Source: Solirubrobacterales bacterium (GTDB taxonomy: Bacteria; Actinomycetota; Thermoleophilia; Solirubrobacterales; Solirubrobacteraceae). Taken from it: a stretch of DNA of 64,000 nucleotides. The stretch spans positions 35,450-99,449 of the forward strand of contig JAOPZS010000134.1 of assembly GCA_025963965.1 (NCBI GenBank). Direction: 5' to 3'. Positions within the stretch are counted from its first letter, which is position 1. Every line of letters starts with the position of its first letter. Positions 1-64,000 of this stretch are shown here, one piece after another. The notes beneath the pieces are model-generated. The model did not search any database. It saw only the letters and a program-made list of their open reading frames with translations, and was not told the DNA's origin. The translations under genes were made by a program, and so were the position numbers.

Positions 1-1
1 G

Positions 2-208
2 CTGCCCTGGATCGTGCGCGGCGCGCACGCCGCGCTGGACGTGATCGCAGCGGTCGTCTGGTCGGCGGCTGTGTGCTCGGCGGCGCCGGCGCTCGCCTCG
101 GGCCTGCACGGCGCGGTCGGCCACGCTTCCCCGCGGGGCGCCGTGCTCGGCGCGGTGCTCGGAGGGCTGCTGGCCGTCGGCGCCCGCGCCCTGCGCGGCC
201 CCGTCTAG
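2..208 (+). CDS. C-terminal part of a hydrophobic (membrane) protein, truncated by the window start
   Basis: Open frame from the window edge to the stop at 208; hydrophobic Ala/Val/Leu-rich C-terminus (LDVIAAVVWSAAVCSAAPALASG...GAVLGAVLGGLLAVGA). Confidence 0.4.
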   Translation: MPWIVRGAHAALDVIAAVVWSAAVCSAAPALASGLHGAVGHASPRGAVLGAVLGGLLAVGARALRGPV

Positions 209-289
209 GGCTCCCCGCCCCGCGAGTGTGCGTAGCATGGCCTGGCGGCCCGCCGCCAAGTCACCGCTGCGGCCCAAGTCACTCTGCCG

Positions 290-1087
290 ATGAACCTGCT
301 CAAGAGCGTCGAGAACACCATCGCGAGACTCGTCGAGGGCTCGTTCGGTCGCGCCTTCCGCTCGGAGGTGCGGCCGATGGAACTGGCCCGCAAGCTGGCG
401 CGCGAGATGGACGCTCACCGCACGGTCTCGGTCTCGCGCGTGTATGCCCCCAACGAATACGTCGTTTGGCTCTCACCCGAAGACCGTGATCGCTATGGGG
501 GCGTGGAAGGCGAGGTGATCGACGAGCTCTGTGCCTACCTGCTCGAGCACGCCCGCCGGGAGGATCTGATTCTGGCGGGAGCCGTGAACGTGTCGTTCGA
601 GACCGACGAGCGTCTGACGCTCGGCGAGTTCGGGATCCAGGCCCAATTGGTCCGCCCGGACGGTCAGAGTGCAGTCGACGGTGCTCCGGCGCCGCCTGCC
701 GCCGCGCACGAGCGGCTCCCCGACGAGGAAGAGCACGGCAAGACGATGATCTACAGCACCTCCGCTCGCGTTCGCGGTCCCGTCGAAGCCGCGCACGCGC
801 AGCGGGCGCCGCGCGCCCTGCTGTCCGTCGGCGGGCGCCGCCTGCTGCTCCCTCCCACCGGCGGCACCGTCGGGCGCAGCCGCGACTGCGATGTGGTGCT
901 CGATGACACGGGCATCTCCCGCCGCCACGCCCAGATCCGCCCTGGCGGCCCCGGATGGGAGATCGAGGACCTCGGCTCGACCAACGGCGTGCTCGTCAAC
1001 GGCCAGCCGATCCGTGGTCGCCATGCGCTGCATGCCGGCGACCACATCGAGTTCGGCTCGACCGATGCCCGGTTCGAGTTGGCGTGA
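290..1087 (+). CDS. fhaA: FHA-domain protein with N-terminal DUF3662-like domain (FhaA-like)
   Basis: N-terminus MNLLKSVENTIARLVEGSFGRAFRSEVRPMELARKLAREMD and C-terminal FHA motif GRSRDCDVVLDDTGISRRHAQI...DLGSTNGVLVNG; first gene of the fha-pstP-pbpA-pknB locus. Confidence 0.9.
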   Translation: MNLLKSVENTIARLVEGSFGRAFRSEVRPMELARKLAREMDAHRTVSVSRVYAPNEYVVWLSPEDRDRYGGVEGEVIDELCAYLLEHARREDLILAGAVNVSFETDERLTLGEFGIQAQLVRPDGQSAVDGAPAPPAAAHERLPDEEEHGKTMIYSTSARVRGPVEAAHAQRAPRALLSVGGRRLLLPPTGGTVGRSRDCDVVLDDTGISRRHAQIRPGGPGWEIEDLGSTNGVLVNGQPIRGRHALHAGDHIEFGSTDARFELA

Positions 1088-1590
1088 ACGGTCTCGACCC
1101 GGCATCCGTCGCGCTCAAGTTCGGCTTTCTCGCCGTCCTCTACCTGTTCCTGCTGTGGGTCGCCCGCAGCGCCCGCCGCGACCTCAGCGGTGTGTCCGAG
1201 CCGCAGCGCGAGGCCTTCGCCTCACACACGCCGCCTCCGGATGCGACCGGCATGTACTCCGCCTCGACGCTCGGCACGGTCGACTACGCCGGGAGTTCTC
1301 CGCGCCTGGTCGTCGAGCGCGCGCCAGGTCACGAGTCGGGGATGATCTACGACCTCGACGGGGACCTCGTGCTCGGGCGAGGCGATCACGCGGAGATCCG
1401 CCTCGAGGATCCATTCGCCTCGGCTCGCCACGCACGCATCTACGAGCAGGGGAACAGCGTGATCGTCGAAGACCTCGGCTCGACCAACGGCACCTACCTC
1501 AACGAGGAGCTCCTGCAGACAGCGCGGCCGCTGCACCCCGGCGACCGCGTGCGGATCGGCGACAGCGAATTCGCCTTCGAGGTCGACTAG
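1084..1590 (+). CDS. fhaB: Membrane-anchored FHA-domain protein (FhaB-like)
   Basis: GTG start overlaps the fhaA stop (GTGA); N-terminal TM (FGFLAVLYLFLLWVARSARRDL) then FHA motif GRGDHAEIRLEDPFASARHARI...DLGSTNGTYLN. Confidence 0.88.
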   Translation: MNGLDPASVALKFGFLAVLYLFLLWVARSARRDLSGVSEPQREAFASHTPPPDATGMYSASTLGTVDYAGSSPRLVVERAPGHESGMIYDLDGDLVLGRGDHAEIRLEDPFASARHARIYEQGNSVIVEDLGSTNGTYLNEELLQTARPLHPGDRVRIGDSEFAFEVD

Positions 1591-1610
1591 AGCGTGCGGG
1601 CGACGATTTG

Positions 1611-2831
1611 ATGTTGAGGGTCGCCGAGCAGTACTACGGCAGCGACACGGGACGCCAGCGGCGGGCCAACGAGGACTCGTTGATGGTTCGCTCGCCGCTG
1701 TTCGTGGTCGCAGACGGCATGGGCGGGGCGCAGGCCGGCGAGGTCGCCTCGCAGCTCGCTGCCGAGACCTTCCAGGCCGGGCTGCCCGGGTCGGGCGAGC
1801 CGGAGGCGGCTCTCGAGGAGCTCGCGCAGGAGGCCAACGCGCGCATCCACGAGCTCTCCCACGCGAACGCCGAGCAGGCCGGGATGGGCACGACGCTGAC
1901 CGCCGTGTACGTCGGTGAGCGCGAGGTGGCGATCGCCCACGTCGGCGACAGCCGCGCTTACTGCCTGCGCGACGGGGAGCTGCTGCGGCTGACCGACGAC
2001 CACTCGCTGGTCGACGAGCTGATGCGCCAGGGACGCCTCACGCCGGAGGAAGCCGTCGAGCATCCCCAGCGCTCGGTGATCACGCGCGCGCTCGGCATCG
2101 AAGGCACGGTCGACGTCGACACCCGCTCGTTCCGCGGGCTCGCCGGCGACGTCTACCTGATCTGCAGCGACGGCCTGACGACGATGATCTCCGAGGAGCG
2201 GATCGCCGAGCTGCTGCGTTCGACTCCCCGCCTGCGCGAGGCCGGCGAGGCGCTGATCGCGGCCGCCAACGAGGCCGGCGGCCGCGACAACATCACCGTC
2301 GTGCTGCTGCGCCTCGAGGAGGTCGGCGGCGACGGTGCCGTGGCCGAGCAGGCGACACTGACCGGCCTGCCGGCGGTCCGCCCCGGGGGCGCCGCGGCGC
2401 AGCCGGCCGAAGCGCCGTCCGGGCCGTCGACCGAGGCCTACACCGCACCGGCGACGGCGGCGCCGCGCCGACCGCGCACGGGCCCCGTCCGAGCCCCTGC
2501 AGCGCGACGCCGACCCCGCCTCCAGGCCCGGCGCGTCGGACTGCTCGCGGGGGTGCTCGCCGTGCTCGCGCTGATCGGCGGGGGCGCGTTCCTCGCGCTG
2601 CAGTCGGTGTACTTCATCGGCACGAACGAACGCGGCCTCGTGACGCTCTACCAGGGCGTTCCCCTCGAGCTCCCGGGGAACATCGCGCTCTACAGCAGCC
2701 AGTACGTCTCGGGCGTCGGCGCCTCGACGCTCAGCGCTCAGCGCCGCAGCACGCTGCTCGACCACACGCTGCGCTCGGAAGCGAAGGCCGCTTCGCTGAT
2801 CCGCAGCCTCGAACTCGACCAACTCGAATGA
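1611..2831 (+). CDS. pstP: PP2C-family Ser/Thr protein phosphatase with C-terminal TM and short extracytoplasmic tail
   Basis: Motifs RRANEDSLMV, VVADGMGGAQAGEVAS, AHVGDSRAY, DGLTTMI, GGRDNITVVL; TM LLAGVLAVLALIGGGAFLAL near the C-terminus. Confidence 0.9.
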   Translation: MLRVAEQYYGSDTGRQRRANEDSLMVRSPLFVVADGMGGAQAGEVASQLAAETFQAGLPGSGEPEAALEELAQEANARIHELSHANAEQAGMGTTLTAVYVGEREVAIAHVGDSRAYCLRDGELLRLTDDHSLVDELMRQGRLTPEEAVEHPQRSVITRALGIEGTVDVDTRSFRGLAGDVYLICSDGLTTMISEERIAELLRSTPRLREAGEALIAAANEAGGRDNITVVLLRLEEVGGDGAVAEQATLTGLPAVRPGGAAAQPAEAPSGPSTEAYTAPATAAPRRPRTGPVRAPAARRRPRLQARRVGLLAGVLAVLALIGGGAFLALQSVYFIGTNERGLVTLYQGVPLELPGNIALYSSQYVSGVGASTLSAQRRSTLLDHTLRSEAKAASLIRSLELDQLE

Positions 2832-2841
2832 GTGCCGCCCG

Positions 2842-4278
2842 GTGAACCGCCCGATCTTTCGCCTCTACGGCCTCGTGGTCGTGCTGTTCGCGCTGCTCGT
2901 CGGGTTCACCTCGCGCTGGACGATCTTCGAAGCGTCCTCGCTGCGCGAAAACAAGCTGAACCGCCGGGGGCTGCTCGAGCAGCAGCGCATCGCCCGCGGC
3001 CCGATCGTCGCCGCCGACGGCACGGTGCTGGCACGCAGCCATCGCGGCAGCGAAGGGATCTACGAACGGAGCTATCCGACCGGCAGCCTGTTCGCCAACA
3101 CCGTCGGCTACTACTTCACGAACCTCGGCAGCACCGGGATCGAGCGTTTCCGCAGCGCCTACCTGAACGGGCAGACCGACACCGGCGTGCAGGCGATCCT
3201 CGACCAGCTGCAGGGGCACAAACCGACGGGCGAGAAGGTCGTCACGACGCTCGATCCGAAGGCCCAGCGCGTGGCCGACGAAGCCCTCGCCGAACACAAG
3301 GGCGCCGTGGTCGCGATGGAACCTCGCAGCGGCGCCGTCACGGTGATGGCCTCCTCGCCCAGCTACGACCCGAACTCCCTGCGCTCGGCCAAGGCGTTCG
3401 AACAGCTCGCGCACGACACGCAGCGCGAGCCGCTCATCAACCGCGCCACCCAGTTCGGCTACGCGCCCGGGTCGACCTTCAAGGTCGTGACGGCGACCGC
3501 CGCGATCGACAGCGGCGCATTCACACCGCAGTCGACGGTCAACGGCCGCGACAACGTGCCGATCTCGGGCGTACCGCTGAAAAACGACAACAACGAGAGC
3601 TTCGGTGCGCTGTCGCTCGAACAGGGCCTCGCGAAATCGGTCAACACCGTCTACGCGCAGGTGGCAGAGCGTCTCGGCAAGGCCACGCTGGCGCGCTACA
3701 TGAGCCGCTTCGGCTTCGACCGCAAGCCGCAGCTCGACTACCCGGCAACGGAAATGTCGGCGAGCGGGGAGAGCGAAGGCGAAAAGATCGTCCCGCCGAC
3801 CAGCGAACGGGTCGACGTGGGGCGCATGGGGATCGGCCAGGACAAACTCGCCGTGACGCCGCTGCAGATGGCAGAGGTCGCCTCGGCGGTCGCCAACCAC
3901 GGCACCTTGATGGTCCCGCATCTGACCTCGCGAATCGTCAACGCCGAAGGGCAGACGACCGTGCGGATCGCGCCGCGCGTCCAGTCGAAGGTGATGAAGG
4001 GCTCCACGGCGGCCGCCGTGACGTCGATGATGGAAGCCGTCGTCAACGAAGGCACCGGTGTCTCGGCGCAGATCCCCGGCGTGCAGGTGGCCGGCAAGAC
4101 GGGCACCGCGGAGACGCAGATCGGCACGGCGATCAACAACGTCTGGTTCATCGCCTTCGCGCCTGCCCAGAACCCGCGCGTGGCGATCGCCGTGACCCTG
4201 AAGGGCGTGCCCGGGCAGGGCGCGTCGTTCGCCGCCCCCGTCGCACGACAGGTGATCGAACGGCTGCTCCATGATTGA
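2842..4278 (+). CDS. pbpA: Penicillin-binding protein, transpeptidase (PbpA-like)
   Basis: N-terminal TM; PBP motifs STFK (PGSTFKVVTATAAI), SVN (AKSVNTVYAQ), KTGTAE. Confidence 0.9.
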   Translation: MNRPIFRLYGLVVVLFALLVGFTSRWTIFEASSLRENKLNRRGLLEQQRIARGPIVAADGTVLARSHRGSEGIYERSYPTGSLFANTVGYYFTNLGSTGIERFRSAYLNGQTDTGVQAILDQLQGHKPTGEKVVTTLDPKAQRVADEALAEHKGAVVAMEPRSGAVTVMASSPSYDPNSLRSAKAFEQLAHDTQREPLINRATQFGYAPGSTFKVVTATAAIDSGAFTPQSTVNGRDNVPISGVPLKNDNNESFGALSLEQGLAKSVNTVYAQVAERLGKATLARYMSRFGFDRKPQLDYPATEMSASGESEGEKIVPPTSERVDVGRMGIGQDKLAVTPLQMAEVASAVANHGTLMVPHLTSRIVNAEGQTTVRIAPRVQSKVMKGSTAAAVTSMMEAVVNEGTGVSAQIPGVQVAGKTGTAETQIGTAINNVWFIAFAPAQNPRVAIAVTLKGVPGQGASFAAPVARQVIERLLHD

Positions 4279-6202
4279 TCCCGACACGATCATCGACGGG
4301 CGCTACCGCGTCCTCTCGCGCCTTGGCTCCGGCGGCATGGCCGAGGTGTATCTCGCCCATGATCAGCTGCTCGGCCGCGAGGTCGCCGTCAAGGTCCTTC
4401 ACCACCACTTCGCCGAAGACCAGGAGTTCGTCGAGCGCTTCAAGCGCGAGGCCTCGAGCGCCGCGGCGCTGTCGCACCCGAACATAGTCGGCATCTTCGA
4501 CCGCGGCGAGTGGAACGGGACGTACTACATCGCGATGGAGTACGTCGCCGGACGCTCGCTCAAGGCGATCGTCCGTGAAGCCGGGCCGCTCGACCCGGCG
4601 GTGGCGATCGACACGGTGATCCAGATCCTCCGCGCCGCACGCTTCGCCCACCGCCGTGGCGTGATCCACCGCGACCTGAAGCCCCACAACGTGATCCTCG
4701 ACGACGAGGGGCGGGCGCGCGTCACCGACTTCGGGATCGCCCGCGCCGGCGCGTCGGACATGACGCTGACCGGATCGATCATGGGCACCGCGCAGTACCT
4801 CTCCCCGGAGCAGGCGCAGGGCTACGCCGTGAGCGCCGCGTCGGACATCTACTCCGTCGGCGTGATCCTCTACGAGCTGCTGACCGGGGCCGTCCCGTTC
4901 GAGGGGGAGTCGGCCGTCGCGATCGCCTTCAAGCAGGTCTCTGCGACCCCCCGCCCGCCGAGCGAGCTGAACCCTGGGCTCAGCCCGTCGCTCGACGCGG
5001 TCGTGCTGCGGGCGCTCGCCAAGGACCCGATCGAGCGCTACGCCGACGACGACGAGCTGATCAACGCGCTGGAGGCCGAGCGCGCGACGCTCCCCGCCCA
5101 TGGCGCCCCCGTCGACGGCCACCGCTACGGGGCCGGCCCGGCTTCCTACGAGCCGCCGACCGGCGTCATGCTCGCCGCGCCCGCGGCGTACCTCGAGGAC
5201 TATCCGCCGCCCGAGGAGGAGGAGCGCCGCCGCAACAAACGGTTCCTGTGGTGGGGCCTCGCCGCGCTGGCGATCGCAGGCGCTGCGGTCGCCGCCGTGC
5301 TGCTGCTCTCGCCGGCCGGGAAAGTGACGGTGCCCGACGTCGCCGGGCTCAGCGAACAGGCGGCCAGCTCGAGATTGCGTCATGCCGGGCTCGAACCGGT
5401 TCCCTCGCTGCAGCCGAGCTCGACCGTGCCGAGCGGTCTCGTCATCAGCCAGAGCCCGGCCGCGGGGGCGAGGGTCGAAAAGGGCCGCAAGGTCGGCATC
5501 GTCGTCTCCGGCGGTCCCGCCAGCGCGCCGGTCGTCGACGTCGAAGGCCTGAGCGCCGGGGAAGCCGTGGCGAAGCTCCGAAAAGCCGGTTTCAAGCCAA
5601 GGACGACGAAGGAAACCAGCTCGACGGTCGCGGCCGGGAAGGTGATCGCGACGAACCCCACGGCCGGCACCGAGAAGCAGCTCGGCAGCCCTGTCGTCGT
5701 GATCGTCTCGAGCGGACCCGCCCCCGTGAAGGTCCCCGACGTGATCGGGCAGTCCCAGTCCGCGGCCGAAGGCACGCTGAGGAACGCCGGCCTGACCGTC
5801 GGCACGGTGGCCAAGCGCACCTCCTCCGCGCAGGCCCCCGGCACGGTGCTGGCACAGTCGCCGGCGACGGGAACGTCGGTCAAGGCCGAAAGCAAGGTCA
5901 ACCTCACCGTCGCCCAGGCGCCGAAGGAAATCGCCGTGCCCGACGTCGTCGGCCAGAGCCAGACACTCGCACTGGTCGCGCTCGGCCAGGCCGGCTTCAA
6001 GCCGAAGACGGCCTCCGTCCAGACGAACCAGGCCGCTCAGGTGGGCGTCGTGCTGCGCCAGAGTCCCGCCGCGGGCTCGAAAGCGCCGAAGGGCTCCGTC
6101 GTGACGATCACGGTCGGCGTGCTCGGCCCCGAAACGACGCCGACCCCGCCGGCGACCACGACGACCACCACACCGGCGCCACCGGCGGCCGCAGGTGGCT
6201 GA
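4271..6202 (+). CDS. pknB: PknB-like Ser/Thr protein kinase with extracytoplasmic PASTA repeats
   Basis: Kinase motifs GSGGMAEVYLA, HRDLKPHNV, DFGIARA; TM FLWWGLAALAIAGAAVAAVLLL; four PASTA-like repeats (VPDVAGLSEQAA..., VPDVIGQSQSAA..., VPDVVGQSQTLA...). Confidence 0.93.
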   Translation: MIDPDTIIDGRYRVLSRLGSGGMAEVYLAHDQLLGREVAVKVLHHHFAEDQEFVERFKREASSAAALSHPNIVGIFDRGEWNGTYYIAMEYVAGRSLKAIVREAGPLDPAVAIDTVIQILRAARFAHRRGVIHRDLKPHNVILDDEGRARVTDFGIARAGASDMTLTGSIMGTAQYLSPEQAQGYAVSAASDIYSVGVILYELLTGAVPFEGESAVAIAFKQVSATPRPPSELNPGLSPSLDAVVLRALAKDPIERYADDDELINALEAERATLPAHGAPVDGHRYGAGPASYEPPTGVMLAAPAAYLEDYPPPEEEERRRNKRFLWWGLAALAIAGAAVAAVLLLSPAGKVTVPDVAGLSEQAASSRLRHAGLEPVPSLQPSSTVPSGLVISQSPAAGARVEKGRKVGIVVSGGPASAPVVDVEGLSAGEAVAKLRKAGFKPRTTKETSSTVAAGKVIATNPTAGTEKQLGSPVVVIVSSGPAPVKVPDVIGQSQSAAEGTLRNAGLTVGTVAKRTSSAQAPGTVLAQSPATGTSVKAESKVNLTVAQAPKEIAVPDVVGQSQTLALVALGQAGFKPKTASVQTNQAAQVGVVLRQSPAAGSKAPKGSVVTITVGVLGPETTPTPPATTTTTTPAPPAAAGG

Positions 6203-7250
6203 CGTGGCCGCGACAGGCGCGGCCGGCTCGCCCGGCACGGCGGTCTCGACCCTGCGTGTCGCGGTGCTCGCCGGTGGACGCTCCTCCGAGCACGACGTCT
6301 CGCTGTCCTCCGCGGCGGCGGTGCGCGACGGCCTGCTCGCTGCCGGCCATGAAGTCACGGCGATCGAGATCGGTCGCGACGGCGTGTGGCGTCGTGACGG
6401 CTCCGTCGTGTCGGTGACGCCCGGTGAGGGGCTCGCCGGCGCCGACGTCGCGTTTGCCGCCCTGCACGGGCCCTACGGCGAGGACGGGTCGATCCAGGGG
6501 ATGCTCGAGACGCTCGGCGTGCCGTACGTCGGTGCGGGCGTGGCGGCTTCCGCCGTGTGCATGGACAAGGTGCTGTTCAAGGACCTGATGGCAACGCTCG
6601 GGCTGCCGCAGGTCGGGTATGCGGGCATCCGCGAGGAGCAGTTCGCGGAGGATCCCGCCGCCGCGATCGGCCGCGCCGCCGCCGTCGGGCTGCCGTCGTT
6701 CGTCAAGCCGGCTCACCTCGGCTCGTCGGTCGGCATCGTCAAGGTCGCCGACCGCGAGCATCTCGGCGCGGCTCTGCGCGTCGCGTTCTCCCACGACGCG
6801 CTGGCGATCGTCGAGGCTGCGGCCGGCGGCGTGGAGATCGAGTGCGGCGTGCTCGAGGCGCCGACAGGCGAGCGACCCCGGGCGCTCGCCTCCGAGCCGG
6901 GGGAGATCGTCTACCAGGGCGAGTTCTACGACTACGCCGCCAAGTACACCCCGGGCGCGATGGAGCTGCTGATCCCGCCGCGGATCTCCGCGTCCGCCCT
7001 CGCGCGGGTTCGCGCGCTGGCCCTGAGGACGTTCGAGGCCGTCGGCTGCGAGGGCCTGGCCCGCGTCGACTTCTTCGTCGACGGCGAGGAGGTGCTCGTC
7101 AACGAGCTCAACACGATGCCCGGCTTCACGCCGACGAGCGTCTACGCGAAGCTGCTCGACGCCTCCGGCGTTCCTTACCCGACGCTCGTCGATCGGCTCT
7201 GCCGGCTCGCGATCGAGCGCCACGCGCGCCAGGCCGGCCGGCGCAACTGA
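6195..7250 (+). CDS. ddl: D-alanine--D-alanine ligase
   Basis: LAGGRSSEHDVSLSSA, ALHGPYGEDGSIQGMLE, MDKVLFK, ELNTMPGFTPTS; GTG start overlaps the pknB stop region. Confidence 0.92.
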   Translation: MADVAATGAAGSPGTAVSTLRVAVLAGGRSSEHDVSLSSAAAVRDGLLAAGHEVTAIEIGRDGVWRRDGSVVSVTPGEGLAGADVAFAALHGPYGEDGSIQGMLETLGVPYVGAGVAASAVCMDKVLFKDLMATLGLPQVGYAGIREEQFAEDPAAAIGRAAAVGLPSFVKPAHLGSSVGIVKVADREHLGAALRVAFSHDALAIVEAAAGGVEIECGVLEAPTGERPRALASEPGEIVYQGEFYDYAAKYTPGAMELLIPPRISASALARVRALALRTFEAVGCEGLARVDFFVDGEEVLVNELNTMPGFTPTSVYAKLLDASGVPYPTLVDRLCRLAIERHARQAGRRN

Positions 7251-7289
7251 CCCGTCCGTGCGTGCGAGCGCCGGAGCGCTCGGGCGCCG

Positions 7290-8858
7290 TCACCTGAAAA
7301 GCGTGATGTCGGCGATCGTCGCCGACTGGCTGTGTGGGGGAAGCGTCGTCATCCACACCAGGTAGTAGCGGTGGCGCCCGCCGAGACGGGCCAGGCCGAT
7401 ACGTTCGCCGTCGCGGACATGGGAGCTGGCGCCGACCGGCCCTTTCCAGCCACGCGAGGCGAGCGACGCCGGGTCGCCGAACGGCAACGTGAGATCGACC
7501 TTGTCGGCGACGTAGACCTGCACGGCGAAGCCGGGCGTCGGCGTCTGGAGCTCGATGCCGCGTCCGACGACGCCGGGGGAGGCATCGAGGTACACGCCCA
7601 GGCCGGTGCCGCCCGCCTTGCGCAGGGTGCCTTCGTAGTAGCGCTCCGTGCTCCACGTCGTGCTCGGGTCGCTGTCGACGACATTGCTGATCAGGTCGCG
7701 GTTTTCGGGGCCGGTGCCGAACGGGTTGTAGCCGTGCGCGGAGGACTGCCCGAGCGGCACGGCGACGAGCCCGGCCTTCGAGCCGGCGCCGGGTGCCACG
7801 CCGGTGCCGCGGTGGGCGTTTTCGCTGGCGAGAAACCCGAAGATCACGACGATCGCCACGAGCAGGGCGAGCGAGGCGAGCCAGCGGGCCCGGTGGCGGG
7901 TCCGCCAGGGCAGCCGCCGCCGGGCACGGCCGCTCAGGCTGCGCAGCACCGTCGTCACCTCGCCGGTCGTCTGGCCGGTGCGGGAGGCCTCGATCGCCAG
8001 AACGTTTTCGAGGTCGGCGGTCATCGCCGCCGCGTCGGGGTAACGGTGGGCGAGGTCCTTGGCGACGGCGCGATCGACGACCGACGCGGTCGCTGCGGAA
8101 ATCTCCGGACGGCGCGCCTGCACGTCGGGCAGCTCCTCGCGGACGTGGCGCATCGCCACCGCAACCGGCGAGTCGCCGTGGAACGGGACGTCGCCGGTCA
8201 ACATCTCGTAGAGCACGATGCCGAGCGAGTACAGGTCCGACTGCGGCGTGACCGGCTGGCCGAGGGCCTGCTCCGGGGACACGTAGTCGGTCGTCCCGAG
8301 CACACGCCCGGCCATCGTCAGGCCCTCCTCGCTGAGCGAGCGGGCGATGCCGAAGTCGGTGATCTTCGCGCCCCCCTCGGGGTCGATCAGGATGTTGTGG
8401 GGCTTGACGTCGCGATGCACGATCTGGCACTCGTGAGCGGCGCCGAGGGCGCGGGCGATCTCGATTGCGTACGCGAGCGCCTGCGGGATCTCGAGCGGGC
8501 CGCCGCGCCGGATCACGCCCTTCAGCGTCTCGCCGTCGACGAATTCGAGGACGATGTACGGCGTCCCGGCGGCCCCGTCGTGGCCGTCCGCCACCCGCTC
8601 CTCCTCGGGCAGCGGCTCCTCGCCGGCGTCGATCACGGACACCACGTTCGGGTGGTTCAGCTGCGCGATCGAACGCGCCTCGCGGCGGAAGCGCTCGAGT
8701 TGGTCGGAGTCGCTTGCGATCTCCCGGTGCATCAGCTTGATCGCGACCGGCCGCTCGAGCACCGTGTCGAACGCCCTGTAGACGGTCGACATGCCGCCGC
8801 GGCCGATCACCGCGTCGAGCCTGTAGCGTCCGCCGATCAGGGTGCCAACAGCTGCCAT
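7290..8858 (-). CDS. Ser/Thr protein kinase with TM and extracytoplasmic discoidin-like C-terminal domain
   Basis: GRGGMSTVYRAFD, HRDVKPHNILID, DFGIARS; TM ASLALLVAIVVIFGFLA; beta-rich C-terminus YNPFGTGPENRD...DSDPSTTWST. Confidence 0.9.
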   Translation of the reverse strand: MAAVGTLIGGRYRLDAVIGRGGMSTVYRAFDTVLERPVAIKLMHREIASDSDQLERFRREARSIAQLNHPNVVSVIDAGEEPLPEEERVADGHDGAAGTPYIVLEFVDGETLKGVIRRGGPLEIPQALAYAIEIARALGAAHECQIVHRDVKPHNILIDPEGGAKITDFGIARSLSEEGLTMAGRVLGTTDYVSPEQALGQPVTPQSDLYSLGIVLYEMLTGDVPFHGDSPVAVAMRHVREELPDVQARRPEISAATASVVDRAVAKDLAHRYPDAAAMTADLENVLAIEASRTGQTTGEVTTVLRSLSGRARRRLPWRTRHRARWLASLALLVAIVVIFGFLASENAHRGTGVAPGAGSKAGLVAVPLGQSSAHGYNPFGTGPENRDLISNVVDSDPSTTWSTERYYEGTLRKAGGTGLGVYLDASPGVVGRGIELQTPTPGFAVQVYVADKVDLTLPFGDPASLASRGWKGPVGASSHVRDGERIGLARLGGRHRYYLVWMTTLPPHSQSATIADITLFR

Positions 8859-8928
8859 CGCAGCCCTATTGTGGGGGTCGCAGCCGCAGGAGGCCTAGTG
8901 CTGCCGGGTGGCTCGGCAACGCCCCGGC

Positions 8929-9594
8929 TCAGCCGGCGGCATTCTCCGCCGGCTCACGGGGCCCCCGCCGCCGGCGTGCGATCCAGTAGACGACGGCGAC
9001 GACGACGAGGGCGGCGATCGCGTAGTCGACGTACTTGAAGTTCGTGCTGACTTCCTTCCATTCGCTGCCGATGGCTTCCCCGGCGATCGCGAGACCCAGC
9101 ACCCAGGGCACGCAGCCGGCGAGCGTGAGCAGCGTGAAGCGCATGAACGGCATCTTCGCGACGCCGGCCGGGAGGGAGATGAACGTGCGGATGATCGGCA
9201 GCATGCGGCTGAAGAAGATCGCCCGGTCGCCGTATCTCGCGAACCAGCGATCCGCCCATTCGATGTGGCTCGGCTTGATGTGCAGCCAGTGGCCATGACG
9301 TTCGACCAGCTCGAGGCGCCCGGCACGTCCCACCCCATAGGCGATCCACGAGCCCACCAGGTTGCCGAGCACGCCCGCGACGACGATCCCCACGAGGGTC
9401 AGGTGGTGGTGGGGGTGGCTCGCTCCGGGATCGGCGACTGCGAACCCTGCGAACAGCATCGTCGCCTCCGAGGGGATCGGGATGCAGGCGCTCTCGGCCA
9501 CCATCAGCACGAAGATCGCCGGCAGGCCCGCGTCGCGGACGAAATGCCAGGCGGTGTTGATGAGCGACTCCGATATCGAGGCGAGGACCAGCAC
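8929..9594 (-). CDS. DedA family membrane protein
   Basis: ESACIPIPSEATMLFAGF, GVLGNLVGSWIAYGVGRAGR, RYGDRAIFFSRMLPIIRTFISLPAGVAKM are characteristic DedA motifs; GTG start at 9594 inferred. Confidence 0.88.
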   Translation of the reverse strand: MLVLASISESLINTAWHFVRDAGLPAIFVLMVAESACIPIPSEATMLFAGFAVADPGASHPHHHLTLVGIVVAGVLGNLVGSWIAYGVGRAGRLELVERHGHWLHIKPSHIEWADRWFARYGDRAIFFSRMLPIIRTFISLPAGVAKMPFMRFTLLTLAGCVPWVLGLAIAGEAIGSEWKEVSTNFKYVDYAIAALVVVAVVYWIARRRRGPREPAENAAG

Positions 9595-9693
9595 GGGCCG
9601 GCCAACGATACAGACCGGCCTTCCCGTGCGGATGAGAATTCCCTCGCGCCGCGCACGGGATCGCTCGCCGCCTGCCGGTAGCGTCCGTCGGCG

Positions 9694-10755
9694 ATGCGCG
9701 TCTGGATCGACCTCACGAACAGTCCCCACGTGCTCGTCATGCGACCCGTGATCGAGCGCCTGCGCGCGGAGGGCCACGAGGTCGACGTGACCGCCCGGGA
9801 CTTCGCCCAGACGCTCGAGCTGTGCGATCGCCTCGGCATCGAGCACACGGCGATCGGGCATCACCGCGGCGGCCGCCTGGGCGCCAAGGCGACCGGGCTG
9901 GCCTCGCGCACGGCGGCGCTCGTGCGCTGGGCGCGACGGCACCACCGGTTCGACATCGCTCTCGGCCACGGCTCCAACGACGTGACGCTCGCCGCCGCGC
10001 TGCTGCGAATCCCGAGCTCGACGATGTTCGACTACGAGTGGGCGGCGGTCCAGCACAACGTCAACTGCCGCCTCGCGGCGGCCGTCGTCGTGCCCGAGGC
10101 GATCCCACCGGAGCGCCTGGATCGCTACGGCGCAGCGGGCAAGCTGCGCCGCTACCCGGGGCTGAAGGAGGAGTACTACCTGTCGGACTTCGAGCCCGAT
10201 CCCGGTGTGCCCGCGGAGCTCGGCCTCGACGTCTCGCGGCCGATCGTCGTCGTGCGCACGCCGCCCGAGCTGGCCCTCTACCACCGCTTCGAGGGGGACG
10301 TGTTCGGCGCGGTGATCGAGCGCCTGCGGGCGGCCGGCGAGCAGGACGGCCTGCAGACCGTGGCCCTGCCGCGCGTGGCGGCACAGCGCGCTCAGCTGGC
10401 GGCGATCCCGGGCTTCGTCGTGCCCGAGCGCGCGATCGACGCGCAGTCGCTGATCGCCGCCGCGGAGCTGGTGATCTCAGCCGGGGGCACGATGAACCGC
10501 GAGGCCGTAGCGCTCGGCACGCCCGTCTACACCACCTTCCAGGGACGGCTCGGGGCAGTCGATGAGCAGTTGATCGCACAGGGCCGGCTGCGCATGCTCG
10601 AGGACGCTGCCGCCCTGGAGATCCCGACCGCCGGCGGCGGCGCTCGCGCCCCGCGCGTGAGGCGCGATCCCGGAGCGCTCGTCGATCTGCTGCTTTCGCC
10701 GCTGTCGGGCGCCGGACGCCCCGCCGGCGTCTCAGCCGCGACAGACGCGCCCTAG
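9694..10755 (+). CDS. DUF354 family protein (glycosyltransferase-like fold)
   Basis: MRVWIDLTNSPHVLVMRPVIERLRAEGHEVDVTARDF and VISAGGTMNREAVALGTPVYTTFQGRLGAVDEQLI. Confidence 0.82.
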   Translation: MRVWIDLTNSPHVLVMRPVIERLRAEGHEVDVTARDFAQTLELCDRLGIEHTAIGHHRGGRLGAKATGLASRTAALVRWARRHHRFDIALGHGSNDVTLAAALLRIPSSTMFDYEWAAVQHNVNCRLAAAVVVPEAIPPERLDRYGAAGKLRRYPGLKEEYYLSDFEPDPGVPAELGLDVSRPIVVVRTPPELALYHRFEGDVFGAVIERLRAAGEQDGLQTVALPRVAAQRAQLAAIPGFVVPERAIDAQSLIAAAELVISAGGTMNREAVALGTPVYTTFQGRLGAVDEQLIAQGRLRMLEDAAALEIPTAGGGARAPRVRRDPGALVDLLLSPLSGAGRPAGVSAATDAP

Positions 10756-10773
10756 GCGCTTACAATCTTCAAA

Positions 10774-12876
10774 ATGCGCCGACGGATCCGCTCGGCGGCC
10801 TTCCCGATCCATCGTCACTCGCTGCCACAGCTCGCAGTGGACGGGGCTCTGGTCGCGCTCGCGTACTACCTCGCCTTCCAGCTTCGCTTCAACAGCGGCC
10901 CGCCGAAGCACTATGAAGAGCTGCGCTCGGCGACGATGTGGTGGGTGCTCGCCGGCAGCCTCCCGGTGCTCGTGCTCAGCGGCGTCTACCAGCGCCGCTG
11001 GCGCTACGCCGGACAGCGCGACTACGAGGCCGTCGTGCGCGCGGTGGTGCTGATCGTGCTGCTGACCGTTGTCGCGGTTGAGATCTTCAGGCCGACGCAC
11101 GCCTATCCGCCGCAGGCGGAGGGCCACCACGCGACGGTCGCGGTGGTGCTGCCCAACGGCGTGATCGTGCTCTATGCGCTGCTGGCACTGGCCTTCCTCG
11201 TCGGTGTCCGCGGCCTTGCCCGGACGATCTACGAGCGGCGGCCCCTTGCCGCCTTCCGCTCCTCGCGCAAGGGCGAGCGCACGATCCTGATCGCCGGAGC
11301 CGGCGAGGGCGGGCGGATGGTGCTGCGCGAGATCCTTCGCAACCGCGAGCTGGGGATGGCGCCCGTCGGCTTCCTCGACGACGACCCTTCCAAGCACAGG
11401 CTGCGCTTCGACGGCGTGCGCGTGCGTGGCGACACCGAAGGCGATCTGCCGCGGATCCTCGACGAGGCGGAGCCCGACGAAGTGATCATCGCGATTCCCT
11501 CCGCGCCGGGCTCGACGCGCGCGCGGATCGTCAAAGAGTGCCGCCAGCGCGGCATTCCGGTGCGCACGCTACCAACGGTCTTCGAGCTGCTGCAGACGCG
11601 AGGCATGCTCGCCAGGCAGGTGCGCGAGGTGCGCGTCGAGGACGTGCTCGGCCGCGAGCCTGTCCACATGGAGCTCGAGCGGGTCGGGAGCTATCTGGCC
11701 GGCCAGGTCGTGCTGGTGACGGGCGCGGGCGGCTCGATCGGCTCGGAGCTGTGCCGGCAGATCGCCCGCGTCGAGCCGCACCGGATCGTGCTGCTCGACC
11801 ATGCCGAGGACAACCTCTTCTCGATCCTGCGGGAGCTGCAGGAGGAGCGCCACGTGCCCGAGTCGATGCTCGCCGCGGTGCTGGCCGACTGCAAGGAAGA
11901 GGAGCGCATGCGAGAGGTCTTCAGCGAGCACCGTCCGGACGTCGTGTTCCACGCCGCGGCGTACAAGCACGTGGGCCTGATGGAGGCCAACCCGGTCGAG
12001 GCGGTGCGCAACAACGCGATCGCCACCCAGGTCGTCGCGCATGTGGCGGGCGGCAGCGGCACCGCCCGGTTCGTGCTCGTCTCCACCGACAAGGCCGTCG
12101 CCCCGGCGACTGTGATGGGCGCCTCCAAGGCGCTCGCCGAGTACGCGCTCGAGGCGGCCACGGCTCGCTTTCCCGAGACGCGCTATGCGGCCGTGCGCTT
12201 CGGCAACGTGCTCGGCTCGTCCGGCAGCGTCGTGCCGATCTTCCGCCGCCAGATCGAGCGCGGCGGCCCGGTGACGGTGACCGACGATCGCATGACGCGC
12301 TACTTCATGACGATCCCGGAGGCGGTGCAGCTGATCATCCGCTCGGGCTCGCTCGCGGGGGCACGCGCAGCGCAGAACGGCGCGCGGCGCCCGCGCATCT
12401 CCGAGGGCGGTGCCGCAGACGTGTTCGTGCTCGACATGGGCGAGCCGGTACGGATCGTCGAGCTGGCGCGCGCGATGATCGAGCTGTCGGGCCTGGACCC
12501 GGATCGCGACATCGACATCGAGATCGTCGGCAGCCGGCCGGGCGAGAAGCTGCACGAGCAGCTGTTCAACAGCTACGAGCGGGCGCGCCCCACCGACGCC
12601 GAGAAGATCCTGCGCGCCGAGCGCGAGCCGCTCGGCCTGCCGGCGGTGGAATCGATGTTCGCCGAGATCAGGCTGCTGGTGCTGGAGGGAGACGCAGCCG
12701 GGCTCGCCGCGAAGGTCTCAGAGCTCTCACGCGAGCTGCGCGACGGCGGTGAGCAGCCGCCCGCGACGCCCGCCCCGGCGCGCTCGGACGCCGAGCAGCG
12801 CGGTGGCGCGCCCGCCGCAACGCCGTCCGGGCAGCGCGGTGCGCCTGAGCCCCTCGTACACTCCCCGGATTCATGA
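10774..12876 (+). CDS. Nucleoside-diphosphate-sugar epimerase/dehydratase, CapD/PglF-like polysaccharide biosynthesis protein
   Basis: N-terminal TM region; GAGEGGRMVLREI; VLVTGAGGSIGSELCRQI; HAAAYKHVGLME; STDKAVAPATVMGASKALAE. Confidence 0.92.
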   Translation: MRRRIRSAAFPIHRHSLPQLAVDGALVALAYYLAFQLRFNSGPPKHYEELRSATMWWVLAGSLPVLVLSGVYQRRWRYAGQRDYEAVVRAVVLIVLLTVVAVEIFRPTHAYPPQAEGHHATVAVVLPNGVIVLYALLALAFLVGVRGLARTIYERRPLAAFRSSRKGERTILIAGAGEGGRMVLREILRNRELGMAPVGFLDDDPSKHRLRFDGVRVRGDTEGDLPRILDEAEPDEVIIAIPSAPGSTRARIVKECRQRGIPVRTLPTVFELLQTRGMLARQVREVRVEDVLGREPVHMELERVGSYLAGQVVLVTGAGGSIGSELCRQIARVEPHRIVLLDHAEDNLFSILRELQEERHVPESMLAAVLADCKEEERMREVFSEHRPDVVFHAAAYKHVGLMEANPVEAVRNNAIATQVVAHVAGGSGTARFVLVSTDKAVAPATVMGASKALAEYALEAATARFPETRYAAVRFGNVLGSSGSVVPIFRRQIERGGPVTVTDDRMTRYFMTIPEAVQLIIRSGSLAGARAAQNGARRPRISEGGAADVFVLDMGEPVRIVELARAMIELSGLDPDRDIDIEIVGSRPGEKLHEQLFNSYERARPTDAEKILRAEREPLGLPAVESMFAEIRLLVLEGDAAGLAAKVSELSRELRDGGEQPPATPAPARSDAEQRGGAPAATPSGQRGAPEPLVHSPDS

Positions 12877-14453
12877 GCGTATCGCTGCTCGCCTTCTCGG
12901 TATCGAGCACCTTCACGAAGATCGGCGCGATCGTCGCCTTCGCCGGTCTGCTCGGAATTGCCGTCCTCTCGCTGCTCGTCTTCTCCCAGGCGCGTGAGAT
13001 CAGGCGGTTGCGCGAGTGGGCCGGCCGCGCCCCTGAGCGCGCCGCCGACATGGAGCAGCGCGTGTCCTCCGCCGCAGCTGCGCGCGTGCAGCAGGGCGCC
13101 GCTCCGCAGGCGGTTCGCACCGTTCCCCGCGCTCAGCCGATCCACACCCGACCGGCGCCCCCGGGCGGCGCGGCGACGCCGGCAGCTCCAGGGGCCGCCG
13201 TGAGCGCAGCCGGCACCCCCGCCGCGCCGATCCCGCCTCCGGTGGCGACGCCCGTCGGGGCGAGCGCCGCCACGGCTCCGGCAACCGCCGCTGCGGGAGC
13301 CCCGCCACCACCGGGAGCGCCCGGGACACCCGCCCCAGCCACCGCTGTCCCGGCGACCGGGGGACCGGGCTCGCCGGGTCAGCCCGACCAGCGCCCGCAG
13401 CCGATCCCGTGGCAGCAGCCGGCAGCGCCCGCCAAGGGGACCCCGGCGCCGCCGCCGCTCGGTGCCCCCGCCTCCGCTGCCGCGACGCAACGGGCGCAGA
13501 CTCAGCCGGGTCAGCAGAACGGCGCGCCGCCGGCGCAGGCACAGCCCGGCGTCCCGCCGGCCCCGGCCCCGGCGACAGCCGCCGCTGCGGCGGGAGCCGG
13601 CACTGCGAGCAGGGCGGCGAGCCCCGCCACGCCCCCACCGCGCTCGCCGAGCACCGCACCACCGGCCGCGCCCCGCTCTCCGAGTCCGCCGCCTTCGACG
13701 AGTCCACCGGGTTCGCCGCAGCCGGCTCAGGCACAGGGTCCCGCCGGCACGGTTCCGCCCGCCCCGGCCCCCGCGCAGCCGGTCGAGCGACAGCGTCCGC
13801 CCCTGCCGCCCGCGCCCGCGGCGCCGCGACGTGAGCCGGCCCGAGGCGAGGCGGCGGGAGCTTCGGCGGCCGCGTCGCGCACGACCACCGCCGGCGCCGC
13901 GCAAGCGGCAGAGCCGTCAAGCCGCGGGCGCCCGTCCCATGAACGACGGGGCGGATCGCGCGGCCGGATCGCGCTCCTCGCGCTCGGCGCCGCGATCATC
14001 GTCGCGCTGGTCCTCGTGCTCGCCACGAAAGGCGGCTCGTCGGGAGCCAAACACCCGAGCAGCTCGGCCGCGCAGACGGGCACGGCGACGACAACGGCCG
14101 CCAAACACCACAACGGCTCGAAAGCCGCTCCTAAACAGGCGAAAGCGACACCACCTGCCGAAACGAGCGTGGTCGTGCTCAACGGCACCGAAACACCGGG
14201 GCTTGCGCACCGCCTGTCCACCGAACTGCAGCAGAACGGCTACTCCCAGGCGAACGCGTTGTTCGCCCACCCTCCGGGCTCCAACGAAGTCACGGTCGTC
14301 GAGTACGCGGGTGGCCACCAGCCAGACGCCGCCCAGGTCGCGCGCTCGTTGTCGGTCAGCCACGTCCAGCCGATGGAACAGGGCGTCGCCCAGCTGGCCG
14401 GCTCGGCGAAGGTGGTGGTCGTCGCCGGCGCCGACAAGGCGACGACCCCATAG
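12873..14453 (+). CDS. Two-TM protein with long Pro/Ala-rich loop and LytR_C-like C-terminal domain
   Basis: TM1 IVAFAGLLGIAVLSLLVF; long P/A/T loop; TM2 RIALLALGAAIIVALVLVLA; C-terminus SVVVLNGTETPGLAHRLSTELQQNGYSQANALF resembles LytR_C domains. Confidence 0.7.
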   Translation: MSVSLLAFSVSSTFTKIGAIVAFAGLLGIAVLSLLVFSQAREIRRLREWAGRAPERAADMEQRVSSAAAARVQQGAAPQAVRTVPRAQPIHTRPAPPGGAATPAAPGAAVSAAGTPAAPIPPPVATPVGASAATAPATAAAGAPPPPGAPGTPAPATAVPATGGPGSPGQPDQRPQPIPWQQPAAPAKGTPAPPPLGAPASAAATQRAQTQPGQQNGAPPAQAQPGVPPAPAPATAAAAAGAGTASRAASPATPPPRSPSTAPPAAPRSPSPPPSTSPPGSPQPAQAQGPAGTVPPAPAPAQPVERQRPPLPPAPAAPRREPARGEAAGASAAASRTTTAGAAQAAEPSSRGRPSHERRGGSRGRIALLALGAAIIVALVLVLATKGGSSGAKHPSSSAAQTGTATTTAAKHHNGSKAAPKQAKATPPAETSVVVLNGTETPGLAHRLSTELQQNGYSQANALFAHPPGSNEVTVVEYAGGHQPDAAQVARSLSVSHVQPMEQGVAQLAGSAKVVVVAGADKATTP

Positions 14454-14512
14454 CCGGCTTCCTGGACATCCCCGAGCGGACGGTCAAGCCGCGCGAGCAC
14501 GGCCTCACGCAC

Positions 14513-15217
14513 GTGATCGACCGCGGCCTGTCGGTCGCCGAGGTGGACGGGCTGCTCGAGGTTGCGGGGCCGAGCGTCGACATCGTCAAGCTCGGCTGGG
14601 GCACGGCGGTCGTGTCGGCCAACCTCCAGGAGAAGCTCGCCCGCTATGAGGCACACGGGATACCGGTCGTGCTCGGCGGCACGCTCACCGAGGTGGCGAT
14701 CCGCCAGGGCCGCGTCGACGGGCTCGTCGCCTGGCTGCGGGAGCTCGGGCTGCGCCACGTCGAGATCTCCGACGGGACGATCGAGCTGGAGGCGCAGGCC
14801 AAGCGCGAGCTGATCGAACGGCTCTCGCCCGAGTTCACGGTCTTCGCCGAGGTCGGCAGCAAGGACGTCGACTTCATCATGGCCCCGTACGTGTGGGTCG
14901 AACAGATCGAACGCGACCTGGACGCCGGCGCCTGGAAGGTGATCGCCGAGGCCCGCGAGTCGGGCACGGCCGGCATCTATCGCGCCAACGGCGAACCGCG
15001 CACCGGGCTGATCGAGGAGATCGCGCACTCGATCGACCACAGGCGGCTGATCTTCGACGCGCCGCTCCAGGCCCAGCAGGTGTGGCTGCTCAAGCACTTC
15101 GGCACCGAGTGCAATCTCGGCAACATCGCCCCAGCCGACGTGCTCTCGCTGGAGACGCTGAGACTGGGGCTGCGCTCCGACACCGTCGAGCGCTTCGCGC
15201 TGGGCGGCGGCGATTGA
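14513..15217 (+). CDS. comA: Phosphosulfolactate synthase-like protein (ComA family)
   Basis: VDIVKLGWGTAVVS, VVLGGTLTEVAIRQG, VEISDGTIEL, FAEVGSKD, EARESGTAGIYRANGE, RLIFDAPLQAQQVWLLKHFGTECNLGNI...SLETLRLGLRSDT match the family layout. The true start may lie upstream: the frame reads FLDIPERTVKPREHGLTHV before 14513. Confidence 0.85.
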   Translation: MIDRGLSVAEVDGLLEVAGPSVDIVKLGWGTAVVSANLQEKLARYEAHGIPVVLGGTLTEVAIRQGRVDGLVAWLRELGLRHVEISDGTIELEAQAKRELIERLSPEFTVFAEVGSKDVDFIMAPYVWVEQIERDLDAGAWKVIAEARESGTAGIYRANGEPRTGLIEEIAHSIDHRRLIFDAPLQAQQVWLLKHFGTECNLGNIAPADVLSLETLRLGLRSDTVERFALGGGD

Positions 15218-15747
15218 GCGCAGCGGCGGCGGGCGCAGAGGGTGACGCCGAAAGTGGGGATGGGCAACGCGACGGCGTCGACCCGCTGGGCAGCGCCGTG
15301 TTCGCGGTGCTCGTCCTCGCATGCCTTCTCGCGTTCTTCCTGACACAGCGCCTGAAGCACGCGCCGACGGTCGTGCCGTCCTTCCAGCTGACGTCGAACT
15401 TCTCACCGACGCCGGCCGGGCGCCACAAACAGGAGCAGATCTCGTTCAAGCTCTCGCACGCCGAACGCGCGACCGTGGCCGTGATCGACTCGCATGGCAA
15501 CGTCGTCGCGACGCTGCTGCGCGGCTATCCGGTGCCGCGCTACAAACAGCTCTCGCTGCGCTGGAACGGGCGCCGCGGAACGGCTCGTGGCTACGTCACA
15601 CGGACGACCCCGGCGGGCCACCGCTACCTGGTGCCCGGCAACGGCGGACGCCTCGCGCCTGCCGGTGAATATCGGGTGCGCCTGAAGCTGAGCGGCCAGG
15701 CCAACCCGGTGCTCTCGCCGAAGAGCTTCACGCTGGTCCGGCGATGA
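15214..15747 (+). CDS. Single-TM protein with extracytoplasmic Ig/FlgD-like beta domain
   Basis: TTG start overlaps the comA stop; TM GSAVFAVLVLACLLAFFLTQ; then RWNGRRGTARGYVTRTTPAGHRYLV...PAGEYRVRLKLSG. Confidence 0.6.
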   Translation: MSAAAAGAEGDAESGDGQRDGVDPLGSAVFAVLVLACLLAFFLTQRLKHAPTVVPSFQLTSNFSPTPAGRHKQEQISFKLSHAERATVAVIDSHGNVVATLLRGYPVPRYKQLSLRWNGRRGTARGYVTRTTPAGHRYLVPGNGGRLAPAGEYRVRLKLSGQANPVLSPKSFTLVRR

Positions 15748-17138
15748 GCGGCCTGGCCGCGACCAGCCTGCCCTCGACCGGGACGCTGCTGGCGCTGCTG
15801 GCGGCGGCGGCGGTGCTCGTCGCGGCGCTCGCGGCGGTGATGCGGCGATGGCCTGAAGCGTTCCCGCTGCTGGCCGTCGTCGCGCTGCCCTTCCGCGTTC
15901 CGGTGGCGGCGGACGGCCGAACGGTCAACCTGTTGATCCCGCTGTATCTCGTGATCGCCGCGGGCACCGTCGCGCACCTGCTGGCGCCGCTGCTCGAACG
16001 GCGCCGCCTGGCGCCGGCGCCGCAGGCCGTGGCGCCCGAGGGGCAGGCCGGGCCGCCGGCGAGGCGAGAGGTGGCATGGCTGGGATGGCTGCTGCTCGGC
16101 GCGGTTGCGCTGTACGTGCTGCAGATCTCCTACTCGGCGGATCGCGCGAAGGCCGCGGAGAACGTCGCGTTCTTCTACGTGCCGTTCGGGCTCCTCTTCG
16201 TGCTGCTGCGCGACGTGCGGTGGACGCCGCGTCTGCTGCGGCGCTGCCTTGGCCTGCTCGTCGGGATCGCCGTCGTGCTGGCCGGCGTGGGCTTCGTCGA
16301 GTACTACCGCAAGAGCCTGTTCCTGAACCCGAAGCTGGTCGCGGCCAACCAGTACGACAACTACTTCCGCGTCAACTCGCTGTTCTTCGACCCGAGCATC
16401 TACGGGCGCTTCCTGATGCTCGTGATGATCGGCGTCACGACCGCAGTGCTGTGGGGGGCGCGCCGTGAGGCGCAGGTCGGGGCGGCGGTGCTGGCGTGGC
16501 TGCTGGCGGGGCTCGTGACGAGCTTCTCGCAGTCGAGCATCGTCGCGCTGCTGCTCGGCCTGGTCGTGCTGGCGGCGTGGCGCTGGAGCGTGCGCGGGAC
16601 GGTGATCGCCGCCGCGGGGCTGCTGCTGGTGGCCGTCGCGTTGCTGGCACTGGCCCCGAGCAGCTGGCACTTCGGGCTGGGGGGCAGGAAAGGCTCGGCT
16701 GAAAACGCGACGAGCGGACGGGCCGCGCTGGTCGAAGGCGGCCTGGAACTGTTCGCCGACCGGCCCGTGCAGGGGTACGGGTCAGGGTCCTTCGAACGGG
16801 AGTACAAAAGCCACAGGACCGGCAGCCAGGCGACGGCACAGAACGCGACATCCGCCTCGCACACGATCCCGGTGACGATCGCAGCCGAGCAGGGGCTGCC
16901 CGGCCTGCTCGTCTACGTGGCGCTGCTGGCCGTGGCGTTCCTCGTGCTGTTCAGAGGCGCCGGGCGCTCGCCGCCCCGGATCGCGATCGCGGCCGCGTTC
17001 GCGGCGCTGGTGCTGCACACGTGGACTTACGCCGACTTCCTCGAGGATCCCTTCACCTGGGCGCTGCTGGCGATCGGCGTGGCGCTCGCCCGCGCGCAGC
17101 GAGAGCCCGCAGCGACGCCCACCGCGAATACCGTCTAG
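15744..17138 (+). CDS. O-antigen ligase/polymerase-like (Wzy-type) multi-TM protein
   Basis: Multiple TM segments; periplasmic loop RAALVEGGLELFADRPVQGYGSGSFEREY...SHTIPVTIAAEQGLPGLLVYVALL typical of Wzy_C proteins. Confidence 0.85.
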   Translation: MSGLAATSLPSTGTLLALLAAAAVLVAALAAVMRRWPEAFPLLAVVALPFRVPVAADGRTVNLLIPLYLVIAAGTVAHLLAPLLERRRLAPAPQAVAPEGQAGPPARREVAWLGWLLLGAVALYVLQISYSADRAKAAENVAFFYVPFGLLFVLLRDVRWTPRLLRRCLGLLVGIAVVLAGVGFVEYYRKSLFLNPKLVAANQYDNYFRVNSLFFDPSIYGRFLMLVMIGVTTAVLWGARREAQVGAAVLAWLLAGLVTSFSQSSIVALLLGLVVLAAWRWSVRGTVIAAAGLLLVAVALLALAPSSWHFGLGGRKGSAENATSGRAALVEGGLELFADRPVQGYGSGSFEREYKSHRTGSQATAQNATSASHTIPVTIAAEQGLPGLLVYVALLAVAFLVLFRGAGRSPPRIAIAAAFAALVLHTWTYADFLEDPFTWALLAIGVALARAQREPAATPTANTV

Positions 17139-17140
17139 CC

Positions 17141-18670
17141 GTGCTCGGCTACCTCAGGCGCCTGGTGACGACGGGCGCGGCCTACCAGTTCGGGGACATC
17201 CTGGCGAAGGCGCTGGCGCTGCTGACGCTGCCGCTGTACACGCACCACCTGAGCCCGGACGCGTACGGGGCGGCGGAATCGCTGCTGACGGCGGTGATCC
17301 TCTCGAGCATCCTCGTGCGGGTCGGAGTCGGCGAGGCGTTCATCCGTTTTTATTTTGATGACGAGGACGTGCAGCGGCGTGATCGGATCGCACGCACGGC
17401 GACGGCCACGGTCGCGTGGACGACGACGCTCGCCGCCCTCGCCGCGCTGGCGTTCGCCGGACCGCTCTCGAAGCTGATCCTCGGCTTCCGCGACGCGCTG
17501 CTGTTCGACTGCGCGGTGCTCGGCCTGTGGGCCTTCACGAACCTCGAGATGGCCTACGGGCAGCTGCGCGTCGACGAACGGGCACGGACCTACATCTACG
17601 CCTCGGCGGCGAACGTGCTGCTGACGATCGCCTTCACGGTGACGCTCGTCGTGTTCGCCGGGCAGGGCGCGCGAGGGCTGCTGCTCGGCAACTTCGGCGC
17701 TTCGACGGTCGTCGTGCTCGCCCTCTGGTGGGTGCTGCGCCGGCGCGTCTCGCTGCGCGTGCGCAGGGCCGACCTGAGCGCGATGCTGATCTTCGGGCTG
17801 CCCACTGTCCCTGCCGACGCGAGCGTCTACGCGCTGCAGGTCGCCGATCGCTTCTACCTGTTCCGGTCCTACTCGCACGCCGCGGCGGGGCTCTACGCCG
17901 TGGCGATCAAGCTGGCGACGGTCGTCTTCGTCGCGGTGCGCGGGTTTCAGTACGCGTGGCCGCCGCTGGCGTACTCGATCGAGGACGACGAGGAGGCCGG
18001 GCGGCTCTACTCGATCGTGACGACCTACTACGCGCTGGCGACGGGTGTCGTCGTCTGCGCCGTCACGCTGCTCGGGCGCTGGCTCGTGTCGCTGCTGGCC
18101 GCTCACCGCTACTTCGACGCGCACCGCGCGCTTCCATGGCTGGCCCTCGGGTGGGCGCTGTACGGGCTGTACCTCGTGTTCGTTGCGATCTCCGGTCGTG
18201 CGCGGGTGACGACCCGCAACCTGCCTGCGGCGGCCGTGGGCCTCATCGTCAACATCGTGCTGCTGGTCCTGCTCGTGCCCTCGAGCGGCGCCGGGCTCGG
18301 CATCGCCGGCGCCGGCGTGGCGCTGTGCGGCGCCTACGCGGCGATGCTGGCGGTCATGTACGTGCTCACGCGCGGTCTGTTCCAGGTCGGCTTCCAGTGG
18401 CTTCGCCTGGCGAAGCTCGTTGTGATCCTCGCCGGCGTCGCCGTCTCGGGAGAGCTGCTGCTCCCCGATCACGGGCTGCTCGGCCTGCTGGCGCGCACCG
18501 CGTGGCTCGCGCTGGTGCCGCTCGGCCTGCTCGGGACGCGCTTCTTCGCCGAGAACGAGCGCCGGCAGGTCCGGCGCCTGATCGCCGACGGGCGCCGCCG
18601 CGTGGCCGCCTTCCGCGCCTCCCACGGAGAGGTCGAGGCCTATGCCGAGGATCCCCTGCGGGACCTCTGA
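17141..18670 (+). CDS. Polysaccharide flippase (Wzx/MATE-like)
   Basis: About 12 hydrophobic segments; LLTLPLYTHHLSPDAYGAAESLLTAVILSSILVRVGVGEAFIRFYF is a typical flippase N-terminus; GTG start at 17141 chosen. Confidence 0.85.
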   Translation: MLGYLRRLVTTGAAYQFGDILAKALALLTLPLYTHHLSPDAYGAAESLLTAVILSSILVRVGVGEAFIRFYFDDEDVQRRDRIARTATATVAWTTTLAALAALAFAGPLSKLILGFRDALLFDCAVLGLWAFTNLEMAYGQLRVDERARTYIYASAANVLLTIAFTVTLVVFAGQGARGLLLGNFGASTVVVLALWWVLRRRVSLRVRRADLSAMLIFGLPTVPADASVYALQVADRFYLFRSYSHAAAGLYAVAIKLATVVFVAVRGFQYAWPPLAYSIEDDEEAGRLYSIVTTYYALATGVVVCAVTLLGRWLVSLLAAHRYFDAHRALPWLALGWALYGLYLVFVAISGRARVTTRNLPAAAVGLIVNIVLLVLLVPSSGAGLGIAGAGVALCGAYAAMLAVMYVLTRGLFQVGFQWLRLAKLVVILAGVAVSGELLLPDHGLLGLLARTAWLALVPLGLLGTRFFAENERRQVRRLIADGRRRVAAFRASHGEVEAYAEDPLRDL

Positions 18671-18782
18671 GCGACGCTCGGGCCGGGACGAGCCTCTTCG
18701 TGCGTCGCCGAGCCCATCTCCTGCACCGTCCAGAGGCGCTTTCGGGGCTCAAGCTGGTCTGAACGGAAACCGATCAGCCAGT

Positions 18783-19970
18783 ATGGTCGAGCTGACGACG
18801 GTGAAGCCGCGCCTGGCGGGCGCGCACGAGCGCCGCGTGCGAGCGGAGGCGCTGCGCCGCCACCGCGAGGAAGTTCGCGCCCGCGGCGCCGGCTCCGCGG
18901 GGGAGCTGTCCTACCTGCGCGCGCAGCTGCGCGTCGCGGCAAGCCTGACCACCCGCCTGGCGGCCGCTCGCGAGCCACGCGAGATGGCGTCGCAGGTCGT
19001 CGACGAGCTGCACGAGTGCTTCTCCTTCTACCTCGCGGCGATCCAGCAGCTGCACGACGACGGCACGCTGCGGCTCGTCGCGGCGCGGGGACGGCTGGCT
19101 GCCGTGATGGAGGAGTTCCTGCTGATCGAGCAGCCGGTGGCCAGCGGCGTCAACGGCCGCGTGGCGCGCTCCGGGGTGACGGCGCTCGTCGGCGACACCC
19201 GCAGCGACCCCGACTACATCGTCCGCGACCCCGGCACGGACCCGCGCTCGGAGCTGAGCGTGCCGATCGTCGTCGACGGATCGGTCTGGGGCGTGCTCAA
19301 CATCGAGGGCGCCGAGCGCGATGCCTTCGCCGAGGTCGACGTCGTGCTCGTCGAGGCGGTCGCGGCAAGTCTCGGCTCGGCGCTGCACCGCGCAAGGCTC
19401 GTGGAGGAGCTGGAGGGCGCCTTCTCGACGACGCTGGCGCTGCTGACGAGCACGGTCGAGGCGAAGGACGACTACACGGCCTCCCACGGAGAGGACGTCG
19501 CCGAGCTCGCCGAGCGCGTCGCCGTGCGGATGGCGTTGACGGAGAGCGACGCGCGCGACGTGCGGTTGGCCGCGATGCTCCACGACATCGGCAAGATCGC
19601 CGTGCCGAGCGAGATCCTGCTGAAGCCCGGCCCGCTGAACGACGAGGAGTGGGTCACGATGCGCGGCCACGCCGCGGCGGGCGGCGAGCTGGTGGCCCGG
19701 ATCGAGGCGTTCGCGCATCTCGCGCCGGCGGTGCGCGCGAGCCACGAGCGCTGGGACGGCGAGGGCTACCCGGACGGCCTGGTGCGCGAGAAGATTCCGC
19801 TGGCGGCACGCATCATCGCCGCCTGCGACACGTATGACGCGATCGTCACCGACCGGCCCTACCGGCCGGCCCGCACCGGCGGCGAGGCTCGTGAGGAGCT
19901 CGAGCGCGTCGCCGCCTCGCAGCTCGATCCGGCTGTCGTCGCGGCGCTGATCGACGAGCTGCAGGCCTAG
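18783..19970 (+). CDS. GAF-HD-GYP domain protein (putative c-di-GMP phosphodiesterase)
   Basis: GAF region SVPIVVDGSVWGVLNIEG; HD-GYP motifs HDIGKIAVPSEILLKPGPLNDEEW, HERWDGEGYPDGL. Confidence 0.88.
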   Translation: MVELTTVKPRLAGAHERRVRAEALRRHREEVRARGAGSAGELSYLRAQLRVAASLTTRLAAAREPREMASQVVDELHECFSFYLAAIQQLHDDGTLRLVAARGRLAAVMEEFLLIEQPVASGVNGRVARSGVTALVGDTRSDPDYIVRDPGTDPRSELSVPIVVDGSVWGVLNIEGAERDAFAEVDVVLVEAVAASLGSALHRARLVEELEGAFSTTLALLTSTVEAKDDYTASHGEDVAELAERVAVRMALTESDARDVRLAAMLHDIGKIAVPSEILLKPGPLNDEEWVTMRGHAAAGGELVARIEAFAHLAPAVRASHERWDGEGYPDGLVREKIPLAARIIAACDTYDAIVTDRPYRPARTGGEAREELERVAASQLDPAVVAALIDELQA

Positions 19971-20920
19971 CTCTCGCGGTTGTATCGATCGGCTGCCTCG
20001 CGCAGCCCTTCGCCGCGCCGCGGGAACAGCGTCGCGGCTACGTGCAGCCAGAGGCGCCGCGCGTCGTGCCCGGGCAGCGCAAGCGCGGCGAGCGCCCTGA
20101 GCGCGTAGGCGTAGGCGGTCAGCCAGCGCACGGCCCGCGCCGCGGCGGCGGAGTGGTGCTTGCGCATGTAAAGGTCGCGGTTGCGCGAGAGCTCGACGAT
20201 GCGCCGTGCAGGAACGGCGCCGGTCGCGAGCTGCTCGTGGTGGACCGCCCGCGCGGCCGGGACGAACACGCTCGACCAGCCCGCCCGGTGCAGCCGCCAG
20301 GCGAAGTCGACCTCGTCTGAGTAGACGAAGAAGTCGGGGTCGAGGTAACCGATCGCCGCGGCAGGCTCGCGGCGTACGAGCAGCGCCGCGGACTGGCACC
20401 AGTCGACCTCGCGGACACTGTCGCCGCGGCTCTGCACCGTGTAGAGGCGGTGCAGGAAGAGCGCCCCGGCGAGCGCCGTCAGGGGGCTCGGAAAGCGCCA
20501 CGCGCAGGGCTGCGGTGAACCGTCCGGTCGCAGCAGCCGCGCCCCGGCGAGCGCCGCGCGCGGGCGCTCCCTCAGCGCCTGCCACAGCGCGGCCGTCGCG
20601 CCGGGCAGCAACTCGGTGTCCTCGTTGAGCAGCAGCGCGAACCGCCCCCGCGCGGCGCGCAGCAGCTCGCTGTCGTTGAGGCCCTTGCCGCGACGTGAGG
20701 AGACCGCGATCACCCGGTCCACCGCCGGGTGCGCCTCCGCAGCAGCGGAGGAGCCGTCGCGCGAGCCGTTGTCGAGCACGATCACCTCACTCGCGAACGC
20801 CAGCGTCTCGCGCTCGCGGGCGATCGCGTCGAGCCCGCGCAGCAGCAGCTCCCGCTGCGAGGTGTTGACGACGCAGAAGCTCACCTCGACGTCCCCGTCG
20901 TCGTGCTCGGCGCCGTCCAT
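19967..20920 (-). CDS. Glycosyltransferase family 2 (rhamnosyltransferase-like)
   Basis: VSFCVVNTSQRELLLRGL, VIVLDNGSRDGSSAAAE, FALLLNEDTEL, DPDFFVYSDEVDFAWRLHRAGW. Confidence 0.88.
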   Translation of the reverse strand: MDGAEHDDGDVEVSFCVVNTSQRELLLRGLDAIARERETLAFASEVIVLDNGSRDGSSAAAEAHPAVDRVIAVSSRRGKGLNDSELLRAARGRFALLLNEDTELLPGATAALWQALRERPRAALAGARLLRPDGSPQPCAWRFPSPLTALAGALFLHRLYTVQSRGDSVREVDWCQSAALLVRREPAAAIGYLDPDFFVYSDEVDFAWRLHRAGWSSVFVPAARAVHHEQLATGAVPARRIVELSRNRDLYMRKHHSAAAARAVRWLTAYAYALRALAALALPGHDARRLWLHVAATLFPRRGEGLREAADRYNRES

Positions 20921-20957
20921 GCCCGCATTCTCGCTGGCGCGCCTATTGTCCGTCGGC

Positions 20958-22070
20958 GTGCGCGTCCATCTCGTAGACCCTTCGGCGTACACGCCGCCCT
21001 ACGACCATGCGCTGGCGGCAGGGCTTGCGTCGGCGGGCGCCGAGGTCGAGCTGTTCACGAGCCGCTTCGCCTACGGCCCGGTGCCGGCACCGGCCGGCTA
21101 CCGGCGCGAGGAGCTCTTCTACCGCGGTGCGGCCCGCGTCGGGAACGCGCGGGCACGGCGGCTCGTCAAGCTCGCCGGGCACGTCCCCGGCATGCTGCGC
21201 TACCGGGCGCGCGCCGCCGCGGCCGACGTCGTCCATTTCCAGTGGCTGACCGTGCAGCACCTCGACGGAGCGCTGCTGCCGTCGCGCCGTCGCGGGCGCC
21301 CGCTGCTGCTGACCGCGCACGACATCCTGCCACGCGAGGCGCGCCCTGGGCAGCGTGCGGCGCAGCGCCGCCTGTACCGGCGCTTCGATGCGGTGATCGC
21401 CCACTCCGAGCACGGACGGAGCCGCCTGGTCGAGGATCTCGGAGTCGAGCCCGAGCGCGTGCACGTGATCCCCCACGGCGTCTTCGCCCACCTCGCCGAG
21501 CAGCCGGTGACCGACGGCCCGCTGGGCAGGCCGCCGTTCACGAGCGAGCTGCCCGTGGTGCTGTGCTTCGGGCTGATGCGCCCGTACAAGGGCATCGATG
21601 TGCTGCTCGACGCCTGGCGCGGGATCGAGGGTGCGGAGCTGTGGATCGCCGGGATGCCGCGGATGGACATCGCTGCGCTGCGCGCTGCCGCTCCGCCGAA
21701 CGTGCGCTTCGTGGCGCGCTTCATCGGAGACGCGGAGCTGCCGGCGTACTTCCGCGCCGCGAGCCTCGTCGTCCTGCCCTACCGGGAGATCGACCAGTCG
21801 GGCGTGCTCTTCACGGCGCTCGCGTTCGGACGCCCGCTGCTGCTCAGCGACGTCGGTGGCTTCCCCGAGGTGGCCGCGACGGGCGCCGCGCGCATCGTCC
21901 CGGCGGGCGACCCCGCCGCGCTGCACGGCGCGCTCGCGTCGCTGCTCGCTGACCCGGCCGAGCTTCGGAAGATGTCCGAGCGGGCGCTGCTGGCCGGCGA
22001 GGGGGAGTACTCGTGGCCGGCGATCGCAGACCGAACGCTGGCGCTGTACGAGCGCCTGCGTGCCGCCTGA
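20958..22070 (+). CDS. Glycosyltransferase family 4
   Basis: VRVHLVDPSAYTPPYDHALAAGLASAG, HDILPREA, LPVVLCFGLMRPYKGIDVLLDAW, YREIDQSGVLFTALAFGRPLLLSDVGGFPE. Confidence 0.88.
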   Translation: MRVHLVDPSAYTPPYDHALAAGLASAGAEVELFTSRFAYGPVPAPAGYRREELFYRGAARVGNARARRLVKLAGHVPGMLRYRARAAAADVVHFQWLTVQHLDGALLPSRRRGRPLLLTAHDILPREARPGQRAAQRRLYRRFDAVIAHSEHGRSRLVEDLGVEPERVHVIPHGVFAHLAEQPVTDGPLGRPPFTSELPVVLCFGLMRPYKGIDVLLDAWRGIEGAELWIAGMPRMDIAALRAAAPPNVRFVARFIGDAELPAYFRAASLVVLPYREIDQSGVLFTALAFGRPLLLSDVGGFPEVAATGAARIVPAGDPAALHGALASLLADPAELRKMSERALLAGEGEYSWPAIADRTLALYERLRAA

Positions 22071-22071
22071 G

Positions 22072-22455
22072 CTACTCGGTCCAGAAGTCGTGCAGCAGCT
22101 CGCCGTCGGACTCGTGGCGGGGGCCGAATGCGAGGACGGTCATCCCATCCGGGCCCGCCTCGAGGGCGCGGACCACGGGGGGCGCTATGCGGATCGCGTC
22201 GTGCTTGGAGATCTCGCGGACGTCGTCATCCAGGCGGATGCGCCCGGCGCCGTCGAGCACGACGTAGACCTCCTCGGCGTTCTCGTGGCGATGTCCGAAC
22301 CCCTGGCGCATGCCGGGTTTCAGAACGTGGTAGGCGAAGCCGGTCGTCTCCGCGTCGAGCTCCTCGCGCGGGAAGTGCGCCTCGCCCACCTGCGACAGCC
22401 CGAAGTCCTTGGCGCTGTCCTTCGTGTCATCGAGGTTCTTGATCGTGTAGCTCAT
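22072..22455 (-). CDS. Cupin-domain protein
   Basis: GFGHRHENAEEVYVVLDGAGRIRLDDDV cupin motif. Confidence 0.82.
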   Translation of the reverse strand: MSYTIKNLDDTKDSAKDFGLSQVGEAHFPREELDAETTGFAYHVLKPGMRQGFGHRHENAEEVYVVLDGAGRIRLDDDVREISKHDAIRIAPPVVRALEAGPDGMTVLAFGPRHESDGELLHDFWTE

Positions 22456-22489
22456 CGCCCGGAGTCTAGCCAGCGGGGAGAATGACCCC

Positions 22490-23650
22490 GTGACCGTCAT
22501 CGCGGTGATCTTCTGGCTGTGCGTCGCCATGATCGTGTGGACCCAGCTCGGCTATGCGCTGGCCCTCGCGGGGGTTGCGGCGCTCAGCCGGCGCCGGTCG
22601 GCGCCTCGCGCCGGCGATGCTACGGAGCTGCCGTCCCTGTCGCTGATCGTCGCCGCGCACGACGAGCAGGGGGTGATCGGGGAGAAGGTCGGCAACGCGC
22701 TCGAGCTCGACTACCCGCGCGAGCTGCTCGAGGTGATCGTGGCGTGCGACGGCTGCACCGACGCGACCGCCGAGCGGGCGAGGGCGGCCGGGGCGGACCT
22801 CGTGCTGGAGCTGCCGCGCGGCGGCAAGATCCGTGCGCAGGATGCTGCCGTGGAGCGAGCGCGCGGGGAGCTGGTGGCATTCTCGGACGCCAACGCGCAG
22901 TGGCAGCCGGACGCGGCGCGCGAGCTCGCCGGAGCCTTCGCCGAGCCGCGCGTGGGCTACGCCTGCGGGCAGGTCCGCTTCGTCCAGGCCGCGCACGGCC
23001 GCGCAGCGGGAAACCAGGAGGGCGTCTACTGGCGCTACGAGCTGGCGGTGCGCGGCCTGGAGTCGCGGCTCTCCTCGGTCACCGCCGGAAACGGCGCGAT
23101 CTACGCGACCCGCCGAAGCGCCTACCTCGTCGTCGACCCGATCATGGGTCACGACCTCTCGCTGCCGTTCAACATGGTCAAGCGCGGCCTGCGCGCGGTG
23201 TACGTGCCGAGCGCGAGGGCGACGGAGAAGATGGTGCCGACGATCGAGGGGGAGTTCGCCCGCAAGCGGCGCATGATGAGCCACACCTGGCCGATCCTGC
23301 TGCGCGGCGGGATGCTCTCCCCGCGCGGTTATCCGCCGGGCTACGCGGCGATGATCTTCTCGCACCGCCTGCTGCGCTACTCGACGCCCGGGCTGCATGC
23401 GGTGGCGCTCGTGCTGAACGTCGTGCTCCTCGCCGGGACCGGCGGCGCCGCGCGGGTCCTCTACGCCGTCACGCTCCTCGCGCAGCTCGTGCTGCTCGCC
23501 GCCGCCGCGCTCGCCGGCGTCCTGCCGCTGCGCCCGCTGCTCGTGGCCCGCTACTACGTCCTCACGACCGCATCGCCGGCCGCCGGCCTGTGGGACTGGC
23601 TGCGCCACGGCACCGAGGCCTCCTGGGAGGCCGCCGACGGAACACGCTGA
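22490..23650 (+). CDS. Membrane glycosyltransferase family 2
   Basis: LPSLSLIVAAHDEQGVIGEKVGNALELDYPRELLEVIVACDGCTDATAE, followed by C-terminal TM segments. Confidence 0.88.
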   Translation: MTVIAVIFWLCVAMIVWTQLGYALALAGVAALSRRRSAPRAGDATELPSLSLIVAAHDEQGVIGEKVGNALELDYPRELLEVIVACDGCTDATAERARAAGADLVLELPRGGKIRAQDAAVERARGELVAFSDANAQWQPDAARELAGAFAEPRVGYACGQVRFVQAAHGRAAGNQEGVYWRYELAVRGLESRLSSVTAGNGAIYATRRSAYLVVDPIMGHDLSLPFNMVKRGLRAVYVPSARATEKMVPTIEGEFARKRRMMSHTWPILLRGGMLSPRGYPPGYAAMIFSHRLLRYSTPGLHAVALVLNVVLLAGTGGAARVLYAVTLLAQLVLLAAAALAGVLPLRPLLVARYYVLTTASPAAGLWDWLRHGTEASWEAADGTR

Positions 23651-23758
23651 CGGGCGGCAGGCGGCGTGCTACGGCGTCCTCGGTCGCTCATGTACAGAGC
23701 ACACTTCGCTCCCTGCGTCCTCGTATCACTTGCCTGCCACCCGTCAGCTGCTGACAAG

Positions 23759-24361
23759 ATGCCGAGAGTGCTCCGGCGCCTGCTCGACATCGTGGTCTCC
23801 TCCTTGGCGCTGGCGCTGGTCTCGCCGCTGCTTGCCGTCGCGGTCGTTGCGATCCGGCTCGAGAGCCGGGGGGGCGTGATCTACCGCCAGCGCCGCGCGG
23901 GCCGCGACGGGGAGCCCTTCGACGTCCTGAAACTGCGCACGATGGTCGATGGCGCCGAGCACATCGGCGCGGGCCTCGCGATCGACGCCGGCGACGCCCG
24001 CGTGACGCGCGTCGGGGCGCTGCTGCGCCGCACGTCGATCGACGAGCTGCCGAACCTCCTCAACGTGCTGCGGGGCGACATGACGTTGATCGGCCCGCGG
24101 CCGACGCTGCCGGCGCAGGTGGAGCAGTACAGCGCGCGCCAGCGCGGCCGGCTGGCGGTCAAGCCCGGGATCACCGGCTGGGCGCAGGTCAACGGGCGCG
24201 CGTCGCTGCCCTGGAGCGAGCGGATCGAGCTCGACCTGTACTACATCGAGCACCGCTCGCTCGCGCTCGACCTGCGGATCATCGGGCGCACCGTCGCGAT
24301 GGTGCTGGGGGGGCACGGCCTGTACAAGGGCGCCACCGGGGGCTGGGAGGGCGAGCTGTGA
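23759..24361 (+). CDS. Undecaprenyl-phosphate sugar-1-phosphate transferase family (bacterial sugar transferase)
   Basis: RLLDIVVSSLALALVSPLLAVAVVAI, RQRRAGRDGEPFDVLKLRTM, RRTSIDELPNLLNVLRGDMTLIGPRPTLP, RLAVKPGITGWAQVNGR. Confidence 0.92.
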   Translation: MPRVLRRLLDIVVSSLALALVSPLLAVAVVAIRLESRGGVIYRQRRAGRDGEPFDVLKLRTMVDGAEHIGAGLAIDAGDARVTRVGALLRRTSIDELPNLLNVLRGDMTLIGPRPTLPAQVEQYSARQRGRLAVKPGITGWAQVNGRASLPWSERIELDLYYIEHRSLALDLRIIGRTVAMVLGGHGLYKGATGGWEGEL

Positions 24362-25371
24362 GCGCTGAGCACGAGTCGCTCCCGGCGATCCTGCTGACGG
24401 CGGCCGGCAAGCGCTACGACATCGTCTCGTGCTTCGCGCGGCTGACGCGGACGATCGTCGCCGACGCCTCGCCGCTGGCCCCGGCGCAGTACGCGGCGCA
24501 GGTCCGCGAGACGGTGCCCCGGATGGACGACCCCGGCTACGTCCCGGCGCTGGCGGCGATCTGCGAGCGTTACGGCGTCGGCGCCGTGCTGCCGCTGACA
24601 GACCTCGACATCGAGATCCTCGCCCGCGCCCGCGAAGCCGGCACGCTGCCGGCGCTCGTGCCCTCCGCCGAGGTCGCCGCGGCGACGTACGACAAGTACG
24701 AGACCCACCGGCTGCTCGGTGCGCTCGGCCTGCCCTCACCGCCGACGGTGCTGCCCGACGACGACCTGGCGGCGATCGACTACCCGGTGATGGTCAAGCC
24801 GCGCCGTGGCTCAGGAGCCCGCTCGATCCACCTCGCTCGCGACGAGCGCGAGGCGCGCTTCTTCGTCGACTACGTGGCGGAGCCCGTGATGGTTCAGCAG
24901 GCGATGAACGGACCGGAGATCTCGATCGACTGCCTCGGCGACGGCGACGGCCGGTGCCTCAACGCGATTCCCCGCACGATGATCGAGTCGCGCGGTGGCG
25001 AGTCGATCAAGGGCACGGTGATCGAAGACGCCGAGATGGTCGCGCTCGGTCGGCTGGTGGTCGAAGCGCTCGGCCTGCGCGGCCCGGCGACGATCCAGGT
25101 GTTCCGCGACGCCGACACGGGCCTCGGCATCACCGATGTCAACACCCGTTTCGGGGGCGCCTTCCCGGCGCCCGTCTACGCGGCGCTGCCCGGGCGCACG
25201 TACCCGGAGCTGATCGTCGCGATGGCGGCCGGCCGGACGATCGAGCCGCACGTCGGCGAGTTCAACGCCGGGATGACGTTCACGCGCTACTACTGGCAGC
25301 TGGAGCTGGACGAGCTGATGCGTCCGACCGGCCGGGACATCGTCCCGAACGGCCCGCCCGCGCCGCGATGA
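24358..25371 (+). CDS. ATP-grasp domain protein (carbamoyl-phosphate-synthase-like)
   Basis: ILLTAAGKRYDIV, VLPLTDLDIEIL, TYDKYETHRLLGALGLPSPPTV, YPVMVKPRRGSGARSIHLA, DVNTRFGGAFPAPVYAALPG. Confidence 0.85.
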   Translation: MSAEHESLPAILLTAAGKRYDIVSCFARLTRTIVADASPLAPAQYAAQVRETVPRMDDPGYVPALAAICERYGVGAVLPLTDLDIEILARAREAGTLPALVPSAEVAAATYDKYETHRLLGALGLPSPPTVLPDDDLAAIDYPVMVKPRRGSGARSIHLARDEREARFFVDYVAEPVMVQQAMNGPEISIDCLGDGDGRCLNAIPRTMIESRGGESIKGTVIEDAEMVALGRLVVEALGLRGPATIQVFRDADTGLGITDVNTRFGGAFPAPVYAALPGRTYPELIVAMAAGRTIEPHVGEFNAGMTFTRYYWQLELDELMRPTGRDIVPNGPPAPR

Positions 25372-25446
25372 GCACGGCGCTGCCCGTCGGGGGCCGGGCG
25401 CGTCAACTGCGCGATCGGGCCACGAGGGGGACTAGACTCCCTCTTC

Positions 25447-26475
25447 GTGGCAACGCAGCTGGCCGATTCCCCGCCCGATCAGGGGCGCACGGAGACGGAG
25501 CCCGGAGCCCCGCCGCCGACGGCGCCGCCTCAAAGCCCGTCTGAGGCGGGCGCGGGCTGCGCAAGCTGCGGCGCGCGCATGGCGCCCGGGCAGGACTGGT
25601 GCCTGCAGTGCGGAGCAGGTGCGCCCGGCAGCGTGGGGCGCGGCGGCTGGCGGCCGCTGGCAGGCGTGCTCGCAGCCACGACCGTTCTCGTGCTCGGCGC
25701 CGCCGCCGCCGGGTACGCGGCGCTCAGCAAGAAGACCCGGCACGCGCCCGTCGTGACGAGGACGGTCGCGCAGGCCACCCCGGCGCCGACGACGCCGACA
25801 CCCGGTGTGACCCCGCCCACGACGTCCACGCCCACTCCCGGCATCGCCAAACCGCCGAAGATCCCGCTCACCGCCGCGACGCCGACGCCCGCCGCGACGA
25901 CGCCGGCCGTGACGCCGACCACGCCGAGCACGACGACCGGCACCGGCAACCAGGGCAATTCGGGCACCGGGGGCAGCCAACCGGCCGAAGAACCGAAGCC
26001 TGAAGCGATCCTGCTCGACACGAACGCCGCCTCCACGTACAACCCGTACAACTACCCGACGACCTGGTTCGGCGATCCCAGCCTGACGATTGACGGCGAC
26101 ACGACGACGGGGTGGAGCGCGCAGGTCAACCCCGCCACCGCGCCGAACCTCGCGGAGGGACTGCTGCTCGACCTCAAGTCGGCGCGCAAGCTCTCGGCGG
26201 TGAAGCTCGTGACCAGCACGACCGGCATCACCGTGCAGGTCTACGGCACGGCGGCAAGAACGGTCCCTGCCTCGATCACCGACCCCGCCTGGGTCCCGCT
26301 GAGCCGCTCGATCACCGTCAAGAAGCGCCACGCTCAGATCGCCCTGCGCAACCGCAAGAAGTCCTACCGCTTCGTCACCGTCTGGATCAGCAAGGCGCCG
26401 GCCTCGGCGCTCGGCACCGCGGAAGCGCCGGGGAAGATCGTCCTCGACGAGATCGAACTGCTGCCGGTCGGCTAG
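25447..26475 (+). CDS. Zinc-ribbon, single-TM protein with Thr/Pro linker and discoidin-like C-terminal domain
   Basis: CASCGARMAPGQDWCLQCG zinc ribbon; TM LAATTVLVLGAAAAGYAAL; T/P linker; C-terminal YNPYNYPTTWFGDPSLTIDGDTTTGWSAQ. Confidence 0.75.
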   Translation: MATQLADSPPDQGRTETEPGAPPPTAPPQSPSEAGAGCASCGARMAPGQDWCLQCGAGAPGSVGRGGWRPLAGVLAATTVLVLGAAAAGYAALSKKTRHAPVVTRTVAQATPAPTTPTPGVTPPTTSTPTPGIAKPPKIPLTAATPTPAATTPAVTPTTPSTTTGTGNQGNSGTGGSQPAEEPKPEAILLDTNAASTYNPYNYPTTWFGDPSLTIDGDTTTGWSAQVNPATAPNLAEGLLLDLKSARKLSAVKLVTSTTGITVQVYGTAARTVPASITDPAWVPLSRSITVKKRHAQIALRNRKKSYRFVTVWISKAPASALGTAEAPGKIVLDEIELLPVG

Positions 26476-26517
26476 CACCGCCGCCGGCACGCTCGGGGCG
26501 AGGTGCCGCGGGCGCCC

Positions 26518-27447
26518 CTAGCCCCGCGCGGCGCTGCGGCTCTTTCTCGGTTTCGCGCTCTTCTGCGAGCGCGTCGCGGCCTTCGGCCGGGCCCGCCAAG
26601 CGTCGTCGAGGAAGTCGGCGATCTCACCGGTCAGCCGCTCGGGCTGCATCCGCAGCTCCACAAGCGAGTCGGCTTCGATCAGGCGCGAGTTCGGCATCTC
26701 ACGCGCCAGCATCCCGGCGTCGGAGAACGGGTGCACAGGGTCCCGCCCGTGTCCGAGGATCAGGGTCGGCGTCGTGAACGTGCGGCGCTCGCTGCGAGGT
26801 GGCGCGATCCGCCCGAAGAAGAGTCCCTGCAGCAGCGCGCCGCCCGGTCCCGGATCCTGGCGAACGACGTCGAGCATCACGTTGCCGTAGTGGGGCAGCA
26901 GGCGCCTGGGAACGGCGCGGGCCGCCCGTGCGACGAGCTTCATCGCGGGCTCGCCGAAGGTCAGAGCGACCAGCAGCGGCGTGAAGGCGAGCGCGCTGCC
27001 GAGCAGGCCGTTGTCCAGCACGGGCATCTCGACGATGAGCCCGCGCAGGCGCTCGGGGCTGGCGGCGGCCACCTCGAGCGCGGCGTTGGCGCCCAGCGAG
27101 GTTCCCATCACGACTGCTTCGTCGATCCCGAGATGGTCCATCAGCGCGACCACCTCACGCCCGTAGTCGGCCATCGAGTAGCGCCACATGTCGCGCGGGC
27201 GGTCCGAGCGCCCGTGGCCGAGCAGGTCGAGCGTGATCACGCGATTGCCGCGGGCCGCCAGGTCTTCGGCGAGCGGCCGGTGCATGTCCTGAGAGAGCAG
27301 CAGGCCGTGAAGCAGGATCAGCGTCCGCCCGGCCGCCGGCGCGCTGCGCGCCGTTCGCCCGCGAGCGCCCGCCCCCGTCACCGCCGCCGGCCCACCCCCG
27401 TACTCGGTGTAGGCGAGCCGCTGTCCCTCGACCTTGAAGAACGGCAT
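26518..27447 (-). CDS. Alpha/beta hydrolase
   Basis: RTLILLHGLLLSQDMHRPLAEDLAARGNRVITLDLLGHGRSDRP, AVVMGTSLGANAALEVA, C-terminal LILGHGRDPVHPFSDA. Confidence 0.86.
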   Translation of the reverse strand: MPFFKVEGQRLAYTEYGGGPAAVTGAGARGRTARSAPAAGRTLILLHGLLLSQDMHRPLAEDLAARGNRVITLDLLGHGRSDRPRDMWRYSMADYGREVVALMDHLGIDEAVVMGTSLGANAALEVAAASPERLRGLIVEMPVLDNGLLGSALAFTPLLVALTFGEPAMKLVARAARAVPRRLLPHYGNVMLDVVRQDPGPGGALLQGLFFGRIAPPRSERRTFTTPTLILGHGRDPVHPFSDAGMLAREMPNSRLIEADSLVELRMQPERLTGEIADFLDDAWRARPKAATRSQKSAKPRKSRSAARG

Positions 27448-27556
27448 CGCCGGGACACTACTACCGCGGTGCTGACGGAACCAGCGGCGGGACGCCCACC
27501 GGCGCGGCGCTGTAGCGTTGCGGAGCACTTCAGCGGCTTTCACAGGAGGAGATCGG

Positions 27557-28513
27557 ATGGCAAAGCAGCCCCGCATCCTCGCCGGCCAGACGGCGGCGAT
27601 CACAGGCGCCGCGCGCGGGATCGGACGGGCCACCGCCCAGGCGCTGATCCGCCGGGGGATGAAGGTCGCGATCGGCGATCTCGACGAGCAGGCTGCGCGG
27701 CGGACCGCCGAGGAGCTGGGCACGAGCGCGATCGCTCTTCCCCTGGACGTGACCGACAGGGGCTCGTTCGTGGCGTTCCTCGACGCAGCCGAACAGCGCC
27801 TCGGCCCGCTCGACGTGCTCGTCAACAACGCGGGCATCATGCAGCTGGGGCGCTTCATCGACGAGGACGACCTGACCGCGCGCAGGATGGTCGACATCAA
27901 CCTGCACGGCGTGATCCTCGGCTGCAAGCTTGCCCTCGAGCGGATGATCCCCCGCGACCGCGGGCATATCGTGAACATCTCCTCGCAGGCCGGAAAGTTC
28001 GGCGCTCCGGGGGGCGCCACGTACTCGGCCACCAAGCACGCCGTGATCGGCCTGACCGAGGCGATTCGCGGCGAGCTGCGCCTGATGGGCGCTCACATCG
28101 ACGCCAGCTACGTGATGCCGTTCGTCGTCAACACCGAGCTCGGCTCGGGCCTTGGCCAAGCGCGCGGCATCAGCAACCTCGAGCCCGCCGACGTAGCGGA
28201 CGCGATCGTCGAGGCGCTGCAGATGAGACTTGTCGACGTGTGGGTGCCGAAGTCCTCGAAGCGCACGAACGTGCTCGGCGTGGTCCTGCCGCGTGCCCTC
28301 TCGGAGGGGATGGCTCGGGCGATGAAGGCCGACCGCGTGCTCGCCGGCGCCGACCTGAACCGCAGGCGCGACTACGAGCTGCGCGCGTCGCATTCGGAGC
28401 CGGCCCTCGAGCCGGCGCCGGAGCCGGCGCAGATCGCGCCCGAAGCGGGCCAGATCGCCTCCGAGCCCGTCCAGCTCGCCTCCGAGCCGGCGGCGGGCGA
28501 CGAGCAGGCCTGA
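27557..28513 (+). CDS. Short-chain dehydrogenase/reductase
   Basis: AAITGAARGIGRATAQ, DVLVNNAGIMQLG, VNISSQAGKFGAPGGATYSATKHAVIGLTEA. Confidence 0.9.
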   Translation: MAKQPRILAGQTAAITGAARGIGRATAQALIRRGMKVAIGDLDEQAARRTAEELGTSAIALPLDVTDRGSFVAFLDAAEQRLGPLDVLVNNAGIMQLGRFIDEDDLTARRMVDINLHGVILGCKLALERMIPRDRGHIVNISSQAGKFGAPGGATYSATKHAVIGLTEAIRGELRLMGAHIDASYVMPFVVNTELGSGLGQARGISNLEPADVADAIVEALQMRLVDVWVPKSSKRTNVLGVVLPRALSEGMARAMKADRVLAGADLNRRRDYELRASHSEPALEPAPEPAQIAPEAGQIASEPVQLASEPAAGDEQA

Positions 28514-28568
28514 ACGCCTTGCGGGGAAGAGCGTCCCGGCGCCCCGGCGCGAGCGGCGCCCCGTTCGC

Positions 28569-29450
28569 TCAGCCGGCGGTAAGCCAGTCGGCGATCAGGC
28601 CGCCGATCAGCGGTCCCTGATCCTCTTGCAGGAAGTGGCTCGCGTCGGGGATCGTGCGCGGCGCCGGGCGCCCGATCGACGCGGCGAAGCGCTCGCCGGT
28701 GCTCAGCGGCAGCACCGGGTCGGAGTCGGCCCACAGCATCAGCGACGGGCGGCGATCGTTCTTCAGCGCGTCGTGCACGCGGCGGCCGGCCTCGGCGCCG
28801 TCGGCATCGGGCGTGCGCGGGATCATCAGCGGAAAGGCCCGCGCCCCGGCCTTCGACGCCGCGTCGGGGTAGGGCGCGTCATACGCGGCGATCACATCGT
28901 CGCCCGGGTCGTTCTTGCATGCCCCCCTGACGAGAAAGCCGACCGGCAGGTCCTCGGTCCGCTCGACGAAGTCGCGGAAGGCGATCCACGCGTCGGTCAT
29001 CTGCTGGTGGCCCGTGAACAGCCCCGTGTCGAGGATCACGAGGCGGTCGACCCGCTCGCTCTGCTCGACCGCCACGCGCAGACCGATCGGGCCGCCCCAG
29101 TCGTGGACGACGACCGTCGCGCCGTGCAGGTCGAGCTCCTCGAGCAGCTCGCCGGCGAGGGCCGTGTGCCGGTCGTAGCTGTACCAGCCGATGTCGGTCG
29201 GCTTGTCCGAGCGCCCGAATCCCGCCAGGTCGGGGGCGATGCAGCGAAACCCGGCGTCACGCACGGGCGGCAGCACGTTGCGCCACAGAAACGACCAGGT
29301 CGGCTCGCCGTGGAAGAAAACGACCGGCGGGCCCTCGCCCTCGTCGAGGTGAGCGAGCCTCAGCCCTTCGACTTCCCGGTAATGGGACCGGTATGGAAAG
29401 TCCGGCAGGCCCTCCAGCGCGCCTTCGGGCGCTCGCACCGCGTCGGTCAT
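28569..29450 (-). CDS. Haloalkane dehalogenase-like alpha/beta hydrolase
   Basis: PPVVFFHGEPTWSFLWRNVLPPVRDAGFRCIAPDLAGFGRSDKP, VVVHDWGGPIGLRVA, SHFLQEDQGPLIG. Confidence 0.84.
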   Translation of the reverse strand: MTDAVRAPEGALEGLPDFPYRSHYREVEGLRLAHLDEGEGPPVVFFHGEPTWSFLWRNVLPPVRDAGFRCIAPDLAGFGRSDKPTDIGWYSYDRHTALAGELLEELDLHGATVVVHDWGGPIGLRVAVEQSERVDRLVILDTGLFTGHQQMTDAWIAFRDFVERTEDLPVGFLVRGACKNDPGDDVIAAYDAPYPDAASKAGARAFPLMIPRTPDADGAEAGRRVHDALKNDRRPSLMLWADSDPVLPLSTGERFAASIGRPAPRTIPDASHFLQEDQGPLIGGLIADWLTAG

Positions 29451-29496
29451 CTCGCCGCGGAGCATATCCGCGGGCTCATAGGCTAGGCTCGCGCCC

Positions 29497-30201
29497 GTGC
29501 ACACCGCCCATCAGCTCGCGCTGGTCCTGGCCGCGGGGAAGAGCAAGGTCCCGTTCTACATAACCGGTGGCCTGCTCGTCGGCTGGGCACTGTTGATCTC
29601 GATGGCGATCGGCATGCGCCGCCCGAGCTTTCCATCCGGTCTCTCCCAGGAGCGGCTGGTGATCGCGATCAGCGCCGTGCTGGTGCTCGCGACGGTGTCC
29701 TCCGCGGTGATCATCTCCGGCGGGGAGGGCAAACCTGAGAGCGCAGGGGCTGCCAAGACGCCGCAGACGTCCAGCACGGAAACGCAGACCGGCTCGGCCA
29801 CCCCTGCCGGGACGTCCTCGACGGCGACGACCGAAAGCACCCCGGCGAGCACGTCATCGAAGCCGACGGCGACCACCGGGACGCCGGCCCCGCCGTCCTC
29901 TCCGGCGGCCGGAAAGACGACGAAGCTCGCGCTGGCGGCCGACCCCGGCGGTCAACTCGCCTACGACACGAGGACGCTGCGCGCGAAGGCGGGGACCGTC
30001 AGCATCGTGATGGCCAACATGTCGCCGGTGGAACACAACGTGACGATCGCCCAGAGCAGCAAGGTGCTGGGCGGAACGCCGACGTTCGTGGGCGGCTCCA
30101 AGACGCTCACGCTCAAGTTGAAGGCGGGAAGCTACGTGTTCTACTGCTCGGTCCCCGGGCACAAGCAGGCCGGCATGGAAGGGACGCTGACGGTCTCATG
30201 A
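29497..30201 (+). CDS. Membrane-anchored cupredoxin-like protein
   Basis: Two N-terminal TM segments, Ser/Thr/Pro linker, C-terminal type-1 copper motif AGSYVFYCSVPGHKQAGMEGTLTV. Confidence 0.8.
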   Translation: MHTAHQLALVLAAGKSKVPFYITGGLLVGWALLISMAIGMRRPSFPSGLSQERLVIAISAVLVLATVSSAVIISGGEGKPESAGAAKTPQTSSTETQTGSATPAGTSSTATTESTPASTSSKPTATTGTPAPPSSPAAGKTTKLALAADPGGQLAYDTRTLRAKAGTVSIVMANMSPVEHNVTIAQSSKVLGGTPTFVGGSKTLTLKLKAGSYVFYCSVPGHKQAGMEGTLTVS

Positions 30202-30479
30202 AGCTCTACGTGTGCTGGGGCACGTTCCCGACGCCACGCCCCGGCGGCCATCCGTGCGCGAACGCGTACAACGCCCTGCGGGACGCCGGGCACGACCCCG
30301 AGGTGGTCCGCTCCTACGGCCTCGCGCCGCTGCCGGGCGTGTTCAACCGGACGCGCGGCCGACGCGAGGTCCAAGAGCTGACGGGCAACCGCTGGGTGCC
30401 CACGCTGCTCCTCGACGACGGCACCGTCGTCGACGGATCAGGCGAGATCGCCAGCTGGGCAGCGGCCAACCCGGCGTAG
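30198..30479 (+). CDS. Small glutaredoxin/GST-N-terminal-like thioredoxin-fold protein
   Basis: ATG overlaps the upstream stop; HPCANAYNALRDAGHDPEVVRSYG...QELTGNRWVPTLLLDDGTVVDGSGEIASWA. Confidence 0.7.
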   Translation: MKLYVCWGTFPTPRPGGHPCANAYNALRDAGHDPEVVRSYGLAPLPGVFNRTRGRREVQELTGNRWVPTLLLDDGTVVDGSGEIASWAAANPA

Positions 30480-30634
30480 CTCTGATGAAGCTCGCGCGCG
30501 ACGTCCGCGCCGAGCCGCCCCGCCAGCAGCTCGCTCAGATCCTCGTCAGCACGTGCGGCGATGCGCGCCATGGCGAGCGCCATGATCGCGCCGGACGTAA
30601 GTATGGCTACCCCACAAATGACGATGATGGTCAT
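30314..30634 (-). CDS. Possible small membrane protein
   Basis: ATG at 30634 (minus); hydrophobic N-terminus MTIIVICGVAILTSGAIMALAMARIAARADEDL; the C-terminal half overlaps the convergent gene, so the 3' end is doubtful. Confidence 0.3.
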   Translation of the reverse strand: MTIIVICGVAILTSGAIMALAMARIAARADEDLSELLAGRLGADVARELHQSYAGLAAAQLAISPDPSTTVPSSRSSVGTQRLPVSSWTSRRPRVRLNTPGSGARP

Positions 30635-30801
30635 CACACGCAACTGACCTCCCCCGCCTGGCCTCTCCGCGCTCAGCGTCCCACACGCCACGGACACGAA
30701 CGCCGGCGATGCGGGCGTCGGCTGATGCACGTAGATTTCTGCGCGGGGGGCGCTTTGTCCTCCCCTCGGCACTCGAGGATCGCTACAGACGGGAGAACGT
30801 G

Positions 30802-31437
30802 ATGGACGTCCTTGCCAGGCTCGACCAGGCGCGTGCCGCCACCGACGTGCTGCAGCACCCCTTCTACCAGCGCTGGAGCGCCGGCGAGCTCAGCCGCGAG
30901 GAGCTCGGCCGCTACGCGGGCCAGTACCGGCACGCCGTCCGCGCCCTGGCCGCCGCCTCCGACGGTGCAGCCGCCGTCGCGGGCCCCCGGCACGCGGACG
31001 GGCTGTCGCGCCACGCCGAAGAGGAGCGCGCCCACATCGCCCTGTGGGACGGCTTCGCCCACGCTTGCGGCGCCGCGACGGACGACGAGCCGCTGGCCGG
31101 GACGGCTTCCTGCGTGGCGAGTTGGCAGGCCGGCGAGGACCTGCTCGAGCGCCTCGCCGTGCTGTACGCGATCGAGGCCTCTCAGCCGGCGATCTCGCAG
31201 ACGAAGCTGGAAGGGCTGCGCGAGCACTACGACCATGTGGAGGAAGGCCCGGCGACCGAGTACTTCAGCGTGCACGCGGTGCGCGATCACGAGCACGCCG
31301 ACGCGGCTGGACGGCTGATCGACGAGCTGATCGCGGCTGTCCCGGACCGGGAGGCCACGACCGAGCGGATGGTCGCCCGCGCCGAGGCCGCGCTGCGGGG
31401 CAACTGGCGGCTGCTCGACGACGTCGACGCGGCGTAG
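30802..31437 (+). CDS. TenA/PqqC-like iron-dependent oxygenase-fold protein
   Basis: LQHPFYQRWSAGELSREELGRYAGQYRHAV, HAEEERAHIALWDGFA, LYAIEASQPAISQTKLEGL. Confidence 0.75.
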   Translation: MDVLARLDQARAATDVLQHPFYQRWSAGELSREELGRYAGQYRHAVRALAAASDGAAAVAGPRHADGLSRHAEEERAHIALWDGFAHACGAATDDEPLAGTASCVASWQAGEDLLERLAVLYAIEASQPAISQTKLEGLREHYDHVEEGPATEYFSVHAVRDHEHADAAGRLIDELIAAVPDREATTERMVARAEAALRGNWRLLDDVDAA

Positions 31438-31463
31438 GGCAGCCGGCGGCGACCGCCTCGCGG

Positions 31464-32177
31464 CTAGCGCCGCGTCGCGGGGCCGCCGGACAGCCGCCAG
31501 GCGAACAGCACGGCAGCCACGGAGGTCGCGAGGTTCAGGCTGGAGACGCCATCGCGCATCGGGATCCGCAGCCGCCCGTCGGCGCGGGCGAGCAGCTCCT
31601 CGCTGAGGCCGTCGCGCTCGGTGCCGAACGCGAGGATCGCCTGCCGAGGCAGGCGCCCCGGGTCGAGCTCCTCGCCGTCCGGGTCGAGCGCGAGCAGCGG
31701 GCGAGCCGCGCCGTCGAGCGGCGCGAGCGACTCCAGCCCCACGACCGGCAGCGCGAAATGCAGGCCTGCGGCCCCGCGCAGCGCATCGGGGTGCCAAGGA
31801 TCGTGGCTGCCGGTGCTGAGCACGCCGGCGGCGTCGGCTCCTGCGGCGACCCGGACGCAGGCGCCGACGTTGCCGAGGTCGCGCGGGTTCTCGAGCAGCA
31901 CCAGTGGGGCGGGGACGGCCGAGGCGATCACCTCAGCCGCGTTCAGCCGCGGGCGGCGCGCCAGCGCGATCACGCCGGTGGCCGGCGGCAGCGGCGCGAG
32001 CTGGTCGAACAGCTCGGGATCGACCTCGTGCGCCTGGCGCAGCTGCTCTGCGAGATCCGGGGCGAGCCGCTCGGCCAGGCGTCCGAGCGCCACGGGGTCG
32101 CGCGTGACGAGCACCTCGAGCTCGGCGCCGAAGCGCAGGGCGTGCTTGACGGGGTGGAGCCCTTCGAGCACCGCCAT
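31464..32177 (-). CDS. TrmH/SpoU family RNA methyltransferase
   Basis: MAVLEGLHPVKHALRFGAELEVLVTRD; LVLLENPRDLGNVGACVRVAAGADAAGVL; LAFGTERDGLSEELLARAD; IPMRDGVSSLNLATSVAAVLF. Confidence 0.9.
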   Translation of the reverse strand: MAVLEGLHPVKHALRFGAELEVLVTRDPVALGRLAERLAPDLAEQLRQAHEVDPELFDQLAPLPPATGVIALARRPRLNAAEVIASAVPAPLVLLENPRDLGNVGACVRVAAGADAAGVLSTGSHDPWHPDALRGAAGLHFALPVVGLESLAPLDGAARPLLALDPDGEELDPGRLPRQAILAFGTERDGLSEELLARADGRLRIPMRDGVSSLNLATSVAAVLFAWRLSGGPATRR

Positions 32178-32273
32178 CGCCGGATCGCGCCGCGCGCGCC
32201 CGAAGCGCGGGATTAGCGATCCGTCACGCACTGCGCCGATGATCGCAGGCGCGCTAGCCTGTTGGCCGATCGC

Positions 32274-33212
32274 GTGAAGCTCGACGGCATCCACCACATC
32301 AGCGCAATCACCGGCGATGCGCCCGGCAACGTCGAGTTCTACACGGGCGTGCTCGGCATGCGGATGGTCAAGCGCACGGTCAACCAGGACGAACCGGCGG
32401 TGTACCACCTGTTCTACGGCGACGACGGCGGCTCGCCCGGGATGGACCTGACGTTCTTCGAGTACCCAGGCGCTTCACCCGGCGTGCCCGGCGCCGGGAT
32501 GGTTCACCGGATCGTCTGGCGTGTCGCCTCGCGCGAGTCGGTGGAGTTCTGGAAGCAGCACCTCGAAGATCACGGCGTGGCTGCCGAGTTGAGCGCCAAG
32601 GCGCTGCTGTTCTCCGACCCGGAGGGCCTGGAACACGAGCTGGTGGTCGACGCCACGCAGGACGAGCGGCTGAGCGCGGCCTCGCCGGAGATCCCGGCCG
32701 AGCACGCGCTGCTCGGCTTCGACGGCGTCCGCGCGTACAGCGCCGAAGCGCCTCGCAGCGAGCGCCTGCTCGGCGAGACGCTCGGCTTCAGCCGCAGCGG
32801 AGGCGAGACCTGGGAGGTCCGAGGCGAGAGCCGGGGCAGCACCTACGCCTACGACCCCGCCCCGCCGGAGATCAACCGGCGCCAGGGAGCCGGGTCGGTG
32901 CACCACGTGGCCTTCGCGTCCAAGTTCGACGAGATCGAGCAGTGGCGGACCCGGATCGCCGAGGCCGGCGCGCGGCCGACACCGGTGATCGAACGCTTCT
33001 ACTTCAAATCCGTCTACTTCCTCGAGCCGAGCGGCGTCCTCTTCGAGATCGCGACGATCGGCCCCGGCTTCGCGATCGACGAGGATCCGGAGCACCTCGG
33101 CGAGCGGCTGTCGCTGCCTGCGCCGTTCGAGCCGATGCGCGAGCAGCTCGAGCGCACGCTGAAGCCGCTGCCGTACCCGCCGGCCTGGCGCGCGGCGCCG
33201 GCAGCCGGCTAG
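32274..33212 (+). CDS. Glyoxalase/ring-cleaving dioxygenase family (tandem VOC domains)
   Basis: LDGIHHISAITGDAPGNVEFYTGVLGMRMVKRTVNQDEPAVYHLFYGDDGG...; second VOC module SVHHVAFASKFDEIEQWRTRI. Confidence 0.87.
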   Translation: MKLDGIHHISAITGDAPGNVEFYTGVLGMRMVKRTVNQDEPAVYHLFYGDDGGSPGMDLTFFEYPGASPGVPGAGMVHRIVWRVASRESVEFWKQHLEDHGVAAELSAKALLFSDPEGLEHELVVDATQDERLSAASPEIPAEHALLGFDGVRAYSAEAPRSERLLGETLGFSRSGGETWEVRGESRGSTYAYDPAPPEINRRQGAGSVHHVAFASKFDEIEQWRTRIAEAGARPTPVIERFYFKSVYFLEPSGVLFEIATIGPGFAIDEDPEHLGERLSLPAPFEPMREQLERTLKPLPYPPAWRAAPAAG

Positions 33213-34144
33213 ACCAGCGCGCGCTCGTCGCGTCTCGTGCGCGGAGAGCGGTGCGCCAGCACCGCGCCCCAGTCGGCGAGCGCGTCGGCCGGCGCGGGCT
33301 CGGTGGCGGCGATGAACTCGAGCAGCGCATTGGCGAGACCGTCGGGGTCTTCGAGGTTGGGAAAGTGCGCCGCGGCGGGCAGCGTCCGGAACTGGCTGTG
33401 GGGCACGGCACGGTGTGCCGCGCGGCCGTGCTCCAGCGGGATCGTGTGGTCGCGCTCGCCCCACACGATCAGCGTCGGGATCGCCTCGAGCAGATAGAGC
33501 CTGTCGGTCGCGCTGACGCGCTGGCCCCGCGCATCGATGACCGCGCGCAGCGTCTGCAGGAACGCCTCCCGCGCACCTGCGTTCTGAAGCGGCCGAAGCG
33601 CCCGGGCGATTGCCTGCAGGTAGGCGCCGCTGCCCATCCCACGCGCTCGCATTCGCGTGCCGGCCTCACGGATCGCCCCGAGCAGCCGCGGGTGGATCGT
33701 CAGCGACAGCAGCGCCGAGGTTCCGGGCAGCGCAGCGGTGCGCAGCAGCGGTCCGACCTCGCGGCCGAGGCCGCCGCTGGAGATCAGCGCGAGCCGTTCG
33801 ACGCGCTGGGGGAACTGGTAGAAGAACTGCATCGCGACGCCGCCGCCGAGCGAGTGCCCGACGATCGTCGCGCGATCGATGCCGATCGCCGCGAGCAGAT
33901 CGCGGATGCTCGCTGCGTGCGCGCCGAGCGAGTAGTCCCCGCGAGGCGCCGCCGAGTCGCCGTGCCCGATCAGGTCGGGGGCGACGACGGTGTACTGCGC
34001 GGCCAGACGCCGCGCCACCGCCTGCCAGTGGCTCGAGGAGTTGAGCATGCCGTGGATCAGCACGACCGGCGGTCCGCTGCCGGCGATCCTGTAGATCGCG
34101 CGTCGCCCGTGCAGGGCGATCTCCCACTCCTCGAACTCCGCCAC
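33209..34144 (-). CDS. Alpha/beta hydrolase
   Basis: PPVVLIHGMLNSSSHWQAVARRLAAQYTVVAPDLIGHGDSAAP, TIVGHSLGGGVAMQF, LIVWGERDHTIPLEHG, AAHFPNLEDPDGLA. Confidence 0.87.
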   Translation of the reverse strand: MAEFEEWEIALHGRRAIYRIAGSGPPVVLIHGMLNSSSHWQAVARRLAAQYTVVAPDLIGHGDSAAPRGDYSLGAHAASIRDLLAAIGIDRATIVGHSLGGGVAMQFFYQFPQRVERLALISSGGLGREVGPLLRTAALPGTSALLSLTIHPRLLGAIREAGTRMRARGMGSGAYLQAIARALRPLQNAGAREAFLQTLRAVIDARGQRVSATDRLYLLEAIPTLIVWGERDHTIPLEHGRAAHRAVPHSQFRTLPAAAHFPNLEDPDGLANALLEFIAATEPAPADALADWGAVLAHRSPRTRRDERALV

Positions 34145-34178
34145 CGCCGGTGACGCTACCAGCCATACTCCGGGCGGG

Positions 34179-34934
34179 ATGCTTCGGCTCGTCACGATCC
34201 CGATCAGCCACTACTGCGAGAAGGCGCGATGGGCGCTCGAGCGGGCCGGGATCGCCTATCGCGAGGAGCCGCACGTACAGGGCGTGCACCGTCTCTACGC
34301 GCGGCGCGCCGGAGGGGGGAGCACGGTGCCCGTGCTGGTCACGCCGGACGGGGCGATCGGCGAGTCGGCCCAGATCCTCGAGTGGGTCGACGCGCGCCTG
34401 GCACCTGCGCGACGGCTCGGCGGCGAGGGCGCCGAAGCCGGCAGGATCGCCGCGGCCTGCAGGCGCTTGGACGATCGGCTCGGCCCATGCGGCCGGCGCC
34501 TGATCTACGTTCGGATGTTCGCGCAGCGGGACTTGATGCTGCGCTTCAACAACCAGGGAGTCCCGCGCTGGGAGGACCGCGCGATCCGCGCCGGCCTGCC
34601 CATGGCTCAGCGCTTCATCGCACGCGCCCTGCAGATCTCACCGGGCGTCGAGGTCAGCGACGAGGCGGTCGTCTGGGAGGAGTTCGACTGGATCGCGTCG
34701 CTGCTCGCCGACGGGCGCCCGTTCCTGCTCGGAGACCGCTTCACCGCCGCCGACCTGACGTTCGCGGCGCTTGCCGCGCCGATCGTTCTGCCGTCGCGCT
34801 ACGGCGTCGCGCTGCCGCCTCGCGAGCTGCTCGACGAGCCGACGTCGCGCCTGGTCGCCCGCGGACGCGAGCACCCGGCCGGGGCATACGCGCTGCGGAT
34901 GGTCGCCGAGCAGCGCGGCCCGATACCGGGCTAG
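34179..34934 (+). CDS. Glutathione S-transferase family protein
   Basis: MLRLVTIPISHYCEKARWALERAGIAYREEP, STVPVLVTPDGAIGESAQILEWVDARL, C-terminal FLLGDRFTAADLTFAALAAPIVLP. Confidence 0.85.
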   Translation: MLRLVTIPISHYCEKARWALERAGIAYREEPHVQGVHRLYARRAGGGSTVPVLVTPDGAIGESAQILEWVDARLAPARRLGGEGAEAGRIAAACRRLDDRLGPCGRRLIYVRMFAQRDLMLRFNNQGVPRWEDRAIRAGLPMAQRFIARALQISPGVEVSDEAVVWEEFDWIASLLADGRPFLLGDRFTAADLTFAALAAPIVLPSRYGVALPPRELLDEPTSRLVARGREHPAGAYALRMVAEQRGPIPG

Positions 34935-35554
34935 TCCGGCTCCGCCCAGAGCGTGACGTTCCGCCGGCCGGCTCGCAGCGCCCGCAGCGCCGGGGGCTCG
35001 CCCGGGCCGGGCTCGTCACGGTCGGCGTGCTCGTCGGAGGGCTCCGGCCACTCGTGAAGGCAGTGCCACGCCGAGCCGAGCCGCCGGCAGTCCCCGAGCA
35101 ACCGGTGTCCTAGCGCGAACCATCGGTCGGAGTGCGGCGCCGCGCCGGCCCCCGCCGGAAGCGTCGCGAGCATCTCCTCGGCCTCGGCGAGGCCGGCGTC
35201 GAGGCGCGCGGCAAAGCGCGCGAGCTCCTGCCCTGCCGCCAGTCGCCCGCGCCGCCAGGCGAGGTGCTGGGGGGACTCTCCCAGCACCGGCCCGCGTCCG
35301 GCGCGCTCGGCTGCCACCAGCCGGCGCGTCCCCGCCGGGGCGAGCCCCCAGACCGCCACGCCGTGCGCGCGTGATCGCCTCACCGCGCCGCGCTGCTCGA
35401 GCTCCTCCAGGCGCCGGCGCACGGCTCGCGCCGACGTGGTGCGCCGGGTGATCCCCAGGTGCGCGAGGACCGCGCGCAGGGGCGCCCCCCGATGGGCGGC
35501 TCCACCGTGCAGTCCAGCCCGGCGAACCGCCGCGAGAATCAGCTGATCGTCCAT
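34931..35554 (-). CDS. Hypothetical winged-helix-like protein
   Basis: MDDQLILAAVRRAGLHGGA...RAVRRRLEELEQRGAVRRSRAHGVAVWGLAPAGTRRL resembles a wHTH fold; end overlaps the GST gene convergently. Confidence 0.5.
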   Translation of the reverse strand: MDDQLILAAVRRAGLHGGAAHRGAPLRAVLAHLGITRRTTSARAVRRRLEELEQRGAVRRSRAHGVAVWGLAPAGTRRLVAAERAGRGPVLGESPQHLAWRRGRLAAGQELARFAARLDAGLAEAEEMLATLPAGAGAAPHSDRWFALGHRLLGDCRRLGSAWHCLHEWPEPSDEHADRDEPGPGEPPALRALRAGRRNVTLWAEPD

Positions 35555-35961
35555 TGCGTGGCCTCCTGTGCCCGTGGCGCCGGATCGGCCGGGAGGCCGC
35601 CGTCCGTCGCGCCGGCCCCGAGTGCGGAGTTGCGCGACAATCGACGAGCATCGAGGCTGAGCGACTCGGTGCCGGGCCCGGGGTGTTGACGCACCGCCGG
35701 GCCGCTGTCTCGTGAGTATTCGCCGGACGTTAGTCACGGCTCGTCCGAGCGAAAAGCGTGGATGCGGAGACGTTGCAGAGTCGACACGCCCCTGACACGA
35801 GCGTGAATCACAGTTCGCGCCCGGGACACAAATCGGGCGAGGGGCGCCCGAATGTCCGGGGCCAGACTGTCCCTCAAAGCCGAGAAGTAGCAGCGGGCCG
35901 GCCGAGGTTGTCCGGTCGAGACAATTGCCCGTGTCAGGCGCTCGCACTAGACTCGCGCCGG

Positions 35962-37047
35962 ATGGTGACCGGCGGCGGTACGACGATCGACGCTCCCAGC
36001 GGGCGTCCTTCGCCGCCGGAAGACGAGACGGCGCCGGCCGTGCGCCTGACCGGTGTGCGCAAGTCCTACGGGCCGGTCGTGGCGATCGAGGATCTCTCGA
36101 TGGAGGTCCGCCCGGGGGAGTTCTTCACGATGCTCGGCCCGTCCGGCTCGGGCAAGACCACGACGCTTCGCGTGATCGCCGGCTTCGAGCCCGCCGACAC
36201 CGGGCGCGTCGAGCTCCACGGCCTCGAGGTGACCGGCACCCCCCCGTATGAGCGGCCGGTGAACACGGTCTTCCAGGACTACGCGCTGTTCCCGCACATG
36301 AGCGTCCTCGACAACGTCGCCTACGGCCTGCGCGTGAAGGGGGTCGGCCGGCGCGAGCGGGCCGAGCAGGCGGCGGCGGCGCTGGCGATGGTGCGGCTAC
36401 CCGGCGTCGAGGGCCGCCGGCCCGCGCAGCTGTCCGGCGGCCAGCGCCAGCGCGTCGCGCTGGCTCGCGCGATCGTGAACCGCCCCCGTGTGCTGCTGCT
36501 CGACGAGCCGCTCGGGGCCCTCGACCTGAAGCTGCGCCAGGAGATGCAGCTCGAGCTGAAGGCGATCCAGCGCGAGCTGAGCGAGCGCATCACGTTCGTC
36601 TACGTCACCCACGACCAGGACGAGGCGCTGACGATGAGCGACCGCATCGCTGTCTTCTCCAATGGCCGCCTCGAGCAGGTGGGTACGCCGGGGGAGATCT
36701 ACGAGCGTCCCGTCAACGAGTTCGTCGCCGGCTTCGTCGGCACCTCCAACGTGCTCGAGCGCGACGGCAGGCGCGTGATGGTGCGTCCTGAGAAGATCCG
36801 GCTGCTGGCACCCGGCGAGGACGCGCCCGGCGCCGTCAGGGGCGTGGTGCGGGAGGTCGCCTATCTGGGCTCGGTCACGCGCTACGTCGTGGAGTCCGAG
36901 CGGGGCGAGAAGATCGTCGTGCTGCGACAGAACCTCGACACGTCCGCCGAGCGGGTCCTGCAGGAACGGGGTCGTGAGGTGCGCCTCGAGTGGCGTCCCG
37001 AGGACGCATCGGTGCTGGATCACAAACAACAGGAGGCGGAGGCATGA
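35962..37047 (+). CDS. potA: Spermidine/putrescine ABC transporter ATP-binding protein
   Basis: Walker A GPSGSGKTTTLRVIAGF, LSGGQRQRVALARAI, Walker B RVLLLDEPLGALD; C-terminal TOBE region; adjacent potD/B/C. Confidence 0.9.
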   Translation: MVTGGGTTIDAPSGRPSPPEDETAPAVRLTGVRKSYGPVVAIEDLSMEVRPGEFFTMLGPSGSGKTTTLRVIAGFEPADTGRVELHGLEVTGTPPYERPVNTVFQDYALFPHMSVLDNVAYGLRVKGVGRRERAEQAAAALAMVRLPGVEGRRPAQLSGGQRQRVALARAIVNRPRVLLLDEPLGALDLKLRQEMQLELKAIQRELSERITFVYVTHDQDEALTMSDRIAVFSNGRLEQVGTPGEIYERPVNEFVAGFVGTSNVLERDGRRVMVRPEKIRLLAPGEDAPGAVRGVVREVAYLGSVTRYVVESERGEKIVVLRQNLDTSAERVLQERGREVRLEWRPEDASVLDHKQQEAEA

Positions 37048-38210
37048 AGCTTGCGAAGGTGGACTGGGCGCTGGGGGCCGTGCTCGCGGTGATGATCCTG
37101 GGGGCGAGCGCCTGTGGCAGCTCGTCGTCGAGCAAATCGTCGGCGAGCAACCTGCCGGCGAAGGTCGGCGCGGGCGAGGGTCAGCTCAACCTCGTCGCCT
37201 GGGAAGGCTATACACAGCCCCAGTGGGTGAAGCCGTTCGAAAAGCAGAGCGGCTGTCAGGTCCACGCGAAGTACGCGGGCTCCTCCGATGAAATGGTCAC
37301 TCTGATGCGCCAGAACGGCGGCAACCAGTACGACATGGTGTCGGCCTCCGGAGATGCGAGCCTGCGCCTGATCGACGGTGGCGACGTCGCGCCGATGAAC
37401 GTTGCGCTCGTGCCCGAATGGAAGAACTTCATTCCGCAGCTGCAGTCGCCTTCGCACAACACGGTGAAGGGCGTCCACTACGGCATCTCGCTGCAGTGGG
37501 GCCCGAACACGCTTCTCTACAACACGAAGTCGGTGACTCCGGCACCGACCAGCTGGGCGGAGATCTACGGCACGAAGTACAAAGGCCAGGTCACGGTTCC
37601 GAACAACCCGATCCAGATCGCCGACGCCGCGCTGTACCTGTCGAAGACCGAACCGGCCCTCGGCATCTCAGACCCCTATGAGCTCACCGAACCGCAGCTG
37701 AACGCCGCGGTCAACCTGCTCAAAAAGCAGCGCCCGCTGATCAAGAAGTACTGGGCGCTGGCCTCCGATGAGATCGAACTGTTCAAGAACGGCGATGCCG
37801 TGATCGGCGCCGCGTGGCCCTACCAGTACTCGACGTTGATCGGCGATCACGTCCCCGTGCAGCAGATCATCCCGTCGCAGGGTGCGACCGGGTGGGCCGA
37901 CACGTGGATGCTCTCCGCGCACGCCAAGCACCCGAACTGCGCATACAAATGGACGAACTGGGTGTCGAGCCCGAAAGTACAGGCCGAGCAGGCGATCAGC
38001 TACGGAGAGACACCGGTCAACCGGAAGGCGTGCCCGCTGATGGAAACCATCCAGAAGGGCTCGTGCGAGGTCTACCACGCCAACGCGCCGGCGGCGTACT
38101 TCGACTCGATCAAGTTCTGGCGGACGCCCGTGGCCGCATGCGGCAACGGCCAGAGCAACTGCATGGACTACACGAGCTGGCAGAAGAAGTGGACAGAAGT
38201 AACCGGCTAG
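37044..38210 (+). CDS. potD: Polyamine-binding lipoprotein
   Basis: Lipobox LGASAC; LNLVAWEGYTQPQWVKPFEKQSGCQVHAKYAGSSDEMVTLMRQ...QYDMVSASGDASLRLIDGG. Confidence 0.9.
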   Translation: MKLAKVDWALGAVLAVMILGASACGSSSSSKSSASNLPAKVGAGEGQLNLVAWEGYTQPQWVKPFEKQSGCQVHAKYAGSSDEMVTLMRQNGGNQYDMVSASGDASLRLIDGGDVAPMNVALVPEWKNFIPQLQSPSHNTVKGVHYGISLQWGPNTLLYNTKSVTPAPTSWAEIYGTKYKGQVTVPNNPIQIADAALYLSKTEPALGISDPYELTEPQLNAAVNLLKKQRPLIKKYWALASDEIELFKNGDAVIGAAWPYQYSTLIGDHVPVQQIIPSQGATGWADTWMLSAHAKHPNCAYKWTNWVSSPKVQAEQAISYGETPVNRKACPLMETIQKGSCEVYHANAPAAYFDSIKFWRTPVAACGNGQSNCMDYTSWQKKWTEVTG

Positions 38211-38219
38211 GCGGCGGGC

Positions 38220-39122
38220 TTGGCTAGCAGCATCGCTGCAAGCAGGACGCCCCGCGCCCGCGTCTCGGCGGCACTCTTCCGCCGGCCGTGGCTGCGGGCC
38301 GTCCTGCTGCTGTCGGCGCCCGGCGCCTGGTTCGTGCTGATCTACCTGGCGGCGCTGGCGCTGTTGTTCGTCTCCGCGCTGTGGAAGGTCGATCCGCTGA
38401 GCGGCAAGCTGATCCACAGCTGGACCCTGCAGAACTTCGAAGAGCTCGTCAACGAACCGGTCTACCGGACGATCGCGCTGCGCACGATCGGCATCGCGGC
38501 GGCGGCGACCCTGACCGATGTCCTGCTGGCGGTGCCATTCGCGTTCTTCGCGGTGCGGGTCGCCTCCAAGCGGATGCAGGGCGTCCTGTTCGTGGCCGTG
38601 CTGATCCCGCTGTGGTCGAGCTACCTCGTGCGCGTCTTCGCGTGGCGCCTGATCCTCGCCAAGAACGGCATCCTCAACTCCTTCCTGGGAGGGCTGGGGC
38701 TCGGCTCGGTCAACATCGGCTACTCCAACACGGCGATGTGGATCGTGTTCAGCTACATCTGGCTGCCGTTCATGATCCTGCCCGTGTGGTCGTCCCTCGA
38801 GCGCGTCCCCGACTCGCTGATCGAAGCCTCGGCCGACCTCGGCGCCCGCGGCTGGCGCACATTCCGGACCGTGATCTTCCCGCTGATCCTGCCGGGGATC
38901 GCGGCCGGCTCGATCTTCACGTTCGCGCTGACGCTCGGCGACTTCATCACGCCTACGCTGGTTGGGGGCGCGGGCTCGACGATGATCGGAAACGTGGTCT
39001 ACTCCAACGTCGGCATCGCCAACAACGTGCCGTTCGCGGCCGCCTTCGCGGTCGTCCCGCTGATCGTGATGGGCCTCTACCTGCTGCTCGCCCGCCGGCT
39101 TGGAGCGTTCGAAGCTCTATGA
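38220..39122 (+). CDS. potB: Polyamine ABC transporter permease
   Basis: Six-TM permease with EAA-like loop SLIEASADLGARGWRTFRTVIFPLILPGI. Confidence 0.9.
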   Translation: MASSIAASRTPRARVSAALFRRPWLRAVLLLSAPGAWFVLIYLAALALLFVSALWKVDPLSGKLIHSWTLQNFEELVNEPVYRTIALRTIGIAAAATLTDVLLAVPFAFFAVRVASKRMQGVLFVAVLIPLWSSYLVRVFAWRLILAKNGILNSFLGGLGLGSVNIGYSNTAMWIVFSYIWLPFMILPVWSSLERVPDSLIEASADLGARGWRTFRTVIFPLILPGIAAGSIFTFALTLGDFITPTLVGGAGSTMIGNVVYSNVGIANNVPFAAAFAVVPLIVMGLYLLLARRLGAFEAL

Positions 39123-39946
39123 CCGGCTCGAGTCGCGCAAGCCGCATCGCGCTGGGTGTCTTCACGGCGCTGCTGATGCTGTTCCTGTTCTTCCCGATCG
39201 TGATCATCATGCTCTACGCGTTCAACCCGTCGAACATCCAGAGCTGGCCGTTGCCGGGGCTCTCGACGCGCTGGTTCTCGCCGACCTGGCACAACGCCGA
39301 AATGCGCCACGCGCTTTGGCTCTCGGTCCGCGCCGGGCTGTTCTCGACGGCGATCGCGATGGTGCTCGGCTCGATGGCGGCATTCGCGGTGCACCGCTTC
39401 CGCTTCTTCGGGCGCGAAGCGATCTCGTTCCTGATCGTGCTGCCGATCGCGCTGCCCGGCATCATCACCGGTATGGCGCTGAACTCGTTCATCAGCTTCG
39501 GCGGTGTCGAATTCGGGCTCCTGACGATCATCGTCGGGCACGCCACGTTCTGCATCGTCACGGTCTACAACAACGTGCTCGCCCGCCTGCGCCGCACACC
39601 GTCGTCGCTCGTCGAGGCATCGATGGACCTCGGCGCCGACGGCCTGACGACATTCCGTTACGTCACGTTGCCGATGATCGCCACGGCGCTCGTCGCCGGT
39701 GGCCTGCTCGCCTTCGCGCTGTCGTTCGACGAGATCGTCGTGACGACGTTCACAGCCGGCGCGCAGAGCACCCTGCCGATCTGGATCTTCGGGAACATCC
39801 GTCTGGGTCAGCAGTTGCCGCAGGTCAACGTCGTCGTGCTGTTCGTGATCCTTCTCAGCCTGATCCCGGTGGCGCTGGCGCAGCGCCTGACGCGGGACAC
39901 GGGCGTATTGCGCCAGGCTGCGGCGCCCGCCGCGGCCGTGCCATGA
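39119..39946 (+). CDS. potC: Polyamine ABC transporter permease
   Basis: Permease with LVEASMDLGADGLTTFRYVTLPMIATALVAGGLLAFALSFDEIVVTTF. Confidence 0.9.
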   Translation: MTGSSRASRIALGVFTALLMLFLFFPIVIIMLYAFNPSNIQSWPLPGLSTRWFSPTWHNAEMRHALWLSVRAGLFSTAIAMVLGSMAAFAVHRFRFFGREAISFLIVLPIALPGIITGMALNSFISFGGVEFGLLTIIVGHATFCIVTVYNNVLARLRRTPSSLVEASMDLGADGLTTFRYVTLPMIATALVAGGLLAFALSFDEIVVTTFTAGAQSTLPIWIFGNIRLGQQLPQVNVVVLFVILLSLIPVALAQRLTRDTGVLRQAAAPAAAVP

Positions 39947-41424
39947 GCGAGCCACTCGACCAGCGCCGCACGCCCTACCTGGACGCCCTTGACGACTACG
40001 CCGATCGCATCCCGGCGCGGCTTCACGTGCCGGGTCACAAGGGCGGGCCGGGAGCCGATCCGGGGCTGATGGGCGCGATCGGCGAGCGGGCGCTCGCGAT
40101 GGACGTGCCGGCGCTGACGCACGGGATCGACGTCGGCGTCAATCCGACGCCGTTCGAAGAAGCGCAACTGCTCGCCGCACAGGCGTGGGGCGCGAAACGG
40201 GCGTGGTTCCTGGTCAACGGCGCGTCGCAGGGCAATCTGGCCGCCGGCCTCGCGCTCGCGCACCACGGCGATGAGGTCGTCGTGCAGCGCAACGCGCATT
40301 CCTCGACGATCGACTCGCTCGTGCTCTCGGGGATGCGCCCGACGTTCGTTGCACCGGAGATCGACCCGGAGCTCGGCATCGCACACTGCCTCTCACCCGA
40401 GGCGCTCGAGGCTGCGCTGGAGGCTACGCCGGAGGCGGTCGCGGCATGGGCGATCTCGCCTACCTACTTCGGCGCCGCTGCCGATGTGCGCTCGCTCGCG
40501 GAGGTCGCGCACCGGCGCGGCGTCGCGCTGGTCGTCGACGAGGCCTGGGGCGCGCACATGGCATTCCACGAGGACCTGCCCGAGCACGCCCTCTCGGCGG
40601 GCGCCGACCTCGTCATCTCGAGCACGCACAAGATCGTCGGCAGCCTCACGCAGTCCGCGATGCTGCACCTCGGGCACGGCGCCGGGCTGATCGGCGAGGA
40701 CACCGTCGACCGCGCGGTCACGCTGACAGAGTCGACCAGCCCCAACTCGCTGCTGTTCGCGTCGCTCGATGCGGCGCGGCGGCAGGCCGCGGTGCACGGG
40801 CGAGAGCTGCTGGAGTACACGATGGCCGCGCTCGCGGAGGCGCGCGCGCAGATCCGCGCGATCGACGGGCTCGACGTGCTCGACGAGCGTCTTGCGGGCC
40901 GTCCCGGCGTGTTCGGCTATGACCCGCTGCGGCTCGCCGTCGACGTACGCGGGATCGCCGCCAGCGGCTACCAGCTGGCGGCGCTGTTGCGCGAGATCGA
41001 CGACATCAACCTCGAGCTGTACGGGCAGAACGTGATCGTCGCCGTCTTCGGCATGGGCGAGCGGCGACTGTCCGAGGCGAGGCGGCTGGTCGACGCGCTG
41101 CGCGAGGCGGTCGACCGCGTCGGCCCCGATCCGGGCGGGGAGCACGCGTCCTTTGCCGCGCCGCCGCCGTGGGGAGAGCTGGCGATGACGCCGCGCGAGG
41201 CGTATCTCGGAGCGCAGGAGGTGCTGCCGGCCGAGCAGGCGATCGGGCGGATCGCCGCGGAGTCGCTGGCGACCTACCCCCCGGGCATCCCCAACGTGCT
41301 GCCCGGCGAGCGGCTGACCGCCGAGACGCTCGCTTACATCCGCGGCACGCTCGAGCTCGGCGGCTCGATCCGTGGCGCGAGCGACCGCCTCCTGCGGACC
41401 GTGCGCGTGGTCATCGAGTCCTGA
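39943..41424 (+). CDS. Orn/Lys/Arg decarboxylase family PLP enzyme
   Basis: RLHVPGHKGGPGADP, WFLVNGASQGNLAA, VDEAWGAHMAFH, PLP-Lys motif SSTHKIVGSLTQSAML; ATGA overlap with potC. Confidence 0.88.
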   Translation: MSEPLDQRRTPYLDALDDYADRIPARLHVPGHKGGPGADPGLMGAIGERALAMDVPALTHGIDVGVNPTPFEEAQLLAAQAWGAKRAWFLVNGASQGNLAAGLALAHHGDEVVVQRNAHSSTIDSLVLSGMRPTFVAPEIDPELGIAHCLSPEALEAALEATPEAVAAWAISPTYFGAAADVRSLAEVAHRRGVALVVDEAWGAHMAFHEDLPEHALSAGADLVISSTHKIVGSLTQSAMLHLGHGAGLIGEDTVDRAVTLTESTSPNSLLFASLDAARRQAAVHGRELLEYTMAALAEARAQIRAIDGLDVLDERLAGRPGVFGYDPLRLAVDVRGIAASGYQLAALLREIDDINLELYGQNVIVAVFGMGERRLSEARRLVDALREAVDRVGPDPGGEHASFAAPPPWGELAMTPREAYLGAQEVLPAEQAIGRIAAESLATYPPGIPNVLPGERLTAETLAYIRGTLELGGSIRGASDRLLRTVRVVIES

Positions 41425-41444
41425 CGCCGCGAAGCCTGCGGCCG

Positions 41445-42173
41445 CTAGCGCGGAAAGCCGGCTACCTCGACCAGCCAGCGCGCGAACAGCTTGCGGGCCA
41501 GCGGCACCGTGTCGGCCTGCGCGGCGCGCACCTGCGCGAGCATCCGCGCCGGCGCGCCGGGGCCGTCAAGCCGTTCGAGTTCGGCGACGTACTCCGGAAC
41601 CGCCATCCAGCTCTCGGCCAGAGCGGCGTCGACCTCGAGGTGGAACTGCAGGCCGTAGGCGGCGCCGATCGCGAACGCCTGCTGCTCGTAGCGCGCCGAG
41701 CGTGCGAGGCGCGTGGCGCCGTCGGGCAGCTCGTAGGTGTCACCGTGCCACTGCAGTGTCTGGAACGAGGGGGGCGCCACGGCGAAGACCCGATCGCCGG
41801 CCGCCTCGTCGGTCAGCGTCACGCTCAGCACTCCGAGCTCCGGTGCCGGCCCGGGCGCGACACGAGCGCCGAGCGCCGCGGCGAGCAGCTGCGCCCCGAG
41901 GCACACCCCCCAGTACGCGGTGCCGGCCTCGACCGCCTCGGCGATCAGTCGCTTCTCCGCCGCCAGCCACGGGTACCGGGTCTCCTCGTAGGCGCCCATC
42001 GCACCGCCCATCGCGACGATCCCGGCGTGTTCGCGCCAGTCCGGCAGCTCGCGTGCCTCGTCGACCACGACCCGCGCGATCGCGATGCCGCGGTCGCGCA
42101 GCTCGTCCTCGTAGACCCCCGGCGGCTCGCAGCCGGCGTGCTGCAGCACGAGCAGCGTGGGCACATCGCTCAC
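41445..42173 (-). CDS. Type 1 (class I) glutamine amidotransferase-like protein
   Basis: IVAMGGAMGAYEETRYPWLAAEKRLIAEAVEAGTAYWGVCLGAQLLAAALGA; LQFHLEVD. Confidence 0.88.
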   Translation of the reverse strand: MSDVPTLLVLQHAGCEPPGVYEDELRDRGIAIARVVVDEARELPDWREHAGIVAMGGAMGAYEETRYPWLAAEKRLIAEAVEAGTAYWGVCLGAQLLAAALGARVAPGPAPELGVLSVTLTDEAAGDRVFAVAPPSFQTLQWHGDTYELPDGATRLARSARYEQQAFAIGAAYGLQFHLEVDAALAESWMAVPEYVAELERLDGPGAPARMLAQVRAAQADTVPLARKLFARWLVEVAGFPR

Positions 42174-42676
42174 TCAGGCCCCTCACTTGCGATCGGCGCG
42201 TCCCGCTCGGCCGCTTCGGCCACGATCAGCTCCATCAGCAGCGCGTCGTTCCAGCCCCCGCTCGGGTTGCGCTCGTACGCGTGCATCACGCCGACCGGCT
42301 CGAAGCCGCTCGCCCGGTAGGAGCGAATCGCCCGTTCGTTGCCGACGTTCGGGTCGAGCGTGAAGCGGTGGTGCCCCCTTCTCACGAAATGTTCGATCGC
42401 CAGGGCCAGCGCGCGCCGGCCCAGCCCCTGGCCGTGCAGGTGCGCGGTCAGGGCGATGTCGAAGGCGACGCTCGGATACCACGCGTAGGACTCCTCGTGG
42501 TACTCCAGCCAGCCGGACAGCTCGCCCGCGTGCTCGATCACCCAGCCGTGCTCGGGAACGAAGTCCGGCACCGGCCACCAGCGCATCACCTCGGGCTCGG
42601 CGAGCAGCCCCAGAAGCGCTGCCCGATCGCCCTCGCGGAATCCTCGCAGCGTCAGGTCGCCGTCGGCGAGCGCCAT
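42170..42676 (-). CDS. GNAT-family acetyltransferase (AAC(6')-like architecture)
   Basis: LTLRGFREGDRAALLGLLAEPEVMRWW; HLHGQGLGRRALALAIEHF; RFTLDPNVGNERAIRSYRASGFEPVG. Confidence 0.85.
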   Translation of the reverse strand: MALADGDLTLRGFREGDRAALLGLLAEPEVMRWWPVPDFVPEHGWVIEHAGELSGWLEYHEESYAWYPSVAFDIALTAHLHGQGLGRRALALAIEHFVRRGHHRFTLDPNVGNERAIRSYRASGFEPVGVMHAYERNPSGGWNDALLMELIVAEAAERDAPIASEGPE

Positions 42677-42702
42677 CGGCGCAGCGTAGCTACAGTCGCG
42701 AG

Positions 42703-43923
42703 ATGGCCTACGTCCCCGCCCCGGAGATCCTCGAGCGCTATGCCTCGGTGCTCGTCGAGTTCGCACTCGGCGGCGGCGAGGGCATCAAGGCCGGGGACGT
42801 CGTGCGCGTCAGCGCACCGGAGAGCGCCAAGCCGCTCTACCTCGAGCTGTGCAGGGCCGTGTGGCGCGCTCAGGGCAACGTCATCGGCGGCTACCACCCG
42901 GACGAGGAACAACGGGGCGGCGGATCGAAGGACTTCTTCGAGCTCGCCTCCGACGCGCAGCTCGCGCATTTCCCGGCGCGCTACATGCGCGGGCTGATCG
43001 ACGAGATGGATCATCAGGTCTCGGTCATAACCGATGCCGACCCGCACGCCCTGGAGCAGGTCGACCCTGCGCGGATCATGCGCCGCGGCGAGGCTCTGCG
43101 CACGATGATGGACTGGCGCGGGGAGAAGGAGAACGAGGGTCGCTTCAGCTGGACGCTCGGCCTGTACGGCACCGAGGCGATGGCCGCGGAGGCGGAGATC
43201 AGCCTCGAGCAGTACTGGCAGCAGATCATCCATGCGTGCTTCCTCGACGAGGAGGACCCGATCGCTCGCTGGCGGGAGGTGGGCCGGCGCCTGGAGCAGA
43301 CGCGCGAACGCCTCGACGCGCTCGAGATCGAACGGGTTCACGTGCAGGGGGAGGACGTGGACCTGTGGGTCACGCTCGGCGAGAGCCGCCGCTGGCTGGG
43401 CGGCCGCGGGCGCAACATCCCGAGCTTCGAGCTGTTCACCAGCCCCGACTGGCATGGCACGGAAGGCTGGATCCGCTTCAACCAGCCGCTGTACCGCTAC
43501 GGCAACCTCGTCAAGGGCATCAGCCTCTCCTTCGCGGACGGTCGCGTCACGAAGGCGAGCGCCGAGCAGAACGAGGCGGTCCTGAAGGAGATGATCGCCA
43601 CCGACGGCGCCGACCGCGTCGGGGAGTTCTCGCTCACCGACAAACGCTTCTCGCGGATCACGCGCTTCATGGCCCAGACGCTCTACGACGAGAACGTCGG
43701 CGGCCCGTTCGGAAACACCCACATCGCGCTTGGACGTGCCTATCAGGACGCCTACACGGGAGACCCGGCGGGAGTCGCGCCCGAGGAGTGGCAGCGGCTC
43801 GGCTTCAACGACTCGAGCGTGCACACCGACATAGTCTCCACGACCGACCGGGTCGTGACGGCGCAGCTGCGCGGTGGCGAGGAGCGCGTCATCTACCGCG
43901 ACGGGGAGTTCCAGCTGGACTGA
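42703..43923 (+). CDS. M29-family aminopeptidase
   Basis: Aminopeptidase T-like pattern GIKAGDVVRVSAPESAKPLYLELCRAVWRAQGN; NIPSFELFTSPDWHGTEGWIRFNQPLYRYGNLVKGISL; GGPFGNTHIALGRAYQDAY. Confidence 0.87.
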   Translation: MAYVPAPEILERYASVLVEFALGGGEGIKAGDVVRVSAPESAKPLYLELCRAVWRAQGNVIGGYHPDEEQRGGGSKDFFELASDAQLAHFPARYMRGLIDEMDHQVSVITDADPHALEQVDPARIMRRGEALRTMMDWRGEKENEGRFSWTLGLYGTEAMAAEAEISLEQYWQQIIHACFLDEEDPIARWREVGRRLEQTRERLDALEIERVHVQGEDVDLWVTLGESRRWLGGRGRNIPSFELFTSPDWHGTEGWIRFNQPLYRYGNLVKGISLSFADGRVTKASAEQNEAVLKEMIATDGADRVGEFSLTDKRFSRITRFMAQTLYDENVGGPFGNTHIALGRAYQDAYTGDPAGVAPEEWQRLGFNDSSVHTDIVSTTDRVVTAQLRGGEERVIYRDGEFQLD

Positions 43924-44106
43924 GGCGGCAGCCGCGCCGGGCGGCTGGGACGGCCGAGCGGCCGGCCCCCGGGGACGCTGCCCCGTGGTATGTTCCGGCT
44001 CGATCAGAGGGAGGCCGCTCGGCGGGTGTGCGACGGCGATGGTCGACCGTCGCGAGCGCGATAACTCGGGCCTTCCTTGGAATGCGAAAGCAAGGAGATC
44101 CAAGGG

Positions 44107-44841
44107 ATGAGACGGACATCGATTGCGGTCGCTCTCGCGGCGGCCCTGTTTGCGCTGGTGGTGCTCGCCTCACCGGCCCTCGCAGTCAAAGAAAAACCGG
44201 TCTTCGGGAAGTTCAAGGCGTCGACGGCGGGCACCGTGCGTGGCATCGGCGAAGCCGGCGAAATGACGCTCGGTCCCTACAAGTTCGAAGAATGCGAAAA
44301 GGAACTTCACTCCGTGGGCACGGTCGTGATGGGCGAATCGGAAACCTTCTTCCAGGAAGTTCGGTTCTCCCACTGCGAAACGACGCGCAATGTCGGCGGC
44401 GGCCTCGAAGAAGCAATCGACGCGACGTTCACGCTGGGGATGGAATTCCACTCCAACGGCTCGCTCAAACTCGGGCCCTCGAGTGTCACGTTCGGCGCCA
44501 CCCACAGCCTCTGTGAAGTGACGATCCCGCCGCAATGGGTCCCGGCCGTGGCCGAAACGAAGGGCGAAGACAAACTCTTCGAAGACGCTACGTACTCCAC
44601 CGAAAAGGAAAAACTGGAAGGTGGCCCGGCCAAAAAATTCGGTGAATTCCGCGAACGCCTGGACATCGAATGGGAACTCAAAGGCATCGTCACAACGGTC
44701 AAACTGACGCCGGAATGCAAATACAAGGGCTCGCACATCAACGGCGCCGGCGAAGCCGAATTCTCCGGTGGCAAAATGGAAGGCGAACTCGAAGAAGTCA
44801 CGCTCAACAACGGCAACCTGAGCTTCATCCCGCCGGTCTGA
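44107..44841 (+). CDS. Secreted protein of unknown function
   Basis: Signal peptide [26 protein letters not shown]; Glu/Lys-rich beta-like mature part; every Glu codon is GAA. Confidence 0.75.
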
Positions 44842-44849
44842 CGCACCGA

Positions 44850-44879
44850 TCGGGCGCGGGGCACGGTCCCCGCGCCCGA
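44850..44879. terminator. Perfect 12-bp inverted repeat, putative terminator
   Basis: TCGGGCGCGGGG-CACGGT-CCCCGCGCCCGA nine bases after the stop at 44841; no T-tract. Confidence 0.6.
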
Positions 44880-44962
44880 CGGCGCAGCAGCGCTCCGGTG
44901 CGTGCGGCGGCCGGACAGGACGCGCGAGGCTTGCGGGTTCCGCGCCCCGGCCTAGGCCGGGG

Positions 44963-46939
44963 GTGGAGCCTGCTGTGACGGCGAGCAAGACTTCTCAGCG
45001 CTTTCGCGACCGGACCGAGGCCGGGCAACGGCTGGCCGAGCGGCTGCCGTCCTATGCGGGACGCCGCGACGTCGTCGTGCTGGGGCTGCCGCGAGGCGGC
45101 GTGCCGGTGGCGTTCGAGGTGGCACGGTCGCTCGATGCGCCGCTGGACGTGTTCCTCGTGCGAAAGCTCGGCGTTCCGGGTCATGAGGAACTCGCGCTGG
45201 GCGCAATCGCCTCGGGCGGCGTGCGTGTGCTCAACGAGCGGCTGATCGCGGCCCTCGACATTCCCCCGGAGGTGCTCGAAGCGATCGACGCGAGGGAGCG
45301 CCGCGAGCTCGAGCGCCGCGAGCGCGCCTACCGTGGCCGCCGTCCGCCGCCGGACATCGCCGGGAGGACTGTGATCGTCGTCGATGACGGCCTCGCGACC
45401 GGCTCGACGATGCTCGCGGCGATCGAGGCGCTGCGGGCCGAGGAGCCCGCGAGCGTCCTCGCCGCAGTTCCCGTCGCCGATCCCGACGTGTGCGAGCTGG
45501 TGCGCTCCGCCGCCGACGACGCTGTGTGCCTGAGGACCCCGCAGCCGCTCGGTGCCGTGGGCCTGTACTACGAGGACTTCTCCCAGACGACCGATGAGGA
45601 GGTCCGCGAGCTGCTCGGCGCGGCCCGGCCGCCGCCGCTCGCCCGCGCCGTCGAGGGCGCCCGCGAGCTGACCGGCGGCGACGCGGACTACGTCGCGCTG
45701 CTCGAGCGCGCCGCGGCGGCGCGCTTCGTGCTGATCGGCGAGGCCTCGCATGGCACGCACGAGTTCTATCGCGACCGTGCCGAGATCACCAAGCGCCTGA
45801 TCGCCGAGCAGTCGATCGGCGCGGTCGCCGTCGAGGCCGACTGGCCCGACGCCTACAGGGTCAACCGCTTCGTCCGCGGCGAGGCCTCCGACCGGGAGGC
45901 CGAGCAGGCGCTCTCCGACTTCGAGCGGTTCCCCGGCTGGATGTGGCGCAACACCGTCGTCGCCGAGTTCGTGCGGTGGCTGCGCGACTGGAACGGGCGC
46001 CTGCCCGCCGGCCGGCCGAAGGTCGGCTTCTACGGCCTCGATCTATACAGCCTGCACCGCTCGATGGACGCCGTGATCGACTACCTCGACCACGTCGATC
46101 CCGGTGCGGCACGGCGAGCACGGGAGCGCTACGCGTGCTTCGACCACTTCGGGCGCGATCCGCAGGTCTACGCCTACGAGGCAGGCATCGGCGGTGCCGA
46201 GTCATGCGAGCAGCAGGCCGTCGAGCAGCTCGTCGAGCTGCAGCGCATGGCCGCGGAGCAGGACGCCTCGGGCGCCGCCCGCGCCCCCGACGACGAGCTG
46301 TTCTTCGCCGAGCAGAATGCTCGTCTGGCGCTGAGCGCCGAGCGGTACTACCGGGCGATGTTCCGTGGCGGCGTCGAGAGCTGGAACCTCCGCGATCGGC
46401 ACATGGCTGAGACTCTCGAGGCACTCGCCGCCCACCTGCAGGCCCGCCAGGGGACGCCGAGGATCGCCGTGTGGGAGCACAACTCCCATCTCGGTGACAA
46501 CCGTGCGACCGAGCTCGGCCAGACCGGCCAGCTGAACGTCGGCCAGCTCGTCCGCGAGAAGCACGCCGGGGAGACGCTGCTCGTCGGCTTCTCGACCTAC
46601 AGCGGCACCGTCACGGCCGCCTCGGACTGGGGTGGCGCGGCGGAGCGCAAGCGCGTTCGCCCGGCGCTGCCGGGGAGCTGGGAGGAGCTCTTCCACGAGC
46701 AGGCGCCGGGTGCCGCCCTGATCGACACGGCTCGGCTTCACGGCCGGCGGCTCGAGCGCGCGATCGGCGTCATCTACCGACCCGAGACCGAGCGCATCTC
46801 GCACTACTTCCACGCGCGCCTCGCCGAGCAGTTCGACGCCGTCATCCACTTCGACGAGACGCACGCGCTCGAGCCGCTCGAGCCGAGCGAGCTGTGGCAG
46901 CAGGGCGAGGTGCCCGAGACCTACCCGTTCGGGGTGTGA
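44963..46939 (+). CDS. Phosphoribosyltransferase-erythromycin esterase-like fusion protein
   Basis: PRTase half: [61 protein letters not shown]; EreA-like half: [71 protein letters not shown]. Confidence 0.88.
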
Positions 46940-47131
46940 CGCCCGGGGTCCGTCTCGCGCTCGGCCCCGATCCCGGCGCGCGCGTGGCCGAAGCGGCGAG
47001 CGAAGCCGCATGACGATTCAGAACGGGCGTGCGCGGGTATAGACGTGGCATTCCAGCCGGCCCGACCAGGGAGCGGGCCGGCAAATGATCGAGATTCCGC
47101 GCGTGCGTGCGGAACGGGGGAGAGTCGCCAC

Positions 47132-49537
47132 GTGCTGAATCGAGCGAGCGTAGATCGTCGGGTCGTGAGCCGAGGGGGAGAGAGCCATCGCAAGCCACGC
47201 CGTTCACGGGCGCGGATCAGCGTCGTCTCGACCTTCGTGGCGCTGGCTGTTTCGCTGGTGGCGGCCACGAGCGCGTCCGCGTTCACCACCCAGGGGAGCG
47301 TGAAGCAGGTGGACGTCACCGGCTTGGCCCCGAACGCACAGGCGTCTCTGCTGAGCTCCAAGGGCACAACCGTCTACACGCAGAACGCCGACTCGCTCGG
47401 AGGACTGCTGTTCCGGAACGTGGCTCCGGGCGCCGGCTACCGGGTTCGCACCTCCACGGGCGAAACGTCTGGGAAGATCACCGTGCACTCCGATGCCGCG
47501 GCGCCTTGGGACTCGAGCGTCTACAACCAGTCGATCCCAGACAACGGATACACGTATCTGACGACGCGGGACGGCACGCAGCTCGCCATCACCGTCCACC
47601 CGCCGAGCAGCCCGGCGGGCGAGCCCGGCGTCCCGTCGAGCTTCCACTTTCCGACCTTCCCGCAGCCCGGCGTGCCGACGCCGAGCTACGCGCCGCCGTA
47701 TCCGACGCTGATCGAGTACTCGGGCTACGGGTATGCGGACCCGGCCGGCCCGGAAAGCGGCATCGCCGTGCTCGCCAACCTGATGGGCTTCGCCGTGGTC
47801 GATGTGAACATGCGCGGCACCGGCTGCTCGGGCGGCGCCTTCGACTTCTTCGAGTCGCTGCAGAACCTCGACGGCTACGACGTGATCGAGACGATCGCCC
47901 AGCAGCCGTGGGTCCTCAACCACAAGGTGGGCATGCTCGGCATCTCCTACGGGGGGATCAGCCAGCTGTTCACGGCGCAGCTCCGGCCACCCGACCTCGC
48001 AGCGATCGCGCCTCTGTCGGTGATCGACGCGACGGCGACGACCCTCTACCCAGGCGGCATCCGCAACGACGGTTTCGCCGTCGCATGGGCCGAACAGCGC
48101 CAGCAGAACGCCGAACCGGCAAGTCCCGGCCACGGGCAGGCGTGGGCGACCAAGCAGATCGAAGAAGGCGATCAGACGTGTGCGGCCAACCAGGCGCTGC
48201 ATGGCGAGGCCGCGAACCTGATGGAAAAGATCGAAGCGAACTCGACCTACAACCCGTCTGTGGCCGATTCGCTGGACCCGGTCACGTTCGTCAAGAAGAT
48301 CAATGTGCCGACGTTCATGGCCTGCCAGTGGGAGGACGAGCAGACCGGCGGCCACTGCGCCGATCTGGCCCAGCACTTCACCGGCACGAGCCGCAAGTGG
48401 TTCACGTTCACCAACGGCGCTCACATCGACTCGCTCGATCCAGCGACGTACAACCGCTTCTACGACTTCTTGGAGCTGTACGTCGCCCATCAGGCGCCGA
48501 TCGTCAACCAGGCGGTGCCCCGCGCCGCCGCCCCGGTCGTCTACCAATCCGCGATGGGGCTCCCCCAGAGCGAGCTCGTCACGCTTCCACCGGATCCGAT
48601 CCAGTTGCAGCCGACCTACGAATCGGCCCTGGCCGCGTTCGAAGCGCTGCCGCCGATCCGGGTGCTGTTCGACAACGGCGCCGGGACCTCGCCCACGGGC
48701 AGCACGACCGCCGGCGATCCCTACCCCGGGTTCGAACAGTCGTTCTCCAAGTTCCCGATCCCCGGCACGAAGGCCAAGTCCTGGTACTTCGGCCCGGGGG
48801 GCACGCTGAACGAGCAGCAGCCGACGGCTGAAGGGGTCGACTCCTACACCTCGGATGCGAATGCCCTGCCGCTGACGGATTACTCGAACAACACAGGCGG
48901 TGGCGGCCTCTGGGGCAACGCGTCCCAGTGGGAATACAACTGGGCGCAGGCTCCGGCAGGCTCCGCCGTGTCCTACGTGTCGGCTCCGCTCACGAGTGAC
49001 ACCACCGCGATCGGCGGCGGCGCAGTCCATCTCTGGGTGAAGTCCTCAACTCCGGACGTCGACCTGCAGGCGACCGTCAGCGAGGTGCGTCCGGACGGCA
49101 ACGAGACGTTCGTGCAGAACGGCTGGATTCGGGCGAGCGAGCGCAAGCTGGCGACCAGCTCGAAGAACATCTTCAAGCAGAAGCCCACGCTGCTCCAACC
49201 GATTCCGACGCTGCTCGCATCCGACGCGGAACCGATGCCGACGAACGAATTCGTCCCGGTCGTCCTACCGCTCTACTTCCAGGGTCACGCCTACCGCACG
49301 GGGTCGCGGATCAGGGTCACGATCGCCGCGCCCAACGGGACACAGCCGATCTGGTCGTTCGGGCACACAGAGCCCGGCACGACCGCGGCGGAGTCGATCG
49401 CGTTCTCGCCCAGCATGCCGTCGAGCCTGGTCCTCCCGATCGTGCCCGGCGTCGGCGTGCCGACAGCCCTGCCCCCATGCCCGAGCCTGCGCAACGAGCC
49501 CTGCCGGCCCTACCAGGCAATCGTCAACGGCGGCTGA
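47132..49537 (+). CDS. Secreted S15/CocE-NonD family hydrolase (X-Pro dipeptidyl-peptidase-like)
   Basis: Signal-like segment FVALAVSLVAATSASAF; nucleophile motif HKVGMLGISYGGISQLF; VNMRGTGCSGGAFDFFESLQNLDGYDVIETIAQQPWV; start among several GTGs uncertain. Confidence 0.82.
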   Translation: MLNRASVDRRVVSRGGESHRKPRRSRARISVVSTFVALAVSLVAATSASAFTTQGSVKQVDVTGLAPNAQASLLSSKGTTVYTQNADSLGGLLFRNVAPGAGYRVRTSTGETSGKITVHSDAAAPWDSSVYNQSIPDNGYTYLTTRDGTQLAITVHPPSSPAGEPGVPSSFHFPTFPQPGVPTPSYAPPYPTLIEYSGYGYADPAGPESGIAVLANLMGFAVVDVNMRGTGCSGGAFDFFESLQNLDGYDVIETIAQQPWVLNHKVGMLGISYGGISQLFTAQLRPPDLAAIAPLSVIDATATTLYPGGIRNDGFAVAWAEQRQQNAEPASPGHGQAWATKQIEEGDQTCAANQALHGEAANLMEKIEANSTYNPSVADSLDPVTFVKKINVPTFMACQWEDEQTGGHCADLAQHFTGTSRKWFTFTNGAHIDSLDPATYNRFYDFLELYVAHQAPIVNQAVPRAAAPVVYQSAMGLPQSELVTLPPDPIQLQPTYESALAAFEALPPIRVLFDNGAGTSPTGSTTAGDPYPGFEQSFSKFPIPGTKAKSWYFGPGGTLNEQQPTAEGVDSYTSDANALPLTDYSNNTGGGGLWGNASQWEYNWAQAPAGSAVSYVSAPLTSDTTAIGGGAVHLWVKSSTPDVDLQATVSEVRPDGNETFVQNGWIRASERKLATSSKNIFKQKPTLLQPIPTLLASDAEPMPTNEFVPVVLPLYFQGHAYRTGSRIRVTIAAPNGTQPIWSFGHTEPGTTAAESIAFSPSMPSSLVLPIVPGVGVPTALPPCPSLRNEPCRPYQAIVNGG

Positions 49538-49557
49538 CGCCACACGCAAGGACCTTC

Positions 49558-49633
<76 letters not shown>

Positions 49634-49722
49634 GTGTCGGCCGCCTCGCGGCGACAACCTGCGGTGCCTGAAGTCTAGTCGCCGAACGTGTTCAGGCGGG
49701 CCGAGTATGGTTTGCCTGCGGC

Positions 49723-50199
49723 ATGGGATTGCTCGACGAGGCCATACGCGACCACCTGGAGCTCAAGCGCCGCCGTGGCGCCGACCCCAGCGAGATCGCC
49801 CGCGCCGAGCGCGAGGCGCTCGAGCCCGTCTTCCCCGACGAGCCGCGTCCGGCGGCGCTGGACGGCGAGCCTCGGGCTGTGCTCAGCGACGATGCGCCGC
49901 CGCAGGGCGATCCGCTCGCCGAAGCCGCCGCGTCCGACCCTGAGGAGCCGCCGTCCCAGCCGGGCGGCGCACCCGGGCTCTCAAGCCTTGGACAGGAGAC
50001 AGCCGAGCTCGACATGGAGGCCGTGCTCGAGCAGGACGCTCCGCTCGGCGCGGGCGACGACGCGGCCCCGTCAGCCGTCGCACCGGTGCGAGCCGAGGCA
50101 GCCGCCGAGGATGAGCCGCTCGAATGGGAGATGCCCGGCCGCTCCGCTGAGCCGCCTCCGGAGCCGCTGCCCGGGCAGGAGCGCCTCTCCTTCGAGTAG
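49723..50199 (+). CDS. Acidic Ala/Pro/Glu-rich hypothetical protein
   Basis: MGLLDEAIRDHLELKRRRGADPSEIARAEREALEPVF followed by a low-complexity acidic tail. Confidence 0.65.
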   Translation: MGLLDEAIRDHLELKRRRGADPSEIARAEREALEPVFPDEPRPAALDGEPRAVLSDDAPPQGDPLAEAAASDPEEPPSQPGGAPGLSSLGQETAELDMEAVLEQDAPLGAGDDAAPSAVAPVRAEAAAEDEPLEWEMPGRSAEPPPEPLPGQERLSFE

Positions 50200-50238
50200 C
50201 ACTCGACCGTCCTGCCCCGCGCGACAGGGCAGCAAGCG

Positions 50239-50910
50239 TCAGGGAGCGATATCCGGCTGAGGCCGGGAAGTCGCGCCTTCGAAAAGCAGCCGCGCCAGCT
50301 CCTGAACGGCCGCTGCTCGCTCGTCCACGCAGTCCAGGCGTCCCTGCAGCGCGTACTCGTGCACGTAGGCCTCAGCCGTCAGCAGGATCGCCGCGTAGGC
50401 CGCCTCGTCGAGCTCGACTCGGTCGCCCGAGCGGGCGGCCAGCACGGCGACGCCCGCGAGCGTGCGGGTCCAGTCCTCGAGCGCCTGGCCCCGCGCCTCG
50501 AGGGCGCGCCGGCCGGCGCGGTGGACCTCGACGACCGTGGTCACCGCCACCTCCGGGTGATCGGCCATCCAGCGAAAGTACGCGCCGATCCCGGCGGCGA
50601 GCTTCTCGCGCCAGCCCTCGACCGCCGCCGCCGCCTCGAGCGACGCGCCGATCCGCGCCCTGGTCATCTGCCCATATGTCTCCAGAAAGCAGGCTTCCTT
50701 GTCGGCGAAGTGCTTGTAGAAGACCGTCCGCGACGTGCGCGCCACGCGCACCACGTCGGCGATCGTCGTCTCGACGTACCCCTGCCCGCTGACGCAGAGG
50801 CCCATCGCGCGCAACAGTCGCTCCCGCTGACGCGCGCTGACCTCTTCCGGATCGAGCGTGTGGCGTCCCGCCGGGATCAGGAGCTCGTCATTGATCTTGA
50901 CAGAGTCCAT
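50239..50910 (-). CDS. TetR-family transcriptional regulator
   Basis: TIADVVRVARTSRTVFYKHFADKEACFLETYG HTH; C-terminal ligand-domain-like helices. Confidence 0.88.
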   Translation of the reverse strand: MDSVKINDELLIPAGRHTLDPEEVSARQRERLLRAMGLCVSGQGYVETTIADVVRVARTSRTVFYKHFADKEACFLETYGQMTRARIGASLEAAAAVEGWREKLAAGIGAYFRWMADHPEVAVTTVVEVHRAGRRALEARGQALEDWTRTLAGVAVLAARSGDRVELDEAAYAAILLTAEAYVHEYALQGRLDCVDERAAAVQELARLLFEGATSRPQPDIAP

Positions 50911-50925
50911 GTCGTCGAGTATAGA
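50897..50925 (+). promoter_or_regulatory. Near-consensus sigma70-type promoter upstream of the large secreted hydrolase
   Basis: TTGACA (50897-50902), 17-nt spacer, TATAGA (50920-50925), with inverted repeats just downstream. Confidence 0.65.
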
Positions 50926-50950
50926 ATACGCCTGCGTACACGGAGGAGTA

Positions 50951-50972
50951 CGCCTCAGTACTCACTGAGGCG
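50951..50972. promoter_or_regulatory. 9-bp-arm inverted repeat, candidate TetR operator or 5'-UTR hairpin
   Basis: CGCCTCAGT-ACTC-ACTGAGGCG between the divergent TetR and hydrolase genes. Confidence 0.5.
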
Positions 50973-51001
50973 GCGAGGGGATCGATCAGAGGAGTGAGGG
51001 A

Positions 51002-54000
51002 ATGTCGAAGCTGCGTAGCTTGTCGCTGCTTGCGGGCACAGTGCTCTGCATGCTGGTGGTGCCGTCGGTCGCCGGCGCCGCGATCACGTCGGTGTTCGGA
51101 GGCACGGTCGCCTGCACGGAACAAGTCGGGGCGAACGCCGGGCAGCGCTGGTGCGGCAACGCGGCGAACACGACCGTCCCGGTCTGGGACGGAACACCTA
51201 TCGATGTTTCGGTGGCGTTCCCGCCGGCGACGGGCGCGGACAACAACTATCCCGTCGTCGGCATGTACCACGGCTGGGGCGGCAGCAAGATCACGCCGTC
51301 GAGTGCCGGCGCGCAGCGCTGGCTGAAACTCGGCTACGCCGTCTTCTCGATCACCGACCGCGGCTGGGGCTCATCGTGCGGGAAACCGTCCTCCCCCGCG
51401 AACTCACTCAAGCCGGCCCCATGCGAACGCGGCTACATCCACCTGCTGAGCAGGCGCTACGAGGTGCGCGACGTGCAGACGCTCCTCGGCAAACTTGCCG
51501 ACGAAACCGTCATCAACCCCCAGCAGATCGGCGCCAACGGCGGCAGCTACGGCGGTGGCATGTCGCTCGAGCTCGGCTCGCTGAAGGACCGGGTCGAACT
51601 GCAGAACGGCGAACTGATCCCATGGGCGAGCCCCGAAGGCAAGCCGATGAAGATCGCCGCGACGGCACCTGAATTCCCGTGGAGTGACATCGCGCAGGCG
51701 CTGCAGCCCAACGGCAGCACGCTCGACTACGTCGAAAACGCCCCCTACAGCGGGATGCTCGGCAACCACCGCTACGGGATCGAAAAGGACAACTGGAACG
51801 CCGGCCTGTTCCTGACGGGCGCCTCGTCCGGCTACTACGCCCCGACAAGCGCCAACGATCCGGAAGCCAACATCCAGAACTGGCACACGTTCAACGGCAC
51901 CGGCGGCCCGTACGACGGCCAGGCGCTGGCGATCCAGCAGGAAGAACAGCTGCCGAACCACAGCGCCTACTACACGAACCTCGCAGAGCCTCCAGCTCCG
52001 GCGATCATGGAGAACGGCTGGAACGACGACCTGTTCCCGGTCGATGAAACCGTCAAGTACTACAACAAGGTCCGCGCGGCCTACCCGAACCAGCCGATGC
52101 AGATGTTCGACTGGGATCTCGGGCACAACCCGCGCTCGGCAACGGCGCTGTCGAGCAGCGACTCGGCAAAGTACGTCGCCGCGCAGAACGCCTGGTTCTC
52201 CTACTACATCAAGGGCGAAGGCTCAGAACCGGCGAACGCCAAGGGTGGCGCGACCGCGATCACGAGCGCTTGCCCGCAGAGCGCAGGCGCCTCCGGGACC
52301 GAGTACAAAGCCGCCAACTGGGCGAGTCTCGCTCCGGGTGAGCTCCGCTACACCAGCGCCGCCGAACAGACCGTCCAGGCTCCCGGCACGGCGACGGCCA
52401 GCGCGTTCACCAGCGGCACGGTCTGCACGACGCAGAACGCGGCCGCGAACCCGTCGGCCGCCGAGTACAAATTCACCGAAGCGCCCGCCGGCGGCTTCAC
52501 ACTGGTCGGGTCGACGACGGTGATCGGCGAAATCTCGACGCCGGGCGCCAATGACCAGCTGATCGCCCGCCTCTACGACGAAAACGTGGTTGCCGGCACC
52601 GAGCAGCTGATCGGCCGCCAGGCCTACCGTCCGCTGAACCCGGGCGAAGGCTTCACCAAGCAGGTCTTCCAGCTGCATCCGCAGGCCTGGAAGGTGGAAG
52701 CGGGGCACGCACTCAAGCTCGAGCTGCTGGTCGCGGACTCGACGTCGTGCACGGGCCTGCTTCCGGCTTGCTATGTGCGCCCGTCCTCCTCGCCGCACTC
52801 GATCGGGGTCAAGAACCTCGAGCTGCGAGTGCCCGCGGCGGACGCTCCGGGCAGCGCCGAAGGAAACGTCAAAACCCCAGCGGCTCCGTACCTGCCGCCG
52901 GGGTACACGCTGGCGCGCAACGAGCGCACCACCGCGCCCGGCCAGCCGCACCTGACGAGCGGCTCGACGCCGAACAAGGACGGCGTGTACACGCTCGGCT
53001 GGTCGGCCTCCGAGGCGGCCACGGCACTCAGCTACACGCTCGAACACAAGAACGCGAGCGGCGGCTGGAGCATCGTCGCGGGCGGGCTGGCGAGCGCCGA
53101 ATACGCGTTCACCGCCGGCACTCCCGAGGCCGAAGGCACTTGGGAATACCGGGTCACGGCGAGCGACGAAGGGCCAGCGTCGGAACCGTCCGAAGCATCG
53201 GCCCCGGTCGTTGTCGACGAGTCCCTGCCCAATGCGCCGATCGTGACCGCTGACCGCCTGCCCGACTACTCCGGCGCGGGCGGTTGGTATTCGAACTCGG
53301 TCACGGTCTCCTTCGCGGGCAACGGCGACCCGGCGCTGTCGGACGGCAGCTCCGGTAGCGGCGTCGACCCCGGCTCCGTGCCGGCGCCGCAGACGTTCTC
53401 CACCGACGGTGCTCACACCGCCGCGGGGACCGTCACCGACAACGCCGGCAACGTCTCGGCGCCCGGTGAACTGGCGGTGCAGGTGGACGCCAGCCCGCCG
53501 AACGTGGAAGTCGGCTGCCCGGCCAGCGCGGTCTACGGCAGCGCCGCGACCGCGACGATCACGGCCTCCGACGGACAGTCGGGCCTGGCCGTGGACCCGA
53601 GCGGCACGGTGCCGATCGACACGAGCACCGTCGGCTCGAGGACGACCTCGGCTACCGCCGTCGACAACGTCGGCCACGGCGCCGAAGCGTCCTGTGTGAC
53701 GACCGTCAAATACAGCCAGGTGATCAGCGGCTCGGTGAAAGGCAAACTGACGATCGGCAAAGGCCAGGGCGTCGAGATCGGTCCCGGCGCGAAAGTCAGC
53801 GGCGCGGTGAAGGTCAAGCCGGGCGGCGCGATCGACGTCGAGGGCGCGACCCTCGCCGGCGGTCTGAGCACGAGCAAAGCGACCGTCGTACGGGTCTGCG
53901 GCGCGAGCGTCTCGGGTCCGACGAAGCTAGTCGCGACGACCGGCCCCGTGACGCTGGGACGCTCCGGCGGCGGATGTCTCGCCTCCTCGTTCTACGGCAA

Positions 54001-54214
54001 CGTCGTCGTCAAATCGACGAGCGGCGCCGTCGTGATCGAAGGGACCTCGCTGGTCGAAGAAAACATGTTCCACGGGTCGCTGAACGTCAGCTCGAACACC
54101 GGCGGGACGACCGTGCGCAACAACTCGGTCAACGGCTCGCTGACGGTCAAGGGCAACAGCGGCACGGTGATCGACACGCCGAACAGCGTCGAAGGAAAGT
54201 CGAAGGTCCAGTAG
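51002..54214 (+). CDS. Large secreted S15/CocE-like hydrolase with Ig-like and beta-helix-like C-terminal regions
   Basis: Signal peptide LSLLAGTVLCMLVVPSVAGA; GANGGSYGGGMSLELG nucleophile region; C-terminus ISGSVKGKLTIGKGQGVEIGPGAKVSGAVKVKPGGAIDVEGATLAGG... resembles right-handed beta-helix/bactofilin repeats. Confidence 0.78.
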   Translation: MSKLRSLSLLAGTVLCMLVVPSVAGAAITSVFGGTVACTEQVGANAGQRWCGNAANTTVPVWDGTPIDVSVAFPPATGADNNYPVVGMYHGWGGSKITPSSAGAQRWLKLGYAVFSITDRGWGSSCGKPSSPANSLKPAPCERGYIHLLSRRYEVRDVQTLLGKLADETVINPQQIGANGGSYGGGMSLELGSLKDRVELQNGELIPWASPEGKPMKIAATAPEFPWSDIAQALQPNGSTLDYVENAPYSGMLGNHRYGIEKDNWNAGLFLTGASSGYYAPTSANDPEANIQNWHTFNGTGGPYDGQALAIQQEEQLPNHSAYYTNLAEPPAPAIMENGWNDDLFPVDETVKYYNKVRAAYPNQPMQMFDWDLGHNPRSATALSSSDSAKYVAAQNAWFSYYIKGEGSEPANAKGGATAITSACPQSAGASGTEYKAANWASLAPGELRYTSAAEQTVQAPGTATASAFTSGTVCTTQNAAANPSAAEYKFTEAPAGGFTLVGSTTVIGEISTPGANDQLIARLYDENVVAGTEQLIGRQAYRPLNPGEGFTKQVFQLHPQAWKVEAGHALKLELLVADSTSCTGLLPACYVRPSSSPHSIGVKNLELRVPAADAPGSAEGNVKTPAAPYLPPGYTLARNERTTAPGQPHLTSGSTPNKDGVYTLGWSASEAATALSYTLEHKNASGGWSIVAGGLASAEYAFTAGTPEAEGTWEYRVTASDEGPASEPSEASAPVVVDESLPNAPIVTADRLPDYSGAGGWYSNSVTVSFAGNGDPALSDGSSGSGVDPGSVPAPQTFSTDGAHTAAGTVTDNAGNVSAPGELAVQVDASPPNVEVGCPASAVYGSAATATITASDGQSGLAVDPSGTVPIDTSTVGSRTTSATAVDNVGHGAEASCVTTVKYSQVISGSVKGKLTIGKGQGVEIGPGAKVSGAVKVKPGGAIDVEGATLAGGLSTSKATVVRVCGASVSGPTKLVATTGPVTLGRSGGGCLASSFYGNVVVKSTSGAVVIEGTSLVEENMFHGSLNVSSNTGGTTVRNNSVNGSLTVKGNSGTVIDTPNSVEGKSKVQ

Positions 54215-54224
54215 GAGGGTGCCG

Positions 54225-54252
54225 GGCGGGCGGGGCGACTGCTCCGCCCGCC
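54225..54252. terminator. GC-rich inverted repeat, putative terminator
   Basis: GGCGGGCGG-GGCGACTGCT-CCGCCCGCC shortly after the stop at 54214; no T-tract. Confidence 0.5.
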
Positions 54253-54402
54253 ACGTCGCTCCGACGGGCCGCTCACCGTCGGTCTTCGCTCGAAGCGACA
54301 GGCCGGCCGCACTGCGCGGGCGAATCCCCCGATCGCCCGCCGCGGCCGGCCTGCGGCTTCAATGGCTCGTCCGGGTCCCCCGACCGGCCGAGCGGGCCCC
54401 CA

Positions 54403-54912
54403 TCACCAGCTGCCCGTTTCTCCCTGCGAGCAGCTCTTCACGTTTTTCGGGCTCCGGCAACTACGCCCGACTTCGCCCGCGGTGTTCCTGCTGAGCGTCA
54501 GTTCGGTGCCGTCGGTCGCCTTCGCCGTGACCGAGTATTCGCGGGGCGAATGCGTGGTCGTCGTGACGTAGGCGTGGCTTTCGCTTTTTTCGATCGCGAT
54601 TGCCGGCTCGATCCTGTTCAGTTCCGTCGTCGTGACGCTTTCGTACGAGCCGTCGTTCTCGGCACCGATCGCCTCGGCCGTGACCTGCGCCCCGTGGAGG
54701 AGCTCCTTCGCCGAGACGTCCTTGGCCTTCGCGCTCTGCGAGAGGAACTGCGGGATCGCGATCGCGCACAGCGCGCCGATCATCAGGCAGACGACGAGCA
54801 GCTCGATCAGCGAGTACCCGTCCTGTGCCCTCTCGCGTGGAGGCAGCCCCGGCGTGGATCCAGCGCCCTGCTCGTCTTCAACCCCTGCGTCGTGCAGCCT
54901 TGCAGTCAACAA
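54403..54912 (-). CDS. Type IV prepilin-like protein
   Basis: Class III signal QDG|YSLIELLVVCLMIGALCAIAIPQFLSQSAKAKD with Glu at +5; start codon (TTG near 54912) uncertain. Confidence 0.75.
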   Translation of the reverse strand: MLTARLHDAGVEDEQGAGSTPGLPPRERAQDGYSLIELLVVCLMIGALCAIAIPQFLSQSAKAKDVSAKELLHGAQVTAEAIGAENDGSYESVTTTELNRIEPAIAIEKSESHAYVTTTTHSPREYSVTAKATDGTELTLSRNTAGEVGRSCRSPKNVKSCSQGETGSW

Positions 54913-55173
54913 CTCGAACCCTCCCTGGCGGTTACCTGGCGGTCGAGCTGTCTCTGGGGCGAGACCTCTGACTTTGCGCCCCCGTCTCGCGACGGGTTTG
55001 CCCTTTGCAGTTTCTTTTCGGTGGTGTGATGCCGAGTGTACGGACGCTCTCAACGACCGCAACCAAACTCGACGTATGTACTAGAGGCTCCGGGCGGTCT
55101 CTCCCGTGCGCCCCCATCAGAAGGTCGGCGCCTGCGGCGATTGCCGCCCCCGGTTCGGGGTAGATTTGGCGTC

Positions 55174-55461
55174 GTGACGACGCGCGCGCAGGTTCTCGAG
55201 CTGCTCGATCAGGGGCACACCTACGAGACGGCCGCGCGCGAGCTGCGCATCCCCGCAGGCCAGGCCTACATGATCGCCACGGGACTGCCGGCGGACGGCA
55301 GCGACGCGCCGAGCCCGGAGGAGCTCGCCGAGAAGCCGGTGCTGCCGGGCAGCTCCCAGCAGCTCGTCAACCCGCCTCCTTTCAACCCGACCCGCAAGCA
55401 GCACGTGATCGACTGGGTGCGCCGGCGGGCCGAGCGCGACCTGCGCGCCCCGAGCCGATGA
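55174..55461 (+). CDS. Small hypothetical protein, first gene of the formate dehydrogenase operon
   Basis: VTTRAQVLELLDQGHTYETAARELRIPAGQAYMIATGLPADGSD (HTH-like); stop overlaps the FDH start (ATGA). Confidence 0.7.
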   Translation: MTTRAQVLELLDQGHTYETAARELRIPAGQAYMIATGLPADGSDAPSPEELAEKPVLPGSSQQLVNPPPFNPTRKQHVIDWVRRRAERDLRAPSR

Positions 55462-58400
55462 CGCCGTCTCCCGGCGACTGGCCGCTGCTGCGCCAGCTGC
55501 GCGGTGAGGATCGGATGGGGCGGGGAGCGGCGGCGCGTTCGAGGCATACCGCAGGGCTGACGCCCCGCACGGCCGCAGCCGACCGCGTCGTCAAGTCCGT
55601 CTGCCCGTACTGCGCGGTCGGGTGCGCACAGAACCTGTACGTCAAGGACGACCGCGTGGTCCAGATCGAGGGCGACCCCGACGCCCCTCACAGCCGCGGC
55701 CGGCTCTGCCCGAAGGGGTCGGCGACGCTGCAGCTGACGACGGGCGAGGCCCGTGAGCGCCACGTCCTCTACCGCCCTCCGCACGGCGCCGACTGGGAGC
55801 GCCTCGATCTCCAGACGGCGATGGACATGGTGGCCGACAAATTCGTCGCGACGCGTCGCGAGGGCTGGGAGTGGGAACGCGACGGCAAGCGCACGCGCCG
55901 CTGCATGAGCATCGCGGCGCTCGGCGGCGCCACGCTGGACAACGAGGAGAACTACCTGATCAAGAAGTTCCTGACCTCCGCCGGAGTCATCCAGATCGAG
56001 AACCAGGCCCGCGTCTGCCACAGCTCGACGGTCGTCGGGCTCGGCACCTCCTTCGGTCGCGGCGCCTCGAGCACGCTGCCCGGGGACCTGCAGAACTCCG
56101 ACCTGATCGTGCTGGAGGGGTCGAACATGGCAGAGGCCCACCCGGTCGCCTACCAGTGGGTGATGGAGGCCAAGGCGCGCGGGGCCACCGTCATCCATGT
56201 TGATCCGCACTACAGCCGCACGAGCGCCCTGGCCGACATGTTCGTGCCGCTGCGGGCCGGAACCGACATCGCCTTCCTCGGCGGGATCATCAACCACGTC
56301 CTCCAGACCGACTCCGACTTCCGCGAGTACGTGCTGGCCTACACCAACGCTCCGACCATCGTCCGCGAGGAGTTCGAGGACGCCGGTCCCGACGGGATCT
56401 TCTCCGGCTTCGACCCCGAGAAGGGGAAATACGACCCGTCGAGCTGGCAGTACGACGGCGCCTTCGTCGCCGCGGCGGCCGGTCAGCGCGACCTCGAGGG
56501 CAACGTCGAGGGGCTCGCCGACGAGGGCGAGGGTCGCGACGAAGCCGCTGCGCGCGAACAGCCGAAGCTCGACATGACGCTCGAGCATCCTCGCTGTGTC
56601 TGGCAGATCCTCAAGCGCCACTACGCGACGTACACGCCGGAGATGGTCGAACGGATCTGCGGCGTGCCCCAGGACGTGTTCGCGGAGGTGTGCCGTCTGT
56701 TCGTGGAGAACTCCGGTCGGGAGCGCACGACCGCGTTCGTCCACGGCGTCGGCTGGACGCAGCACACGATCGGCTCGCAGTACATCCGAGCCGCGTCGAT
56801 GCTCCAGCTGCTGCTCGGCAACATGGGCCGTCCCGGCGGCGGCGTGATGGCGATGCGCGGGCACGCCTCGATCCAGGGGTCGAGCGACATCCCGACGCTG
56901 TTCGACACGCTGCCGGGCTACATCCCGATGCCCAACGCCCACCGTCATGAGGACCTCGACGAGTTCGTCGCTACGACGTCCGCCAGGCGAGGCTTCTGGG
57001 GGAACCTCCGCGACTACACGGTGAGCCTGCTGAAGGCATGGTGGGGACCCGCGGCGACATCCGAGAACGACTACTGCTTCGGATACGTGCCCCGCCTGAC
57101 CGGCAGCCACTCGACCTACGACACCGTCATGGAGCAGATCAAAGGGACCGTCAAGGGCTACTTCCTGTTCGGCGAGAACCCGGCGGTGGGCTCGGCGAAC
57201 ACGCGCATGCAGCGACTGGGCATGTCAAAGCTCGACTGGCTCGTCGTGCGCGACTTCTCCCTGATCGAGAGCGCGACCTGGTGGAAGGACGGCCCGGAGA
57301 TCGAGACCGGTGAGATGCGCACCGAGGACATCGGCACGGAGGTGTTCTTCTTCCCGGCCGCGGCGCACATCGAGAAGGAGGGCACTTTCACGAACACGCA
57401 GCGGATGCTGCAGTGGCACCACAAGGGCCAGGACCCCTGCGAGGAGCAGCGCAGCGACCTGTGGTTCATGTATCACCTCGGCAAGCGCATCCGGGAACGG
57501 CTCGCGGGCTCGCACGATGAGATGGACCGCCCCGTGCTCGAGCTGACGTGGGACTACCCGACCGAGGGCGAGCACGAGGAGCCGACCGCCGAGGCGGTGC
57601 TGGCCGAGATCAGCGGCTGGAATGCCGAAGGCGAGTTCCTCGGCGGCTACACCGAGCTGAAGGACGACGGGTCGACCTCGTGCGGCTGCTGGATCTACTC
57701 CGGGTGCTACGCCGAGGGCGTCAACCAGACAGCCCGGCGCAAGCCGGCGCGCGAGCAGAACTGGACGGGGCCGGAGTGGGCGTGGGCGTGGCCGATGAAC
57801 CGGCGGATCCTCTACAACCGCGCATCGGCCGATCCCGAGGGGCGGCCATGGAGCGAGCGAAAGGCGCTCGTCTGGTGGGACGAGGAGCAGGGCAAGTGGA
57901 CCGGTCACGACACCCCCGACTTCGAGGCGGACAAGCCTCCGAGCTACCGGCCGTCCCCCGACGCGGCAGGACCCGATGCGATCTCCGGGGCGACGCCGTT
58001 CATCATGCAGGCCGACGGGCGCGGCTGGCTCTACGCACCCTCCGGTGTCGCCGACGGACCGATGCCGACCCACTACGAGCCGCAGGACTCGCCCGTGCGC
58101 AACCGCCTTCACGAGCACCAGCGCAACCCGGCCCGCCAGACCTACGCGCACGAGAACAACCGCTACCACCCCGGTCCCGGCGAGCCGGGTGAGGGCGTCT
58201 ACCCGTTCGTCGTCACGACCTACCGGCTGACCGAGCACTTCACGGCCGGAGGCATGAGCCGCTGGACGCCCTACCTGTCCGAGCTGCAGCCCGAGTTCTT
58301 CTGCGAGGTCTCCCCCGAGCTCGCCGCCGAGCGGGGCCTCGAGCACGCCGGCTGGGCGATGCTCGTGAGCGCTCGAGGTGTGATCGAGGCGCGCGTGATG

Positions 58401-58676
58401 GTCACCGACCGGATGACGCCGCTGCGGGTCGACGGCCGCACGATCCATCAGATCGGGATGCCCTACCACTGGGGGGCCAACGGCTACTCCAAAGGCGACT
58501 CGATGAACGAACTGTCCTCGATGGCGCTCGATCCGAGCTCTCACATCCAGGAGGTGAAGGCGCTGACCGTCGACATCCGCCCCGGTCGACGCCCGCGCGG
58601 CCCCGCGCGCCAGGAGCTCGTGCGCGAGTACCGCGAGCGAGCCGGCATCACGGAGATGACGGGGATGGCGCCGTGA
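55458..58676 (+). CDS. Formate dehydrogenase, molybdopterin-containing catalytic subunit (Cys form)
   Basis: SVCPYCAVGCAQNLYVKDDRVVQIEGDPDAPHSRGRLCPKG [4Fe-4S] motif; ENQARVCHSSTVVGLG active-site region; C-terminal molybdopterin-dinucleotide-binding region. Confidence 0.9.
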   Translation: MTPSPGDWPLLRQLRGEDRMGRGAAARSRHTAGLTPRTAAADRVVKSVCPYCAVGCAQNLYVKDDRVVQIEGDPDAPHSRGRLCPKGSATLQLTTGEARERHVLYRPPHGADWERLDLQTAMDMVADKFVATRREGWEWERDGKRTRRCMSIAALGGATLDNEENYLIKKFLTSAGVIQIENQARVCHSSTVVGLGTSFGRGASSTLPGDLQNSDLIVLEGSNMAEAHPVAYQWVMEAKARGATVIHVDPHYSRTSALADMFVPLRAGTDIAFLGGIINHVLQTDSDFREYVLAYTNAPTIVREEFEDAGPDGIFSGFDPEKGKYDPSSWQYDGAFVAAAAGQRDLEGNVEGLADEGEGRDEAAAREQPKLDMTLEHPRCVWQILKRHYATYTPEMVERICGVPQDVFAEVCRLFVENSGRERTTAFVHGVGWTQHTIGSQYIRAASMLQLLLGNMGRPGGGVMAMRGHASIQGSSDIPTLFDTLPGYIPMPNAHRHEDLDEFVATTSARRGFWGNLRDYTVSLLKAWWGPAATSENDYCFGYVPRLTGSHSTYDTVMEQIKGTVKGYFLFGENPAVGSANTRMQRLGMSKLDWLVVRDFSLIESATWWKDGPEIETGEMRTEDIGTEVFFFPAAAHIEKEGTFTNTQRMLQWHHKGQDPCEEQRSDLWFMYHLGKRIRERLAGSHDEMDRPVLELTWDYPTEGEHEEPTAEAVLAEISGWNAEGEFLGGYTELKDDGSTSCGCWIYSGCYAEGVNQTARRKPAREQNWTGPEWAWAWPMNRRILYNRASADPEGRPWSERKALVWWDEEQGKWTGHDTPDFEADKPPSYRPSPDAAGPDAISGATPFIMQADGRGWLYAPSGVADGPMPTHYEPQDSPVRNRLHEHQRNPARQTYAHENNRYHPGPGEPGEGVYPFVVTTYRLTEHFTAGGMSRWTPYLSELQPEFFCEVSPELAAERGLEHAGWAMLVSARGVIEARVMVTDRMTPLRVDGRTIHQIGMPYHWGANGYSKGDSMNELSSMALDPSSHIQEVKALTVDIRPGRRPRGPARQELVREYRERAGITEMTGMAP

Positions 58677-59614
58677 GCAGCGGCGCCGACGGATCCGCGA
58701 ACGGGAAGGCGAGCCCGGCCGTCAGCGACAGCGGCGACGTGCTGGGAGTCCTGCTCGGCGGCGCCGACCCGGCCGGCTCGGCGGGCTGGCAGGAGCACCC
58801 GCCGCGGATGGGCTTCTTCACGGACACGTCGCTGTGCATCGGCTGCAAGGCCTGTGAGGTCGCCTGCAAGGAGTGGAACCAGGTGCCCGAGGACGGGCTC
58901 AACTGGACCGGGCACTCGCACGACAACAGCGAGCGCCTGGGCGCGGACACCTGGCGGCACGTCGCGTTCGTCGAGCAGCGCGTGAAGGTGGGCAACCACG
59001 AGCCGAACTTCCAGCGTGCCCCGTCGGCGGGGGGCGAGGGCGAGGACGGCTTCCGCTGGCTGATGGCCTCGGACGTGTGCAAGCACTGCACGCACGCGGC
59101 GTGCCTCGATGTCTGCCCGACCGGTGCGATCTTCCGCACGGAGTTCGGAACGGTGGTCGTGCAGGCGGACGTCTGCAATGGCTGCGGCTACTGCGTGCCC
59201 GCGTGCCCCTATGGCGTGCTCGACAAGCGCGAGGAGGACGGGCGCATCTTCAAGTGCACGCTGTGCTACGACCGTCTCGGCGTCGGGCAGGAGCCGGCCT
59301 GCGCCAAGGCCTGTCCGACCGACTCGATCCAGTTCGGCGAGGTCGATGAGCTGCGCGAGCGCGCCGCCGGCCGGGTCGAGCAGCTGCACGAGGTGGGCGT
59401 CGTCGAGGCCCGCCTGTACGGCCACGATCCCGACGACGGGGTCGGCGGCGACGGCGCCTTCTTCCTGCTCCTCGACGAGCCGGAGGTGTACGGGCTGCCG
59501 CCGGACCCGATCGTGACGACGCGCGACCTGCCAGAGATGTGGAAGCGGGTGGGCATCGCCGCCGGGGGCCTGCTGGCCGGCGCCGCTGCCTGCTTCGCGG
59601 GCGCGAGGCGATGA
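58673..59614 (+). CDS. Formate dehydrogenase iron-sulfur (beta) subunit
   Basis: Four ferredoxin-like clusters: CIGCKACEVACKEW, CKHCTHAACLDVCPTGA, CNGCGYCVPACPYGV, CTLCYDRLGVGQEPACAKACPTDS. Confidence 0.92.
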   Translation: MSSGADGSANGKASPAVSDSGDVLGVLLGGADPAGSAGWQEHPPRMGFFTDTSLCIGCKACEVACKEWNQVPEDGLNWTGHSHDNSERLGADTWRHVAFVEQRVKVGNHEPNFQRAPSAGGEGEDGFRWLMASDVCKHCTHAACLDVCPTGAIFRTEFGTVVVQADVCNGCGYCVPACPYGVLDKREEDGRIFKCTLCYDRLGVGQEPACAKACPTDSIQFGEVDELRERAAGRVEQLHEVGVVEARLYGHDPDDGVGGDGAFFLLLDEPEVYGLPPDPIVTTRDLPEMWKRVGIAAGGLLAGAAACFAGARR

Positions 59615-60624
59615 GCGAAGCCGAGGTCACGCGCGAGGGCCTGAAGGGAGTGCGGCCCGGACGGGAGGCGCGGACCTTCTCGGGCGAGGGCGGACGGCGA
59701 CGCCGTGACGCGCCGGCACGCGACCATCCCGGCTCCTCCTATTACGGTCAGCCGGTCATCAACCCGCCCGTCTGGGCGGAGCTCGACATCGCCGGCTACC
59801 TGTTCGCCGGGGGACTGGCCGGCTCGAGCTCGATCCTCGCCGCCGGTGCGGAGCTGAGCGGCAGGCCGCGTCTCGCGCGCCGCAGCAAGCTCGGTGCGGG
59901 CGCCGCGCTCGGCGTGTCGCTCGTCGCGCTGATCCACGACCTCGGCCGGCCGGGGCGCTTCCTGAACATGCTGCGCGTCTTCAAGCCCACCTCGCCGATG
60001 AACGTCGGCTCCTGGCTGCTCGGTGCCTACGGGCCGCTGATGGCGGGCGCTGCGGCCAGCGACGTGCTCGGCGTCGCGCCACGTGCCGGTCGGGTCGCAG
60101 CGGCGGGCGCCGGCGTGCTCGGCGCAGGCGTCGCCTCCTACACGGCGGCGCTGATCGCCGACACCGCCGTGCCCGCCTGGCACGACGGCTATCGGGAGTT
60201 GCCGTTCCTGTTCGCCGGCTCGGCGGCGGCGGCGGGCAGCGGCCTCGCGATGATCGCCGCGCCGCACGCGGAGAGCACACCGGCGCGTCACATGGCGCTG
60301 CTCGGCGCAGCGGCGGAGCTCGGCGCCGAGCAGCTGCTCGAGCGCCGCCTCGGGATCGTCGCCGAGACGCTCCACGAGGGCACGGCAGGGCGGCGCCTGA
60401 AGGCGGCCAAGGCGCTGACGGTCGCCGGGGGACTCGGCGCTGCCACCATCGGCCGCCGAGGCCGGCTCGGCGCCGCGCTGAGTGGCGCGTGCCTGCTCGC
60501 CGGGTCCGCGCTGACCCGCTTCGGGCTGTTCGCAGCCGGGATGGCGTCCGCCCAGGACCCGCGCTACACCGTGCAGCCACAGCGCGAACGGCTCGCGCGC
60601 GAAGCGGACGCGGACTCGCACTGA
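59611..60624 (+). CDS. NrfD-like membrane subunit of the formate dehydrogenase
   Basis: YYGQPVINPPVWAELDIAGYLFAGGLAGSSSILAAGAEL, LIHDLGRPGRFLNMLRVFKPTSPMNVGSWLL; ATGA overlap with the beta subunit. Confidence 0.85.
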   Translation: MSEAEVTREGLKGVRPGREARTFSGEGGRRRRDAPARDHPGSSYYGQPVINPPVWAELDIAGYLFAGGLAGSSSILAAGAELSGRPRLARRSKLGAGAALGVSLVALIHDLGRPGRFLNMLRVFKPTSPMNVGSWLLGAYGPLMAGAAASDVLGVAPRAGRVAAAGAGVLGAGVASYTAALIADTAVPAWHDGYRELPFLFAGSAAAAGSGLAMIAAPHAESTPARHMALLGAAAELGAEQLLERRLGIVAETLHEGTAGRRLKAAKALTVAGGLGAATIGRRGRLGAALSGACLLAGSALTRFGLFAAGMASAQDPRYTVQPQRERLAREADADSH

Positions 60625-60641
60625 CCTCGCGGGAGGCGTCC

Positions 60642-61616
60642 TCAGACGGCCTCGACGAGCTCCTGCACATCCTCGCGGGTCAGCAGCGCAAAGGGGATCG
60701 AGACGACGAGCCGTGTCACCTCGGCAGCGAAGGCCCCGACGATCGCCGCCGGCAGGGCGATACCCAGCCAGCTGAGGCCGAGCGGCACGAGCACCTCGGC
60801 CACGCCGGCACCGGCCAACGGCAGACCGCGCGGCGTCAGCACGTAGCCCGTGGCGAAGCCGACGATCGCGACAAGGGGCGAGCAGGTGATGCCGAACGCC
60901 CGCAGCGCGGCCCAAAGCGCCCCGATCTCGGCGCACCAGTAGAGCAGCATCCCGGCGGTCGCGGCGAGCGCCCGCAACGGGCGCCGCGACTGGCCGGCGA
61001 GGATCGCGCCGCCGAGCAGCAGGCTCTTGACAGGACGCGCCCAGCGTCCCCGGACCGGCCGTCGCGACAGGGCGACGTAGGCGCTGCTCGCAACCGCGAC
61101 TCCCGCCGGGACGCCGACGATCCACGGCCAGATGACGGCGCTCTGCACGTGGCCGGCCCCAATCAGCAGCAGCGAGCCGACCCAGGCACCGGACGCCAGC
61201 ACGGCGTACTCGAACATCGCCAGCGCCGCCACGTGCGCACGGGCCGCACGTCGGCTCGCCCCGGAGCCGCGCAGCGCTCTGGCGTCGATCGAGAAGCCGC
61301 CCTTCAACGACGTCGCGCCTGCACCGAAGGCGACGACTCTCGCCGCCGTGTCCGGTTCGATGCCGCTCTCCTCGCAGGCGCTCATCACGCGGTGATGCGC
61401 CAGCGCGTAGCCGAGATAGGCAACCAGCCGTGCGCCGACGGCCGCCGCGAGCCAGCCGGGCGCGATCCGCGTGAGGACATCGGCCGTCGCGGCGAAGCCC
61501 GCGAACGCGGCCATCGCGCTCGCCGCGCCCAGCGCGATCACCGCGGCAGCGGCGCCCATCAGCAGCGGCCTGCGCTCGAGCCGAGCCCACAGCCGCCGCT
61601 CCCGCCGCTCGCTCAT
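60642..61616 (-). CDS. Lysylphosphatidylglycerol synthase TM-region-like (UPF0104) membrane protein
   Basis: Multi-TM; SLKGGFSIDARAL, GYVLTPRGLPLAGAGVAEVLVPLGLSWLG pattern typical of LPG_synthase_TM proteins. Confidence 0.7.
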   Translation of the reverse strand: MSERRERRLWARLERRPLLMGAAAAVIALGAASAMAAFAGFAATADVLTRIAPGWLAAAVGARLVAYLGYALAHHRVMSACEESGIEPDTAARVVAFGAGATSLKGGFSIDARALRGSGASRRAARAHVAALAMFEYAVLASGAWVGSLLLIGAGHVQSAVIWPWIVGVPAGVAVASSAYVALSRRPVRGRWARPVKSLLLGGAILAGQSRRPLRALAATAGMLLYWCAEIGALWAALRAFGITCSPLVAIVGFATGYVLTPRGLPLAGAGVAEVLVPLGLSWLGIALPAAIVGAFAAEVTRLVVSIPFALLTREDVQELVEAV

Positions 61617-61648
61617 GTCAGTGTGGTTACCCGATCTTTCCTCGCGGC

Positions 61649-62134
61649 GTGCTTGTCGCCGTAATCTCCGACACGCACCTGCGCCGCCGTGGCGCTCTGC
61701 CCGGCGCCTGCGTGGCACGCCTCGAGCAGAGCGACCTGATCGTGCACGCCGGCGATGTCATCGCCGCCGAGGTGCTGCAGGAGCTGTGCGAGATCGGGCC
61801 GCCGGTGCTGGCAGTGCGGGGCAACGTCGATGAGCGCTCGCTCGGCCGAGCTCTGCCGGAGCGCCTGGAGTTCGAGGCCGGCGGGCAGCGCTGCGGGGTG
61901 ATCCACGACGCCGGCCCGTCACGTGGCCGGCTGGACCGGATCCGGACGGCGTTCCCCGGCTGTGCGGCGGTCGTCTTCGGCCATTCGCACGTCCCGCTGC
62001 ACGAGGTACGGGAGGGCTTTCAGATCTTCAACCCGGGAAGCCCGACGGCGAGACGCCGCCAGCCACACCACACGATGGGACTGTTGCGGGCGAGGCCGGG
62101 CGAGCTCGCGTTCGAGCTGCTCGCGCTGGACTAG
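61649..62134 (+). CDS. YfcE/MJ0936-type metallophosphoesterase
   Basis: VAVISDTHLRRRGALPGA, LIVHAGDVI, AVRGNVDE, VFGHSHVPL, IFNPGSPTARR. Confidence 0.9.
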   Translation: MLVAVISDTHLRRRGALPGACVARLEQSDLIVHAGDVIAAEVLQELCEIGPPVLAVRGNVDERSLGRALPERLEFEAGGQRCGVIHDAGPSRGRLDRIRTAFPGCAAVVFGHSHVPLHEVREGFQIFNPGSPTARRRQPHHTMGLLRARPGELAFELLALD

Positions 62135-62158
62135 CTGCCGCCGGCGGGTTCGGTGCCC

Positions 62159-63070
62159 TCACCCCGTGCCCGATGACCGGCGCGCCGAGTCGACGAGAGC
62201 CCGGACGAGGGGATGCGCGCGGCCGGCGTGCCAGACCAGCGAGACGGTGGCGGGCGCCGCGTCGGTGAGCGGGACGGCCGCCACGCCGGGAAGCACATGC
62301 GCCACCAGCTGCGCGTCGGCATCCGGTAGCGCGGTGATCGCTCCGGAGACGGCGAGGCCGCCGAGCCGTCCGAGCATCTCCAGCGACGTCGCGATGTGAT
62401 CTTCGGTGACCGCCGCCGGCGCGCCGCCGCGATGGTCGTCGAGACTGTGAAAACCGGCCCAGCGGGCCTGCACGCTCGGGTGGTAGCTGATGAAGGTCTC
62501 GCCCAGCGCCTGCTCGACTCGGGCCTCGCCGCCTGCGGCCAGCGGGTGCTCGGCGGGTACGACCAGCGTGCGCGGCTCGACGCGCACGGGGTGCACCTCG
62601 ATGTGCTCGTCGAGGTCTGGCGGCTGGCAGAAGGCGACGTCGATCCCCTCCAGCCACGTCCTCGTCGTGCCGCGCGGGAAGGGTAGCTCGCGGAAGGACA
62701 CGTCAGCCTCCGGATGCGCCTCGGCGAACTCGGTGAACAGTCCCGGTGCAGTCATCTGCGGGGGCGGGCCGATGAAGCCGACCTCGATCACGCCGCGTGC
62801 GGCCCGCGCCAGGGATTGCGCGGTCAGCTGCACGTCACGCTCGGTGTCGACGACCGCCCGCGCCTTCTCGAGGAACGCCTCGCCGGACGGCGTCAACCGG
62901 ACCCCCCGCGGATGGCGCTCGAGCAGCTGCAGGCCGAGGTCGCTCTCGAGCTGGGAGATCGCCTGCGAGAGCGCGGGCTGAGCGATGTAGAGCTTCTCGG
63001 CGGCGCGCGTGATCTGCCCCTCTTCGGCGACCGTCACGAAATAGCGGAGCTGATCGGTCTTGAAGCTCAT
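62159..63070 (-). CDS. LysR-family transcriptional regulator
   Basis: LRYFVTVAEEGQITRAAEKLYIAQPALSQAISQLESDLGLQLLERHPRGVRLTPSGEAFLE. Confidence 0.93.
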   Translation of the reverse strand: MSFKTDQLRYFVTVAEEGQITRAAEKLYIAQPALSQAISQLESDLGLQLLERHPRGVRLTPSGEAFLEKARAVVDTERDVQLTAQSLARAARGVIEVGFIGPPPQMTAPGLFTEFAEAHPEADVSFRELPFPRGTTRTWLEGIDVAFCQPPDLDEHIEVHPVRVEPRTLVVPAEHPLAAGGEARVEQALGETFISYHPSVQARWAGFHSLDDHRGGAPAAVTEDHIATSLEMLGRLGGLAVSGAITALPDADAQLVAHVLPGVAAVPLTDAAPATVSLVWHAGRAHPLVRALVDSARRSSGTG

Positions 63071-63201
63071 CTGGCGCCGGACCTGGGAGGCGGACACAGC
63101 CAGCGGCCGGCGGCCCGATCATATTGCCGGAATCACTCCGCCTGTCGGCCGGTTACGCCGTACCGACGTATCCGGCGCGGCGGCTGCCGCGCCGGAGCTC
63201 C

Positions 63202-63702
63202 TCACCGCTCGCAGGCGTCGAGCGAGCGCTCACCGAGCGCGCCGACAGGCGGAGCGGTCTCGGCGGCATCCTCGAACGGCAGCATCCCCAATACGCCCGC
63301 CCTTTCGAACGCGTGCTGCACGGTCTGCGGACCGCGGATCAGCCGGAAGCCGTAGCCGCGCTTCTCGCAGAGCCCGCACCGGAACGCGATCACGGCCACG
63401 CCGACCGGGTCGATGCCCGTCAGGTCGCGCAGGTCCAGCGTGATGTCGGTCACGCCTTCTTCGCACAGCCGCTCGATCTCCAACTCGAGCGCGTGCGCCG
63501 AGTGGCGCGTCAGCTCGCCGGTCAGGATCAGCGTGTGGTTCCAGGTGTTGACGCTGGTCAGCACCAGTCCTCGCTCGCCGGTCTCGATCGCCGGCGGGTC
63601 CGGCTCGAGCGGCACCGAGCGGGGCTGGTCGAGCACCCCCGATCCGGTCGAGCCCGGTCCCCCTATGTTCACTGCCGATGTCGTCGAATGACGTTTCATC
63701 AC
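63202..63702 (-). CDS. STAS-domain (anti-sigma factor antagonist-like) protein
   Basis: TLILTGELTRHSAHALELEIERLCEEGVTDITLDLRDLTGIDPVGVAVIAFRCGLCEKRGYGFRLIRG. Confidence 0.82.
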   Translation of the reverse strand: MMKRHSTTSAVNIGGPGSTGSGVLDQPRSVPLEPDPPAIETGERGLVLTSVNTWNHTLILTGELTRHSAHALELEIERLCEEGVTDITLDLRDLTGIDPVGVAVIAFRCGLCEKRGYGFRLIRGPQTVQHAFERAGVLGMLPFEDAAETAPPVGALGERSLDACER

Positions 63703-63786
63703 GGCTCCTTCCAGAGCAGCCTCGAAATGATTTCCAGGTGGCGGGCAGTCGTCGACTGCCCGCCGAGGCGGAGTTGACCGGCGGGA

Positions 63787-64000
63787 CTAGCCCGGTCGCT
63801 CTGGAATCAGTACGAAGAACGCCGTGAGGTAAGGGCGGCAGGAGAGACGCAGGCGCCGCAGCGCGCGGGGAGCCGCGAGCAGCAGCAGTCCCGCGAGGGT
63901 CAAGAATCCGGAGAGGCCGACGGCGCCGCCGCTGCCGCCCGCTGCGACTCCGCCGGCCGCGCCCCCCGGCGCCGGGCCGGGGCTGGGCGTGTCCGGCCGG
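63787..64000 (-). CDS. C-terminal part of a Pro/Gly-rich, C-terminally membrane-anchored protein (truncated by window end)
   Basis: Minus-strand frame RPDTPSPGPAPGGAAGGVAAGGSGGAVGLSGFLTLAGLLLLAAPRALRRLRLSCRPYLTAFFVLIPERPG* runs off the window edge. Confidence 0.5.
   Translation of the reverse strand, partial: RPDTPSPGPAPGGAAGGVAAGGSGGAVGLSGFLTLAGLLLLAAPRALRRLRLSCRPYLTAFFVLIPERPG

What the first reader, a model, noticed from the sequence alone, without database searches (positions are those of the whole stretch)
44107..44841. Secreted protein with essentially 100% GAA glutamate codons in a high-GC genome
All of the roughly 32 Glu codons I read are GAA and none is GAG, and Lys is mostly AAA. 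Leu, Gly, Thr and Val codons remain strongly GC-ending. The flanking cytoplasmic genes (42703-43923 and 44963-46939) use GAG nearly exclusively. This is the extreme case of the export-linked codon pattern, and the protein itself has no function I can recognise.
Basis: seen in the sequence. Interest (0 to 1): 0.75.

Follow-up and report, generated by a model that had tools for sequence, protein, structure and literature searches.

The report
Glutamate codons that mark exported segments
In one genus of soil bacteria, protein parts that end up outside the cell membrane spell the amino acid glutamate mostly as GAA while parts that stay inside spell it GAG, the spelling flips within single genes where the protein crosses the membrane, and this secreted protein is the extreme case (32 of 32 GAA).

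Summary
In detail: 32 GAA and 0 GAG at 44107-44841, against 4/36 and 2/63 in the flanking genes. It is the extreme of a genus-wide pattern. Pooled over six genomes of the genus, GAA is 11% of Glu codons in cytoplasmic and about 68% in exported proteins; Lys AAA goes from 10% to about 34%; other amino acids, Gln included, hardly change. The switch happens inside single genes at the membrane. In PASTA kinases of eight close relatives Glu is 18 GAA/163 GAG inside and 67/30 outside (p = 3e-24). Sensor proteins show it in the reverse order, without a ribosome-tunnel lag. It is codon-specific, independent of neighbours, helix propensity and conservation, and above the ~30% neutral expectation. Thirteen other actinobacterial genomes and E. 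coli K-12 lack it. Seven family members (26-47% identical, synonymous sites saturated) total 214 GAA/9 GAG, so recent transfer is excluded. A lead: the genus's only detected GAA-reading tRNA has, in the one genome read, an extra hairpin in its D-loop. The pattern is solid; the mechanism (probably residue-level selection during decoding) is inferred. The protein is genus-restricted, secreted, probably beta-rich, role unknown.

The parts
44107..44841 (+). Secreted protein, 244 aa, 32 GAA/0 GAG; the finding itself
44107..44184 (+). Sec signal peptide [26 protein letters not shown] (residues 1-26)
   Evidence: sequence; cleavage site inferred from the A-L-A motif
44092..44097 (+). AAGGAG, likely ribosome-binding site, 9 nt before the ATG
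   Evidence: sequence
42703..43923 (+). Cytoplasmic M29 aminopeptidase, 4 GAA/36 GAG (flanking control)
44963..46939 (+). Phosphoribosyltransferase-erythromycin esterase fusion, 2 GAA/63 GAG (flanking control)
4271..5254 (+). PASTA kinase, cytoplasmic kinase part: 2 GAA/23 GAG
5312..6199 (+). Same gene, extracytoplasmic PASTA part: 10 GAA/1 GAG
1611..2828 (+). PP2C phosphatase with one TM segment: cytoplasmic part 3/27, outer part 4/1
7293..8858 (-). Second membrane-anchored kinase: cytoplasmic part 2/23, outer part 4/2
2842..4275 (+). Penicillin-binding protein (extracytoplasmic): 17 GAA/9 GAG; orthologues in other genera use GAG (1/12, 2/12, 8/21)
37044..38207 (+). Lipoprotein: 9 GAA/7 GAG
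47045..49537 (+). Secreted S15-family peptidase/hydrolase: about 15 GAA/16-17 GAG
51002..54211 (+). Large secreted S15/S9-like protein: 36 GAA/16 GAG

Best explanation
SHOWN: in this genus of Solirubrobacterales the choice between the two Glu codons follows where the residue ends up. Segments that stay in the cytoplasm use GAG (~90%); segments outside the membrane use GAA (~68%; 96% in this protein family). The switch is immediate at the membrane, in both orders, inside single genes. Lys follows more weakly and nothing else changes. GAA lies above the non-coding expectation outside and below it inside, so both sides look selected for Glu; exported Lys merely reaches the neutral level. INFERRED: the selection acts during decoding at the level of the individual residue, because gene-level, mRNA-motif, mutational and ribosome-position causes are excluded or disfavoured. 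The most likely form is a trade-off between two Glu tRNAs: tRNA-Glu(CUC), reading GAG, is preferred for cytoplasmic and conserved residues; the single detected UUC tRNA, which carries an extra hairpin in its D-loop in the genome read, reads GAA with a different speed or fidelity that suits, or is tolerated in, chain segments that fold outside the cell. The window gene is a secreted, probably beta-rich envelope or extracellular protein with all its Glu residues on the 'outside' setting.
For: Own genome before hand cleaning: GAA 0.097 in vs 0.622 out, all other codon families nearly equal. Pooled genus: Cramer V 0.489 Glu, 0.276 Lys, below 0.075 for the rest; gene AUC 0.967. PASTA kinases of eight relatives 18/163 in vs 67/30 out, p = 3e-24. 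HAMP sensor proteins, outside part first: 38/74 out vs 44/377 in, p = 1e-8, change within 20 codons of the TM segment. Outer vs inner loops 0.35 vs 0.13. Independent of next base, uniform along the chain, no out-of-frame GAG avoidance; independent of helix propensity, outgroup homology and conservation. Neutral expectation 0.30. At Glu sites shared with other genera: exported 42% GAA vs 16% in outgroup, cytoplasmic 9% vs 14%. GAG is commoner than GAA at conserved Glu sites. Odd tRNA(UUC).
Against: No measured link between the tRNA and the codon pattern; the hairpin was read in one genome only. HAMP sensor domains and outer loops reach only about 34%, and several sensors show none. Lys does not switch in PASTA kinases. 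Gln has the same UUG/CUG tRNA pair and does not switch, so a general UUN-versus-CUN rule fails. Topology labels come from hydrophobicity rules, and one list of false positives was removed by hand (uncleaned result agrees).
Confidence: 0.55

Rival explanations
1. Relaxed selection: cytoplasmic residues need accurate decoding (GAG, AAG), exported residues tolerate errors, so their codons drift to mutational equilibrium.
For: Exported Lys AAA (0.34) equals the non-coding value (0.34). GAG sites are more conserved than GAA sites in both compartments.
Against: Exported Glu (0.68) is more than twice the neutral 0.30, and this family reaches 0.96. Gln, Asp and the others show no relaxation. Poorly conserved cytoplasmic genes keep GAG.
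Confidence: 0.2
2. Pacing: codons are chosen to set ribosome speed while a segment passes the Sec translocon.
For: Exported segments only; Glu and Lys are charged residues. A speed difference between GAA and GAG is known for E. coli (general knowledge, not tested here).
Against: No 30-40 codon lag at either kind of boundary. Cytoplasmic domains translated after membrane insertion return to GAG at once. Other codon families with slow and fast members do not change.
Confidence: 0.15
3. Avoidance of an RNA or DNA motif (for example Shine-Dalgarno-like GAGG/AAGG) in exported genes.
For: GAA is somewhat more frequent before G than before C in both compartments.
Against: Out-of-frame GAG (NNG|AGN, GGA|G) is not depleted in exported genes, and the shift holds for every next base. 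CAG, GGG and AGG are unchanged or nearly so.
Confidence: 0.03
4. Recent transfer of exported genes from a GAA-biased donor.
For: This gene family was found only in this genus.
Against: Other codons fully match the host. Vertically inherited kinases and the penicillin-binding protein carry the pattern in this genus only. The family is old and its synonymous sites are saturated.
Confidence: 0.02

Closest known systems
Rare or non-optimal codons in signal sequences and gene ends of secretory genes (e.g. PMC2833160)
   Same: Synonymous usage linked to secretion in bacteria.
   Different: Here the mature exported segment is affected along its whole length, the N-terminal side of the signal peptide is not (0.19, n = 16), and essentially one amino acid carries it.
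Codon adaptation differing between secretory and cytosolic proteins in eukaryotes (PMC3879104)
   Same: Codon usage correlates with destination.
   Different: That work compares whole-protein averages and clusters of low-tRNA codons; here the change is at Glu (and Lys) only and flips inside genes at the membrane.
Secreted versus non-secreted proteomes of Actinobacteria (PMC3729583)
   Same: Same phylum, compares codon bias with secretion.
   Different: It relates codon adaptation index to Ka/Ks; the passages on codons that I read report no inside/outside codon switch.
Codon-biased translation through tRNA wobble modification (e.g. yeast Trm9, PMC4689569)
   Same: Singles out GAA (and AAA) by tRNA chemistry.
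   Different: Acts on whole transcripts; cannot by itself explain a switch within one mRNA.
tRNAs with non-canonical structures (review PMC7609411)
   Same: tRNA departing from the usual cloverleaf proportions.
   Different: The passages found by term search describe no inserted hairpin in the D-loop of an elongator tRNA; the review was not read in full.

Membership tests
Signal-sequence rare-codon effect | Unusual codons concentrated in the signal peptide or first codons | tested here: not met
   GAA share 0.19 (n = 16) before the hydrophobic core, 0.82 right after it, then 0.64-0.80 to the end
Expression-level codon bias | Gene-wide shift, seen in highly expressed cytoplasmic genes | tested here: not met
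   Switch inside genes; FtsZ 0/24, a GroEL-like fragment 1/19 and an RNA-polymerase-like gene (assigned by motif) 3/53 use GAG; ribosomal protein L2 was not found in the assembly
Recently transferred gene | Foreign codon usage across amino acids | tested here: not met
   Only Glu and Lys differ
Mutational or strand bias | All A/G-ending codons or all frames affected | tested here: not met
   Gln and fourfold codons unchanged; out-of-frame GAG unaffected
Codon reassignment of GAA | GAA aligned with another conserved residue in relatives | tested here: not met
   Conserved cytoplasmic columns: 13 of 14 Glu; exported columns too few, 5 of 13 Glu
Known protein family for the 44107-44841 product | Match to Pfam or NCBIfam above cut-off | tested here: not met
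   Only DUF4179 at 17.1 bits (cut-off 30.1) over residues 2-37, mostly the signal peptide; NCBIfam none

The most novel reading that the evidence does not exclude
The genus has a synonymous inside/outside code at Glu codons served by two Glu tRNAs of different behaviour: GAA is read only by a structurally new tRNA (UUC anticodon, extra hairpin in the D-loop) with its own speed or fidelity, perhaps allowing some misincorporation, and selection reserves this decoding for protein parts outside the membrane.
Probability: 0.3. Interest if true: 0.95.

Novelty: new variant of a known kind. Interest (0 to 1): 0.8.

Why it matters
Codon usage is normally explained for whole genes (expression, GC content, transfer) or short regions (gene starts, signal peptides). 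Here one amino acid's codons report membrane topology residue by residue, with a large effect, in both orders, inside single genes. That makes an open question testable: what a synonymous choice does to a residue depending on where it ends up. In practice, GAA content would predict secreted proteins and topology in this mostly uncultured soil lineage (gene-level AUC 0.97).

Tried and rejected
Recent transfer, expression level, gene age or conservation, helix versus strand context, neighbouring codons, RNA motif, mutation bias, translocon lag and codon reassignment were each tested and rejected or weakened. An early link with low helix propensity vanished once misclassified cytosolic proteins were removed. 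Loss of tRNA-Glu(CUC) or tRNA-Lys(CUU), which would have explained Glu and Lys but not Gln, is wrong: both are present. Origin of the UUC tRNA from tRNA-Lys is not supported by similarity. My first paired PASTA test picked wrong frames and was redone. A first tRNA pattern was one base short. A viral-contig scan for the tRNA gave no answer. Paper searches found no equivalent, but only open-access papers are held.

Full report
OBSERVATION. The ORF 44107-44841 has 32 GAA and no GAG, 11 AAA/7 AAG, and otherwise mostly GC-ending codons; the neighbours are 4/36 and 2/63. It begins with a Sec signal peptide behind an AAGGAG site. The window lies in a 3.03 Mb MAG of 147 contigs. The named relatives of one of its kinases are Solirubrobacterales/Solirubrobacteraceae MAGs, at least one from palsa by its isolate name (lineage).

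GENOME-WIDE PATTERN. I sampled 543 kb of the own genome, called genes with a script that ignores the Glu/Lys/Gln synonymous choice, and labelled proteins by simple hydrophobicity rules. Before any hand cleaning GAA was 0.097 in 266 cytoplasmic and 0.622 in 54 exported genes, and AAA 0.094 and 0.344; Gln, Asp, Asn, His, Cys, Tyr, Phe and nearly all other codon families agree within a few percent. The 'exported' genes with low GAA were largely N-anchored cytosolic proteins or mislabelled enzymes (they look like TatA, RmuC and carbamoyl-phosphate synthase), and the 'cytoplasmic' genes with high GAA mostly look like exported proteins with truncated starts. Pooled over six genomes of the genus: Cramer V 0.489 for Glu, 0.276 for Lys, below 0.075 for the rest; gene-level AUC 0.967; 68% (gene bootstrap 63-73%) versus 11%.

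WITHIN GENES. The window's PASTA kinase has 2 GAA/23 GAG in the kinase part and 10/1 in the PASTA part. In eight close relatives the counts are 18/163 inside and 67/30 outside, p = 3e-24; Lys does not switch there. In HAMP-domain sensor proteins, where the outside part comes first, the counts are 38/74 outside and 44/377 inside (p = 1e-8), with Lys 16/32 against 1/33; the change falls within 20 codons of the second TM segment. Polytopic proteins have 0.35 in outer and 0.13 in inner loops. A switch within one gene excludes gene-level causes. The lack of a lag, and the GAG use of cytoplasmic domains made after membrane insertion, argue against ribosome position as the cause.

CONTROLS. The shift holds for every following base, is uniform along the chain, and out-of-frame GAG is not avoided. 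It does not depend on helix propensity or outgroup homology, nor on conservation within the genus. Non-coding DNA predicts GAA 0.30, AAA 0.34, CAA 0.32: exported Glu is above this, cytoplasmic Glu below, exported Lys at it. At Glu sites shared with other genera, exported segments of the genus have 42% GAA and the outgroups 16%; cytoplasmic sites have 9% and 14%. GAA still means Glu: 13 of 14 conserved cytoplasmic columns, though only 5 of 13 exported ones, a small sample.

DISTRIBUTION. Four other genomes of the genus with enough data show the contrast (0.48-0.57 outside versus 0.08-0.16 inside). Four genomes of other genera in the family show none, and two pooled genomes of genus g24 a mild one (0.38 versus 0.26). 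Nine further actinobacterial genomes with testable exported genes show none, several on few codons, nor does E. coli K-12. PASTA kinases of other genera of the family do not switch clearly, although the most GC-rich ones could hardly show it.

THE GENE FAMILY. A paralogue (L002) and homologues in five other genomes of the genus were found, and none outside the genus among 201 genomes of the order. The GAA/GAG counts are 32/0, 36/1, 30/1, 30/2, 25/4, 32/0 and 29/1. Pairwise identity is 26-47%, codon agreement at identical Ala residues is 0.32 (chance 0.33), and Glu columns hold 71 GAA/5 GAG. So GAA is maintained while other synonymous sites are saturated. The first four aligned members share three invariant cysteines, and the protein is probably beta-rich (low-confidence model). 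I take the family for envelope or extracellular proteins; their role is not known.

tRNA LEAD. In genome G074, 43 tRNA genes were identified; both Lys, both Gln and Glu(CUC) are present. The only UUC tRNA was miscalled Ala(AGC): it is 96-97 nt, a normal cloverleaf with a 31-nt D-loop holding a 7-bp hairpin (Rfam tRNA 66.6 bits). Its 3' half occurs in all eleven genomes of the genus searched, in up to three copies, and differs from the UUC tRNA seen in other genera. Its body resembles Arg- and Met-type tRNAs more than Glu(CUC). Whether the hairpin is present throughout the genus could not be read, and whether it has anything to do with the codon pattern is unknown; one trait and one tRNA in one genus is a single coincidence in evolutionary terms.

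VERDICT. My confidence in the pattern is about 0.95, in residue-level selection during decoding about 0.55, and in the tRNA being part of the cause about 0.3.

Noticed in passing
L208:1501-1596 (-), genome G074: tRNA with UUC anticodon, 31-nt D-loop containing a 7-bp hairpin (GGUUCUC-CUCG-GGGAGCC); ARAGORN calls it tRNA-Ala(agc). Its 3' half is in all 11 genomes of the genus searched, up to 3 copies.
   Followed up: partly
L170-L188: HAMP sensor proteins of the genus are uneven: some outer domains have about half or more GAA (e.g. L188 6/1, L172 6/3), others none (L174 0/6, L179 0/7, L184 0/7). Unexplained.
   Followed up: no
L010:6244-7746 and L043:11663-12328: Two proteins with abrupt GAG-to-GAA change (1/17 to 20/0 and 0/2 to 11/0) at a hydrophobic segment; likely unrecognised inside-to-outside membrane proteins.
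   Followed up: no
L007:4350-5126, L130:2699-3466: Proteins that look like PspA/IM30 (by sequence, from memory) have intermediate GAA (9/14, 10/14) although they would be cytoplasmic and membrane-associated.
   Followed up: no
L002 and L003: The paralogue on contig C80 and its G014 homologue both sit next to a PAS-GGDEF-like gene (conserved neighbourhood), unlike the window copy.
   Followed up: no
window 44963-46939: Fusion of a phosphoribosyltransferase domain with an erythromycin-esterase-family domain.
   Followed up: no
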